40,274 bases of DNA, taken from assembly GCA_001897995.1 (NCBI GenBank), contig MKRV01000140.1:1-40274 (forward strand), read 5' to 3'. Under the pieces are notes generated by a model, which made no database searches, had not been told where the DNA came from, and was given only the letters and a program-made list of their open reading frames with translations. The translations under genes and the position numbers were made by a program. Shown in pieces: positions 1 through 40,274 of this stretch. Source of the stretch: Alphaproteobacteria bacterium 65-37. Its GTDB lineage: Bacteria; Pseudomonadota; Alphaproteobacteria; Reyranellales; Reyranellaceae. Position 1 is the stretch's first letter, and the number at the start of each line of letters is the position of its first letter.

Positions 1-60
1 GTTCAGGCCCTCGAAGCCGCCGGCTTCAAGGTGCGGGTGCTCGAGGGCGAAGACGGCTGA
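1..60 (+). CDS. C-terminal end of an unidentified protein (partial)
   Basis: The window opens inside an open frame that ends with TGA at 58-60. The 19 visible residues finish with the tail KVRVLEGEDG. This is too short to assign a family. The reading is supported only by a clean frame up to a stop just before a convergent gene (stop at 65-67), leaving four bases between the two genes. The start lies outside the window. Confidence 0.5.
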   Translation, partial: VQALEAAGFKVRVLEGEDG

Positions 61-64
61 AGCG

Positions 65-550
65 TCACCAGAGATCGGGCTTGGCGACCATCAGCAGAAA
101 GACGACGACCAGAGCCAGGAAAGCCGGCCATCCGAGAGCGAACCATAATCGCATGGCGCGGTGATAGGCCGGCGGCAGGGGTCGGTTTTGGCTCGCCGCC
201 GTCGTCGCGAGTTCGCGCACCTGGATTTGCAGTACCACGACGGGCACCCAACAGACGAAGGCCAGCACGTAGAGCGTATAGGTTGCGACCAGCCATGGCG
301 CGAAGGGATCGAGGCCGCCTTGCAGGATCAGCAGCAGGCCCGTCGCCGGCTGCAGCACACCGGCCGGCAGGGTGAAAAGCCAGTCCGCGAGCACCACGTT
401 GCCGGCCACGACAGCGATGCCGCGGACATCGCCTCGCAGGTGAGCGAACCACATCTGGAAAGCCGTCCCGATTCCCGTCCCGAAGAGCACGGTGCTGCTC
501 AGAATGTGCAGCCATTTCAGCCAGAGGTAGCTGTCGACGCCCAGCACCAT
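65..550 (-). CDS. DUF2269-family integral membrane protein
   Basis: A 161-residue, very hydrophobic protein. It begins MVLGVDSYLWLKWLHILSST and has about four predicted membrane helices (roughly residues 8-30, 50-75, 80-105 and 135-158). The pattern of an N-terminal 'LKWLHI(L)..T.LFGTG' helix is characteristic of DUF2269 membrane proteins, whose function is unknown. A longer open frame runs upstream to 874. I chose the ATG at 548-550 because it overlaps the TGA of the upstream SDR-DoxX gene (TGATG), the usual sign of translational coupling. It is last in a minus-strand run with that gene, so the two probably act together in the inner membrane. The role is inferred only from this pairing. Confidence 0.8.
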   Translation of the reverse strand: MVLGVDSYLWLKWLHILSSTVLFGTGIGTAFQMWFAHLRGDVRGIAVVAGNVVLADWLFTLPAGVLQPATGLLLILQGGLDPFAPWLVATYTLYVLAFVCWVPVVVLQIQVRELATTAASQNRPLPPAYHRAMRLWFALGWPAFLALVVVFLLMVAKPDLW

Positions 551-1845
551 CAGCGTTCTTCTTCCAGAACCATCCAGACGCCGATCGCCGCCAGGATCGG
601 AAGGTTCTTCAGCAAGGCGCCAAAAGGATCGAGCCACAGGCCTGGCGCCAGCACGCCCAGCAGCACCGTGTACCCGCTGACGACGGCGAGCTGCAGGAGC
701 CCCGTGAGGCGCGGTTTCCAGCGCACGAAGAGGGCGATTGCGATCAGAAAATCGACCATCGAGAAAGCAAGCGCCAGCGGTCGCGACGGAAGGCCGAGAT
801 GCGTCAGCGCCGCATCGACGGCAGCATAGGCGTCCACCGGCGCCAGGGTTCCCGCGATGGCGGACCCCAGCCATAGGAGAAGGAGCATTGCCCGCAGCAG
901 AGGCCGCAGGAAGTAAAGCCGCGCCTGCCAGAGATCCTGCGTATTGGCTGGTTGGCGCGCCAGCTGCTCGTCCATCGAACGTGGGGTGAAGCCGATGGCG
1001 CGAGCGAAGACGCCGTCATCTTCGCCGCCGGCATTGCCCGCCAGCGCCTGCCGCAGCCCCATCGTGCCCATCGGTCCGCCACCCGCGATATCCGCGACGC
1101 GGGCCGCGAGACGCAGAAACGGCAAGGGAAAGGAAATCGAGACAGCCGGCTCCAGGCCGAGCCAGCGCCGGTATCGGGCCACGAGGTCACGTTGCGTCAG
1201 CACGTGCGGCCCGACCGGCTCGAGCGTCTGGCCAGCAAAGCGATCCTGCTCGATCACGCGCATGACCGTTTCCACCAGATCATCCATGTGGAGCGGCCGG
1301 AATGCCGCCGACCCGTCGCCGACCAAGGGACTGACGAATGGCAGACCGGCGAGGCCGCGCAGGACCGAGGTGCCGCCGTAGCTGCCCGGGCCATAGATCA
1401 GGGACGGTCGCAGGATCGTCCAGGCGACCGGCAAAGTGCGAAGATGATCATCAGCCCTCTTCTTGGTCAAAGCATAGGCCGTGCCCGCCGCTTCGTCGGC
1501 GCTGATTGCCGAGATCTGGACGACTCGGCGCACACCCGCAGCAGCACAAGCATCGAAAAGCGCAATGGGGGCCGCGGCATGTATGGCCTCCATATCCTGC
1601 CCGCCGCCACCGTGCAGGACGCCGGCGCAGTTCATGACTGCATCGATACCCGCAAGACGCGGCCGCCACAGATCGGCTGAAACATCGCGATTGAAGTCAG
1701 CACGGATCGCTTCCACATCCGGGAAGCGCCGGCGCAGAGCGTCGGGGTTTCGAACGGCCGCCAGCACGACATGTCCTCGCGCCTGCAGTGCGGCCAGGAT
1801 GTGGCGACCGATGAAGCCGTTGGCACCGGTCAGCAACACGCGCAC
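550..1845 (-). CDS. SDR/NAD-dependent epimerase-like protein fused to a C-terminal DoxX-like membrane domain
   Basis: A 431-residue protein. Residues 1 to about 290 are an atypical short-chain dehydrogenase/epimerase Rossmann domain with the dinucleotide-binding motif TGANGFIG near residue 6. A later segment (AYALTKKRAD, then LRPSLIYGPGSYGG) matches the YxxxK region and the substrate side of NmrA/complex-I-type SDRs. Residues about 305-431 hold four hydrophobic helices of the DoxX-like type. Separate SDR and DoxX-like genes are common; here they form one polypeptide. The start is GTG at 1843-1845 with GAGGACGT a few bases upstream. It follows the vapC stop by 25 bp and overlaps the DUF2269 gene. 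Substrate and physiological role are unknown; a membrane-anchored redox function is an inference. Confidence 0.82.
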   Translation of the reverse strand: MRVLLTGANGFIGRHILAALQARGHVVLAAVRNPDALRRRFPDVEAIRADFNRDVSADLWRPRLAGIDAVMNCAGVLHGGGGQDMEAIHAAAPIALFDACAAAGVRRVVQISAISADEAAGTAYALTKKRADDHLRTLPVAWTILRPSLIYGPGSYGGTSVLRGLAGLPFVSPLVGDGSAAFRPLHMDDLVETVMRVIEQDRFAGQTLEPVGPHVLTQRDLVARYRRWLGLEPAVSISFPLPFLRLAARVADIAGGGPMGTMGLRQALAGNAGGEDDGVFARAIGFTPRSMDEQLARQPANTQDLWQARLYFLRPLLRAMLLLLWLGSAIAGTLAPVDAYAAVDAALTHLGLPSRPLALAFSMVDFLIAIALFVRWKPRLTGLLQLAVVSGYTVLLGVLAPGLWLDPFGALLKNLPILAAIGVWMVLEEER

Positions 1846-1870
1846 GTTACGTCCTCGGCCACGCTGAAAG

Positions 1871-2263
1871 TCAAAGCGCGCGCTTGATGTCGGTCAGTGC
1901 GAAGTCGTTGCCCTTGAAGAGCAACGGCAGGTCGAGGGTCTTCGCGAGGGCATAGGCGCAGCAATCGCCGAAATTCAGCGCTGCGCGATGGCGGCCCTTG
2001 CCGTAGCGGCGAAAGGCTTGGCGCGCCGCTTCGACGTGATCAGCGTCGAAGGCAATGACGGACAGGCCAAAGCTCGCCACGATCCGGTCGAGTTCACGCC
2101 CGCCAGCCTCGCCGTTGCGTGCTTCCACGACCATGCAAGCTTCGACCAGATTGGGGACACTCATCTTCGCGTCGTCGCTTCCGAGGATCGCGTCCGTGAA
2201 GATATCGCGATCGGCTTCGTTAAAGCAGACCGCCACCAGCGCGGAACTGTCGACGACGATCAA
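1871..2263 (-). CDS. vapC: VapC-type PIN-domain ribonuclease toxin
   Basis: A 130-residue PIN-domain protein, the usual size for VapC. The acidic metal-binding set is visible: D5 in MIVVDSSAL, E41 in NLVEA, D100 in NFGDCCAYALA and D120 in GNDF. VapC proteins are Mg2+-dependent RNases that cut tRNA or rRNA and are neutralised by the co-encoded antitoxin. The start appears to be TTG at 2261-2263, overlapping the antitoxin stop (TTGA), which implies translational coupling. No ATG alternative keeps the first aspartate. All four catalytic acids are present, so the toxin looks intact. Confidence 0.88.
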   Translation of the reverse strand: MIVVDSSALVAVCFNEADRDIFTDAILGSDDAKMSVPNLVEACMVVEARNGEAGGRELDRIVASFGLSVIAFDADHVEAARQAFRRYGKGRHRAALNFGDCCAYALAKTLDLPLLFKGNDFALTDIKRAL

Positions 2264-2514
2264 TCGAACAATCCCTTGTCATTGTAGCCCAGGATTTCGT
2301 CCTCGGACGCGGTCGACAGGACCGGCAATGCCTGGATGCGCCTGACCGCCGCTTCGACCGCCTTCCGACGCCGTTCGCGATTCTTCTTGGCGTCGAGCTC
2401 CTTCAGCTTGCCATCGGCCAGTTCGATGACGGTCGCGGTCATGCTCTTGCCCAGCAGCCGGGAGACGCGGCGCAGCTTACGCTCCGCCTCGACGCTCTTG
2501 ATGCTGACACCCAT
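2260..2514 (-). CDS. vapB: VapB-type antitoxin (Rv0623-like family)
   Basis: An 84-residue protein beginning MGVSIKSVEAERKLRRVS. The N-terminal pattern 'MGVSIKS..AE.KLR..S...GKSMT..V' is typical of the Rv0623-type ribbon-helix-helix antitoxins paired with PIN toxins. The C-terminal half is charged and ends in an acidic segment (SEDEILGYNDKGLFD) suited to binding the toxin active site. An in-frame TTG four codons upstream (2524-2526) would extend it, but the ATG at 2512-2514 gives the family's normal N-terminus. Its stop overlaps the vapC start. Autoregulation is suggested by the TCTAGA palindromes just upstream. Confidence 0.85.
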   Translation of the reverse strand: MGVSIKSVEAERKLRRVSRLLGKSMTATVIELADGKLKELDAKKNRERRRKAVEAAVRRIQALPVLSTASEDEILGYNDKGLFD

Positions 2515-2525
2515 TGGATTTCTCA

Positions 2526-2555
2526 AAATTCTAGAATTTGGATAGATAATCTAGA
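2526..2555. promoter_or_regulatory. Candidate VapB operator: 14-bp palindrome plus second TCTAGA
   Basis: AAATTCTAGAATTT at 2526-2539 is a perfect palindrome. A second TCTAGA core lies at 2550-2555. The two centres are 20 bp apart, close to two helical turns, and the pair sits 12-40 bp upstream of the vapB ATG. Many VapB antitoxins bind paired palindromes of this sort to repress their own operon. The regulatory role is inferred from position and symmetry. Confidence 0.6.
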
Positions 2556-2783
2556 AAGTCACTGTTTTCAACGTGCTGAGGCTTGGGGTACCGGACAGGT
2601 GAATGAATGCCGGCCGCGAGAATAGCGGCGGTCACCGACCCGTCGAAGGGACGGCCTCGTCGACAGCCTCGGTGACGCCTTTGCCGCGGAGCCTTGCGAA
2701 GCCGCTTTCGGCCGCTCTGCAACGTCCGGCGGGCGAACCGCCGCAGTGGCGGTCCACGGCGGCTGCGGGCTAAAAGACCGCCC

Positions 2784-4397
2784 ATGTCCGCCGCCACCCA
2801 ATACGTCCCCTCGCCCACGCCCGACCTCGCCCGGATCGAGCGCGCCCTGATTTCCGTCTCCGACAAGGAGGGCCTGGTCGAGCTGGGCAAGGCGTTGGCG
2901 GCGCACGGGGTCGAGATCCTGTCGACCGGCGGCTCGGCCAAGGCGCTGCGCGACGCCGGCCTCCAGGTTGTCGAGGTCAGCGATCATACCGGCTTCCCCG
3001 AAATCATGGACGGCCGCGTGAAGACGCTGCAGCCCTCGATCCATGGCGGCATCCTGGCCCGCCGCACCGACGCCGGCCACAAGAAGGCGATGAGCGACCA
3101 CAAGATCGCCGGCATCGACCTCGTGGTGGTGAACCTCTACCCGTTCGAGGCCACGGTGGCGCGCGGGGCGGACTTCCCGACCTGCGTCGAGAACATCGAT
3201 ATCGGCGGCCCCGCCCTGATCCGTGCCTCGGCCAAGAACCACGACTTCGTCACGGTCGTGGTCGACCCGGCCGACTACAAATCCGTGCTCGAGGAGCTGG
3301 CGGCCCACAAGGGCGCCACGACCTTGGCGCTGCGCCGCAAGCTGGCGGCCAAGGCCTATGCCCGCACCGCCTCCTATGATTCGGCGATCGCCACGTGGTT
3401 CGCCCGGCAGGAAGGCGAGACCTTCCCCGAGCGGCTGACCATCGGAGCCACGCGTGTGCAGACCCTGCGCTACGGCGAGAACCCGCATCAGAAGGCTGCG
3501 TTCTATTCCGACGGCAGCAGGCGCCCGGGTGTCGCCACGGCCCGCATGATCCAGGGCAAGGAGCTCTCCTACAACAATATCGGCGACACCGACGCGGCCT
3601 ATGAGTGCGTCGCGGAATTCAAGGAACCGGCCGTCGTCGTCGTGAAGCACGCCAATCCCTGCGGTGTCGCGATCGGCAAGGACCAGCACGCCGCCTATCT
3701 CAAGGCCTATGCCTGCGATCCCGTGTCGATCTACGGCGGTATCGTGGCGGTCAATCGCACGCTCGAAGCGGTGACGGCGACCGATCTCGCCAAGCGCTTC
3801 CTCGAGGTCGTGATCGCGCCCGACGCCACACCCGAGGCGCTCGAGATCCTGGCGCGCCGGAAGGACGTGCGCGTGCTGCTGGCCGGCACCCTGCCCGACC
3901 CTTCGAGCGCCGGCATGACGATCAAGAGCGTGGCCGGCGGCTATCTCTTCCAGACCCGCGACAACGGGCATCTGAACAAGAGCGACCTCAAGGTCGTGAC
4001 CAAGCGCGCGCCCACGGCGCAGGAGCTGGACGATCTCTTGTTCGCCTTCACCGTCTGCAAGCATGTGAAGTCGAATGCCATCGTCTATGCCAAGGACGGC
4101 GGCACGGTGGGCGTCGGCGCGGGCCAGATGAACCGTCGCGACTCCTCGCGCATCGCCGCCATCCGCGCCGCCGAATCGGGCGAGATCGCCAAGCTGGCCC
4201 AGAGCCCGGCGATCGGCAGCGTGGTTGCCTCGGACGCCTTCTTCCCCTTCGCCGACGGCCTGCTGGCCGCCGCGGAAGCCGGCGCCACGGCGATCATCCA
4301 GCCGGGCGGCTCGATGCGCGACAAGGAAGTGATCGACGCCGCCGACGAGAAGGGCCTCGCCATGGTCTTCACCGGCATGAGGCACTTCCGGCACTAA
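2784..4397 (+). CDS. purH: Bifunctional AICAR formyltransferase/IMP cyclohydrolase
   Basis: A 537-residue protein matching PurH over its full length (typically about 525-540). It catalyses the last two steps of de novo IMP synthesis: formylation of AICAR, then cyclisation. The N-terminal part ([19 protein letters not shown], then [13 protein letters not shown]) is the IMP cyclohydrolase domain. The transformylase domain carries [19 protein letters not shown] and the catalytic KHANPCG motif, and the C-terminus ends with FTGMRHFRH. The ATG at 2784 gives a normal N-terminus; the frame stays open about 90 bases further upstream with no family-like sequence. It is convergent with purT. The 257 bp upstream (2527-2783) must hold its promoter, but no clear box was recognised. 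Confidence 0.97.
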
Positions 4398-4420
4398 GGT
4401 CGCTTCGCCGGGACCCTTCG

Positions 4421-4454
4421 CTGGGAGCGCGCCACTCCAGTGGCGCGCTCCCAG
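4421..4454. terminator. Perfect 16-bp inverted repeat between purH and purT (likely bidirectional terminator / repeat)
   Basis: CTGGGAGCGCGCCACT at 4421-4436 is followed after two bases by its exact reverse complement at 4439-4454. The right arm touches the purT stop codon (4455-4457). A GC-rich hairpin between convergent stop codons fits a shared terminator, although neither side has a clear T-run. Closely similar arms occur at 20083-20104 and 20274-20291, also between convergent genes, so this is also a dispersed repeat. Confidence 0.7.
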
Positions 4455-5642
4455 CTATTTCACTTTCAGGTGCTTGGCCGAGGCCATCGCCTTGCGGCGG
4501 GCTTCGCTGACGGTGCGGCCGGTGGCGAGCGCCACGGCCATGCGGCGATGGCCCTTCACCTCGGGCTTGCCGAAGAGGCGCACCGACGTGCCGGGCGCGG
4601 CCAGGGCCTGGGCGACACCCGTGTAGGTCGGATCGGCGATGTCGCCGTCCCCCAGCACCGGCACCGAGGCGCCGGGCACGCAGGTGATGCCGGGGATCGG
4701 CAGGCCGAGGATGGCGCGCACATGCAGCTCCATCTCGCTCATGTTCTGCGAGACCATGGTCACCATGCCGGTGTCGTGCGGCCGCGGCGACAGTTCGGAG
4801 AACCACACCTTGTCGCCCTTCACGAACAGCTCGACGCCGAACAGGCCGCGCCCCTTGGCGCCGCACAAATCGTTCACGACCTTCTTCGCAATGTCGCGTG
4901 CCTTCTTGAGCGCCGCCTTCGACATGGGATGCGGCTGCCAGCTTTCGCGATAGTCGCCATCGACCTGGATGTGGCCGATCGGCGCGCAGAAGGCGAAGCC
5001 GTCGTCATGCCGCACGGTGAGCTGGGTGATCTCGTAGTCGAAATCGATGGCGCCCTCGACGATCACCAGCCCGGTCGCCGCGCGCGTGCCCTCGATCGCA
5101 TGCTTCCAGCTCTTGGCGACGTCGGCCGGCTTGCGCGCCACGCTCTGGCCGTGCCCCGACGAGGACATGGTGGGCTTGATGAAGCAGGGAAATCCCACGG
5201 CCTTGGCCCCGGCTTGGAGCTCCTCGAGGCTGCCGGCAAAGCGGTAGGGCGACGTCGACAGCTTCAGCTTCTCGGCCGCGAGTTGGCGGATGCCGCGGCG
5301 ATCCATGGTGAGCTGGGCGGCTCGCGCCGTCGGGATGACGGTCCAACCCTCCTTCTCCAGCTCGACCAGCGTGTCGGTGGCGATGGCCTCGATCTCCGGC
5401 ACGATGAAGTCGGGCCGCACCTTCTCGACGATCCGGCGCATCTGCTTGCCGTCGCGCATGTTGAAGACATGGGCGCTGTTGGCCACCAGCATCGCCGGGG
5501 CAGCGGCGTAACGGTCGCAGGCGATCACTTCGACACCGAGCCGCATGGCCTCGATCGCCACCTCCTTGCCGAGCTCCCCCGAGCCCAGGAGCATGATCTT
5601 GACGGACGAGGGTTTGAGGGGTGTGCCGAACTTCTTCTTCAT
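4455..5642 (-). CDS. purT: Formate-dependent phosphoribosylglycinamide formyltransferase (GAR transformylase 2)
   Basis: A 395-residue ATP-grasp enzyme matching PurT in length (about 390-400). PurT uses ATP and formate to make formyl-GAR, the third step of purine synthesis, independent of 10-formyl-THF. Visible are the N-terminal preATP-grasp motif [27 protein letters not shown], the ATP-grasp segment [16 protein letters not shown], the metal/ATP-binding region [20 protein letters not shown] and DTGMVTM. The ATG at 5640-5642 lies 9 bp after the stop of the upstream lipid-kinase-like gene, so the two are probably cotranscribed. Its convergence with purH places two purine genes together. Confidence 0.96.
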
Positions 5643-5651
5643 GATCCCATC

Positions 5652-6581
5652 TTAAACGGATCCGACGAAGAAGGCCTGCGGCAACACCGTCACCTCGAGC
5701 GGCAGGCGACCCACTGTCTCGCCGTCGAGATCGACCAGGGTGTCGGCATCGGCCTCGAAGCGGAAGGATTTGCCACGACGCGTGCGGACCAGCGGATGAT
5801 GGATATGCCCGCCGCTATAGGTCTTGGGCAGGATGCCGAGCAGGACGGCCAGCTTGGACGCATCGCCCAGCTCCACAAGATCGAGCACGCCGTCGTCGAA
5901 GGCCGCGCCCGGCGCAAGCCTCATCCCGCCGCCGCCGTTCTCGGTGTTGGCGACCAGGGCGGTGAACAATCGGCGGCGGCCCGTATCGACGCCGTCGACC
6001 GTGACCGCGACCTCGCGGTTGCGGTAGCCCAGGGTCACGATCGGGGTCATCAGCAGATAGGCGATCTCACCGAACTTCTTGGCCCAGCGCGACTGCGAGG
6101 CACGGTGGCTGATCGCGGCGGCCGCCCCCAGGGAGACGATGAGATAGCCGAAGCGTTCGAATGGCCGGCCATCAAGGCCGGTGCAGCGCACCCGCAGGAG
6201 ATCGATCGCCTGCCGCCGGGTTCCGCCCGCGGAGTCGTAGGCGAGCGCGGGGTGCGCCAGATGGCCGAGCGCACGGCAAAGCTCGTTGGCCGTGCCGGCC
6301 GGCACCGGACACAGCACGGCATCGGGGGCGCTCAGCGTGCCCGAAGAATCGAGCAGGCCGTTCAGGGTTTCGTTCACCGTGCCGTCGCCGCCCACCGCCA
6401 CGAAGCGGCGCACGCCGTCGGCCAATGCGGCGCGGGCCAGCGCCGTAGCGTGCCCGGGTGCCGTGGTGAAGGACGGCTCGACCGGCCCCAAGCGCTTCTC
6501 GAGCTCGGCCCTGATCGCCGGCCAGCGTCGCGCAGCGCCGCCCTTGTGGGCCATGCGATTGACGATGACCGCCGTCTTCAT
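5652..6581 (-). CDS. Diacylglycerol/lipid kinase family protein (YegS/BmrU/DagK type)
   Basis: A 309-residue protein with the diagnostic GGDGT nucleotide-binding motif at residues 64-68 (AVGGDGTVNETLNGL). A second motif, VPAGTANELCRALG, corresponds to the 'G(T/S)xN(D/E)(L/F)AR' element of the DAGK catalytic domain. The C-terminal beta-rich half (NTENGGGGMRLAPGAAFDDG, then LDGETVGRLPLEV) matches YegS-like lipid kinases and ends as expected. These enzymes phosphorylate diacylglycerol, sphingoid bases or phosphatidylglycerol on the inner membrane face; the substrate here is unknown. The ATG at 6579-6581 begins MKTAVIVNRMAHKGG. It is the first gene of a probable two-gene unit with purT. Confidence 0.9.
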   Translation of the reverse strand: MKTAVIVNRMAHKGGAARRWPAIRAELEKRLGPVEPSFTTAPGHATALARAALADGVRRFVAVGGDGTVNETLNGLLDSSGTLSAPDAVLCPVPAGTANELCRALGHLAHPALAYDSAGGTRRQAIDLLRVRCTGLDGRPFERFGYLIVSLGAAAAISHRASQSRWAKKFGEIAYLLMTPIVTLGYRNREVAVTVDGVDTGRRRLFTALVANTENGGGGMRLAPGAAFDDGVLDLVELGDASKLAVLLGILPKTYSGGHIHHPLVRTRRGKSFRFEADADTLVDLDGETVGRLPLEVTVLPQAFFVGSV

Positions 6582-6638
6582 GCGCGAACACTAACGCGTG
6601 GGTAGACGGAGTGTCGATCTCTGCACACTCACTCATTC

Positions 6639-6665
6639 TCCTCTCCCCCGAAACGGGGGAGAGGA
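6639..6665. repeat. Solo palindrome CCTCTCCCCC/GGGGGAGAGG (repeat family B, half element)
   Basis: TCCTCTCCCCC and GGGGGAGAGGA flank a five-base loop (GAAAC). It is nearly identical to the right-hand hairpin of the longer element at 27417-27552, including the following AAT..GAAA flank, so it looks like a half copy. It lies just downstream of the aminotransferase stop (6691) and may act as its terminator. Confidence 0.75.
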
Positions 6666-6690
6666 ATATGAAATCGAGACGGAGGAGGAC

Positions 6691-8016
6691 CTACGCCCCC
6701 AGCGCGTCGTCGATCGCGCTGCCGAGGCGATCCACGATCTCGCCGATCTGGTCGGCGGTGACGATGAAGGGCGGCGCCAGTAGCACGTGGTCGCCGCGCT
6801 GGCCGTCGATCGTGCCGCCCATGGGATAGACCATCAGCCCGCGCGCCATGGCCGCCTTCTTCACCTTCGCATGCAGCTTGCGCGCCGGGTCGAACGGCGC
6901 CTTGGTCGAGCGGTCCTCGACCAGCTCGACGGCCTGAAAGAGGCCGCGGCCGCGAATGTCGCCGACATGCGGATGGTTGCCGAAGCGCTCGCCCAGCCGT
7001 CGCTGCAGCAGGGCGCCCATGCTCTGCACGTTGGCCAGCAGATTGTCGCGCCGGATCGTCTCCTGCACGGCGAGGCCCGCCGCGCAGGCCATGGGATGGG
7101 CCATATAGGTGTGGCCGTGCTGGAAGAAGCCGCTGCCGTTCGCGAAGGCGTCGTAGATGTGCTTGCCCAGCAGCACCGCGCCGATCGGCTGGTAGCCGCC
7201 ACCCAGGCCCTTGGCGATGGTCATCAGGTCGGGCGCGATGCCCTCCTGCTCGCAGGCATGCAGGGTACCGGTACGGCCCATGCCGCACATCACCTCGTCG
7301 AGGATCAGCAGCACGCCATAGCGGTCGCAGATCTCGCGGATGCGCTTGAAGTATCCCGGCGCCGGCGGCACGGCGCCCGCGGTGGCGCCGACCACGGTCT
7401 CGGCGACGAAAGCCAGCACGCTGTCCGCACCCAGCTCCAGGATCTTGGCTTCCAACGCATCGGCGGCGCGGCGGCCGTACGCGGCATCGGTCTCGCCGGG
7501 CTCCTGGAAGCGATAGGCGAAGCACGGATCGATGTGATGCGTCTCGATCAGCAGCGGCGAGAACGGGGCGCGCCGCCAGGCATTGCCGCCAGTGGCCAGC
7601 GCGCCCAGCGTATTGCCGTGATAGCTCTGCCGGCGGGCGATGATGTGGCGACGACCGGTCTCGCCGCGCTCGGTGAAATACTGCCGCGCCATCTTGAGCG
7701 CCGCTTCCACCGCCTCGGACCCGCCGCTCACCAGATAGACGTGGCTCATGCCCTTGGGTGCGTCTTCGATCAGCCGGTCGCCGAGCTTCTCGGCCGCCTC
7801 GGTGGTGAAGAAGCCGGTATGGGCATAGGCGAGCTTGTCGAGCTGCTGGTGCAGGGCCTGCGTCACCGCGGGATGGCCGTGGCCGAGGCAGGAGACCGCC
7901 GCGCCGCCCGAGGCATCGATGTAGCGCTTGCCGGTGCTGTCGACGATCTCGATGCCCGCGCCGCCGGCGGCGACGGGAAGCGTGCCGCCGATCTGGCGGT
8001 GCAGGATATGGGTCAT
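6691..8016 (-). CDS. Class III PLP-dependent aminotransferase (aspartate aminotransferase superfamily)
   Basis: A 441-residue fold-type I, class III aminotransferase (relatives: omega-amino acid:pyruvate transaminases, adenosylmethionine-8-amino-7-oxononanoate and taurine transaminases). Visible features are GGAAVSCLGHGHPAV, the phosphate-binding VSGGSEAVEAALKMAR near residues 97-112, SYHGNTLGA at 131-139, the PLP-pyridine aspartate in LILDEVMCGMGRTG (D240, E241) and the Schiff-base lysine K269 in TIAKGLGGGYQP. The frame could extend to 8082, but the ATG at 8014-8016 has AGGAG at good spacing. It lies 25 bp after the RpiR gene and is last in the unit. An amino donor supplied by the neighbouring amino-acid-binding protein is plausible but unproved. 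Confidence 0.93.
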   Translation of the reverse strand: MTHILHRQIGGTLPVAAGGAGIEIVDSTGKRYIDASGGAAVSCLGHGHPAVTQALHQQLDKLAYAHTGFFTTEAAEKLGDRLIEDAPKGMSHVYLVSGGSEAVEAALKMARQYFTERGETGRRHIIARRQSYHGNTLGALATGGNAWRRAPFSPLLIETHHIDPCFAYRFQEPGETDAAYGRRAADALEAKILELGADSVLAFVAETVVGATAGAVPPAPGYFKRIREICDRYGVLLILDEVMCGMGRTGTLHACEQEGIAPDLMTIAKGLGGGYQPIGAVLLGKHIYDAFANGSGFFQHGHTYMAHPMACAAGLAVQETIRRDNLLANVQSMGALLQRRLGERFGNHPHVGDIRGRGLFQAVELVEDRSTKAPFDPARKLHAKVKKAAMARGLMVYPMGGTIDGQRGDHVLLAPPFIVTADQIGEIVDRLGSAIDDALGA

Positions 8017-8041
8017 GGACTTGTGCTCCTGTGGGGCTCTC

Positions 8042-8956
8042 TTATGAGATTCCTTTGGCGCCGCGTCGCGGCAGATGGACACCGAATGCCGAAAGCTGCG
8101 CCTCGGTCCGCTCCAGCGCCTCGAGCGCCTTGTGGCCGCCTCGGCCCGCCACCAGGGCGGCGAGGATCTCCGCCACCGCGAGCAGCGGCGTCACCGTGTG
8201 AAAAAAGGACGGGCTTTCGGTCGGAACGGGAATGAGGACATCGGCCAGCCGCGCCAGCGGCGAGACCTCGCTGTCGGTCAGCGCCACCAGCGGCACGCCC
8301 TCGCCGACGGCATAGCGCGCCGCCTCGATCGTGGCGCGCGCATAGGGCTCGACGCTGGCGGCCAGCACGACATCGTCGCGGCCGGCATCGCGGATCGCAT
8401 CGAGGCCGGTGCCGCCGGCATCGTCGAGCATCACCGTCTTGTCGCCGAGCAGCGACAGCAAATAGTGGAAATGCCACGCCGCGGCGTGACAGGCGCGCAA
8501 GCCGAGACAGAAGACACGTCGCGCGCGGTGCAGGCGGCTGGCGGCATCGGCCAGCCGGTCGAGCGACTGGGGCTCGGCCAGCCGCGCGAGCTGCTGCGAC
8601 AGGGTCTGCACCATGTCGGCGGCCAGCGCCTTCTCGCCGCGCAGGTTCTGCTGCTGGACCTGGACGCCGGCCTTGCCCGCGAAGCCCAGGTTTCCCAGGG
8701 TGCCGGCGCGCACCGCGCCGGCATAGAGCGCCTTGACCGCCTCGTAGCCGTCGAGGCCGAGGCGCTTGGCGAGCCGCGTCATGGTGGCCGCCGGCACGCC
8801 CGCCCGACGGGCCTGCTCGCGCATCGACAGCAGGGCCACGTCGTCGGGCCGGTCGAGGATGTAGCGTGCCGCCGCCTGCAGGCGCGGCGGCATCGCCTCA
8901 TAGGCCTCGACGATCGTTGCCTTGAGAGGCGCCGCCGCGAGAGGCCCTGCGGTCAT
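8042..8956 (-). CDS. MurR/RpiR-family transcriptional regulator with SIS domain
   Basis: A 304-residue regulator. An N-terminal RpiR-type helix-turn-helix (about residues 15-85) includes ARYILDRPDDVALLSMREQA and VPAATMTRLAKRLGLDGYEA, matching the 'S..ELA...GVS..T..R..K.LG..GF' pattern. The C-terminal part (about 125-275) is a sugar-isomerase (SIS) fold with VFCLGLRACHAAAWHFHYLL and VVLAASVEPYARATIEAARYA. SIS domains sense phosphosugars or related small ligands. The ATG at 8954-8956 (MTAGPLAAAP) was preferred over the frame's extension to 9040, which would run into the upstream gene. It sits between a binding protein and an aminotransferase, so it probably controls this unit, perhaps via the palindrome at 10115-10130. 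Confidence 0.9.
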   Translation of the reverse strand: MTAGPLAAAPLKATIVEAYEAMPPRLQAAARYILDRPDDVALLSMREQARRAGVPAATMTRLAKRLGLDGYEAVKALYAGAVRAGTLGNLGFAGKAGVQVQQQNLRGEKALAADMVQTLSQQLARLAEPQSLDRLADAASRLHRARRVFCLGLRACHAAAWHFHYLLSLLGDKTVMLDDAGGTGLDAIRDAGRDDVVLAASVEPYARATIEAARYAVGEGVPLVALTDSEVSPLARLADVLIPVPTESPSFFHTVTPLLAVAEILAALVAGRGGHKALEALERTEAQLSAFGVHLPRRGAKGIS

Positions 8957-8997
8957 CGTCCGGTTCCCCGTCCGCCCGTCTGCCCGGCCGCCGCCGC

Positions 8998-10032
8998 TCA
9001 GCGCAGCGGGATCGGGTACATCAGCCCGCCGTTGGTCCACAGCGCGTTGGTGCCGCGCGCCAGCTTGAGCGGGCTGCCCATGCCGACATTGCGCTCGAAG
9101 CTTTCGCTGTAGTTCCCGACCTGCTTGATGATGTTGTAGGCCCAGTTCTCCTCGAGCTGCAGAGCCTTGCCGTTGCCCGGCGTCACGCCCAGCAGGCGCT
9201 GCACCGTGGCATCGGTCGACTTCAACTGCTCCTCGACATTGTCCTTGGTGATGCCGCGCTCCTCGGCTTCGAGCATGGCGAACAGCGACCAGCGCACCAC
9301 GGCGTTCCAGACGTCGTCGCCGCGGCGCACGAACGGCCCCAGCGGCTCCTTGGAAATCAGCTCGGGCAGGATCGCGTAGTCGGCCTGCTTGCCGCGCGTC
9401 GCCATCGCCGAGGCGAGTGCGGAGGAGTCCTGGGTCATGGCATCGCAGCGGCCGCCGAAGAACGCCTCGTACATGACGTCCTGGCTTTCGAAGACGACGG
9501 TCTTGATCTGCAGCTTCCGGGCGCGGAACCAGCTCGCCATGTTGAATTCGTGCGTCGTGCCCTGGGCGACGCAGATGGTGGCGCCGGCCAGCTCGGCCAG
9601 CCCCTTCACGCCGAGCTTCTTGGACACCAGGAAGGCCTGGCCGTCGTAGAAATTGATTCCTGAATACTGAATACCGAGTCCAGCGTCGCGCTGGAGCGTG
9701 ATCGTCGAGTTGCGCAGCAGGACGTCGATTTCACCGGACTGCAGGGCCAGGAAGCGCTGCTGCGCCGACAGCGGCACATACTTGGCCTTGGTGGCGTCGC
9801 CCAGCACGGCCGCGGCCACGGCGTTGCACATGTCGATGTCGAGGCCGGCCCACTTGCCTTGGCTGTCCGGCAGCGAGAAGCCGCCCAGGCCGACATTGAC
9901 CCCACAGATCACATGGCCGCGCTTCTTCACGGTTTCCAAGGTCGAAGCGGCTTGGGCAAACGCCGATGACGCGACGAACAGCGACAGGCCGGCGGCAATG
10001 CCGGTCGCGAAAAGTCGTTTGAGAGTAAGCAT
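8998..10032 (-). CDS. Periplasmic amino-acid-binding protein (AapJ/GltI-like, SBP family 3)
   Basis: A 344-residue exported binding protein. The signal peptide is MLTLKRLFATGIAAGLSLFV, followed by an alanine-rich cleavage region near SSAFAQA. The mature part begins STLETVKKRGHVICGVNVGL, then GFSLPDSQGKWAGLDIDMC, typical of the general L-amino-acid-binding protein AapJ (family 3 SBP). It ends WTNGGLMYPIPLR, also AapJ-like. The ATG at 10030-10032 follows GGGGGATCAG; the frame stays open to 10059. The matching permease and ATPase genes (aapQ, M, P) are not adjacent, so it is an orphan that must use a transporter encoded elsewhere. It is first in a minus-strand unit with the RpiR regulator and aminotransferase. 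Confidence 0.93.
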   Translation of the reverse strand: MLTLKRLFATGIAAGLSLFVASSAFAQAASTLETVKKRGHVICGVNVGLGGFSLPDSQGKWAGLDIDMCNAVAAAVLGDATKAKYVPLSAQQRFLALQSGEIDVLLRNSTITLQRDAGLGIQYSGINFYDGQAFLVSKKLGVKGLAELAGATICVAQGTTHEFNMASWFRARKLQIKTVVFESQDVMYEAFFGGRCDAMTQDSSALASAMATRGKQADYAILPELISKEPLGPFVRRGDDVWNAVVRWSLFAMLEAEERGITKDNVEEQLKSTDATVQRLLGVTPGNGKALQLEENWAYNIIKQVGNYSESFERNVGMGSPLKLARGTNALWTNGGLMYPIPLR

Positions 10033-10114
10033 CTGATCCCCCAGGAAAGAGACGGTCATCAGGCGTAGCGCTTGAGGGACTGGAGCGCAACGTTTGAATC
10101 TTTATTTTCTAGGA

Positions 10115-10130
10115 TGATCCATTTGGATCA
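10115..10130. promoter_or_regulatory. Candidate operator TGATCCA-TT-TGGATCA
   Basis: A perfect 7-bp inverted repeat with a two-base spacer lies 83 bp upstream of the binding-protein ATG, within an otherwise AT-rich stretch (TTTATTTTCTAGG). The 7-2-7 design resembles sites of RpiR-family regulators such as HexR (TGTAATT-type arms around an AT centre), and an RpiR regulator is encoded in this same unit. The assignment to that regulator is inference. Confidence 0.5.
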
Positions 10131-10297
10131 CTTCTCCCTGAGAAACCAAGGGTGGTGGCGGTACCTGGGAGAGCCAGTGGGCTTTGGTGTGGCCCCTATG
10201 ACATGGAAGGTCATCAAACGCGCCGCGCGATTGACAGGGGCCCGACGGGCAACCACATCTCGCCCTCGCGCCGCAAGATTTCCCGCGGGGGTCCACC

Positions 10298-11440
10298 TTG
10301 TCATTTCATCGTCGCCTGCTGGCAGCCGCCGGCCTCTTTCTTGTTGCTTCGTCGGTGGCCCTTGCGCAGGGCGGACCACCCGCCTCGCCGGTCGGTGTCG
10401 CCGAGCCGATCGCCAAGCGCGTCACGCAATGGGACGAATTCTCCGGTCGTTTCGAAGCGCTGGCCTCGGTCGAAGTACGCGCCCGCGTCTCGGGCTTCAT
10501 CGACAAGCTGCACTTCCGTGACGGCCAGATCGTCAAGGCCGGCGACCCGCTCTTCACCATCGACAAGCGGCCGTTCGAGATCGCCGTCGAAAGCGCAGAG
10601 GCCGAGGTCGCCCGCACCAAGGCGCAGGTCGACCTGGCCGAGCTGCAGGTCGAGCGCGGCGCCTCGCTGATCAAGTCCAAGACGATCACCGACCAGGAGT
10701 TCGACACGCGCAAGGCGAACCTCGCCGTGGCCCGCGCCCAGCTCAAGTCGGCGGAAGCCGGCCAGAAATCGGCCGAGCTCAACCTCGAATGGACCGACGT
10801 GCGGGCGCCGATCAGCGGCCGCATCTCCGACCGCAAGGTCGATGCCGGCAACCTGATCGCCGGCGGCCAGACTGGCGCCACCCTGCTCGCCACCATCGTC
10901 ACCCTCGACCCGATCCGCTTCGTCTTCGACATCTCCGAGGCCGACCATCTGCGCTACTCGCGCCTCGTCCTGTCGGGGGGGCTCGCCTCCTCGCGCGACG
11001 GCGACAATCCCGTGCGCATCCGTCTCGCCGACGAGACCGACTGGACCCGCAAGGGCAAGATGGACTTCGTCGACAACGCCATGACCGCGCGGTCGGGCAC
11101 GATCCGTGGCCGCGCCCTGGTCGACAACAAGGACCAGCTGCTGACCCCCGGCATCTTCGGCCGCCTGCAGCTCTTCGGCGGCGAGTACGACGCGCTGCTG
11201 ATTCCCGATTCCGCCGTGGTGTCCGACCAGGCCCGCAAGATCGTGTTCGTCGTCGGCAAGGACGACATCGTGCAGGCCAAGCCGGTGACCCTGGGCCCGA
11301 TCGTCGATGGCCTGCGCGTGGTCCGCAGCGGCCTCGAGCCGACCGACCGGATCGTGCTCGACGGCCTCGCCAGCCCGTTCGTCCGGCCGGGCGCCAAGGT
11401 CGTGCCGCAGAAATCCCAGATCGTCGCCAAGGCGAGCTGA
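10298..11440 (+). CDS. RND efflux periplasmic adaptor (membrane fusion protein, MexE/AcrA-like)
   Basis: A 380-residue adaptor. The start is TTG at 10298-10300, preceded by GGGGG and giving a normal signal peptide (RRLLAAAGLFLVASSVALA). Then come the first half of the lipoyl domain (EVRARVSGFIDKLHFRDGQI, VKAGDPLFTID), an alpha-hairpin rich in Ala/Glu/Lys (about residues 95-160), the second lipoyl half (VRAPISGRISDRKVDAGNLI), the beta-barrel, and the membrane-proximal domain (DSAVVSDQARKIVFVV). It links the inner-membrane pump to an outer-membrane channel. Its stop is 80 bp from the pump gene. The cysteine of a lipobox is absent, so it is probably not lipid-anchored. Confidence 0.94.
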   Translation: MSFHRRLLAAAGLFLVASSVALAQGGPPASPVGVAEPIAKRVTQWDEFSGRFEALASVEVRARVSGFIDKLHFRDGQIVKAGDPLFTIDKRPFEIAVESAEAEVARTKAQVDLAELQVERGASLIKSKTITDQEFDTRKANLAVARAQLKSAEAGQKSAELNLEWTDVRAPISGRISDRKVDAGNLIAGGQTGATLLATIVTLDPIRFVFDISEADHLRYSRLVLSGGLASSRDGDNPVRIRLADETDWTRKGKMDFVDNAMTARSGTIRGRALVDNKDQLLTPGIFGRLQLFGGEYDALLIPDSAVVSDQARKIVFVVGKDDIVQAKPVTLGPIVDGLRVVRSGLEPTDRIVLDGLASPFVRPGAKVVPQKSQIVAKAS

Positions 11441-11520
11441 GGGCAGTCGCCCTGAATCACGGCCTGATCTCACCCTGGGCGGCCGCGCGCTCATCACGAT
11501 AGCTCTTTCAGAGTCACGCC

Positions 11521-14500
11521 ATGCGCTTTTCGCACTTCTTCATCGATCGGCCGATCTTCGCCTCCGTGCTGTCGGTCATCATCGTGATCGTGGGCTTCAT
11601 CGCCCAGCGCGGCCTGCCGATCGCGGAATATCCCGAGATCGCACCGCCGACCGTCAACATCACCGCGACCTATCCCGGCGCTTCGGCCGAGGTCATCGCC
11701 GAAACCGTCGCCACGCCGATCGAGCTCGAGGTCAACGGCGTCGACGACATGCTCTACATCGAATCGCAGTCGACCGGTGATGGACGGCTGTCGATCAACG
11801 TGGTGTTCAAGCCCGGCGTCAATATCGACCAGGCCCAAGTGCTGGTGCAGAACCGCGTGGCCGTCGCCCAGCCGCGCCTGCCCGAAGACGTGCAGCGGCT
11901 CGGCATCGTCGTGCGCAAGGCCTCGCCCGACCTGATGATGGTCGTGCACATGTCCTCGCCCGACGGCAGCCGCGACCAGCAGTACATCTCCAACTACGCC
12001 ACGCTCTACGTGAAGGACGTGCTGACCCGCGTCGACGGCGTCGGCAACGTGCTGGTGTTCGGCGGGCGCGACTACTCGATGCGTGTCTGGCTGGATCCGG
12101 CGCGCGTCGCGGCGCGCAACCTGACGGCCGGCGAGGTCGTCCTGGCGTTGCGCGCGGCCAACCTCCAGGTCGCCGCCGGTGCCGTGAACCAGGCGCCGGC
12201 CGTATCGCCGGGCGCCTTCACCCTGTCGGTGCGCACCCTGGGCCGGCTGAGCTCGCCGGACGAATTCGAGAACATCGTGATCCGCGCCGAGCCCGACGGC
12301 TCGGTGACCCGCCTGCGCGACATTGCCCGCGTCGAGCTGGGCGCGCAGGACTACACGCAGAACTCCTACCTCGACAACAAGCCGGCGGTGGCGCTCGGCA
12401 TCTTCCAGCGACCCGGCTCCAACGCGCTCAAGACTTCGGATGCGATCATCGCCGAGATGGACAAGCTCAAGAAGAGCTTCCCCTCCGGGCTCGACTACTC
12501 GATCGTCTACAATCCGACCACCTTCATCCAGGCCTCGATCGACGCCGTCGTGGCGACCTTGTTCGAGGCGCTGATCCTGGTCGTCGTCGTCGTCATCCTG
12601 TTCCTGCAGACCTGGCGGGCGGCGATCATCCCCATTCTCGCCATTCCGGTGTCGCTGATCGGCGCCTTCGCCGTGATGTCGGCCGTCGGCGTGTCGTTCA
12701 ACACGCTGTCGCTGTTCGGCCTGGTGCTGGCGATCGGCATCGTGGTCGACGACGCCATCGTCGTGGTCGAGAACGTCGAGCGCTACCTCACCCAGGGCAT
12801 GTCGCCCAAGGAGGCGGCGCACAAGACGATGGATGAGGTCGGCAGCGCGCTGATCGCCATTTCGCTGGTGCTGATCGCCGTGTTCCTGCCGACCGCCTTC
12901 ATCACCGGCCTGCAGGGCACTTTCTACAAGCAGTTCGCCATCACCATCGCCGCCTCGACCGCGATCTCGGCCTTCGTGTCCTTGACCTTGTCGCCGGCCA
13001 TGGCCGCGATGCTGCTCAAGACCCATGCGCTGTCGCATGTCGAGAAGGCGAGCCCCAGTCTGATGGACCGCATCGCCTGGCCGATGCACTGGTTCTTCCG
13101 GCAGTTCAACCGCGGCTTCGACTGGCTGGCGAACGCCTACGGCCGCACCACGTCGCGGCTGATCCGCATGAGCTTCATCATGCTGCTGCTCTATGCCGGC
13201 CTGGTCGCCCTCACCTGGAACCGGCTGGCCTCGACGCCGACCGGCCTGGTGCCGCAGCTCGACCGCTCCTACCTGATCGCCGCCATGCAGCTTCCGGCCG
13301 GTTCGACCCTGGAGCGATCCGACGCGCTGGTCCGGCAGGCGAGCGAGATCATCATGTCTCGTCCGGGCGTCGAGCATGCCGTGGCCTTCGTCGGCTTCGA
13401 CGGCGCCACCTTCACCAACGCCCCCAACACCGGCGTGATCTTCGTCACCCTGAAGCCGTTCAAGGAGCGGCGCGATATCAGCAAGGACGCGATCCTGGCC
13501 GACCTGCGCGGCCAGATGTTCGCCTTGCGCGAGGCCTTCGTGTTCGTGCTCGAGCCGCCGGCCGTGCCGGGCATCGGCACCGGCGGCGGGCTCAAGGGCT
13601 ATGTGCAGGATCGCGCCTCGCGCGGCCTGACGGCGCTGGAGGGCGCCACCTGGGCGCTGGCCGGCGCGGCAGGCCAAGCGCCCGGCCTCACCCAGGCTTT
13701 CACGCTCTACAACACGCGCACGCCGCAGATCTTCGCCGACATCGACCGCACCAAGGCCGAGCAGCTCGGCGTGCCGATTGCCCGCGTGTTCGAGACGCTG
13801 TCGGCCTATATGGGCTCGGCCTACATCAACGACTTCAACATCCTCGGTCGCACCTATCGCGTGACCGTGCAGGCGGACAATCCCTATCGCCTCACCTTGC
13901 GCGACGTCGAGAATCTGAAGACGCGCAGCGTCAGCGGCGAGATGGTGCCGATCGGCGCGGTCTCGACCTTCCGCGACATCACCGGCCCCTATCGCGTGGC
14001 GCGCTTCAATCTCTACCCGGCGGCCGAGGTCCAGGTGGCGCTGAAGCGCGGCTTCTCCTCCGGCCAGGGCATCGCCACCATGGAGGCCCTGGCGGAGAAG
14101 GTGCTGCCCTCGGGCTTCGAGCTCGCCTGGACCGAGATCGCGCTGCAGGAGAAGCTTGCCGGCAACACAGCCGTCCTGGCCTTTGGTCTCGCCGTACTGT
14201 TCGTCTTCCTGCTGCTGGCCGCGCTCTACGAGAGCTGGCTGCTGCCGCTCGCCGTCATCCTGATCGTGCCGATGTGCATTCTCGCGGCCATGGTGGGCGT
14301 CAATATCCGTGGGCTCGACCGCAACGTGCTGGTCGAGGTCGGCCTGGTCGTGCTGGTGGGCCTTGCCGCCAAGAACGCCATCCTGATCGTAGAGTTCGCC
14401 AAGCAGGCGCACGAGCAGGGCATGAACCGTTACGATGCCGCCATCACCGCGGCCCGCACGCGGCTGCGGCCCATCCTGATGACCTCGCTCGCCTTCATCC

Positions 14501-14709
14501 TGGGCGTGGTGCCGCTGGTGTTCAGCGAAGGCGCCGGCGCGGAGATGCGCCAGTCGCTGGGCACGGCGGTGTTCTCGGGCATGCTGGGCGTCACCGTGTT
14601 CGGCCTGATCTTCACGCCGCTCTTCTACGTGCTGAGCGTCGGACTGGCCGAACTGCGCTTCAAGTGGCGCAAGCAGGAGATCAAGCACGAGTTCAAGCCG
14701 GAGGGGTGA
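11521..14709 (+). CDS. RND multidrug efflux permease (HAE1 family, MexF/AcrB-like)
   Basis: A 1062-residue inner-membrane proton/drug antiporter of usual HAE1 length. The N-terminus MRFSHFFIDRPIFASVLSVI is typical. The proton-relay acids D410 and D411 are in TM4 (GIVVDDAIVVVENVER) and the partner lysine K951 is in TM10 (GLAAKNAILIVEFAKQAHEQ). Two large periplasmic loops follow TM1 and TM7. The C-terminal motif RLRPILMTSLAFILGVVPLV is conserved in the family. The sequence is closest in style to MexF, but the substrate cannot be read. It is cotranscribed with the upstream adaptor. No TolC/OprM-type gene follows; downstream is only a repeat, so the outer channel must come from elsewhere. Confidence 0.96.
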   Translation: MRFSHFFIDRPIFASVLSVIIVIVGFIAQRGLPIAEYPEIAPPTVNITATYPGASAEVIAETVATPIELEVNGVDDMLYIESQSTGDGRLSINVVFKPGVNIDQAQVLVQNRVAVAQPRLPEDVQRLGIVVRKASPDLMMVVHMSSPDGSRDQQYISNYATLYVKDVLTRVDGVGNVLVFGGRDYSMRVWLDPARVAARNLTAGEVVLALRAANLQVAAGAVNQAPAVSPGAFTLSVRTLGRLSSPDEFENIVIRAEPDGSVTRLRDIARVELGAQDYTQNSYLDNKPAVALGIFQRPGSNALKTSDAIIAEMDKLKKSFPSGLDYSIVYNPTTFIQASIDAVVATLFEALILVVVVVILFLQTWRAAIIPILAIPVSLIGAFAVMSAVGVSFNTLSLFGLVLAIGIVVDDAIVVVENVERYLTQGMSPKEAAHKTMDEVGSALIAISLVLIAVFLPTAFITGLQGTFYKQFAITIAASTAISAFVSLTLSPAMAAMLLKTHALSHVEKASPSLMDRIAWPMHWFFRQFNRGFDWLANAYGRTTSRLIRMSFIMLLLYAGLVALTWNRLASTPTGLVPQLDRSYLIAAMQLPAGSTLERSDALVRQASEIIMSRPGVEHAVAFVGFDGATFTNAPNTGVIFVTLKPFKERRDISKDAILADLRGQMFALREAFVFVLEPPAVPGIGTGGGLKGYVQDRASRGLTALEGATWALAGAAGQAPGLTQAFTLYNTRTPQIFADIDRTKAEQLGVPIARVFETLSAYMGSAYINDFNILGRTYRVTVQADNPYRLTLRDVENLKTRSVSGEMVPIGAVSTFRDITGPYRVARFNLYPAAEVQVALKRGFSSGQGIATMEALAEKVLPSGFELAWTEIALQEKLAGNTAVLAFGLAVLFVFLLLAALYESWLLPLAVILIVPMCILAAMVGVNIRGLDRNVLVEVGLVVLVGLAAKNAILIVEFAKQAHEQGMNRYDAAITAARTRLRPILMTSLAFILGVVPLVFSEGAGAEMRQSLGTAVFSGMLGVTVFGLIFTPLFYVLSVGLAELRFKWRKQEIKHEFKPEG

Positions 14710-14718
14710 TCGGTCTTA

Positions 14719-14904
14719 GGCGCCAACTTTGTGGGCGGACCAATATTTTCCTCACCCTGAGGAGCCGCGCGTAGCGCTGCGTCTCGAAGGGCATGGCCTG
14801 AGGCAACCGAAGGCTGGGAACGAGCACCACGCCTGAGGCCTACCCTTCGAGATGCGGCCCTACGGGCCGCTCCTCAGGGTGAGGGGTCTCTGTGAGTTAG
14901 CGCC
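14719..14904. repeat. 186-bp imperfect hairpin repeat (family A, copy 1)
   Basis: Nested inverted repeats fill the RND/MFS convergent gap. The outer arms are GGCGCCAACT (14719-14728) against AGTTAGCGCC (14895-14904), with one mismatch. The 16-bp perfect inner arms are CCTCACCCTGAGGAGC (14750-14765) and GCTCCTCAGGGTGAGG (14869-14884). Inside these lie GTCTCGAAGGG and its near-complement CCCTTCGAGA. Copy 2 is inside 20083-20291. It is non-coding as far as I can see and may double as a terminator for both genes. Confidence 0.85.
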
Positions 14905-14953
14905 TATGTGTTGATCTCCGTGGCGTGACGCCTCTCGTTCCGATCGTCGCCGA

Positions 14954-16180
14954 TCACGCCGTCGCCGGTTTTGGCGGCGGACCAAGCAGGGCGAACGAGA
15001 CCTGCACGACGCCGGCCACCAGGCCCATCGCGACGCCCAGGCGCCAGGCGAGGTCGTAGGAGCCCATCATGTCGAACAGCAGCCCGCCGCCGAAGGCGCC
15101 GAGGAAGCTGCCGATCTGGTGGCTCATGAAGGCCACGCCCTGGATCATCGCCTGCCAGCGCAGCCCGAACATCTCGGCGACCGAGCCTGCGACCAGCGGG
15201 CCGACGCCCAGCCACAGGAAGCCCATCAGCGAGGCGAAGACCAGGGTCGAGAGCGGTGTCGGCGGAAAGTAGAAGTAGGCCGCCAGCACGACCGAGCGGG
15301 CGATGTAGATGCCGCCCAGCAGGGCGAGCTTGGACCAGTGCCCGCCGGCCCAGCCGAAGAACAGGCTGCCGAACACGTTGAACACCGCGATCGCCGCCAG
15401 CGCCTCGGCGCTGAGCGTCGGATCCATGCCGCAGATCTCGAGATAGGACGGCAGGTGTGTGGTGATGAACAGAAGCTGCATGCCGCAGACGAAGTAGGCG
15501 CCGGTCATCACCAGGAAGGGCGGGCTGCGCGTGGCACTGGCGAGTGCGGCGCGCGCCGAGACGTTGCCGATCTGGTTGGCCGTGGCTGGCGGCAGGGGCA
15601 GGCGGTCGATCCGTCCGGCCAGCCAGGCCGCGGGCAACATGCCGGCCGCCAGCACCAGGAAGCCCAGCAGGCCCGCGCGCCAGCCCCATTCCTGGGTCAG
15701 GGCCTGGCCCAGCGGCGCGGCGAGCACGGCGCCCAGCGAGCCGGTGGCGGTGATGGCGCCCAGCACGAAACTGCGCAGCGCCCCGGGCACGGCACGCGAC
15801 CCGACGGCCAGGGAAATCGCCGAGGCCGTGCAGGCGAGCGCCATGCCGATCAGCACGCCGCCGCCCAGCAGGACGCCCGTCATGCCGTCGGCCAGGGCGA
15901 ACAGGGTGAGGCCCGCCAGATAGAGGGCCGAACCCGCGACCATGACCGGTCGGAAGCCCCGCCGGACCGCGACCGCGCCGGCGACCGGCTGCAGGAAACC
16001 CCAGGCCAGGTTCTGTACCGACATGGCAAATGCGAAATCGGCGACGCTCATGGCGATGTCGCGGGTCAGCGACGGCATCACCAGGCCGAAGCTCTGGCGC
16101 ACCCCCATGCCGAGGCTCAGCATGATCGAGGCGCCGAGCAGGATCGGCAGGACCGGCCGCAGTTCCTTGATGACGGCCAT
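14954..16180 (-). CDS. Major facilitator superfamily transporter
   Basis: A 408-residue MFS protein with about 12 hydrophobic helices. The N-terminal half begins IKELRPVLPILLGASIMLSL and includes an A-like motif (VAVRRGFRPVMVAGSALYL). A charged central loop (AGRIDRLPLPPATANQIG, about residues 185-205) separates the halves. The C-terminal half contains VFNVFGSLFFGWAGGHWSKL. It resembles Bcr/CynX-like or oxalate/formate-type MFS proteins, but the substrate is unknown. The ATG at 16178-16180 follows GGGGAAGG; a TTG further upstream (16195) is less likely. It is divergent from a TetR regulator across 90 bp holding two matching operators, so it is very probably induced when the TetR ligand is present. 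Confidence 0.9.
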   Translation of the reverse strand: MAVIKELRPVLPILLGASIMLSLGMGVRQSFGLVMPSLTRDIAMSVADFAFAMSVQNLAWGFLQPVAGAVAVRRGFRPVMVAGSALYLAGLTLFALADGMTGVLLGGGVLIGMALACTASAISLAVGSRAVPGALRSFVLGAITATGSLGAVLAAPLGQALTQEWGWRAGLLGFLVLAAGMLPAAWLAGRIDRLPLPPATANQIGNVSARAALASATRSPPFLVMTGAYFVCGMQLLFITTHLPSYLEICGMDPTLSAEALAAIAVFNVFGSLFFGWAGGHWSKLALLGGIYIARSVVLAAYFYFPPTPLSTLVFASLMGFLWLGVGPLVAGSVAEMFGLRWQAMIQGVAFMSHQIGSFLGAFGGGLLFDMMGSYDLAWRLGVAMGLVAGVVQVSFALLGPPPKPATA

Positions 16181-16201
16181 GGCGCCCTTCCCCAACTTGA
16201 T

Positions 16202-16217
16202 TACACAGGTCGGTGTA
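16202..16217. promoter_or_regulatory. TetR operator O1 (MFS-proximal)
   Basis: TACACAGGTCGGTGTA has TACAC/GTGTA half-sites and lies 22 bp upstream of the MFS ATG. It shares 15 of 16 bases with the second site at 16253-16268, the difference (G for T at position 11) breaking perfect symmetry. Repression of the MFS gene is inferred from its position. Confidence 0.75.
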
Positions 16218-16252
16218 CCTTATTGTCGAGAGAGACGAGGTCAAGGCAAAAG

Positions 16253-16268
16253 TACACAGGTCTGTGTA
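16253..16268. promoter_or_regulatory. TetR operator O2 (abuts the regulator start codon)
   Basis: TACACAGGTCTGTGTA is a 16-bp palindrome with 7-bp perfect arms around GT. It ends two bases before the tetR ATG and therefore covers the leader and any ribosome-binding site; the only SD-like bases (AGG) are inside it. Its centre is 51 bp from O1. Autorepression is the natural reading. Confidence 0.78.
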
Positions 16269-16270
16269 AC

Positions 16271-16852
16271 ATGACGCGATCCGACGACAGAACGGCCATG
16301 CAGGAACGCATCCTCGAGACGGCGGACCGGCTGTTCTACGGCCAGGGCATCCGCGCCGTGGGCGTCGACACGATCGCGGCCGAGGTCGGCATCAGCAAGC
16401 GCACGCTCTACAACTACTACCCCTCGAAGGACGACCTGATCGTGGCCTACCTGTCGCGGCGGCTGAAGCCGGCGCCGCCGTCGGAGCGGCCGCCGCTCGA
16501 CCAGATCCTGGGCAATTTCGAGCGCCTGGAGCGTACGATAAGCACCAGCGTGTTTCGCGGCTGTCCCTTCGTCAACGCGGTGGCCGAGCTCAAGGACCCC
16601 AGCCACGCCGCCACGCGCATTGCGCTCGCCTTCAAGGAGCAGCGGCGCAAGTGGTTCCAGGAGCTGCTGGAGCGGCTGGGCGTGGCCGACGCGGAGACCT
16701 TGTCGCTGCAGCTCCTGCTGCTGGTCGACGGCGCCATCGCTGCCGCGATCGTGCGCGGCGATCCCAAGGTCGCAACAGCGGCGCGCCAGGCCGCGATGGT
16801 ATTGCTTCAGGCGGCCGGCGTGGAGATGCCGCGCAAGCTCAGGAAGGATTAG
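16271..16852 (+). CDS. TetR/AcrR-family transcriptional regulator
   Basis: A 193-residue repressor. The N-terminal TetR helix-turn-helix spans about residues 10-60 (RILETADRLFYGQGIRAVGV, then TIAAEVGISKRTLYNYYPSK), and the remainder is a helical ligand-binding domain. The pattern GISK.TLY.YF.SKD.L is canonical for the family. The ATG at 16271 immediately follows operator O2. It is divergent from the MFS transporter, the classic arrangement for a local efflux/uptake repressor. Its 3' end overlaps the convergent DinB gene by 14 bp. A cysteine in FRGCPFVNAVAEL (about residue 98) is the conserved feature of a TetR subgroup related to NemR/AcnR-like proteins; this subgroup link is tentative. Confidence 0.93.
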   Translation: MTRSDDRTAMQERILETADRLFYGQGIRAVGVDTIAAEVGISKRTLYNYYPSKDDLIVAYLSRRLKPAPPSERPPLDQILGNFERLERTISTSVFRGCPFVNAVAELKDPSHAATRIALAFKEQRRKWFQELLERLGVADAETLSLQLLLLVDGAIAAAIVRGDPKVATAARQAAMVLLQAAGVEMPRKLRKD

Positions 16853-17336
16853 GCCGCAGCACGCGGTGCAGATCGAGGCTTGGCGGCTTGTAGCCGAGCT
16901 GGCTCAGCAGGGTGTGCACCTGCGCGCGATGATGGGTCTGATGATTGAAGAAGTGCGGCAGGACGACAAGGAGCGGATCCTCGGTGTCGAGACCGGCATT
17001 GTTGATGTAGTGCACCGCACGGCTTTCAAAGCCGTGGGGCAGATCGGCGAAGAACTGTTCGATGCGACGATCCATCTGCTCGCGCGCCACGCGCAGCGCC
17101 TCGAACTTTTCGAACAGGATCGCGTCGAGATCGGTCGAGACATGGCTGCCGCCCTCGAGGCGCGCCATCCAGATACGATCGCCCAGGAGGAGATGATTGA
17201 GCGTGCCGTGCACGCTGCCGAAGAAGGCGCCGAGGTCGCGGCGGTACTCCGCGCCGCTCAGTTGGGCGCAGGCGGCGTAGAGGGCTTCGTTGGCCAGGCG
17301 ATTGTAGCGGGCGTATTGCGCCCAAAGGATCGCCAT
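16839..17336 (-). CDS. DinB-family metal-binding four-helix protein
   Basis: A 165-residue protein of DinB/YfiT fold. The likely metal triad is visible as H47 (HGTLNHLLLGDRIWMARLEG), H132 and H136 (VLPHFFNHQTHHRAQVHTLL); the HxxxHH..Q pattern near the C-terminus is characteristic. Members are thiol-dependent transferases or of unknown function. The ATG at 17334-17336 was chosen for the normal N-terminus MAILWAQYARYNRLANEALY. A GTG at 17355-17357 would add seven residues. It lies 22 bp after a 43-residue ORF and probably shares its promoter. The 3' end overlaps tetR by 14 bp on the opposite strand. Confidence 0.88.
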   Translation of the reverse strand: MAILWAQYARYNRLANEALYAACAQLSGAEYRRDLGAFFGSVHGTLNHLLLGDRIWMARLEGGSHVSTDLDAILFEKFEALRVAREQMDRRIEQFFADLPHGFESRAVHYINNAGLDTEDPLLVVLPHFFNHQTHHRAQVHTLLSQLGYKPPSLDLHRVLRPNPS

Positions 17337-17358
17337 CCCCCCGTCAGGCGCGCCCACG

Positions 17359-17490
17359 TCAGCGTGCGGCTGTGGCGACCCAGCGCGCGAAGGTCCGGGC
17401 CAGGCCAGCCACGACCGCCCCGCGCAGCCTGAGCGCACGCGCTTCGTAAGCCTGCCGTTCGGCGATGGTGGGATAGGGAACCGTGAACAT
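17359..17490 (-). CDS. Small 43-residue basic protein, unrecognised
   Basis: A short ORF with ATG at 17488-17490 and an excellent ribosome-binding site (GGAGG, five bases before the start). It begins MFTVPYPTIAERQAYEARAL and ends RTFARWVATAAR, with a net positive, amphipathic C-terminal half. The small size and Arg/Ala-rich helix recall DUF1127-like small proteins, but the diagnostic C-terminal motif of DUF1127 is not seen, so no family is assigned. It is the first ORF downstream of the LysR-divergent promoter region and leads into dinB. The near-perfect SD makes real translation likely. Confidence 0.55.
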   Translation of the reverse strand: MFTVPYPTIAERQAYEARALRLRGAVVAGLARTFARWVATAAR

Positions 17491-17548
17491 CGAAACCTCC
17501 AAAGGATGGAAATGAACCTAATTCCATTCCTGAAGAAGGTTAATAAGG

Positions 17549-17565
17549 AGTGATTGACTATCACT
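17549..17565. promoter_or_regulatory. Candidate LysR operator in the 17491-17591 divergent region
   Basis: AGTGAT and ATCACT arms are separated by five bases (17549-17565). A second inverted repeat, GTGAA-5-TTCAC, lies at 17567-17581, just before the LysR ATG. The region is notably AT-rich for this window. LysR regulators usually bind T-N11-A dyads in such divergent gaps; the assignment is inference. Confidence 0.45.
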
Positions 17566-17591
17566 TGTGAAAAAACTTCACTAATTGGACC

Positions 17592-18497
17592 ATGATCGAC
17601 CATGCCAGCGAGATGGCCGCCTTCGTGCGGGTCGTTGATTCCAATGGCTTTTCCGCCGCCGCGCCGGCGCTTGGCCTGTCGCCCTCGGCGGTCAGCAAGC
17701 TCGTCACGCGGCTGGAAACCCGTCTCGGCGTGCGCCTGCTGCAGCGGACGACGCGGGCGCTGCATCTCACCGAGGAAGGCGAGGCCTTCTATGCCACGGC
17801 CCGGCGCCTCGTCGGCGAGATCGAAGCCCTCGAAGCCCAGATCAGCCAGCGCAGCGACACACCCTACGGGTTGCTGCGGGTCACCACCTCGCTGGCCTTC
17901 TCGACCCATCAGCTCGCACCGGTGATCGGCGAGTTCCTGCAGCGCTACCAGCAGATCCAGCTCGAGCTGCTGCCGACCGACCGGGTGGTCGACATGATCG
18001 AGGAAGGCGTCGACGTCGCCGTCCGCATCGGTCGCCTGTCCGACACCAGCTTCATCGCCCGCAAGATCGGCGAGGATGTGCGTCTGGTCTGTGCCTCCCC
18101 CTCCTACCTCGCGCGTCGACGGGCGCCCGAACGGCCGGAGGATCTGGCGCGGCACACCTGCATCGTCTCGCGCGACCTGCCTTACCTCAATCGCTGGTCC
18201 TTCCGCATCGACGGTCAAATCCGCGAGATCGAGGTCGGCGGCCGCATCGCCGTCACCGAAGGCGAGGCGCAGATGCGGCTGGCGCTGCAGGGGCTGGGCA
18301 TCGTGCGCCTGACCCGCCTCACCGTGGCCGACGCCATCAAGAAGGGCGAACTGGTCCCGCTGCTCGATGCCTTCCGCGCCGAAGGCCCGGTGCCAATTCA
18401 CGCCGTCTATCCGCACCGCCGCCATCTCGCCCCCAAGGTCACGGCCTTCATCGACTTCATCCTCGAAAAATTCTCGCCGCCGCCCTGGGAGATTTAG
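17592..18497 (+). CDS. LysR-family transcriptional regulator
   Basis: A 301-residue LTTR. The winged helix-turn-helix spans residues about 1-65 (MAAFVRVVDSNGFSAAAPAL, then LSPSAVSKLVTRLETRLGVR and LLQRTTRALHLTEEGEAFY). A linker helix and effector-binding domain follow (VDVAVRIGRLSDTSFIARKI). Sequence style is that of the large CrgA/AaeR-like LTTR group. It is divergent from the small ORF/dinB pair and followed after 35 bp by a co-directional hypothetical gene, so it may head a four-gene unit (LysR, hypothetical, NTF2-like, enoyl-CoA hydratase). Confidence 0.93.
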   Translation: MIDHASEMAAFVRVVDSNGFSAAAPALGLSPSAVSKLVTRLETRLGVRLLQRTTRALHLTEEGEAFYATARRLVGEIEALEAQISQRSDTPYGLLRVTTSLAFSTHQLAPVIGEFLQRYQQIQLELLPTDRVVDMIEEGVDVAVRIGRLSDTSFIARKIGEDVRLVCASPSYLARRRAPERPEDLARHTCIVSRDLPYLNRWSFRIDGQIREIEVGGRIAVTEGEAQMRLALQGLGIVRLTRLTVADAIKKGELVPLLDAFRAEGPVPIHAVYPHRRHLAPKVTAFIDFILEKFSPPPWEI

Positions 18498-18532
18498 GTG
18501 GTAGGTTTTCCTGAGAAGAAAGCGGAGGGGAG

Positions 18533-18901
18533 ATGGATACCGAGGTAGACCTTTTCGTGCAGGCCTTCTGGGTGAAGTGCCGCGAGACGATCCGGCCGGA
18601 GTTCGATGCCGCCATCGAGACGCTGCGCGCCGCCGGCCACGAGGCGAGCGTCGCCACCCTCGAATTCTCACCCGACCAAGCGGGCAGCCCCGACGCCGCA
18701 CCGGCGATCGTGCTCACCGTCCGTCCGCAGGGATCGAGCGCGTCGCCGGCGCTCCATATCCGCGGCGATGTCGTGACCAAGGAAGTCACCGCCGTATCGG
18801 CTCTCGAAACCCCTCGCAGATACGATCTGGCGGAGATCGATGCTGCCGTCGTAAAGCGCGAGCTTGCGGCAACGTTCCCGACCCTGCTTGCCGCCCACTA
18901 A
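18533..18901 (+). CDS. Hypothetical protein (122 aa)
   Basis: A soluble 122-residue protein starting MDTEVDLFVQAFWVKCRETI. The ATG at 18533 is preceded by GGAGGGG. No signal peptide or membrane helix is seen. The middle is a mix of acidic helices and a predicted beta segment (APAIVLTVRPQ, then SPALHIRGDVVTKEVTAV), ending RELAATFPTLLAAH. I do not recognise the family. It sits 15 bp before the NTF2-like gene and downstream of LysR, so it is likely cotranscribed. Confidence 0.7.
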   Translation: MDTEVDLFVQAFWVKCRETIRPEFDAAIETLRAAGHEASVATLEFSPDQAGSPDAAPAIVLTVRPQGSSASPALHIRGDVVTKEVTAVSALETPRRYDLAEIDAAVVKRELAATFPTLLAAH

Positions 18902-18916
18902 TTCGAGGAGGATCGC

Positions 18917-19285
18917 ATGCCAGATGCCATCGACGACCTGTTCCGCCGTTTCGGCAAGGCCTTCAACAAGGCCGACGTCGAGGAGATTGCCGCCTGCGTC
19001 ACCGACGATTTCGAATGGCGTCTCAACGCCGGCGGCGCGCCGGCCGGCCGCGTGATTCGCGGCAAGGAGGCGCTGCGTGCCCACTTCAATGACAAGAGCA
19101 CGGCGCACCGCGAGGCACGCTACTCCGAGGCCAGCATCCATCGCGCCGGCGACAAGCTCTTCGGCACCTTCCGCGTCACCGGCGTCGATCATGCCGGCAA
19201 GCCGTTCGACCGTTACGGCATCGACCTCTACGAGCTGAAAGACGGCAAGATCGCCCTCAAGGACAGCTACCTGAAGGTCGACTGA
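18917..19285 (+). CDS. NTF2-like / SnoaL-like protein
   Basis: A 122-residue single-domain protein of the cone-shaped NTF2/SnoaL fold: an N-terminal helix (DDLFRRFGKAFNKADVEEIA), then ACVTDDFEWRLNAGG, VIRGKEALRAHF, and beta strands ending FDRYGIDLYELKDGKIALKD. SnoaL-like proteins may be isomerases, hydratases or simple ligand binders, and the active site is not predictable here. The ATG at 18917 follows GAGGAGG. Its stop is four bases before the enoyl-CoA hydratase start, indicating tight coupling and perhaps a related substrate. Confidence 0.85.
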   Translation: MPDAIDDLFRRFGKAFNKADVEEIAACVTDDFEWRLNAGGAPAGRVIRGKEALRAHFNDKSTAHREARYSEASIHRAGDKLFGTFRVTGVDHAGKPFDRYGIDLYELKDGKIALKDSYLKVD

Positions 19286-19289
19286 ACCC

Positions 19290-20081
19290 ATGACCAACGA
19301 CACGGTTCTGTGGGAGATCGACCGGCGCGGCGTGGCCACCGTCACGCTGAACCGGCCGAAGGTGAACAACGCCTACAACGGCGATCTCATCCAGGGTCTG
19401 CACGACGCCATGGATGCGCTGGGCAAGGAAGAGCATCTGCGCATCGTCGTGCTGCGCGGCAACGGCAAGCATTTCCAGGCGGGTGCCGACCTGTCCTGGA
19501 TCACCGGCGTCGCCGATCAGTCGCCCGCCGAGAACGACCGGGTGAGCCGCCTGACCGCGGAAGCGATCCGCCGCCTCGACACGTGTCCAGTGCCGACGCT
19601 CGCGCTGATCCAGGGCGGCTGCTTCGGCGGCGGCACGGGCATCGCAGCAGCATGTGACGTCGTCGTCGCCTCTGAGGACGCGATCTTCTCCATCAGCGAG
19701 ACGCGCTGGGGCCTGATGGCCGGCATCATCCTGCCGCAGCTCTGCCAGGCCATGAGCTTCCGCCAGGTCCGCCGCTATGCGCTGACCGGCGAACGTTTCG
19801 GTGCGGCGGAGGCCTGCCGCCTCGGCCTGGTGCACGAAGTCTGCCCGACCGGCGGTCTCGATGACGTCGGCAAGCGCATCGTCGAGTCGGTATTGATGAA
19901 TGCCCCGCGCGCGACGACGGCGACCAAACTGCGCTCGCTCGCTTCGGCACGTGCCTTCGTCGATGACGGCGAACTGCGCGACCTGATCGAGGAACATGCC
20001 CGCACCCGCCAGCAGCCCGAAGCCCGCGAAGGCCTCGCCAGCTTCCGCGAAAAGCGCAAGCCGAGCTGGTATCCGGGTTAG
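19290..20081 (+). CDS. Enoyl-CoA hydratase/isomerase-family protein (LiuC-like subgroup)
   Basis: A 263-residue crotonase. Motifs are TVTLNRPKVNNAYNGDLIQG at the N-terminus, the CoA/oxyanion segment GKHFQAGADLSWI, the second oxyanion loop GGCFGGGTGIAAACDVVVAS, and ISETRWGLMAGIILPQL. The second crotonase glutamate seems kept (SETRWG), but the first (GGGCE in rat mitochondrial hydratase) is replaced by G in GGGTGI, as in methylglutaconyl-CoA hydratase/LiuC-type members. It could therefore be a hydratase of branched-chain catabolism or an isomerase. The C-terminus FREKRKPSWYPG is typical of the family. It is last in the LysR-NTF2 unit, followed by a nested repeat. Confidence 0.92.
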   Translation: MTNDTVLWEIDRRGVATVTLNRPKVNNAYNGDLIQGLHDAMDALGKEEHLRIVVLRGNGKHFQAGADLSWITGVADQSPAENDRVSRLTAEAIRRLDTCPVPTLALIQGGCFGGGTGIAAACDVVVASEDAIFSISETRWGLMAGIILPQLCQAMSFRQVRRYALTGERFGAAEACRLGLVHEVCPTGGLDDVGKRIVESVLMNAPRATTATKLRSLASARAFVDDGELRDLIEEHARTRQQPEAREGLASFREKRKPSWYPG

Positions 20082-20082
20082 C

Positions 20083-20291
20083 GCTGGGAAGGCGCGACTT
20101 CGCGCGAAGTGGCGCTAACTTCTGCGCGGACCAGCAACACAACCTCACCCTGAGGAGCGAGCAAAGCGAGTGTCTCGAAGGGTGGACCTCAGACGTGGTG
20201 CTCGCTCCCACCCTTCGAGACGCGGCCTGCGGCCGCTCCTCAGGGTGAGGAATCTCTCTAAGCGAGCGCCAATGAGTGGCGTGCTCCCAGC
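20083..20291. repeat. Nested hairpin repeat (family A copy 2 inside a family C palindrome)
   Basis: The outermost arms are GCTGGGA (20083-20089) and TCCCAGC (20285-20291); the right arm as AGTGGCGTGCTCCCAG closely matches the purH/purT palindrome. Inside lie GGCGCTAACTT (20111-20121), CCTCACCCTGAGGAGC (20143-20158), GTCTCGAAGGGTGG (20172-20185) and their complements CCACCCTTCGAGAC (20208-20221) and GCTCCTCAGGGTGAGG (20235-20250). It fills the convergent gap between the hydratase and C45 genes; the right arm is three bases from the C45 stop. Confidence 0.85.
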
Positions 20292-20293
20292 AC

Positions 20294-21439
20294 CTACTCC
20301 GCCGCCTGCTTCTGCGCCGTGCGGTCCGGGGTCAGCGTATAAGTCGTGAACTGGCGATTGAGCGCCGGCATCGGGCAGGCTTCGAGATGGCCTTCCGCCG
20401 GCCGCATCAGGATCATTGCCGTGGTCGCGGTCATGACGCCGCGATTGCTGAGCCGCGGCGGGCGGCACACCGAGTGCGGCGTGCCCCAGTCATCGAAGAA
20501 GGCCTGGCGGAAGTCTTCGAGGGTGAGCTTGCCGCGCTTCGGTGAAAGCTGATCGCGCACGCGCTTGTCGCGGTAGATCGAATCCGGCGTCTCGGCGAGG
20601 CCAGTGTCCTTCACCTTGGCGCGCGCCGATTCGGCGATCCAGTGGTTGGCATGCACATAGAGGCCACGGTCCGGCGCGATCCAGAACGTATCGTCGGGCG
20701 CGCATTCGAAGCCGAAGGCCTCGCCACCGCAATGGCTGACGGCCATGTGGTTGGAGCCGAGCTTGGGCGTCGCGACGACGGTGTGGACGGCGAAGGCGAG
20801 ATGTGCCGCCTCCAGCACCTTGCGGCGGATGAAGGGCAGCGGCACGCCGGGGCCGCGCTGATAGTCGCGGTCGCATTCCAACGCGTTGGCTGTGAGGCCG
20901 ATACCGGCCGAGTTCATGCCGGAGCGGGCAAGGCCGCCGGCTTCGGTGAAGGTCAGGATGTCAGGCCCGTCGTCGCGGCGGATGCGCAGCACCACGCCGG
21001 TCTCCGCGCACTCCGCCCGCCAGTCCCAGTTCTGGCCATGCAGCAGCACGCCGTCGGCGCTGGCTTCGGGCAGCGCCAGCGCGGCCGTGCAGCCATCGGG
21101 AACCTGCGCGATCTGCTGCGCCGCCTGCTGCTTGCGCGCCGCCACCACCAGCTCGGTGCGGGCATTCATCAGCACGACCGCGGCGAAAGGCTCGTTGGCG
21201 CCCTCGGCGATGCCGCGCATCTCCTCGACATAGGCCGGATCGAACTTCTCGATGGCCGGCACCATCGCTTCGGCGCGACGCTCGAGCTCCTTCCAATCGA
21301 CTCCGCTCTTCAGAAGCGACTCGGCGTACATCTTGGCGCCGCGCCGTAGCCGATCGGCCGCGGCCTTGCCATGCGTGCGTCCCCGCTCCCGAGGGCTGCC
21401 GGAGAGATCGATCAGCGGGAAGGGAGCGTAGGTCGTCAT
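20294..21439 (-). CDS. C45-family autoproteolytic acyltransferase/hydrolase (penicillin acyltransferase-like)
   Basis: A 381-residue protein of the acyl-CoA:6-aminopenicillanate acyltransferase (AAT, peptidase C45) group, an Ntn-hydrolase type. Visible motifs are LSGSPRERGRTHG at the N-terminus, MRGIAEGAN, NARTEL, the predicted self-cleavage and nucleophile site DGCTA (C117), HGQNWDW (134-140), and GGLARSGMNSAGIGLTANAL. In the family the proenzyme cuts itself before the cysteine, which then acts on amide or acyl bonds. The true substrate of most bacterial members is unknown. The ATG is at 21437-21439. It follows the ThDP beta subunit by 33 bp, so an operon of decarboxylase plus acyl/amide enzyme is likely. 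Confidence 0.88.
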   Translation of the reverse strand: MTTYAPFPLIDLSGSPRERGRTHGKAAADRLRRGAKMYAESLLKSGVDWKELERRAEAMVPAIEKFDPAYVEEMRGIAEGANEPFAAVVLMNARTELVVAARKQQAAQQIAQVPDGCTAALALPEASADGVLLHGQNWDWRAECAETGVVLRIRRDDGPDILTFTEAGGLARSGMNSAGIGLTANALECDRDYQRGPGVPLPFIRRKVLEAAHLAFAVHTVVATPKLGSNHMAVSHCGGEAFGFECAPDDTFWIAPDRGLYVHANHWIAESARAKVKDTGLAETPDSIYRDKRVRDQLSPKRGKLTLEDFRQAFFDDWGTPHSVCRPPRLSNRGVMTATTAMILMRPAEGHLEACPMPALNRQFTTYTLTPDRTAQKQAAE

Positions 21440-21472
21440 GAAGCCTCCGGGATGGCCCCGGACAGCGGGGCC

Positions 21473-22099
21473 TTAGGGATGTCCGAGCAGGGCCTGCCGG
21501 AACCGGTCCTTGAGATGCGCACCGTCCTGCGGCGGCATGACGAACTCTAGCTTCTCGACCATCACCTTGACGAGCCGGAACACCGGCCCCGTCTTGGTCC
21601 GCACGTCCTTCACGAGCTGTGCGACCTCGGAAGCCTCGCGCACCGTGGCGGTATCGGCGATGCCGCAGCCGCGCGCGATCATCGCGAGGTCGGTGCCGGC
21701 ACCCGAATCGGTCGGGCCGTTGTTGCGCGGGCTGGTGTGGGTCGCCTGATTGCCGGTCTCGCCGAACTTCTCGTTGTCGAGCACGACGATCGCGAGATTG
21801 TCGGGCTGCTGGCTGGCCACGGTGGCGAGCGATCCCAGGCTCATCAGCATGTCGCCGTCGCCCGTGATCACCAGCACACGCTTCGTGGGCTGCGCCAGGG
21901 CGAGGCCCAGACCCATGCCGACCGGTGCCCCCATCGAGCCCCATAGCGGCATGTTGAGCGGGCGATCGCCCGCTTCGGTGATGTCCCAGTTCGACGAGCC
22001 GAGGCCCGCGATCACCAGCAGATTGTCGTCGGCACCTTCCAGGATCTTCTTCACCAGCGGGCGGCGCTGCAGGGTGGCCTTCAGAGTATTGGCACTCAT
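21473..22099 (-). CDS. ThDP-dependent decarboxylase, beta subunit (sulfopyruvate/phosphonopyruvate decarboxylase-like)
   Basis: A 208-residue PP domain of a split thiamine-diphosphate enzyme. The ThDP-Mg2+ motif is clear: GDG at 80-82 (VITGDGDMLMSLGSLATVA) and N109 in VVLDN, about 27 residues later. The segment MPLWGSMGAPVGMGLGLALA also matches ComE/sulfopyruvate decarboxylase beta subunits. It needs the alpha (PYR) subunit to form the active site and sits one base downstream of it. Candidate substrates are sulfopyruvate, phosphonopyruvate or another 2-oxo acid; archaeal-type coenzyme M synthesis is not expected in this organism. The symbol comE is withheld because the reaction is unproved. 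Confidence 0.88.
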   Translation of the reverse strand: MSANTLKATLQRRPLVKKILEGADDNLLVIAGLGSSNWDITEAGDRPLNMPLWGSMGAPVGMGLGLALAQPTKRVLVITGDGDMLMSLGSLATVASQQPDNLAIVVLDNEKFGETGNQATHTSPRNNGPTDSGAGTDLAMIARGCGIADTATVREASEVAQLVKDVRTKTGPVFRLVKVMVEKLEFVMPPQDGAHLKDRFRQALLGHP

Positions 22100-22100
22100 G

Positions 22101-22631
22101 TCACTTCTTCCCGAAATTCTTGATGCCGATCAGCTTCTGGCGCAGCAGCACTGCAACGGACTGGCCGCCGTTGAAGGCCGAGCGCGCCGCGGCGTCGACG
22201 GTGGCCTTCACCTCGGCAGCAGTCTCGACCGAGTAGACCAGGACGCCCATCGCTTCGAGCACCTTGGGCGTCGCCTGGCCCATGGGATACTGCCAGGAAT
22301 TGAACTCGCCCCAGTCGCCGCGCATGGTGATCAGGGTCAGGAAGGGAAAGCGCAGGGTCTTGGGCATGCCCATCAGGTTGATGGTGTTGCCGACGCCCGA
22401 GCTCTGCATCAGCAGCACCGAGCGCTGCCCGCCGAGCCATGCCCCGGCAGCCAGGGGAATGCCTTCCTCCTCCGTCGTCAGCGCCAGGGTGCGGATCGCG
22501 TTGGACCGCTGGCAGGCCTCGATCAGGCGGCCATGGCCGGCATCGGGTACATGGTAGACCTGCTTGACGTCGTGATCCTGCAGAACCTCGAAGATCTGGT
22601 CGCGCCAATCAGGCGCTGCGCTCGCGTTCAT
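22101..22631 (-). CDS. ThDP-dependent decarboxylase, alpha subunit (sulfopyruvate decarboxylase-like, PYR domain)
   Basis: A 176-residue PYR domain. The conserved glutamate that activates ThDP lies in LALTTEEEGIPLAAGAWLGG (E54-E56). VLLMQSSGVGNTINLMG and LITMRGDWGEFNSWQYPMG are typical of ComD/phosphonopyruvate decarboxylase alpha parts. The protein has no PP domain, so it depends on the next gene. The ATG at 22629-22631 is 98 bp from the divergent LysR ATG. It is the first gene of a three-gene minus-strand unit with the beta subunit and the C45-type enzyme, probably controlled by that LysR. Confidence 0.88.
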   Translation of the reverse strand: MNASAAPDWRDQIFEVLQDHDVKQVYHVPDAGHGRLIEACQRSNAIRTLALTTEEEGIPLAAGAWLGGQRSVLLMQSSGVGNTINLMGMPKTLRFPFLTLITMRGDWGEFNSWQYPMGQATPKVLEAMGVLVYSVETAAEVKATVDAAARSAFNGGQSVAVLLRQKLIGIKNFGKK

Positions 22632-22678
22632 GTCTCTCCCGTCGCTGGTGCGGGTCGAGTGTAGCTATCGCGAACTTC

Positions 22679-22718
22679 GTCTTCGAAGACCTTTCTCTGT
22701 GAGCAGCTATATCGATAT
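22679..22718. promoter_or_regulatory. Candidate LysR-binding region: two palindromes in the divergent gap
   Basis: GTCTTCGAAGAC at 22679-22690 is a perfect 12-bp palindrome, and ATATCGATAT at 22709-22718 is a perfect 10-bp palindrome; their centres are 29 bp apart. Both lie between the divergent decarboxylase operon and its LysR neighbour. LTTRs commonly use two sites of this kind (recognition and activation). The role is inferred. Confidence 0.5.
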
Positions 22719-22729
22719 TGTATGGCTCG

Positions 22730-23686
22730 ATGGAGATTTCCCAGCTTCGGACCCTGATCCACGTCGCCGAGCTCGGCAGCCTCAGCAAGGCGGCCGACCG
22801 GCTGGGGATTGCCCAGCCGGCGCTCAGCCGCCAGGTGCGGCTGCTCGAGGAGGAGCTGGCGGTGCGCCTGTTCGCCCGCCACGGCCGCGGCATGGTGCTG
22901 ACCGAGAAAGGCCACGAGATCCTCGAGCACGCGCTGCGCGTGATGGCGGAACTCGAGGAGATCCGGGCGGCGGCATCGGATCTCGACACGCCCTTGCGCG
23001 GCCGGATCGGCATCGGCTTTCCGCCGACCGTTGCCGACATCATCTCGGTGCCGCTGGTCGCCGCCTTCGGCAAGGCCCATCCGCAGGCCGAGCTGCGCCT
23101 GGTCGGCGCCTATACCGGCTACCTGCTGGACTGGCTGCATCGCGGCGAGATCGACCTCGCCGTGCTCTACGACCCGCATGCCGCGCGCTCGCTGCGCTCG
23201 CAGCCGCTGCTGCTGGAAGACCTGTTCCTGATCGGTCCGCCCGGCTCGGGTCTTTCGGGCAGCCAGGCTGTCCCGTTTCGGACCCTCGCTGGCAAGCGCA
23301 TCCTGCTGCCCAGCACACGCCACGGCCTGCGCACCATCGTCGAACAGTGCGCCATGGAGGCGGGCATCACGCTCGATGTCGCCGTCGAAGCCGATTCCTA
23401 CGCGACCTTGAAGGACCTGGTCCGCCACGGCCATGGCTGGACCATCCTGCCGCTGCCGCCCATTCACGACGACATCGCCGCCGGACGGCTGGCGGCGGCA
23501 CCCCTGATCGATCCCGTGCCGGTCAGGCGGCTGGTTCTGTCCTATCCTGCGGACCGGCCGGTCTCACGCCTTGCCCGATTTGCCGGGGAGGCGATCGGGA
23601 GCATTGTCGCCGATCACGTCGCACGTGGGATCTGGCCGGGCCAGTTGCTGGATATGGACCAAGAGCACGGTGCACGACGGTCTTAG
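22730..23686 (+). CDS. LysR-family transcriptional regulator (Cbl/NAC-like style)
   Basis: A 318-residue LTTR. The HTH is in residues about 1-62 (MEISQLRTLIHVAELGSLSK, then AADRLGIAQPALSRQVRLLE and LFARHGRGMVLTEKGHEIL), followed by an effector domain (PLRGRIGIGFPPTVADIISV). The ATG at 22730 gives the canonical 'MEI.QLR.F..VAE.GS' start; a TTG four codons upstream is possible but unneeded. SD bases are weak. It is divergent from the ThDP decarboxylase/C45 operon and convergent with a Bug protein (19 bp apart), so the decarboxylase operon is its probable target. Confidence 0.92.
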   Translation: MEISQLRTLIHVAELGSLSKAADRLGIAQPALSRQVRLLEEELAVRLFARHGRGMVLTEKGHEILEHALRVMAELEEIRAAASDLDTPLRGRIGIGFPPTVADIISVPLVAAFGKAHPQAELRLVGAYTGYLLDWLHRGEIDLAVLYDPHAARSLRSQPLLLEDLFLIGPPGSGLSGSQAVPFRTLAGKRILLPSTRHGLRTIVEQCAMEAGITLDVAVEADSYATLKDLVRHGHGWTILPLPPIHDDIAAGRLAAAPLIDPVPVRRLVLSYPADRPVSRLARFAGEAIGSIVADHVARGIWPGQLLDMDQEHGARRS

Positions 23687-23705
23687 CGGCAGGCGGACAC
23701 ACACC

Positions 23706-24716
23706 TCATTGCGCCTTTATCCCCTTGGCCTTGAGCACGCGTTGCCAGTAGTTGCTCTCCGTCTCGATCGTCTTGGCGAACTCGGCCGGCGAGCCGTCCA
23801 GAGCCACGATCATGCCGAGCTCTTCGAACGACTTGCGCATTTCCGCGACCATGGCCTCCTGAAGAGCGCGATGCAGTCGATCGACGATGGCCGTCGGCGT
23901 GCCGCCCGGCAGCATCAGGCCGAACCACGCGCTGGTATCGGCTTCGGCGAATCCGGCTTCCGCCAGCGTCGGAATCTCGGGCGCGGACGGAGAGCGCTTC
24001 AGCGATGTCACCGCGAGCGCTCGGAGCTTGCTGTCACGTACGAGCGGAAGGGCGGTTCCGATGTTGCAGAAGCAGGCGCTGACCCGCCCTGACAGCAGGT
24101 CCGGATAGATCGCCGGACCGCCCTTGTAAGGAACGGGCGTGAGGCTGACGCCGGCCAGATTTTCGAGGAAGACTCCGGCCAGGTGCTGCGATGTACCGAT
24201 GCCGACATGGGCATAGGTGAGGCCTTCCGGCCTGCTTCGCGCAAGGCTCACGAACTCGGCCAGCGTCTTGGCGGGAAGTTCCGGCGGCACGACGAGCAGG
24301 TTGGGTGTGACGACCACACGCGAGACGGGGGCAAGGTCACGGACCGGATCGTAGCCCATATTGTCGAACAGATGCTGGTTCACCACGAGACTGGCATTGC
24401 CGGCCAGCAGTAGCGTGTGCCCGTCGGGCGAAGATTTAGCGACCGCCGCCGCAGCGAGATTGCCGGAAGCACCAGGCAGGTTCTTGACGACCACGGGCTG
24501 TCCCAATTCATCCTTGAGCTTGTTGCCGATGGTACGTGCAACCATGTCCGGTGCCGATCCAGCGGGGAAGCCGACGACGATCTCGACCGGTCGGCTGGGA
24601 TAGGCCGGTTGCGCGGTCGCTGGACCAAACACCGTCAGTAGGCAGAGCAAGGTGCTGGCCACCGCTAAAAGCTTGCCAGCTCTGCGCTCAATTGGCGTAG
24701 ACGTCGATCGACTCAT
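23706..24716 (-). CDS. Bug/TctC-family periplasmic solute-binding protein
   Basis: A 336-residue exported binding protein of the tripartite tricarboxylate transporter (TTT) type. The signal peptide follows ERRAGKLLAVASTLLCLLTV to about ATAQ. The mature start AYPSRPVEIVVGFPAGSAPD and the motif QPVVVKNLPGASGNLAAAAV are diagnostic. The ATG at 24714-24716 has AGGAG in front; the frame is open to 24947. No TctA/TctB membrane genes are adjacent, so this is one of the many orphan Bug proteins of soil proteobacteria. It is divergent from a BTAD regulator (168 bp), which may regulate it. Confidence 0.93.
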   Translation of the reverse strand: MSRSTSTPIERRAGKLLAVASTLLCLLTVFGPATAQPAYPSRPVEIVVGFPAGSAPDMVARTIGNKLKDELGQPVVVKNLPGASGNLAAAAVAKSSPDGHTLLLAGNASLVVNQHLFDNMGYDPVRDLAPVSRVVVTPNLLVVPPELPAKTLAEFVSLARSRPEGLTYAHVGIGTSQHLAGVFLENLAGVSLTPVPYKGGPAIYPDLLSGRVSACFCNIGTALPLVRDSKLRALAVTSLKRSPSAPEIPTLAEAGFAEADTSAWFGLMLPGGTPTAIVDRLHRALQEAMVAEMRKSFEELGMIVALDGSPAEFAKTIETESNYWQRVLKAKGIKAQ

Positions 24717-24884
24717 GGAACGGCACTCCTTCGAGCTTGTCGCTGCCAGTATCCGGATTGGATGGACAAGGACCGTCAAAAAGGCGTGAAAGGCTGTGTC
24801 CCCTCGCCTAAGAATATCGGGGCGAACGGTCGAACAAACCGGCCAGCCGCCCCCTGCGGCCGCCAGGGCACGGATGCCAAAACA

Positions 24885-26891
24885 ATGTCGCAGCACGGCA
24901 AACCGGCGATCAACCTCCTTGGGCCCTTCGAGCTGAGAGCAGGACAAGGCCCTTCGCCTAAACTGCCCAAGAAGGCCCAGGCATTACTCTGTTTCCTCGC
25001 GATCGGCCGCGGCCGGCCCATGTCACGCGATCAGCTCTCGACCCTGCTGTGGGGCGATACCCCCACGGAGCAGGCACGGCAGAGCCTTCGGCAGTCGCTC
25101 TCTTCCCTGCGCACGGCTCTAGGTGCCCAAGACGCGCCGCTCCTCGTCGCCAACGCAACCGACGTCATGCTGGCGGGCGGCGACGGGATTTCAGTGGATA
25201 CGGAGACCTTTCTCGATCTGTCGGCTTCCGCCGAAATCGAGGGCCTGAAGCGCGCCGGCGGCCTCTATCGCGGCGAATTGCTGGCCGGCTTGCACGTCGA
25301 AGCCGATCCGTTCGAACGCTGGCTCGGCGCTGAACGGCAAAAATGGCTCGGCGTACAGCTCGAACTGCAGAATCGTCTGGCTATGATCCAGGCCAAGGTT
25401 GGCCGGATCGCCGAGGCAATCGCGTCGGCGCAGCGCGTCGTCGAACTCGATCCGCTGAACGAGCCCGCGCATCGCCTGTTGATGCAGTTGCTCGCCCGAT
25501 CGGAGCAGCGTGCCGCGGCGCTCAGGCAGTACGAACAGTGCCGCGAGATACTGCACCAAGAGCTGGGTGTCGCGCCCGAAACCAAGACCGTGCAGCTCGC
25601 TGATATCATCCGATCCGGCGCGCCTGCCGCCGAGATTGTTCCTCAGCCGACCAAAACCTCCCGATCCGATCGCGGTGAGGCGGGTCCCGACAAGCCGTCG
25701 ATCGTCGTCCTGCCGTTCGCCAATCTGAGCGGTGATCCGGACCGTGATTATTTCGTCGAAGGATTGGTCGACGACATAAGCGTCGCGCTCGGGCGCGAAA
25801 GCTGGTTGTTCGTCCTCGCGGGACCATCGGCGCAGGCCTTGAAGGCAGTGGCCGGCGATTTGTCGACGATCTCCACGAAGCTGGGTGTTCGGTATGTCCT
25901 CAAGGGCAGCGTACGCATTGCCGGCGACGATGTCGTCCTCGTTGCCCAACTCACCGATGCGCAACGTGCCGTGCAGATCTGGTCGGAACGTTTCCACGAC
26001 CGGATCGACAACATATTTGCCCTGCAGGAAAGGCTGACGACAAGGGTCGTGGCGATGATCGCGCCGGCCTTGAAGTCGGTGGAAGTCGATCGCGCGCGGC
26101 GCAAACCGACGAACAATCTGACGGCCTACGATCTCTACCTGCAGGCACTGCCGCGCTTTCGGTCGAGCCGACAGACGAACGAAGAAGCACTCGCCTTGCT
26201 GCGCCGTGCCGTCGAGTTGGATCCCGGCTATCCGACGGCGCACGCGCTGGCGGCTCGCTGCTTCCAGTTCCAGCTCATGTTCAACTGGCGGCCACCTGAC
26301 GATCCAGGCTTTGCCGAAGGCGTCCGATTTGCGCACCGGGCCCTGGAGATCGGCAAGGACGATTCGGAAGCCTTGTGGATGGCGGCGCTGGCCCTGGTGC
26401 ATCTTTCAGGGGAGATCGACCATGTCCTCGCGCAAATGGAACGGTCGCTCGCGCTCAATCCCAATTCGGCAAACGCCTGGACTGCGAGCTGCTTCGTGCA
26501 CAGCTATCTCGGAGACAGCGTCACGGCGATCGACCATTTCCAGCGTGCCCAGCATCTCAATCCGCTGGACTTGTCGCAGCATGTCCACTGGAACGCAGTG
26601 GCCTGGGCCTACCTGGGTGACGATCGTCTCGAGGACGCGCATGACGCGGCCGTCCGAACGCTCAATGTCGTTCCGACCTATCCGCCGGGCTTGCGGATGA
26701 AACTGAGCACCTGTGGCCTGCTGGGTCGCCATGACGAGGCGCGGGCCTGCGTGGAACGACTGCTCGAGGTGCAGCCCGGTAGCAGTGTGCGGTGGTTGAG
26801 CCGGTTCCTGCGAGCCGCGCTGCAACGCAATCGCCATGCCTACGAAATCTATATCGAGGGCGCCCGACGCGCTGGTCTGCCGGAAAGCTGA
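24885..26891 (+). CDS. BTAD-domain transcriptional regulator with TolB/FlgO-like segment and TPR repeats
   Basis: A 668-residue multidomain protein (the frame extends to 24762, which would give 709). Residues about 8-95 look like an OmpR/SARP-type winged helix (LLGPFELRAGQGPSPKLPKK, then MSRDQLSTLLWGDTPTEQAR). Residues 100-235 match the bacterial transcriptional activator domain, ending QYEQCREILHQELGVAPETK. Residues about 265-400 are a TolB-like segment (SIVVLPFANLSGDPDRDYFV, then GVRYVLKGSVRIAGDD). The remainder is TPR-like helices (ALLRRAVELDPGYPTAHALA). Such SARP/CadC-like cytosolic regulators are common in Bradyrhizobium-like genomes. The start is uncertain because neither ATG has a strong SD. 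It is divergent from a Bug gene. Confidence 0.85.
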   Translation: MSQHGKPAINLLGPFELRAGQGPSPKLPKKAQALLCFLAIGRGRPMSRDQLSTLLWGDTPTEQARQSLRQSLSSLRTALGAQDAPLLVANATDVMLAGGDGISVDTETFLDLSASAEIEGLKRAGGLYRGELLAGLHVEADPFERWLGAERQKWLGVQLELQNRLAMIQAKVGRIAEAIASAQRVVELDPLNEPAHRLLMQLLARSEQRAAALRQYEQCREILHQELGVAPETKTVQLADIIRSGAPAAEIVPQPTKTSRSDRGEAGPDKPSIVVLPFANLSGDPDRDYFVEGLVDDISVALGRESWLFVLAGPSAQALKAVAGDLSTISTKLGVRYVLKGSVRIAGDDVVLVAQLTDAQRAVQIWSERFHDRIDNIFALQERLTTRVVAMIAPALKSVEVDRARRKPTNNLTAYDLYLQALPRFRSSRQTNEEALALLRRAVELDPGYPTAHALAARCFQFQLMFNWRPPDDPGFAEGVRFAHRALEIGKDDSEALWMAALALVHLSGEIDHVLAQMERSLALNPNSANAWTASCFVHSYLGDSVTAIDHFQRAQHLNPLDLSQHVHWNAVAWAYLGDDRLEDAHDAAVRTLNVVPTYPPGLRMKLSTCGLLGRHDEARACVERLLEVQPGSSVRWLSRFLRAALQRNRHAYEIYIEGARRAGLPES

Positions 26892-26918
26892 GGCACTGTT
26901 CGACGTGGAGCATGACGG

Positions 26919-27344
26919 TCAGAATGGCTTCAGCACCACCAGGAACACGATGGCGATCATCAGCAGGGTCGGCACCTCGTTCCACCAGCGGTAATAGGTG
27001 GCGGGCCGCGTGTTGCGGTCGGCTTCGAACTCCTTGCGCCAGCGGCCGTAGAGGTGATGCACGAAGGTCAGGCCGACCACGAGGAAGAACTTCATCTGCC
27101 ACCAGCCGGCATGCCACCACTCGCCACGCCAGGCGAGAAGCAGGCCGAACAGCCAGACGAGGATCATCGCTGGATTCATGATGCCGCGCAGGAGACGGCG
27201 CTCCATCACCTTGAAGGTCTCGCTTTGCGGTGAGCCTATCGGCGCATCGGCGTGATAGACGAAGAGGCGCGGCAGATAGAGAAGGCCCGCCATCCAGGCG
27301 ATCACCGCCACGATGTGCAGCGCCTTCAGGATCTCATAGAGCAT
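26919..27344 (-). CDS. hemJ: Protoporphyrinogen IX oxidase, HemJ type
   Basis: A 141-residue membrane protein of four helices. The start MLYEILKALHIVAVIAWMAG, with H10, is the HemJ signature, followed by GLLYLPRLFVYHAD. The later lysine in WWQMKFFLVVGLTFVHHLYG is also conserved. HemJ oxidises protoporphyrinogen IX to protoporphyrin IX, the penultimate step of heme synthesis. ATG at 27342-27344 has AAGGAG in front. It lies on the same strand as hemE and hemH, but 275 bp separate it from hemH, filled by a hairpin repeat. It may therefore have its own promoter or depend on read-through. Confidence 0.93.
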   Translation of the reverse strand: MLYEILKALHIVAVIAWMAGLLYLPRLFVYHADAPIGSPQSETFKVMERRLLRGIMNPAMILVWLFGLLLAWRGEWWHAGWWQMKFFLVVGLTFVHHLYGRWRKEFEADRNTRPATYYRWWNEVPTLLMIAIVFLVVLKPF

Positions 27345-27416
27345 CGACGTCTCCTTTTGTCGCCTCCCCTCTTTGCGCTGACCGATTCGCATGTCGCTGT
27401 GGCGCGCCTGGCGGCT

Positions 27417-27552
27417 CTTTCATGTTCCTCTCCCCCTTGGGGGAGAGGTTAGGTGAGGGGGTGGCCGAGATCGCAGGGGCTCGTGGTCTCCGCGTCCTTC
27501 GATTCCCCCTCACCCAACCTCTCCCCCGAAATGGGGGAGAGGAGAATGAAAG
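27417..27552. repeat. 136-bp double-hairpin repeat (family B, full element)
   Basis: The outer arms are CTTTCAT (27417-27423) and ATGAAAG (27546-27552). Two hairpins (CCTCTCCCCC..GGGGGAGAGG at 27427-27448 and 27518-27542) bracket longer facing arms AGGTTAGGTGAGGGGG (27446-27461) and CCCCCTCACCCAACCT (27505-27520), with one mismatch. A half copy lies at 6639-6665. It sits between hemH and hemJ and breaks up the heme unit. Confidence 0.85.
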
Positions 27553-27619
27553 AAGTAGCTGTGCTCAACCTATGGGCGATGTGCGAATAAGACAGCGTCT
27601 CTGTGAGGGAGAAAAATAT

Positions 27620-28657
27620 CTATGCCGCCTTCCCCGCGGCGATCAGCGGACAGCCGAGATGGGCCCGGCTGCAGGGCATCGACTTGGCGCCATGGCAAAC
27701 CGTCCCGGTCGGCTCCGCCAGGGCGGCGCGCACGCGATCGGCGAGGCCTGCGATGAAGGACGGATGCGTGCCCACGGTCGGTACTCGAACATAGGTCGAC
27801 ACCCCGTTCTTCTCGGCAAGATGACGATACTCGATGTCGAGTTCGACCAGGGTCTCGGAGTGCTCCGACACGAAGCTCAGGGGATAGAGCACCACGGCCT
27901 TGCCGTCGGCGCCGGCGCGCGCGATCTCGGCATCGGTCGACGGGCCGATCCATTTCAGCGGCCCCACCCGGCTCTGATAGCAGACCGACCAATCGAGGCC
28001 GCCGATCCGATCGGCGATCGCCTGCGCCGTCCTCTCGACCTGGCTCTGATAGGGATCGCCGGCCTTGATGACCCGCTCGGGCAGGCCATGCGCCGAAAAC
28101 AGCACGCGCGTCGCCAGGGTGCCGGCCTCGCGCAGCCCCTGCTGCAAGAGTTCGGTCGAGGCGGCGATGAAACCGTCCTCGTCGGGATAGCAGCAGACAG
28201 TCTGGGTCGACACCACGAGCTTGGCCTTGGCTGCTGCTTCCCGCCAGGCCTTCACCGACGAATCGGTCGTCGTGGTCGAGAATTGCGGATAGAGCGGCAG
28301 CAGCACGATGCGATCGGGAGCGAAGCGTTTCACCGACCGCACGACGGCGTCCGTCATCGGGTGCCAGTAGCGCATGCAGACATAGCCGCGCCATTCGTGA
28401 TCCGGACCTAATGCTTCTTCGAGCGCCCGCGCCTGCGCCTCGGTCTGCCCGAGAATGGGCGAGCTGCCGCCGATCCTGGCGTAGATGCCCTGCGCCTTGG
28501 GCGTGCGCCGGCGGGCGATGAAGCTGGCCAGCGGCCCGCGCAGCAGCGCCGGCAGGCGCAGGATCGCTGGATCGCTGAACAGATTGCGCAGGAAGGGCTG
28601 CACCGCTTCGGGCGAGTCGGGCCCCCCGAGATTGAACAGAATGATCGCGACCTTCAC
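27620..28657 (-). CDS. hemH: Ferrochelatase
   Basis: A 345-residue ferrochelatase that inserts Fe2+ into protoporphyrin IX. Motifs are VAIILFNLGGPDSPEAVQPF, RIGGSSPILGQTEAQA, the catalytic histidine H190 in LFSAHGLPERV, and YPLSFVSEHSETLVELDIEY. The C-terminal tail has three cysteines (TVCHGAKSMPCSRAHLGCP) of the kind seen in alphaproteobacterial ferrochelatases that hold a [2Fe-2S] cluster; the fourth ligand was not identified, so the cluster is only suggested. The start is GTG at 28655-28657, overlapping the hemE stop by four bases (GTGA), indicating translational coupling with hemE. Confidence 0.95.
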   Translation of the reverse strand: MKVAIILFNLGGPDSPEAVQPFLRNLFSDPAILRLPALLRGPLASFIARRRTPKAQGIYARIGGSSPILGQTEAQARALEEALGPDHEWRGYVCMRYWHPMTDAVVRSVKRFAPDRIVLLPLYPQFSTTTTDSSVKAWREAAAKAKLVVSTQTVCCYPDEDGFIAASTELLQQGLREAGTLATRVLFSAHGLPERVIKAGDPYQSQVERTAQAIADRIGGLDWSVCYQSRVGPLKWIGPSTDAEIARAGADGKAVVLYPLSFVSEHSETLVELDIEYRHLAEKNGVSTYVRVPTVGTHPSFIAGLADRVRAALAEPTGTVCHGAKSMPCSRAHLGCPLIAAGKAA

Positions 28658-29697
28658 GACTCACCCGGTTTCCAGGTCCGTACGATCTCGACGAGTTGCG
28701 CGACATGCTCCGGCGGCGTCTGCGGTACGACACCATGGCCGAGATTGAAGATGAACGAGCCGTGCCCAAGCTTGTCGAGGATGCGCCTGGCTTCTCGCTC
28801 GAGGGCCGCGCCGCCCGCGACCAGCATGATAGGATCGAGATTGCCCTGCACACAGATATGCGGCTGCAGTTCCTTGGCCGCCCAATGCGCGCCGATGCCG
28901 GTATCGAGCGACAGGGCGCTGAAGCTGTCCGGCCGGCGATACATCAACGCCGCCGGGCCCACAGCGCGTGGAAAAGCCAGGACAGGGACGTTGGGATGGC
29001 GTTCGCGCAGCCCCGTGGCGATGCGTACCATGGGGTCCAGCGACCAGCGGAAGAGCTGCTCCTCCGGCAGCACGCCGGCCCAAGAATCGAAGAGCTGCAC
29101 CCCGTCGACGCCGGCTTCGACCTGGTTGGAAAGGTGATCGACCACGGACTCGACCAGCAGGTCGATCAGCAGCCCGAAGGATTCGGGGTGCCCATAGGCC
29201 CACTTCTTCACTTTGGCGAAGTCGCGGCTGCCGCTGCCTTCGATCATGTAGCAGGCAAGCGTGAAGGGCGCGCCGGCAAAGCCCAGCAGCGCCGTCTCGC
29301 GCGGCAGGGCGGCCCGGGTCTGCCGGATCGCCTCGTAGACGGGCGCGAGATGGTCGGCCAGCCGGGCGCGCGACAGCCGGGCGAACTGTGCCGGATCGGT
29401 CAGGGCCTCGAGTTTCGGGCCCTCGCCCTCCTCGAACCAGACTTTCTGGCCGAGCGCATCCGGAACGACCAGGATGTCGGAAAAGATGATGGCGGCGTCG
29501 AAGCCGAAACGCCGGATGGGCTGTAGGGTTACTTCGACCGCCTTGTCCGGCGTGTAGCAGAATTCGAGGAATGACCGGGTGGTCGCGCGCACGGCGCGGT
29601 ATTCCGGCAGGTATCGGCCCGCCTGGCGCATCAGCCAGACCGGTGGCGTCGCAAAGCGCCGCCCGGCCAGTGTCTCCAGGAATTTCCCGCTGCTCAA
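28654..29697 (-). CDS. hemE: Uroporphyrinogen III decarboxylase
   Basis: A 347-residue protein matching HemE. It removes four carboxylates from uroporphyrinogen III to give coproporphyrinogen III. The substrate-binding motif WLMRQAGRYLPEYR is at 21-34 and the key aspartate D74 is in IIFSDILVVPDALGQKV. Further motifs are GFAGAPFTLACYMIEG and DSWAGVLP. The start is read as TTG at 29695-29697 with GAGGA in front. In several alphaproteobacteria, including Caulobacter and Rickettsia, hemE borders the chromosome origin, and its promoter lies within or beside it. Here the upstream gap has the same character (see oriC). Confidence 0.96.
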   Translation of the reverse strand: MSSGKFLETLAGRRFATPPVWLMRQAGRYLPEYRAVRATTRSFLEFCYTPDKAVEVTLQPIRRFGFDAAIIFSDILVVPDALGQKVWFEEGEGPKLEALTDPAQFARLSRARLADHLAPVYEAIRQTRAALPRETALLGFAGAPFTLACYMIEGSGSRDFAKVKKWAYGHPESFGLLIDLLVESVVDHLSNQVEAGVDGVQLFDSWAGVLPEEQLFRWSLDPMVRIATGLRERHPNVPVLAFPRAVGPAALMYRRPDSFSALSLDTGIGAHWAAKELQPHICVQGNLDPIMLVAGGAALEREARRILDKLGHGSFIFNLGHGVVPQTPPEHVAQLVEIVRTWKPGES

Positions 29698-29739
29698 CGC
29701 ATCATCCTCATGCCTTCCCTCTTACCTAATCATAATAGG

Positions 29740-29767
29740 TAGTAGGAGTAGTAGAGGGTGTGGCACA
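29740..29767 (+). promoter_or_regulatory. DnaA-trio array, GC spacer and DnaA-box-like site
   Basis: Read on the plus strand: TAG-TAG-GAG-TAG-TAG (29740-29754), AGGG (29755-29758), then TGTGGCACA (29759-29767). This order matches the reverse complement of the basal unwinding system described in Bacillus subtilis (DnaA box, GC cluster, then 3'-[G/A]A[T/A]-5' trios). Four of five triplets fit the consensus; the box keeps the TGTGG core but has three mismatches to TGTGGATAA. An AT-rich stretch with ACCTA/TAGGT arms lies just beyond the trios. Confidence 0.62.
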
Positions 29768-29823
29768 TGGGGATGCGCCTTATTGATGAATGCTCCCCAG
29801 GCGCCTGTGGATCGGCGACGCCC

Positions 29824-29867
29824 GATTCCACGCGATTCGGGCGCAGGATTCCCGATTCGCAGGATTC
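29824..29867. promoter_or_regulatory. Cluster of five GATTC (GANTC, CcrM-type) sites
   Basis: GATTC starts at 29824, 29834, 29847, 29854 and 29863: five sites in 44 bp. The sites alternate between CGATTC and GGATTC, with GCAGGATTC repeated 16 bp apart (29843 and 29859). CcrM adenine methyltransferase methylates GANTC in alphaproteobacteria, and such sites near the origin mark replication state. The function here is inferred. Confidence 0.65.
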
Positions 29868-30020
29868 TCCTCCCAAGCTGTCCGCAAGGGATGATCACCG
29901 GGATGGGACGGGCGCGCCGGGGTTGGAATCCGGGCCTCCGGGAAAAGGTCGCCGGCTGTCCCCGTCTTCCAACCGACAATCCCGCATTTCTCCCGAGAGG
30001 CCTGTGGGGTAAAACGGGCC

Positions 30021-30854
30021 GTGGCGAACCGGAATTTTCACGTCCATCTCGTGTCCGACTCGACCGGCGAGACCGTGTCGAGCGTCGCGCGCGCCTGTCT
30101 CGTGCAGTACGAAGGCATATTCGTGCAGGAGCATGTCTGGTCGCTGGTGCGCACACCGGGCCAGATGGAGAAGGTGATGCAGGCGGTCGAACGCGATCGC
30201 GGACCTGTGCTGTATACGCTGGTCGATCCCGAACTGCGCGACGTGGTGCGTGATCATTGCCGGCGTCTGCAATTGCCCTGCGTCGGTGTGCTCGATCAGG
30301 CGATGAGTGTGCTGGCCGTGCATTTCCATTCCAAGAGCGAGCAATGGCCCGGCCGCCAGCATCAGCTCGACGAAGGCTATTTCGATCGCATCGATGCCAT
30401 GCACTACACCTTGGCGCACGATGACGGGCAGTCGACCCACGATCTCGAGGATGCCGACGTCATTCTCGTCGGGCCGTCGCGCACCTCCAAGACACCGACC
30501 TGCGTCTACCTCGCCAATCGCGGGGTGCGTGCCGCCAACGTGCCGCTGGTGCCCGCCGTGCCGCCGCCGGTCGAACTCGAGGAAGCCAAGCGCCCGCTGA
30601 TCGTGGGCCTGATCACCGATCCGGAACGGCTGGTGCAGATCCGCGTCAATCGCCTGCGGCTGCTGCAGCGCGAGACCGAGACGGACTATACGGACATGGA
30701 GCGCGTGCAGCGCGAGATCCAGGAAGCGCGCCGCCTCTACGCCCGCCGCAAGTGGGCGACCATCGACGTCACACGCCGTTCGATCGAGGAAACGGCGGCG
30801 GCGATCCTGCAAATGCTGGCGACACGTCGCGATCAGAGGTTGCAGGCCGGATAA
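30021..30854 (+). CDS. ppsR: Pyruvate, water dikinase (PEP synthase) regulatory protein, DUF299/PPSR
   Basis: A 277-residue protein of the PPSR/PDRP (DUF299) family, bifunctional ADP-dependent kinase and Pi-dependent pyrophosphorylase that switches PEP synthase or PPDK off and on. Signature elements are HVHLVSDSTGETVSSVARAC at 8-27 and the P-loop-like GPSRTSKTPT at 151-160. The start is GTG at 30021-30023. It is divergent from hemE across the candidate origin, an arrangement shared with other alphaproteobacteria. In those genomes maf, aroE and coaE often follow; here they do not. It implies a PEP synthase or PPDK gene elsewhere in the genome. Confidence 0.93.
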   Translation: MANRNFHVHLVSDSTGETVSSVARACLVQYEGIFVQEHVWSLVRTPGQMEKVMQAVERDRGPVLYTLVDPELRDVVRDHCRRLQLPCVGVLDQAMSVLAVHFHSKSEQWPGRQHQLDEGYFDRIDAMHYTLAHDDGQSTHDLEDADVILVGPSRTSKTPTCVYLANRGVRAANVPLVPAVPPPVELEEAKRPLIVGLITDPERLVQIRVNRLRLLQRETETDYTDMERVQREIQEARRLYARRKWATIDVTRRSIEETAAAILQMLATRRDQRLQAG

Positions 30855-30871
30855 CGAAGCGGGAGGCGACC

Positions 30872-31306
30872 ATGAGGGCAGCCTTTGTAGCGTTGGGTCT
30901 GGTGTTCGGGAGCATGGCGGCAGGAGCCGCCACGGGGATCACGGCGGCTTGGGCCGCCAATGGGATCGACGTCAAGCGGGGCGGCGACGCCAACGTCTAT
31001 GGCAATTGCGTGCCGAGCCTGATCGTCGAGAACAAGTCGGGCGAGACGATCGGCTATCTGCAGGTCGATGTCGTGCTGGCGCTGAATGACGGGCGTGAGC
31101 GGACGGTCGAGCTGGCCTCTTCCTATCGCGAGGGCGCGCCCTTTCCCATCGCGCCCGGCCAGACGGCGACATTGAAACAGCATCTCGACCTGTCGCGCGC
31201 GCTGGGCGTGCCCTGCGGCGAGGTCAAGGAACGCAAGGTCTCTCGGACGATCTGCGAGACAGCGCGTGGCACAGCCTGTGCATCGTCGGTCTCCGTCAAA
31301 CCCTGA
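30872..31306 (+). CDS. Exported hypothetical protein (144 aa)
   Basis: A 144-residue protein with a signal peptide (MRAAFVALGLVFGSMAAGAA, cleavage probably after AWAA near residue 29). The mature part is a predicted beta-rich domain: SLIVENKSGETIGYLQVDVV, ALNDGRERTVELA, and a C-terminus with three or four cysteines (GVPCGEVKERKVSRTICETA, GTACASS) that could form disulfides. I do not recognise the family. ATG at 30872 with GGGAGG in front. It lies 17 bp after ppsR and 9 bp before a Bug protein, so it is probably cotranscribed with the latter. Confidence 0.7.
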   Translation: MRAAFVALGLVFGSMAAGAATGITAAWAANGIDVKRGGDANVYGNCVPSLIVENKSGETIGYLQVDVVLALNDGRERTVELASSYREGAPFPIAPGQTATLKQHLDLSRALGVPCGEVKERKVSRTICETARGTACASSVSVKP

Positions 31307-31315
31307 GGCTTTTTC

Positions 31316-32299
31316 ATGAATTTCCGTCGCAGGACTCTTCTCGGCGCCGCCGGCGCCTCCCTTGTCGCGGCCCCGGCCATCGGCCCGGCGCGGGCGCAGA
31401 GCGACTTTCCTAACAAGACGCTGAAGATGATCGTCCCCTACCCGCCGGGCGGCGGCACGGACGGGCTGGGCCGCATCACCGCGCAGTTCCTGGGCGAAAA
31501 GCTCGGCCAGCAGATCGTGGTCCAGAATGTCGGCGGGGCGTCCGGCACGATCGGGTCCGACACCGTGCGGCGCGCCGAGCCCGACGGCTATACGCTGCTC
31601 TTCAATGCGAGCCTGTTCGTGCTCGGCAAGACGGTGGTTCCCTCCTGCCCTTACGACCCGCAGACCGATTTCCGCGCCATCGCCCAGGCGGGCGAGGCGC
31701 CTCTGGTCCTGCTGGCCAACAACAACGTGCCGGGCAACGACTATGCGAGCATCATGGCGGCGGTGACGAAGGACCCGAAGAAGTTCTTCTTCGCGCTGTC
31801 CTCCGGGGGCGCGGCGGGCCATATCGCGACCTTGGCCTTCCTGAAGCGGACCGGCCTGCCGATCGACACGATCATGTACAAGGGCACGGCGCCGGCGAAC
31901 ACCGACCTGATGTCGGGAGCGGTGCAGTTCTTCATGGATCCCTGGACGGCGCTGCTGCCGCTGGCCACTTCGGGCCGGGCCAAGGGTGTGTTCGTCACCT
32001 CCCGCCAGCGCACGCCGCTTGCCCCCAACATCCCGACCACCGACGAGGTCGGTCTGAAGGACTTCCACCTGAGCTCCTGGTACGGCGTGTGGGCGCCCAA
32101 GGACACGCCCGACGCGATCGTGAACAAGCTCGCCGCGGCGATGGCCGAGGTCTCGAAGGACAAGGGTTTCAACGAGAAGACCACGTCGCTCGGCATCGTG
32201 CCGACCGCCCGCGGGCCCAAGGAGTTCGCGGCCTTCATCAAGGAGGAGGTCGACACCAACACCGCGCTCCTGAAGGACGCAGGATTCAAGCCGGAGTGA
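31316..32299 (+). CDS. Bug/TctC-family solute-binding protein with Tat-like signal
   Basis: A 327-residue periplasmic binding protein of the TTT family. The signal starts MNFRRRTLLGAAGASLVAAP, with an RRR motif before a hydrophobic core, so Tat export is possible. The mature region shows TLKMIVPYPPGGGTDGLGRI, QQIVVQNVGGASGTIGSD and EPDGYTLLF, all standard for Bug proteins. Length and C-terminus (ALLKDAGFKPE) are normal. No TctAB genes are nearby. This is the second orphan Bug protein in the window, after 23706-24716. It follows an exported hypothetical protein by 9 bp. Confidence 0.92.
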   Translation: MNFRRRTLLGAAGASLVAAPAIGPARAQSDFPNKTLKMIVPYPPGGGTDGLGRITAQFLGEKLGQQIVVQNVGGASGTIGSDTVRRAEPDGYTLLFNASLFVLGKTVVPSCPYDPQTDFRAIAQAGEAPLVLLANNNVPGNDYASIMAAVTKDPKKFFFALSSGGAAGHIATLAFLKRTGLPIDTIMYKGTAPANTDLMSGAVQFFMDPWTALLPLATSGRAKGVFVTSRQRTPLAPNIPTTDEVGLKDFHLSSWYGVWAPKDTPDAIVNKLAAAMAEVSKDKGFNEKTTSLGIVPTARGPKEFAAFIKEEVDTNTALLKDAGFKPE

Positions 32300-32315
32300 C
32301 GGCCCCTTGAAAGGG

Positions 32316-32335
32316 ACTGTACGGAGCTGTACAGT
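32316..32335. promoter_or_regulatory. Candidate antitoxin operator ACTGTAC-6-GTACAGT
   Basis: Perfect 7-bp arms (32316-32322 and 32329-32335) around six bases lie 17 bp upstream of the antitoxin ATG. Phd/YefM antitoxins bind such palindromes to repress their own operon. TGTAC-type cores are frequent in that class. The role is inferred. Confidence 0.65.
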
Positions 32336-32352
32336 TCTCCCATAGGTGCGAT

Positions 32353-32607
32353 ATGGCCAAAGAACTACGCAAGGGCGCTGAGGAAGCGCGTAACCAACTT
32401 CCGGACTTGCTGGCTGCCGCGGAGCAAGGACGCTCGACGATCATTACGCGCCACGGGCGTCCGGTGGCGGCGCTCGTGCCGATCGACGCCTATCGTCCGA
32501 CGGGTCGGCAGCAATCTCTGCTTCCCTTGTCGGGGAGCGGACGAGGTCTGTGGGGAAAGAACAGCACACGCACCCTTGAGCGGCTGCGCGACGAATGGAG
32601 CCGATAG
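32353..32607 (+). CDS. vapB: Phd/YefM-family antitoxin (VapB partner)
   Basis: An 84-residue antitoxin. The Phd/YefM DNA-binding fold is seen in EEARNQLPDLLAAAEQGRST followed by ITRHGRPVAALVPIDAYR, the classic 'A...L..LL..V..G....ITR.GRPVA.LVP' pattern. The C-terminal part ends ERLRDEWSR and would bind the toxin. ATG at 32353. It overlaps the toxin gene by 13 bp (stop 32605-32607). It belongs to a different antitoxin fold from the pair at 1871-2514, so the two TA systems in this window are unrelated copies. Confidence 0.88.
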   Translation: MAKELRKGAEEARNQLPDLLAAAEQGRSTIITRHGRPVAALVPIDAYRPTGRQQSLLPLSGSGRGLWGKNSTRTLERLRDEWSR

Positions 32608-33020
32608 ATCTCGCAGGTTTGCCTGAGCAGGCGCTTCTCCTACTGGATTCCGCACCGGTCATCTATTTTCTCGAGGAGCATCCAAGATTCAAACGGCGCT
32701 TCTTGCCATTGTTCGAAGCACATGCGTCGGGTGATCTCCGTTTTGCAGTGACGACGATCACGATGGCGGAAGTGATGACTGGGCCGTTGCAGGCAGGCGA
32801 TGATGCGCTGGTTCGACGCTATCGCACGGTTCTGGAATCCTGGCAGATGGTGGAACTCACCGGTGACATCGCGGAGAGTGCGGCAAGGCTACGTGCGACG
32901 CTGCGCTTCAGGTTACCGGATGCGGTACAGGTTGCCAGTGCTCTGGCAATCAATGCGGCAGCGCTCGTCACGCACGATCGTGATTTTTCACGCGTCCGTT
33001 CGTTGCGCATTATATCCTGA
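32595..33020 (+). CDS. vapC: VapC-type PIN-domain ribonuclease toxin
   Basis: A 141-residue PIN toxin. Acidic residues are D18 (LLLDSAPVIYFLEEHP), E59 (TITMAEVMTG), D109 (RFRLPDAVQVASALA) and D128/D130 (THDRDF). The core therefore looks intact. It encodes a Mg2+-dependent RNase neutralised by the overlapping antitoxin. The start ATG at 32595 lies inside the antitoxin frame. An internal region FKRRFLPLFEAHASGDLRFA is typical of this VapC subgroup. It ends 29 bp before the glnD stop, convergent with it. Confidence 0.87.
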   Translation: MEPIDLAGLPEQALLLLDSAPVIYFLEEHPRFKRRFLPLFEAHASGDLRFAVTTITMAEVMTGPLQAGDDALVRRYRTVLESWQMVELTGDIAESAARLRATLRFRLPDAVQVASALAINAAALVTHDRDFSRVRSLRIIS

Positions 33021-33049
33021 TTTGAACCGAGACTTGCGGACTGCGGCCG

Positions 33050-35845
33050 TCACTCCGCCGCTTTCGGCACCGGATCGAAGCGGGCGTCGAAGTCGCGGAT
33101 GGCGGTTTCGACCGACGCGGCGACCTGCTTCAGCTTCTCCTGGTTCACGACCTTGAGGCCGAACAGGTCCTTCACATAGAAGACGTCGACGGCGCGCTCG
33201 CCGTAGGTGGTGACATGCGCCGAGGCGATCTGCAGGTTGACGCGGGTGAGCGCGCGCGTGACGACATGGAGGAAGCCGGGACGATCGCGGCCGTTGACCT
33301 CGATCACGGTGAAGGTGTCGGAGGCGTTGTTGTCGATCAGCACGCGCGGCTCGACGGTGAAGACGCGATCGCGCTTGGGCCAGGAGGCCCGCTGATTGTC
33401 GAGCTCGCGCTGCACGTCGAGGCGGTTGGAGAGCGCCAGCTCGACCCGGGCGGCGAGGCGCGCCAGGCGTTGCGGGCCGTCGAACGGCTTACCTTCGAGG
33501 TCCTGGATCCAGAACGTGTCGAGCGCCATGCCGTTGGCCAGGGTGAAGATCTTGGCATCGACGATGTTGGCGCCGCTGATCGCCATGGCGCCGGCGAGGC
33601 GGGCGAACAGGCCGTGGGTGTCGAGAGTGTAGATCGTGACTTCAGTGACCGAACGCTCGATATCGACACGATGCTCGATGGCCAGCGGCTGTTTGTCGCG
33701 TTCGGCGCGGCGCACCAGCTCGGCCTGGCGTACGAGCGTTTCCGTCGGAAAGGAGAGCCAGTAGGGCGCGTAGCCGCGGGCGAAATGGGCGTCCTTGTCG
33801 GCATCGGGCCAGCCGGCCAGCCGGTCGGCGACGTCGGCCTGGATGTGCTTGAGGCGCTCGCCGCGGCCGCCGGCCAGGGTGCCGCCCGACAGGACCTGCT
33901 CGGTGGCGCCGTAGAGCTGGCGCAGAAGGGCCGCCTTCCAGTTGTTCCAGACGTTGGGGCCGACGGCGCGGATGTCGCACACGGTGAGGACCAGCAATAG
34001 ACGCAAGCGTTCGGGCGATTGCACCAGCGCGGCGAAGGTGTCGATGGTCTTGGGATCCATCAGGTCGCGCTGGAAGGCGGTGGCCGACATGGCGAGGTGA
34101 TAGCGCACCAGCCAGGCCACGGTTTCGGTCTCGGCAGCGCTCAAGCCCAGACGTGGACCAAGCTGCATCGCCACGTCGGCGCCGAGGATCGAGTGATCGC
34201 CGCCGCGACCCTTGGCGATGTCGTGCAGCAGAACCGCGAGATAGAGGACCGGCCGCGACAGGATCTTGTGGACGACATCGGCCGACAGCGGATGGTCTTC
34301 CTTGAGGGCACCCGATTCGATGCGCGACAGGATCCCGATGGCGCGGATCGTGTGCTCGTCGACCGTATAGGTGTGATACATGTCGTGCTGCGTCTGCGCG
34401 ACGACGCGACCGAAATCGGGAATGAAGCGGCCGAACACACCGGCTTCGTTGAGGCGCCGCAACGTCGTTTCAGGGTCGTTCGGCGACGTCAGCATCTCCA
34501 TGAAGAGACGATTGGCCTCGGGATCGCTGCGCAGCCGGTCGACCAGTCGGATGTTCTGGGTGATCAGCCGCAAGGTCGCGGGATGGATATCGAGGCCGTT
34601 CTCCTGCGCGACATGGAAGAGGCGGAGGATCGCCACGGGATCCTGGGCGAAGGCGTCCGAACTCGCGACCGCCAGCCGCTCGCCATCGAGACGGAAGCCT
34701 TCGAGCTGGCGCGGGCGCAGGGTCTGCCAAAGGGCGGCGAGCTTCGGCTTGCGCCGGCGGCTGTCTTCGAGGGCGGCGACGAAGATGCGCGTGAGGTCGC
34801 CGACCGTCTTGGCGTGAAGATAATAGTGCTTGGTAAAGCGCTCGACGCCGCGGCTGCCCGGACGGTCCTGGTAGCCGAGGCGCGTGGCGATCTCGCGCTG
34901 CAGGTCGAAGGACAGGCGGTCGTCGGCGCGGCCGGTGAGATAATGGATATGGCAACGGACGGTGGCGAAGAAGCGTTCGGCGCGTTCGAAGTGGCGGGCT
35001 TCGCCGCGCGTCAGGACGCCCTTGGCCACCAGCTCGCCTGGTTCGCGGACGCGATAGAGATACTTGGCGATCCAGAACAGCAGATGGAGATCGCGCAGCC
35101 CGCCCTTGCCCTCCTTGACGTTGGGTTCGACGACGTAGCGCGAATCGCCCATGCGATGGTGGCGCTGGTCGCGTTCGGCAAGCTTGGCCTCGACGAAGTC
35201 GTGACCATCGCCGACATAGAACTTCTGCGCGAAGCCGCGCGTCAGCTCGTCGAACAGCTCGCGGTCGCCCCAGAGGTAGCGCGCTTCCAGGAGGGCCGTC
35301 CGGATCGTCTGGTCGCGCTCGGCGTAGCGCAGGCTCTCCTCGACGGTGCGTGTGGCATGACCGACCTTCAGGCCGAGATCCCACAGCAGGTAGAGCATGA
35401 ATTCGACGATCTGCTCGCCGCGTGGCGTCTGCTTGTAGGGGCGCAGGAACAGGAGGTCGATGTCCGACAGGGGCGCCAGCTCGCCGCGGCCGTAGCCGCC
35501 GGTGGCGACGACGCCCAGCCGTTCGGCGGCGCTGGGGTTGGCCGCCGGATAGGCGTACTGGTCGGCGAAGTCGAACAGGACCCGGACGATCTGGTCCATC
35601 AGGTAGGAGGTCGCGATCAGGACGGCGGGGCCGTCATTGCGCAGCGGGCCCTTCTCTTCCTCGAACCGGCGGCGGATTTCGCTGCGGCCCGCGGTCAGGG
35701 CATCGCGCAACAGGGCGAGAACGGCCGTCCTTGGCGGCTCGCCGCCCGACGGCATGTCCTCGACCAGGGCCGCCAAGGCTTCTTCCAGGGCGCGGCGGCG
35801 CACGATGCGTCGACGGTCGGGGATCTCGTCATAGGGCTTGGCCAT
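33050..35845 (-). CDS. glnD: [Protein-PII] uridylyltransferase/uridylyl-removing enzyme
   Basis: A 931-residue enzyme that senses glutamine and uridylylates or deuridylylates PII (GlnB/GlnK), so controls nitrogen assimilation. The nucleotidyltransferase motif GGYGRGELAPLSDID (residues 116-130; D128, D130) and the HD motif HDIAKGRGGDHS (H541, D542) are clear. Two C-terminal ACT domains follow (VTEVTIYTLDTHGLFARLAG and VNGRDRPGFLHVVTRALTRV). The ATG at 35843-35845 gives MAKPYDEIPDRRR; the frame is open to 36037 but that extension has no family-like sequence. The intact HD and NT domains predict both activities. It is divergent from comEA-like/mnmE. Confidence 0.96.
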   Translation of the reverse strand: MAKPYDEIPDRRRIVRRRALEEALAALVEDMPSGGEPPRTAVLALLRDALTAGRSEIRRRFEEEKGPLRNDGPAVLIATSYLMDQIVRVLFDFADQYAYPAANPSAAERLGVVATGGYGRGELAPLSDIDLLFLRPYKQTPRGEQIVEFMLYLLWDLGLKVGHATRTVEESLRYAERDQTIRTALLEARYLWGDRELFDELTRGFAQKFYVGDGHDFVEAKLAERDQRHHRMGDSRYVVEPNVKEGKGGLRDLHLLFWIAKYLYRVREPGELVAKGVLTRGEARHFERAERFFATVRCHIHYLTGRADDRLSFDLQREIATRLGYQDRPGSRGVERFTKHYYLHAKTVGDLTRIFVAALEDSRRRKPKLAALWQTLRPRQLEGFRLDGERLAVASSDAFAQDPVAILRLFHVAQENGLDIHPATLRLITQNIRLVDRLRSDPEANRLFMEMLTSPNDPETTLRRLNEAGVFGRFIPDFGRVVAQTQHDMYHTYTVDEHTIRAIGILSRIESGALKEDHPLSADVVHKILSRPVLYLAVLLHDIAKGRGGDHSILGADVAMQLGPRLGLSAAETETVAWLVRYHLAMSATAFQRDLMDPKTIDTFAALVQSPERLRLLLVLTVCDIRAVGPNVWNNWKAALLRQLYGATEQVLSGGTLAGGRGERLKHIQADVADRLAGWPDADKDAHFARGYAPYWLSFPTETLVRQAELVRRAERDKQPLAIEHRVDIERSVTEVTIYTLDTHGLFARLAGAMAISGANIVDAKIFTLANGMALDTFWIQDLEGKPFDGPQRLARLAARVELALSNRLDVQRELDNQRASWPKRDRVFTVEPRVLIDNNASDTFTVIEVNGRDRPGFLHVVTRALTRVNLQIASAHVTTYGERAVDVFYVKDLFGLKVVNQEKLKQVAASVETAIRDFDARFDPVPKAAE

Positions 35846-35940
35846 GTGGTGCGATCTTACAGGGGCGACCGGGCCCCCTGCCAGCACCCCTGCCAGCCCC
35901 CCTCCCAGCTCGGGCAGATTCCGTGTCATAAAGGACAGCC

Positions 35941-36303
35941 ATGAAGTTTCCTGCCCTTCTCGCTGCGGCGGCGCTGGCTTTTGGCGCTGTGGGTGCATTT
36001 GGGAGTGTGTTCGCTCAGGGTGCCGGCCGTCCGGCACTGGCTGCTCCGGCGTCGAGCCTGATCGACCTGAACAGCGCCAGCCGCGACGATCTCATGACCT
36101 TGGACGGCATCGGCGAAGTACGCGCCGACGCCATCATTCGGGCGCGGCCTTTCCGGGCCAAGACCGACCTGGTCGAGCGCCGGCTGATTCCCGAGGCGCT
36201 GTACGAGAAGCTCGCTGACAAGGTGATGGCGCGGCCCGTCCCAGGACAGCCCGCGCCGGCACCGGCCAAACCGGGGCAGCCCGCGCAGCCCAAGCGCTCG
36301 TGA
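35941..36303 (+). CDS. ComEA-like helix-hairpin-helix protein, exported
   Basis: A 120-residue protein with a signal peptide (MKFPALLAAAALAFGAVGAF to about FAQG) and one helix-hairpin-helix DNA-binding motif (DLNSASRDDLMTLDGIGEVR, then ADAIIRARPF, about residues 42-71). It has the 'LNTA...EL..L.GIG...A..I...R' pattern of ComEA. The C-terminus is a Pro/Ala/Gln-rich tail. ComEA binds DNA in the periplasm during transformation, but short homologues also occur in non-transformable bacteria. Its TGA overlaps the mnmE GTG by four bases (GTGA). Confidence 0.85.
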   Translation: MKFPALLAAAALAFGAVGAFGSVFAQGAGRPALAAPASSLIDLNSASRDDLMTLDGIGEVRADAIIRARPFRAKTDLVERRLIPEALYEKLADKVMARPVPGQPAPAPAKPGQPAQPKRS

Positions 36304-37646
36304 GCGGCGCCACGATCTATGCGTTGGGCACGCCCGTGCCCTCACGCGCGCATCCCGGCGCGATCTCGGTCATTCGCCTGAGCGGCCCGCGGGCCGGCGA
36401 TGCGCTGCTGGCGCTCACTCGAAAGGACGCCCTGCCTGCCCCGCGCCGCATGGTGCTGCGCGCGGTGGTCGATCCGCTGAGCGGCGAGACGATCGATCGC
36501 GGGCTGGTCGTCTGGTTCGCCGCCGAAAGCAGCGAGACCGGCGAACCGATGGCCGAGCTTCACCTGCACGGTGGACGGGCTGTCGTGGGCGCAGCGCTCG
36601 ATGCGCTGGCGCGGCTCGGCTTTTGCCGCCTGGCCGAGCCGGGCGAGTTCACGCGCCGGGCCTTCGAGCACGGCAAGCTCGACCTTACCGAAGCCGAAGC
36701 GATTGCCGATCTCGTGGCGGCGGAAACTGGCGCGCAGCGGCGGCAGGCCCTGCAACAGATGGATGGCGCGCTGTACCGGCTTTATGAGGACTGGCGCGGC
36801 AAGGGCGTGCGGGCGCTTGCCCATCTCGAGGCCGCCATCGACTTCCCCGACGAGGATCTGCCCGACGGGCTTGCCGACGAGGTGCGAAGCGTTATCGGTC
36901 GGCTGCAATCGGAGATTGATCATCATCTTGCCGATCGACGCGGGGAACGCCTCCGGGATGGTCTATCGATTGCCATCATCGGCCCGCCCAATGCCGGCAA
37001 GTCGTCCCTGTTGAACCTGCTGGCGCGACGCGACGCGGCCATCGTCTCGGAGACGGCCGGCACCACGCGCGACGTGATCGAGGTGCATCTCGATCTGGGC
37101 GGCTGGCCGGTTATTTTGGCCGATACGGCAGGCCTGCGGGTGACACAAGATGCGATCGAACAGGAAGGGGTGCGTCGCGCCCGTGTTCGCGCCGCCGCTG
37201 CCGATCTTCGGCTGCTGGTGCTGGATGCGACGGTTGATTGGAAAAGAGAATGGCAGTCTCTGATTGCGACAACCGACGGTTGGGATAGCCTAAAGGACAT
37301 TGTTGTCGTCAACAAAGTAGATCGCGCCAAGGTTGTATCAGATGAGGTTGTGCAACTATCTGCCAATACCAGCACGGGGCTCCCTGAACTGCTGAAGCGG
37401 CTCGAGCAGGCTGCCAGCACCCTGATGCAGGAGGGCGCCGGCGTCGCGCCGCTGACCCGCGCGCGGCATCGCGAGGCGCTGGTCGACTGCCAGGCGTCGC
37501 TCGGGCGCGCGCTTGCAGCACCGGAGGTCGCCCTCGCCGCCGAAGACCTGCGCCTGGCCCTGCGGGCATTAGGGCGCATCACCGGGGCTGTGCAGATCGA
37601 CGAACTGCTGGACGTGATCTTTCGTGACTTCTGTATCGGGAAGTGA
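36300..37646 (+). CDS. mnmE: tRNA uridine-5-carboxymethylaminomethyl modification GTPase MnmE
   Basis: A 448-residue GTPase that, with MnmG, modifies U34 of several tRNAs. The N-terminal THF-binding domain (ATIYALGTPVPSRAHPGAIS, then LHLHGGRAVVGAALDALARL), helical domain, G1 motif GPPNAGKSS (228-236), DTAG, NKVD (338-341) and the C-terminal CIGK with the catalytic cysteine are all present. The start is GTG at 36300-36302, coupled to the comEA stop. A segment around 37200-37370 (G4 region) is clearly more AT-rich than the rest of the gene. Gene order mnmE-mnmG-rsmG-parA is the standard origin-side cluster. Confidence 0.96.
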   Translation: MSGATIYALGTPVPSRAHPGAISVIRLSGPRAGDALLALTRKDALPAPRRMVLRAVVDPLSGETIDRGLVVWFAAESSETGEPMAELHLHGGRAVVGAALDALARLGFCRLAEPGEFTRRAFEHGKLDLTEAEAIADLVAAETGAQRRQALQQMDGALYRLYEDWRGKGVRALAHLEAAIDFPDEDLPDGLADEVRSVIGRLQSEIDHHLADRRGERLRDGLSIAIIGPPNAGKSSLLNLLARRDAAIVSETAGTTRDVIEVHLDLGGWPVILADTAGLRVTQDAIEQEGVRRARVRAAAADLRLLVLDATVDWKREWQSLIATTDGWDSLKDIVVVNKVDRAKVVSDEVVQLSANTSTGLPELLKRLEQAASTLMQEGAGVAPLTRARHREALVDCQASLGRALAAPEVALAAEDLRLALRALGRITGAVQIDELLDVIFRDFCIGK

Positions 37647-37692
37647 TGCCAGGCCTTGACCGGCCCGGCGCAATCTCCGACAGAGGCCCGCT

Positions 37693-39567
37693 ATGTTCCG
37701 GGCTCATTCATATGACGTCATCGTTGTCGGTGGCGGCCACGCCGGCTGTGAAGCGGCAGCGGCGGCGGCGCGCCTGGGCGCCCGGACCTTGCTGCTGACC
37801 CACCGGGTCGAAACGATCGGTGAGATGTCGTGCAACCCTGCGATCGGCGGCCTGGGCAAGGGCCATCTGGTTCGCGAGATCGATGCCCTGGACGGCATCA
37901 TGGGTCGGGCGATCGATCGTGCGGGGATCCAGTTCCGGACGCTCAATCTCTCCAAGGGGCCGGCCGTGCGGGGGCCCCGTGCCCAGGCCGATCGCAAGCT
38001 CTATCGCGCGGCCGTTCAGAATCTCCTGGCCGAGCAGGCGAACCTCGAGATCCGGGGCGAGCCCGTTGCCGACATTCTGCTGGATGCGGCAGGGATATGC
38101 GCCGGGGTGCGGACGGAAGCTGGACGAGATATTTCTGCAGGACGCGTGATTCTCACGACTGGCACGTTCCTGCGCGGCCTGATTCATATGGGCCAGAACA
38201 AGATCCCGGCAGGCCGCGTCCGCGGCAATGGGCGGGACGATGTGGTCGAGCCACCGTCGACTGCCTTGGCGCAGACGCTCGACAAGCTTGGCTTTGTCCT
38301 GGGTCGCTTGAAGACCGGCACGCCGGCGCGACTGGACGGCCGGACGATCGATTATGCGTCGTTGGAGCGGCAGGACGGTGACGACCCGCCACAGCCCTTC
38401 TCCTACCTGACCGACCGGATCACGACACCGCAGATCGCCTGCCACATCACGACGACCACGGCGGCAACCCACGAGATCATTCGCGCCAACCTCCACCAGG
38501 CGCCCATGTATTCGGGCCAGATCGAGAGTGTCGGTCCGCGCTACTGTCCATCGATCGAGGACAAGGTTGTCCGGTTTGGCCATCGCGAACGGCACCAGAT
38601 CTTCCTCGAGCCCGAGGGACTGGACGACGACACGGTGTATCCCAACGGCATCTCGACGTCGCTTCCCCAGGAAGTGCAGCTAGCCATGCTGCAGACCATT
38701 CCCGGTCTCGAGCGGACGACGATGCTGCGGCCGGGCTATGCCATCGAGTACGACCACATCGACCCGCGGGAGCTGCATCCGACCCTGGAGACCAGGCGGG
38801 TCCGGGGTCTGTATATGGCCGGCCAGATCAACGGAACGACGGGTTACGAAGAGGCCGCGGCGCAAGGGCTGATCGCCGGGCTCAACGCAGCGCTCGATAC
38901 TCCGTTCACCGTGGATCGGGCCGATGGCTATCTGGGTGTTTTGATCGACGACCTGGTGTCGCTGGGCGTCACCGAACCCTATCGGATGTTCACGTCGCGG
39001 GCGGAGTATCGCCTGTGGTTGCGGGCGGACAATGCCGATCAACGACTGACGCCCCGGGGGCTGGAGATTGGCTGTATCGGGGACACCCGCGCCCGGATGT
39101 TTCACGTGAAACAGGAAGCCCTCGAGTCCGCCCGACGTCTGGCGGACGGGCTGCGGCTCAGCCCTTCAGCCCTGGCGAAGCGAGGGGTCACAATCAACCA
39201 GGATGGGGTGCTCCGATCGGCACTCGACCTTCTGGCCTATCCGGACATCGACTGGGGTCGTTTGTCCACGCTGTGGCCGGACCTAGCGGCTGTCCCGGCG
39301 GACGTGGCCGAACAGTTGACCATTGACGCTCGCTATGAAGGATACCTCGATCGGCAGCGACAGGACATTGTCGCGTATCGTCGGGATGAGGCTTTGGAAC
39401 TTCCGGCTGATCTGGACTATGGCGCCATTGGCAGCCTGTCCAACGAAGTGCGTCAGAAGCTGCAGACGCACAAGCCGTCAACTCTGGGCCAGGCGGCGCG
39501 GATCTCCGGCGTGACGCCAGCTGCCCTGGTTGCTCTGCTGAAGCACGTCCGCCGTCGAGCGGCTTAG
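37693..39567 (+). CDS. mnmG: tRNA uridine-5-carboxymethylaminomethyl modification enzyme MnmG (GidA)
   Basis: A 624-residue FAD enzyme partner of MnmE. The FAD motif [10 protein letters not shown] is at about residues 13-22, followed by the conserved [20 protein letters not shown] and [13 protein letters not shown], and the C-terminal helical domain typical of MnmG ([20 protein letters not shown]). The start ATG at 37693 lies 46 bp after mnmE. A complete parS site (39098-39113) is embedded at codons 469-474 (MFHVKQ); many alphaproteobacterial MnmG proteins carry this peptide for that reason. It is followed by rsmG after 3 bp. Confidence 0.97.
39098..39113. other. parS site 1 (inside mnmG)
   Basis: TGTTTCACGTGAAACA, an exact 16-bp palindrome matching the conserved ParB-binding parS consensus. 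It is read within mnmG as MFHVKQ. It is identical to parS2, 502 bp away, and lies 9.4 kb from the candidate origin. Confidence 0.95.
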
Positions 39568-39570
39568 ACC

Positions 39571-40221
39571 ATGGATCCAAAACGGGATCCCCTGGCGGAT
39601 GTTTCACGTGAAACACGCCGGCGCCTGGAAGTGTTCACCGAGACCCTGCAGCGCTGGCAGAAAGCCATCAATCTGGTCAGCCGTTCGACGCTCGACGACA
39701 TCTGGGAGCGCCATATCATCGACTCCGCCCAAGTGGTCCGGCTCCTGCCGCCCGAGGCGGTGACCCTGGCCGATCTGGGCAGCGGGGGCGGATTTCCGGG
39801 CATGGTGATCGCCGCCATGCGGCCTGATCTTCAGATCACGCTTATCGAGTCCGACGCCCGGAAAGCTGCCTTTTTGGGTGAAGTTGGCCGGCGTATGGGG
39901 TTGGAAAACCAACCTAAAATCGCTATCTCAAGGATAGAGATGGCGCCACCCGTCGCGGCGGACATCGTTACGGCGCGGGCGCTCGCACCGTTGGGACAAC
40001 TCCTCGGGTGGGCCCAGCGTCACCGAAAAGATAACGCTATTTGCCTTTTCCACAAAGGGAAGGGCTGGTCGACGGAAGTCGAGGAGGCCAAGAAGGAATG
40101 GCAGTTTTCGCCCGAGCCCGTTGCCAGCGTGACCGACCGTGACGCCGTCATCCTTCGAATCGGCCCCTACCGAGCCGCCACCGGCTGCTCCCCCAACGCC
40201 TCCGACGCCCCCCTCTCCTGA
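39571..40221 (+). CDS. rsmG: 16S rRNA (guanine527-N7)-methyltransferase RsmG (GidB)
   Basis: A 216-residue SAM-dependent methyltransferase acting on G527 of 16S rRNA. The SAM-binding motif DLGSGGGFPGMVIA lies at about residues 68-81. Other family motifs are LVSRSTLDDIWERHIIDSAQ and ITLIESDARKAAFL, with IVTARALAPL. DVSRETR at residues 10-16 encodes the second parS site. The C-terminus after VILRIG is longer than usual because the frame runs into parA; the parA GTG at 40139 overlaps it by 83 bp. The ATG at 39571 is three bases after mnmG. A local AT-rich segment (about 39870-40060) resembles the one in mnmE. Confidence 0.95.
   Translation: MDPKRDPLADVSRETRRRLEVFTETLQRWQKAINLVSRSTLDDIWERHIIDSAQVVRLLPPEAVTLADLGSGGGFPGMVIAAMRPDLQITLIESDARKAAFLGEVGRRMGLENQPKIAISRIEMAPPVAADIVTARALAPLGQLLGWAQRHRKDNAICLFHKGKGWSTEVEEAKKEWQFSPEPVASVTDRDAVILRIGPYRAATGCSPNASDAPLS
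39600..39615. other. parS site 2 (inside rsmG)
   Basis: TGTTTCACGTGAAACA again, a perfect ParB site. In rsmG it is read in another frame as DVSRET (residues 10-15). Together with parS1 it forms a two-site cluster beside parA, the usual place for the chromosome-partitioning locus in alphaproteobacteria. Confidence 0.95.
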
Positions 40222-40274
40222 TACGCCTCCGGAGGCCGCCAAGGGGCCGCAAGTCTATGCCATTGCCAACCAGA
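40139..40274 (+). CDS. parA: Chromosome-partitioning ATPase ParA (N-terminal part)
   Basis: The frame enters at an in-frame TGA (40130) and has GTG at 40139 as its only usable start before the window ends. It reads MTPSSFESAPTEPPPAAPPT, a Pro-rich segment, then PPEAAKGPQVYAIANQ at the end. VYAIANQ is the first strand of ParA, normally followed by KGGVGKTTT (outside the window). The gene is in the standard place after rsmG. The start overlaps the rsmG frame by 83 bp; the long Pro-rich N-terminus is unusual. No SD is evident at the GTG. Confidence 0.8.
   Translation, partial: MTPSSFESAPTEPPPAAPPTPPTPPSPDTPPEAAKGPQVYAIANQ

Follow-up and report, generated by a model that had tools for sequence, protein, structure and literature searches.

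The hemE-ppsR gap and its neighbours

The window analysed here (the whole 40,274-bp stretch from Alphaproteobacteria bacterium 65-37) belongs to a draft genome of 7.15 Mb in 319 contigs. Within it hemE and ppsR diverge from a gap of 323 bp, and this divergence, described earlier from the sequence, was borne out by the strands of the two genes and by their domain matches (Table 1). The hemE gene shares 93% identity with its counterpart in Reyranella massiliensis 521, and Reyranella is the name carried by many of the other best matches. Leftward the genes run hemE, hemH and hemJ; rightward ppsR is followed by a small ORF and a TctC gene, beyond which lie a PIN gene, glnD on the minus strand and then mnmE-mnmG-rsmG on the plus strand. 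The gap sequence has a single match within its own genome.

Table 1. Features of the window; fractions of 52 give the distinct Reyranella gaps in which the named motif is kept
Feature	Position	Strand	Remarks
hemE, uroporphyrinogen decarboxylase, left flank	28654..29697	-	PF01208, TIGR01464
hemE-ppsR gap, likely origin	29698..30020		323 bp
AT-rich weak duplex, predicted first-opening site	29721..29755		nearest-neighbour profile
Predicted DnaA-trio array CTACTACTCCTACTA	29740..29754	-	five triplets (four CTA)
Spacer CCCT	29755..29758	-	4 bp
9-mer TGTGCCACA, predicted DnaA box abutting the W-type box	29759..29767	-	TGTGG, 38/52
W-type 9-mer GCATCCCCA, predicted weak DnaA box, upstream in cassette	29768..29776	-	TGGGGA core, 41/52
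TCCCCA hexamer (Caulobacter W-box sequence)	29794..29799	+	49/52
CGATCCACA, G-box-like predicted DnaA box	29806..29814	-	TGTGGA core, 52/52
Six GANTC sites	29824..29930		at 29824, 29834, 29847, 29854, 29863, 29926
TACCCCACA, degenerate box-like 9-mer beside ppsR start	30003..30011	-	TGTGGGGTA, 41/52
ppsR, kinase/pyrophosphorylase DUF299, right flank	30021..30854	+	PF03618, PRK05339
mnmE-mnmG-rsmG block, ppsR side of origin	36300..40221	+	
Perfect parS, inside mnmG	39098..39113		
Perfect parS, inside rsmG	39600..39615		

The preliminary description had called the gap the only intergenic stretch longer than 300 bp, a statement that hinges on the gene calls, as a simple caller left four larger gaps. 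Two of these hold a domain-supported gene (PIN at 32595-33020, helix-hairpin-helix at 35941-36303), a TetR-like gene is apparent, by eye only, in the gap at 16196-16865, and the existence of the gap at 24546-25019 depends on the choice of the TctC start codon. The glnD-mnmE gap (35846-36299), which lies closer to parS, was considered as a rival origin and rejected, since its conserved part codes for the helix-hairpin-helix protein; 103 of its 454 positions are invariant in 12 genomes, and its length varies from 408 to 1387 bp. A conserved RNA within the hemE-ppsR gap was also considered and rejected, the sole match being a sub-threshold one to a human lncRNA family (HOTTIP_1, 23.1 bits, E = 0.013, gathering score 50). 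Elsewhere in the window, a palindromic-looking repeat (cctcaccctgaggag ... ctcctcagggtgag) was seen, by eye only, in two intergenic copies at about 14750-14890 and 20145-20260.

A minus-strand cassette of predicted weak boxes and trios

The Reyranella set comprises the loci whose hemE is 78% or more identical to that of the window, plus locus L099; some of its members carry other names in their records. Six of the loci L001-L111 were dropped for want of hemE or ppsR (L016, L029, L039, L062, L067, L111), and merging of identical gaps left 52 distinct sequences in the Reyranella set and 31 others. One of the dropped loci (L029) is a second hemE copy of Reyranella soli, on a second contig and with no ppsR in the fetched stretch; the other copy in this species (L050) has the origin arrangement. 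Across the Reyranella set, the gap measures 321-349 bp in every locus that has both genes. In 12 genomes, 95 of its 323 positions (29%) are invariant, compared with 6-18% of the fourfold-degenerate sites of mnmE, ppsR, hemE (11 genomes) and glnD.

Read on the minus strand from 29776 to 29740, the hemE end of the gap presents GCATCCCCA, TGTGCCACA, CCCT and CTACTACTCCTACTA, followed by an AT-rich patch. Boxes and trios thus form one cassette of fixed spacing next to hemE, which had gone unremarked when trio-like repeats, an AT-rich patch and DnaA-like boxes were first listed for the gap. The repeats were recovered as CTACTACTCCTACTA at 29754-29740 on the minus strand. The AT-rich patch was equally evident, as the weakest 30-bp duplex of the gap starts at 29726 and only 0.04% of window positions are weaker; where it adjoins the trios, the patch ranks among the weakest 0.02-0.04% of duplex positions in the window (20- and 30-bp windows). 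The boxes proved to be weak, though conserved in the genus; neither the exact consensus DnaA box TTATCCACA nor the exact G-box TGATCCACA occurs in the window's gap. The best box there, CGATCCACA, has one mismatch to the Caulobacter G-box and two to the E. coli box. The others are degenerate, and the boxes beside the trios carry two to three mismatches to known boxes. The primary papers on the Caulobacter G- and W-boxes are reportedly those of Shaheen 2009 and Taylor 2011.

A published rule asks for a DnaA box with at most two mismatches to TTATCCACA, lying 0-16 nt from at least three trios. As coded here with TTATCCACA and two mismatches, such a rule found no match on the minus strand of the window; its box part matched at the cassette only when the Caulobacter G-box was taken as the standard (2 mismatches), while the five triplets exceed the minimum of three. 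With a further requirement of two CTA triplets, the published-style rule matched 4 of 52 Reyranella gaps and none of the 31 other gaps. The published box rule therefore misses a cassette whose strand and spacing are nevertheless conserved, as the following searches show.

Tandems were sought on both strands, with mononucleotide shuffles as control. Among the Reyranella gaps, 46 of 52 contain the tandem on the minus strand and none on the plus strand (shuffled gaps, 11/2600); the six misses keep ATCCCC and most trios and lack CACA. Among the other gaps, 20 of 31 contain it on the minus strand (15 with trios) and three on the plus strand (none with trios; shuffled, 4/1550). When 13-20 nt was permitted from ATCCYC to the end of CACA, the two-box distance came out at exactly 16 nt in every one of the 61 tandems detected beside a trio run (46 from Reyranella, 15 from other gaps). 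An alignment of the gap among relatives, proposed at the outset as a check, found the motifs conserved, with the trio core present at three mismatches or fewer in all 52 distinct Reyranella gaps. Outside the genus the pattern reads roughly gATCCCCgNNaTTCACAgggatCAACTACAACTAC, and the arrays read CAACTAC instead of pure CTA triplets. A trio-only score favoured the minus strand in 23 of the 31 nearer outgroups (6 equal, 2 plus) and showed no special nearness to hemE, with best sites within 150 nt in 22 cases on the minus and 25 on the plus strand.

The search was extended to the class with a composite that added a trio score to a two-box matrix. The matrix had been trained on the gaps of the Reyranella set together with the 31 others; the trio weights were picked after seeing those 31 gaps and had already been used on the first class set. 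From 70 class loci (30 + 40, the latter taken by hand down a listing), L232, L241 and L243 were removed, their genomes being already among the 31, and seven without hemE in the fetched stretch were left out, giving 60 gaps (27 + 33). In the first set, the trio score alone placed the minus above the plus strand in 26 of 30 loci (2 equal, 2 lower), the two-box matrix alone favoured it in 21 of 27 gaps and the composite did so in 26 of 27. In the newly fetched set the composite ranked minus above plus in 30 of 33 gaps, with one tie and two lower (sign test 1.4e-6, a p-value that overstates independence because the genomes are related), bringing the overall count to 56 of 60. Mean composite scores in this set were 26.0 on the minus strand, 11.7 on the plus strand and 9.4 in shuffled sequence, and 30 of the 33 best sites fall within the hemE-proximal half. 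On the minus strand of the 60 gaps, the distance from ATCCYC to CACA peaks at 6 nt (9 of 15 pairs in the hemE-proximal 250 nt), and the plus strand holds two pairs with no peak. Taken with the composite scores, these pair counts indicate that the strict tandem occurs in a minority of the class and a looser composite in most. The exact box TTATCCACA is present in 24 of the 60 gaps. A simplified form of the published rule was rejected as a class-wide detector: it gave 19 minus and 25 plus matches in the 60 gaps and is thus not strand-specific. Judged by composite score, the predicted cassette recurs in similar form in the hemE-ppsR gap of most other Alphaproteobacteria examined.

An origin might lie here with the trios being incidental, the AT-rich patch melting after ordinary DnaA assembly on the inner boxes. 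The mismatches of the trio-side boxes and the impure outgroup arrays would both fit such a scheme, but strand and two-box spacing hold outside the genus too, and 46/52 and 38/52 Reyranella gaps, respectively, carry the two trio halves intact, so that we regard it as unlikely and favour a trio array that takes part in opening.

Skew, dnaA and the par locus

Because the genome of the window is too fragmented, GC skew was followed in two single-record relatives, G022 (5,792,259 bp, with N runs in some stretches), the nearest complete relative, and G016 (a 5.44-Mb single contig), at 20 sampled points per genome and over 400 contiguous kb around ppsR. At the sampled points the skew changes sign, from negative to positive, between 4.8 and 5.1 Mb in G022, where ppsR lies at 4.987 Mb, and between 1.68 and 1.96 Mb in G016, where ppsR lies at 1.998 Mb. 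Over the 400 kb, the best change-points of G022 fall from -3 to +3 kb of the ppsR start and its cumulative minimum lies 2.2 kb from that start, whereas the curve of G016 is flat at ppsR, with best points at +148 and -57 kb; the mean of the two curves has its best change-point at -3 kb. The skew test suggested in the preliminary description thus supports the gap through the local switch in G022 and the global one in G016, but is ambiguous locally in G016. The cumulative minimum of the window itself is at 23859, 6 kb from the gap.

The same description had named a skew minimum or coverage maximum elsewhere, for instance at a dnaA-linked gap, among the findings that would count against this gap. 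The dnaA gene lies about 136 kb from the gap in G016 and 144-145 kb in G022 (rho, about 153 and 165 kb, respectively), and none of six dnaA loci examined with their 1.5-kb flanks contains more than two one-mismatch boxes or more than one GTAGTAG, so that a dnaA-linked origin is not favoured. Supported by the site with its motifs, strand, spacing and conservation, by the skew switch in G022 and by the dnaA loci, the hemE-ppsR gap is very likely the chromosomal replication origin of Reyranella, the start of replication itself being a prediction.

Alternatively, the gap could owe its strong conservation to a pair of divergent promoters that drive hemE and ppsR, the origin lying elsewhere. Divergent genes do require promoters, and the local skew of G016 leaves room for this view; against it, a search of 29600-30100 for sigma-70-like promoters and terminators found none, and a constant gap length, boxes that abut and trios do not belong to promoter architecture. 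The skew switch of G022 at the gap also speaks for an origin, as does the cassette matrix: the G022 gap reaches 73.2 bits, against no more than 2.7 anywhere else in the 400 kb from that genome, the gap sequences being part of the training set. A promoter pair in place of the origin therefore appears very improbable.

Two perfect parS sites lie 9.1 and 9.6 kb from the gap on the ppsR side, in agreement with the earlier report of parS about 9.4 kb away on the hemE-distal side. G016 has one perfect and one one-mismatch parS in mnmG and rsmG, adjoining parA and parB, which sit beside rsmG. In each of the 11 other Reyranella genomes that were compared, the single-contig G016 and G022 among them, mnmE lies on the ppsR side, and mnmG or rsmG is likewise visible in Reyranella genomes whose fetched stretch reaches that far. 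Of the four outgroup stretches, two show mnmE and mnmG on the hemE side, and in the other two these genes are not visible. Since the block is on the ppsR side here and on the hemE side in two outgroups, we infer that mnmE-mnmG-rsmG crossed the origin in the Reyranella lineage. That the rearranged neighbourhood is instead an assembly error, with the gap out of its true context, might be suspected from a draft of 319 contigs and from the opposite placement in those two outgroups, but is refuted for the part compared by the same order in all 11 genomes and deserves practically no weight.

Proposed opening and control of the origin

We put at roughly 80% the reading that this is a DnaA-dependent origin in which the two abutting weak boxes guide a DnaA filament onto the adjoining trio array, melting the AT-rich patch beside hemE. 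DnaA would bind the boxes, the trios would capture single-stranded DNA, the patch would melt first and the helicase would be loaded there. The CGATCCACA box and the other TCCCCA hexamer may recruit further DnaA, and the parABS locus about 10 kb off would pull new origins apart.

As to control, CtrA-type sites are absent, as had been claimed: TTAA-N7-TTAA occurs nowhere in the window, and was found in 0 of 52 gaps exactly and in 7 of 52 with one mismatch. Their absence is not unusual, since a review reports, in the passages available, that CtrA sites are not seen in most other alphaproteobacterial origins (PMC4468827); in excerpts of another paper, they are predicted in many Wolbachia and relatives (PMC1914354). 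An IHF consensus site was found in 0 of 52 gaps, and the IHF-alpha gene is present in 3 of 3 genomes. The GcrA family was not found in four of four Reyranella genomes (G000, G011, G016, G022), and GcrA control was rejected on this ground. Given that the gap lacks a CtrA site, control of this origin probably differs from that of Caulobacter.

The reported clustering of GANTC also held, with six sites in the gap against a mean of 1.1 in shuffled genus gaps; the 52 gaps average 4.9 per gap, and intergenic DNA carries 3.1-3.8 per kb. Three of the six are conserved (29847 in 44/52, 29854 in 48/52, 29926 in 45/52). In the 400 kb of G022, five or more GANTC fall within 250 bp at three places: eight lie upstream of dnaA, six in the origin gap together with the ppsR start (four of these in the gap itself) and five at one further place; sampled stretches yielded two more such places in G022 and one in G016. 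Clusters upstream of dnaA were seen in the window's own genome (L175:487-666, 7 in 180 bp; between rpsT and a rhodanese gene then dnaA, genes by eye), in G022 (4841142-4841381) and in G016 (2137060-2137309), with 8 in 250 bp in each of the latter two. G016 has this dnaA-side cluster and a single GANTC in its origin gap, so any methylation role is not genus-wide. The RAMA domain (CcrM-type) was found in the same four genomes, and the G011 copy matches the CcrM model (E = 1.8e-187, below the model's strict cut-off), making a CcrM-type methyltransferase likely in Reyranella. Through its GANTC cluster, the origin could respond to its own methylation state. In E. coli, clusters of the methylation site GATC at oriC and upstream of dnaA are under Dam/SeqA control. 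In the window's genome and G022, both the origin and the stretch upstream of dnaA carry GANTC clusters, a resemblance by analogy only, with GANTC/CcrM in place of GATC/Dam and G016 as an exception at the origin gap.

As a location, the gap adds a new genus to a known kind of origin; the newer part is the weak-box cassette. According to excerpts of the respective papers, Cori of Caulobacter crescentus is flanked by hemE and COG1806 (PMC1914354), TCCCCA is the Caulobacter W-box and TGATCCACA its G-box (PMC4285127), and GANTC sites were already reported in that origin (PMC3973325). Reyranella shares these flanks, G-box-like and W-box (TCCCCA) motifs, a nearby par locus and GANTC in the origin, but its gap is without a CtrA site, a consensus IHF site or an exact G-box, GcrA was not found in the four genomes, and the mnmE-mnmG-rsmG-par block is on the ppsR side. 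Predicted origins of Wolbachia, Rickettsia and relatives likewise border hemE and have DnaA-box-like sites and AT-rich DNA, but in the portions available most of theirs have predicted CtrA and IHF sites, of which Reyranella has none by consensus (PMC1914354). In the basal unwinding system of B. subtilis, as described in parts of PMC8287927, DnaA is directed onto single-stranded DNA by tandem boxes, a GC-rich stretch and trios. The order of tandem boxes, short GC-rich spacer, trios and AT-rich DNA is shared, whereas the Reyranella boxes are both weak, one is W-type, they abut without a gap, the published two-mismatch rule fails and the outgroup arrays depart from pure trios. The same parts of that paper suspected deviant trios in origins missed by its own search (PMC8287927). 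Weak W-type sites had not been identified in other bacteria, according to passages of a 2024 mini-review (PMC10797057), and in the portions available of the open-access literature searched no work pairing W-boxes with trios in alphaproteobacteria was found, some papers mentioning both.

A broader reading, tentative and in our estimate somewhat short of even odds, would join these strands. Alphaproteobacteria may share one ancestral hemE-ppsR opening cassette that the standard box rule does not single out, composed of a W-type 9-mer (roughly TNATCCCCG) abutting a CACA 9-mer, a 4-5 bp spacer and deviant trios (CNACTACNACTAC). Weak W-boxes would then be a founding element rather than a Caulobacter peculiarity, the Reyranella cassette would work with weak boxes alone and without CtrA sites, and the GANTC clusters at the origin and upstream of dnaA might provide some members of the genus with a CcrM-dependent counterpart of Dam/SeqA timing.

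The analysis places an origin for the little-studied genus Reyranella. It also offers a hypothesis for the weak W-boxes of Caulobacter, which may be the upstream half of a helix-opening DnaA platform, and the cassette rule is simple and testable in cultivable alphaproteobacteria.
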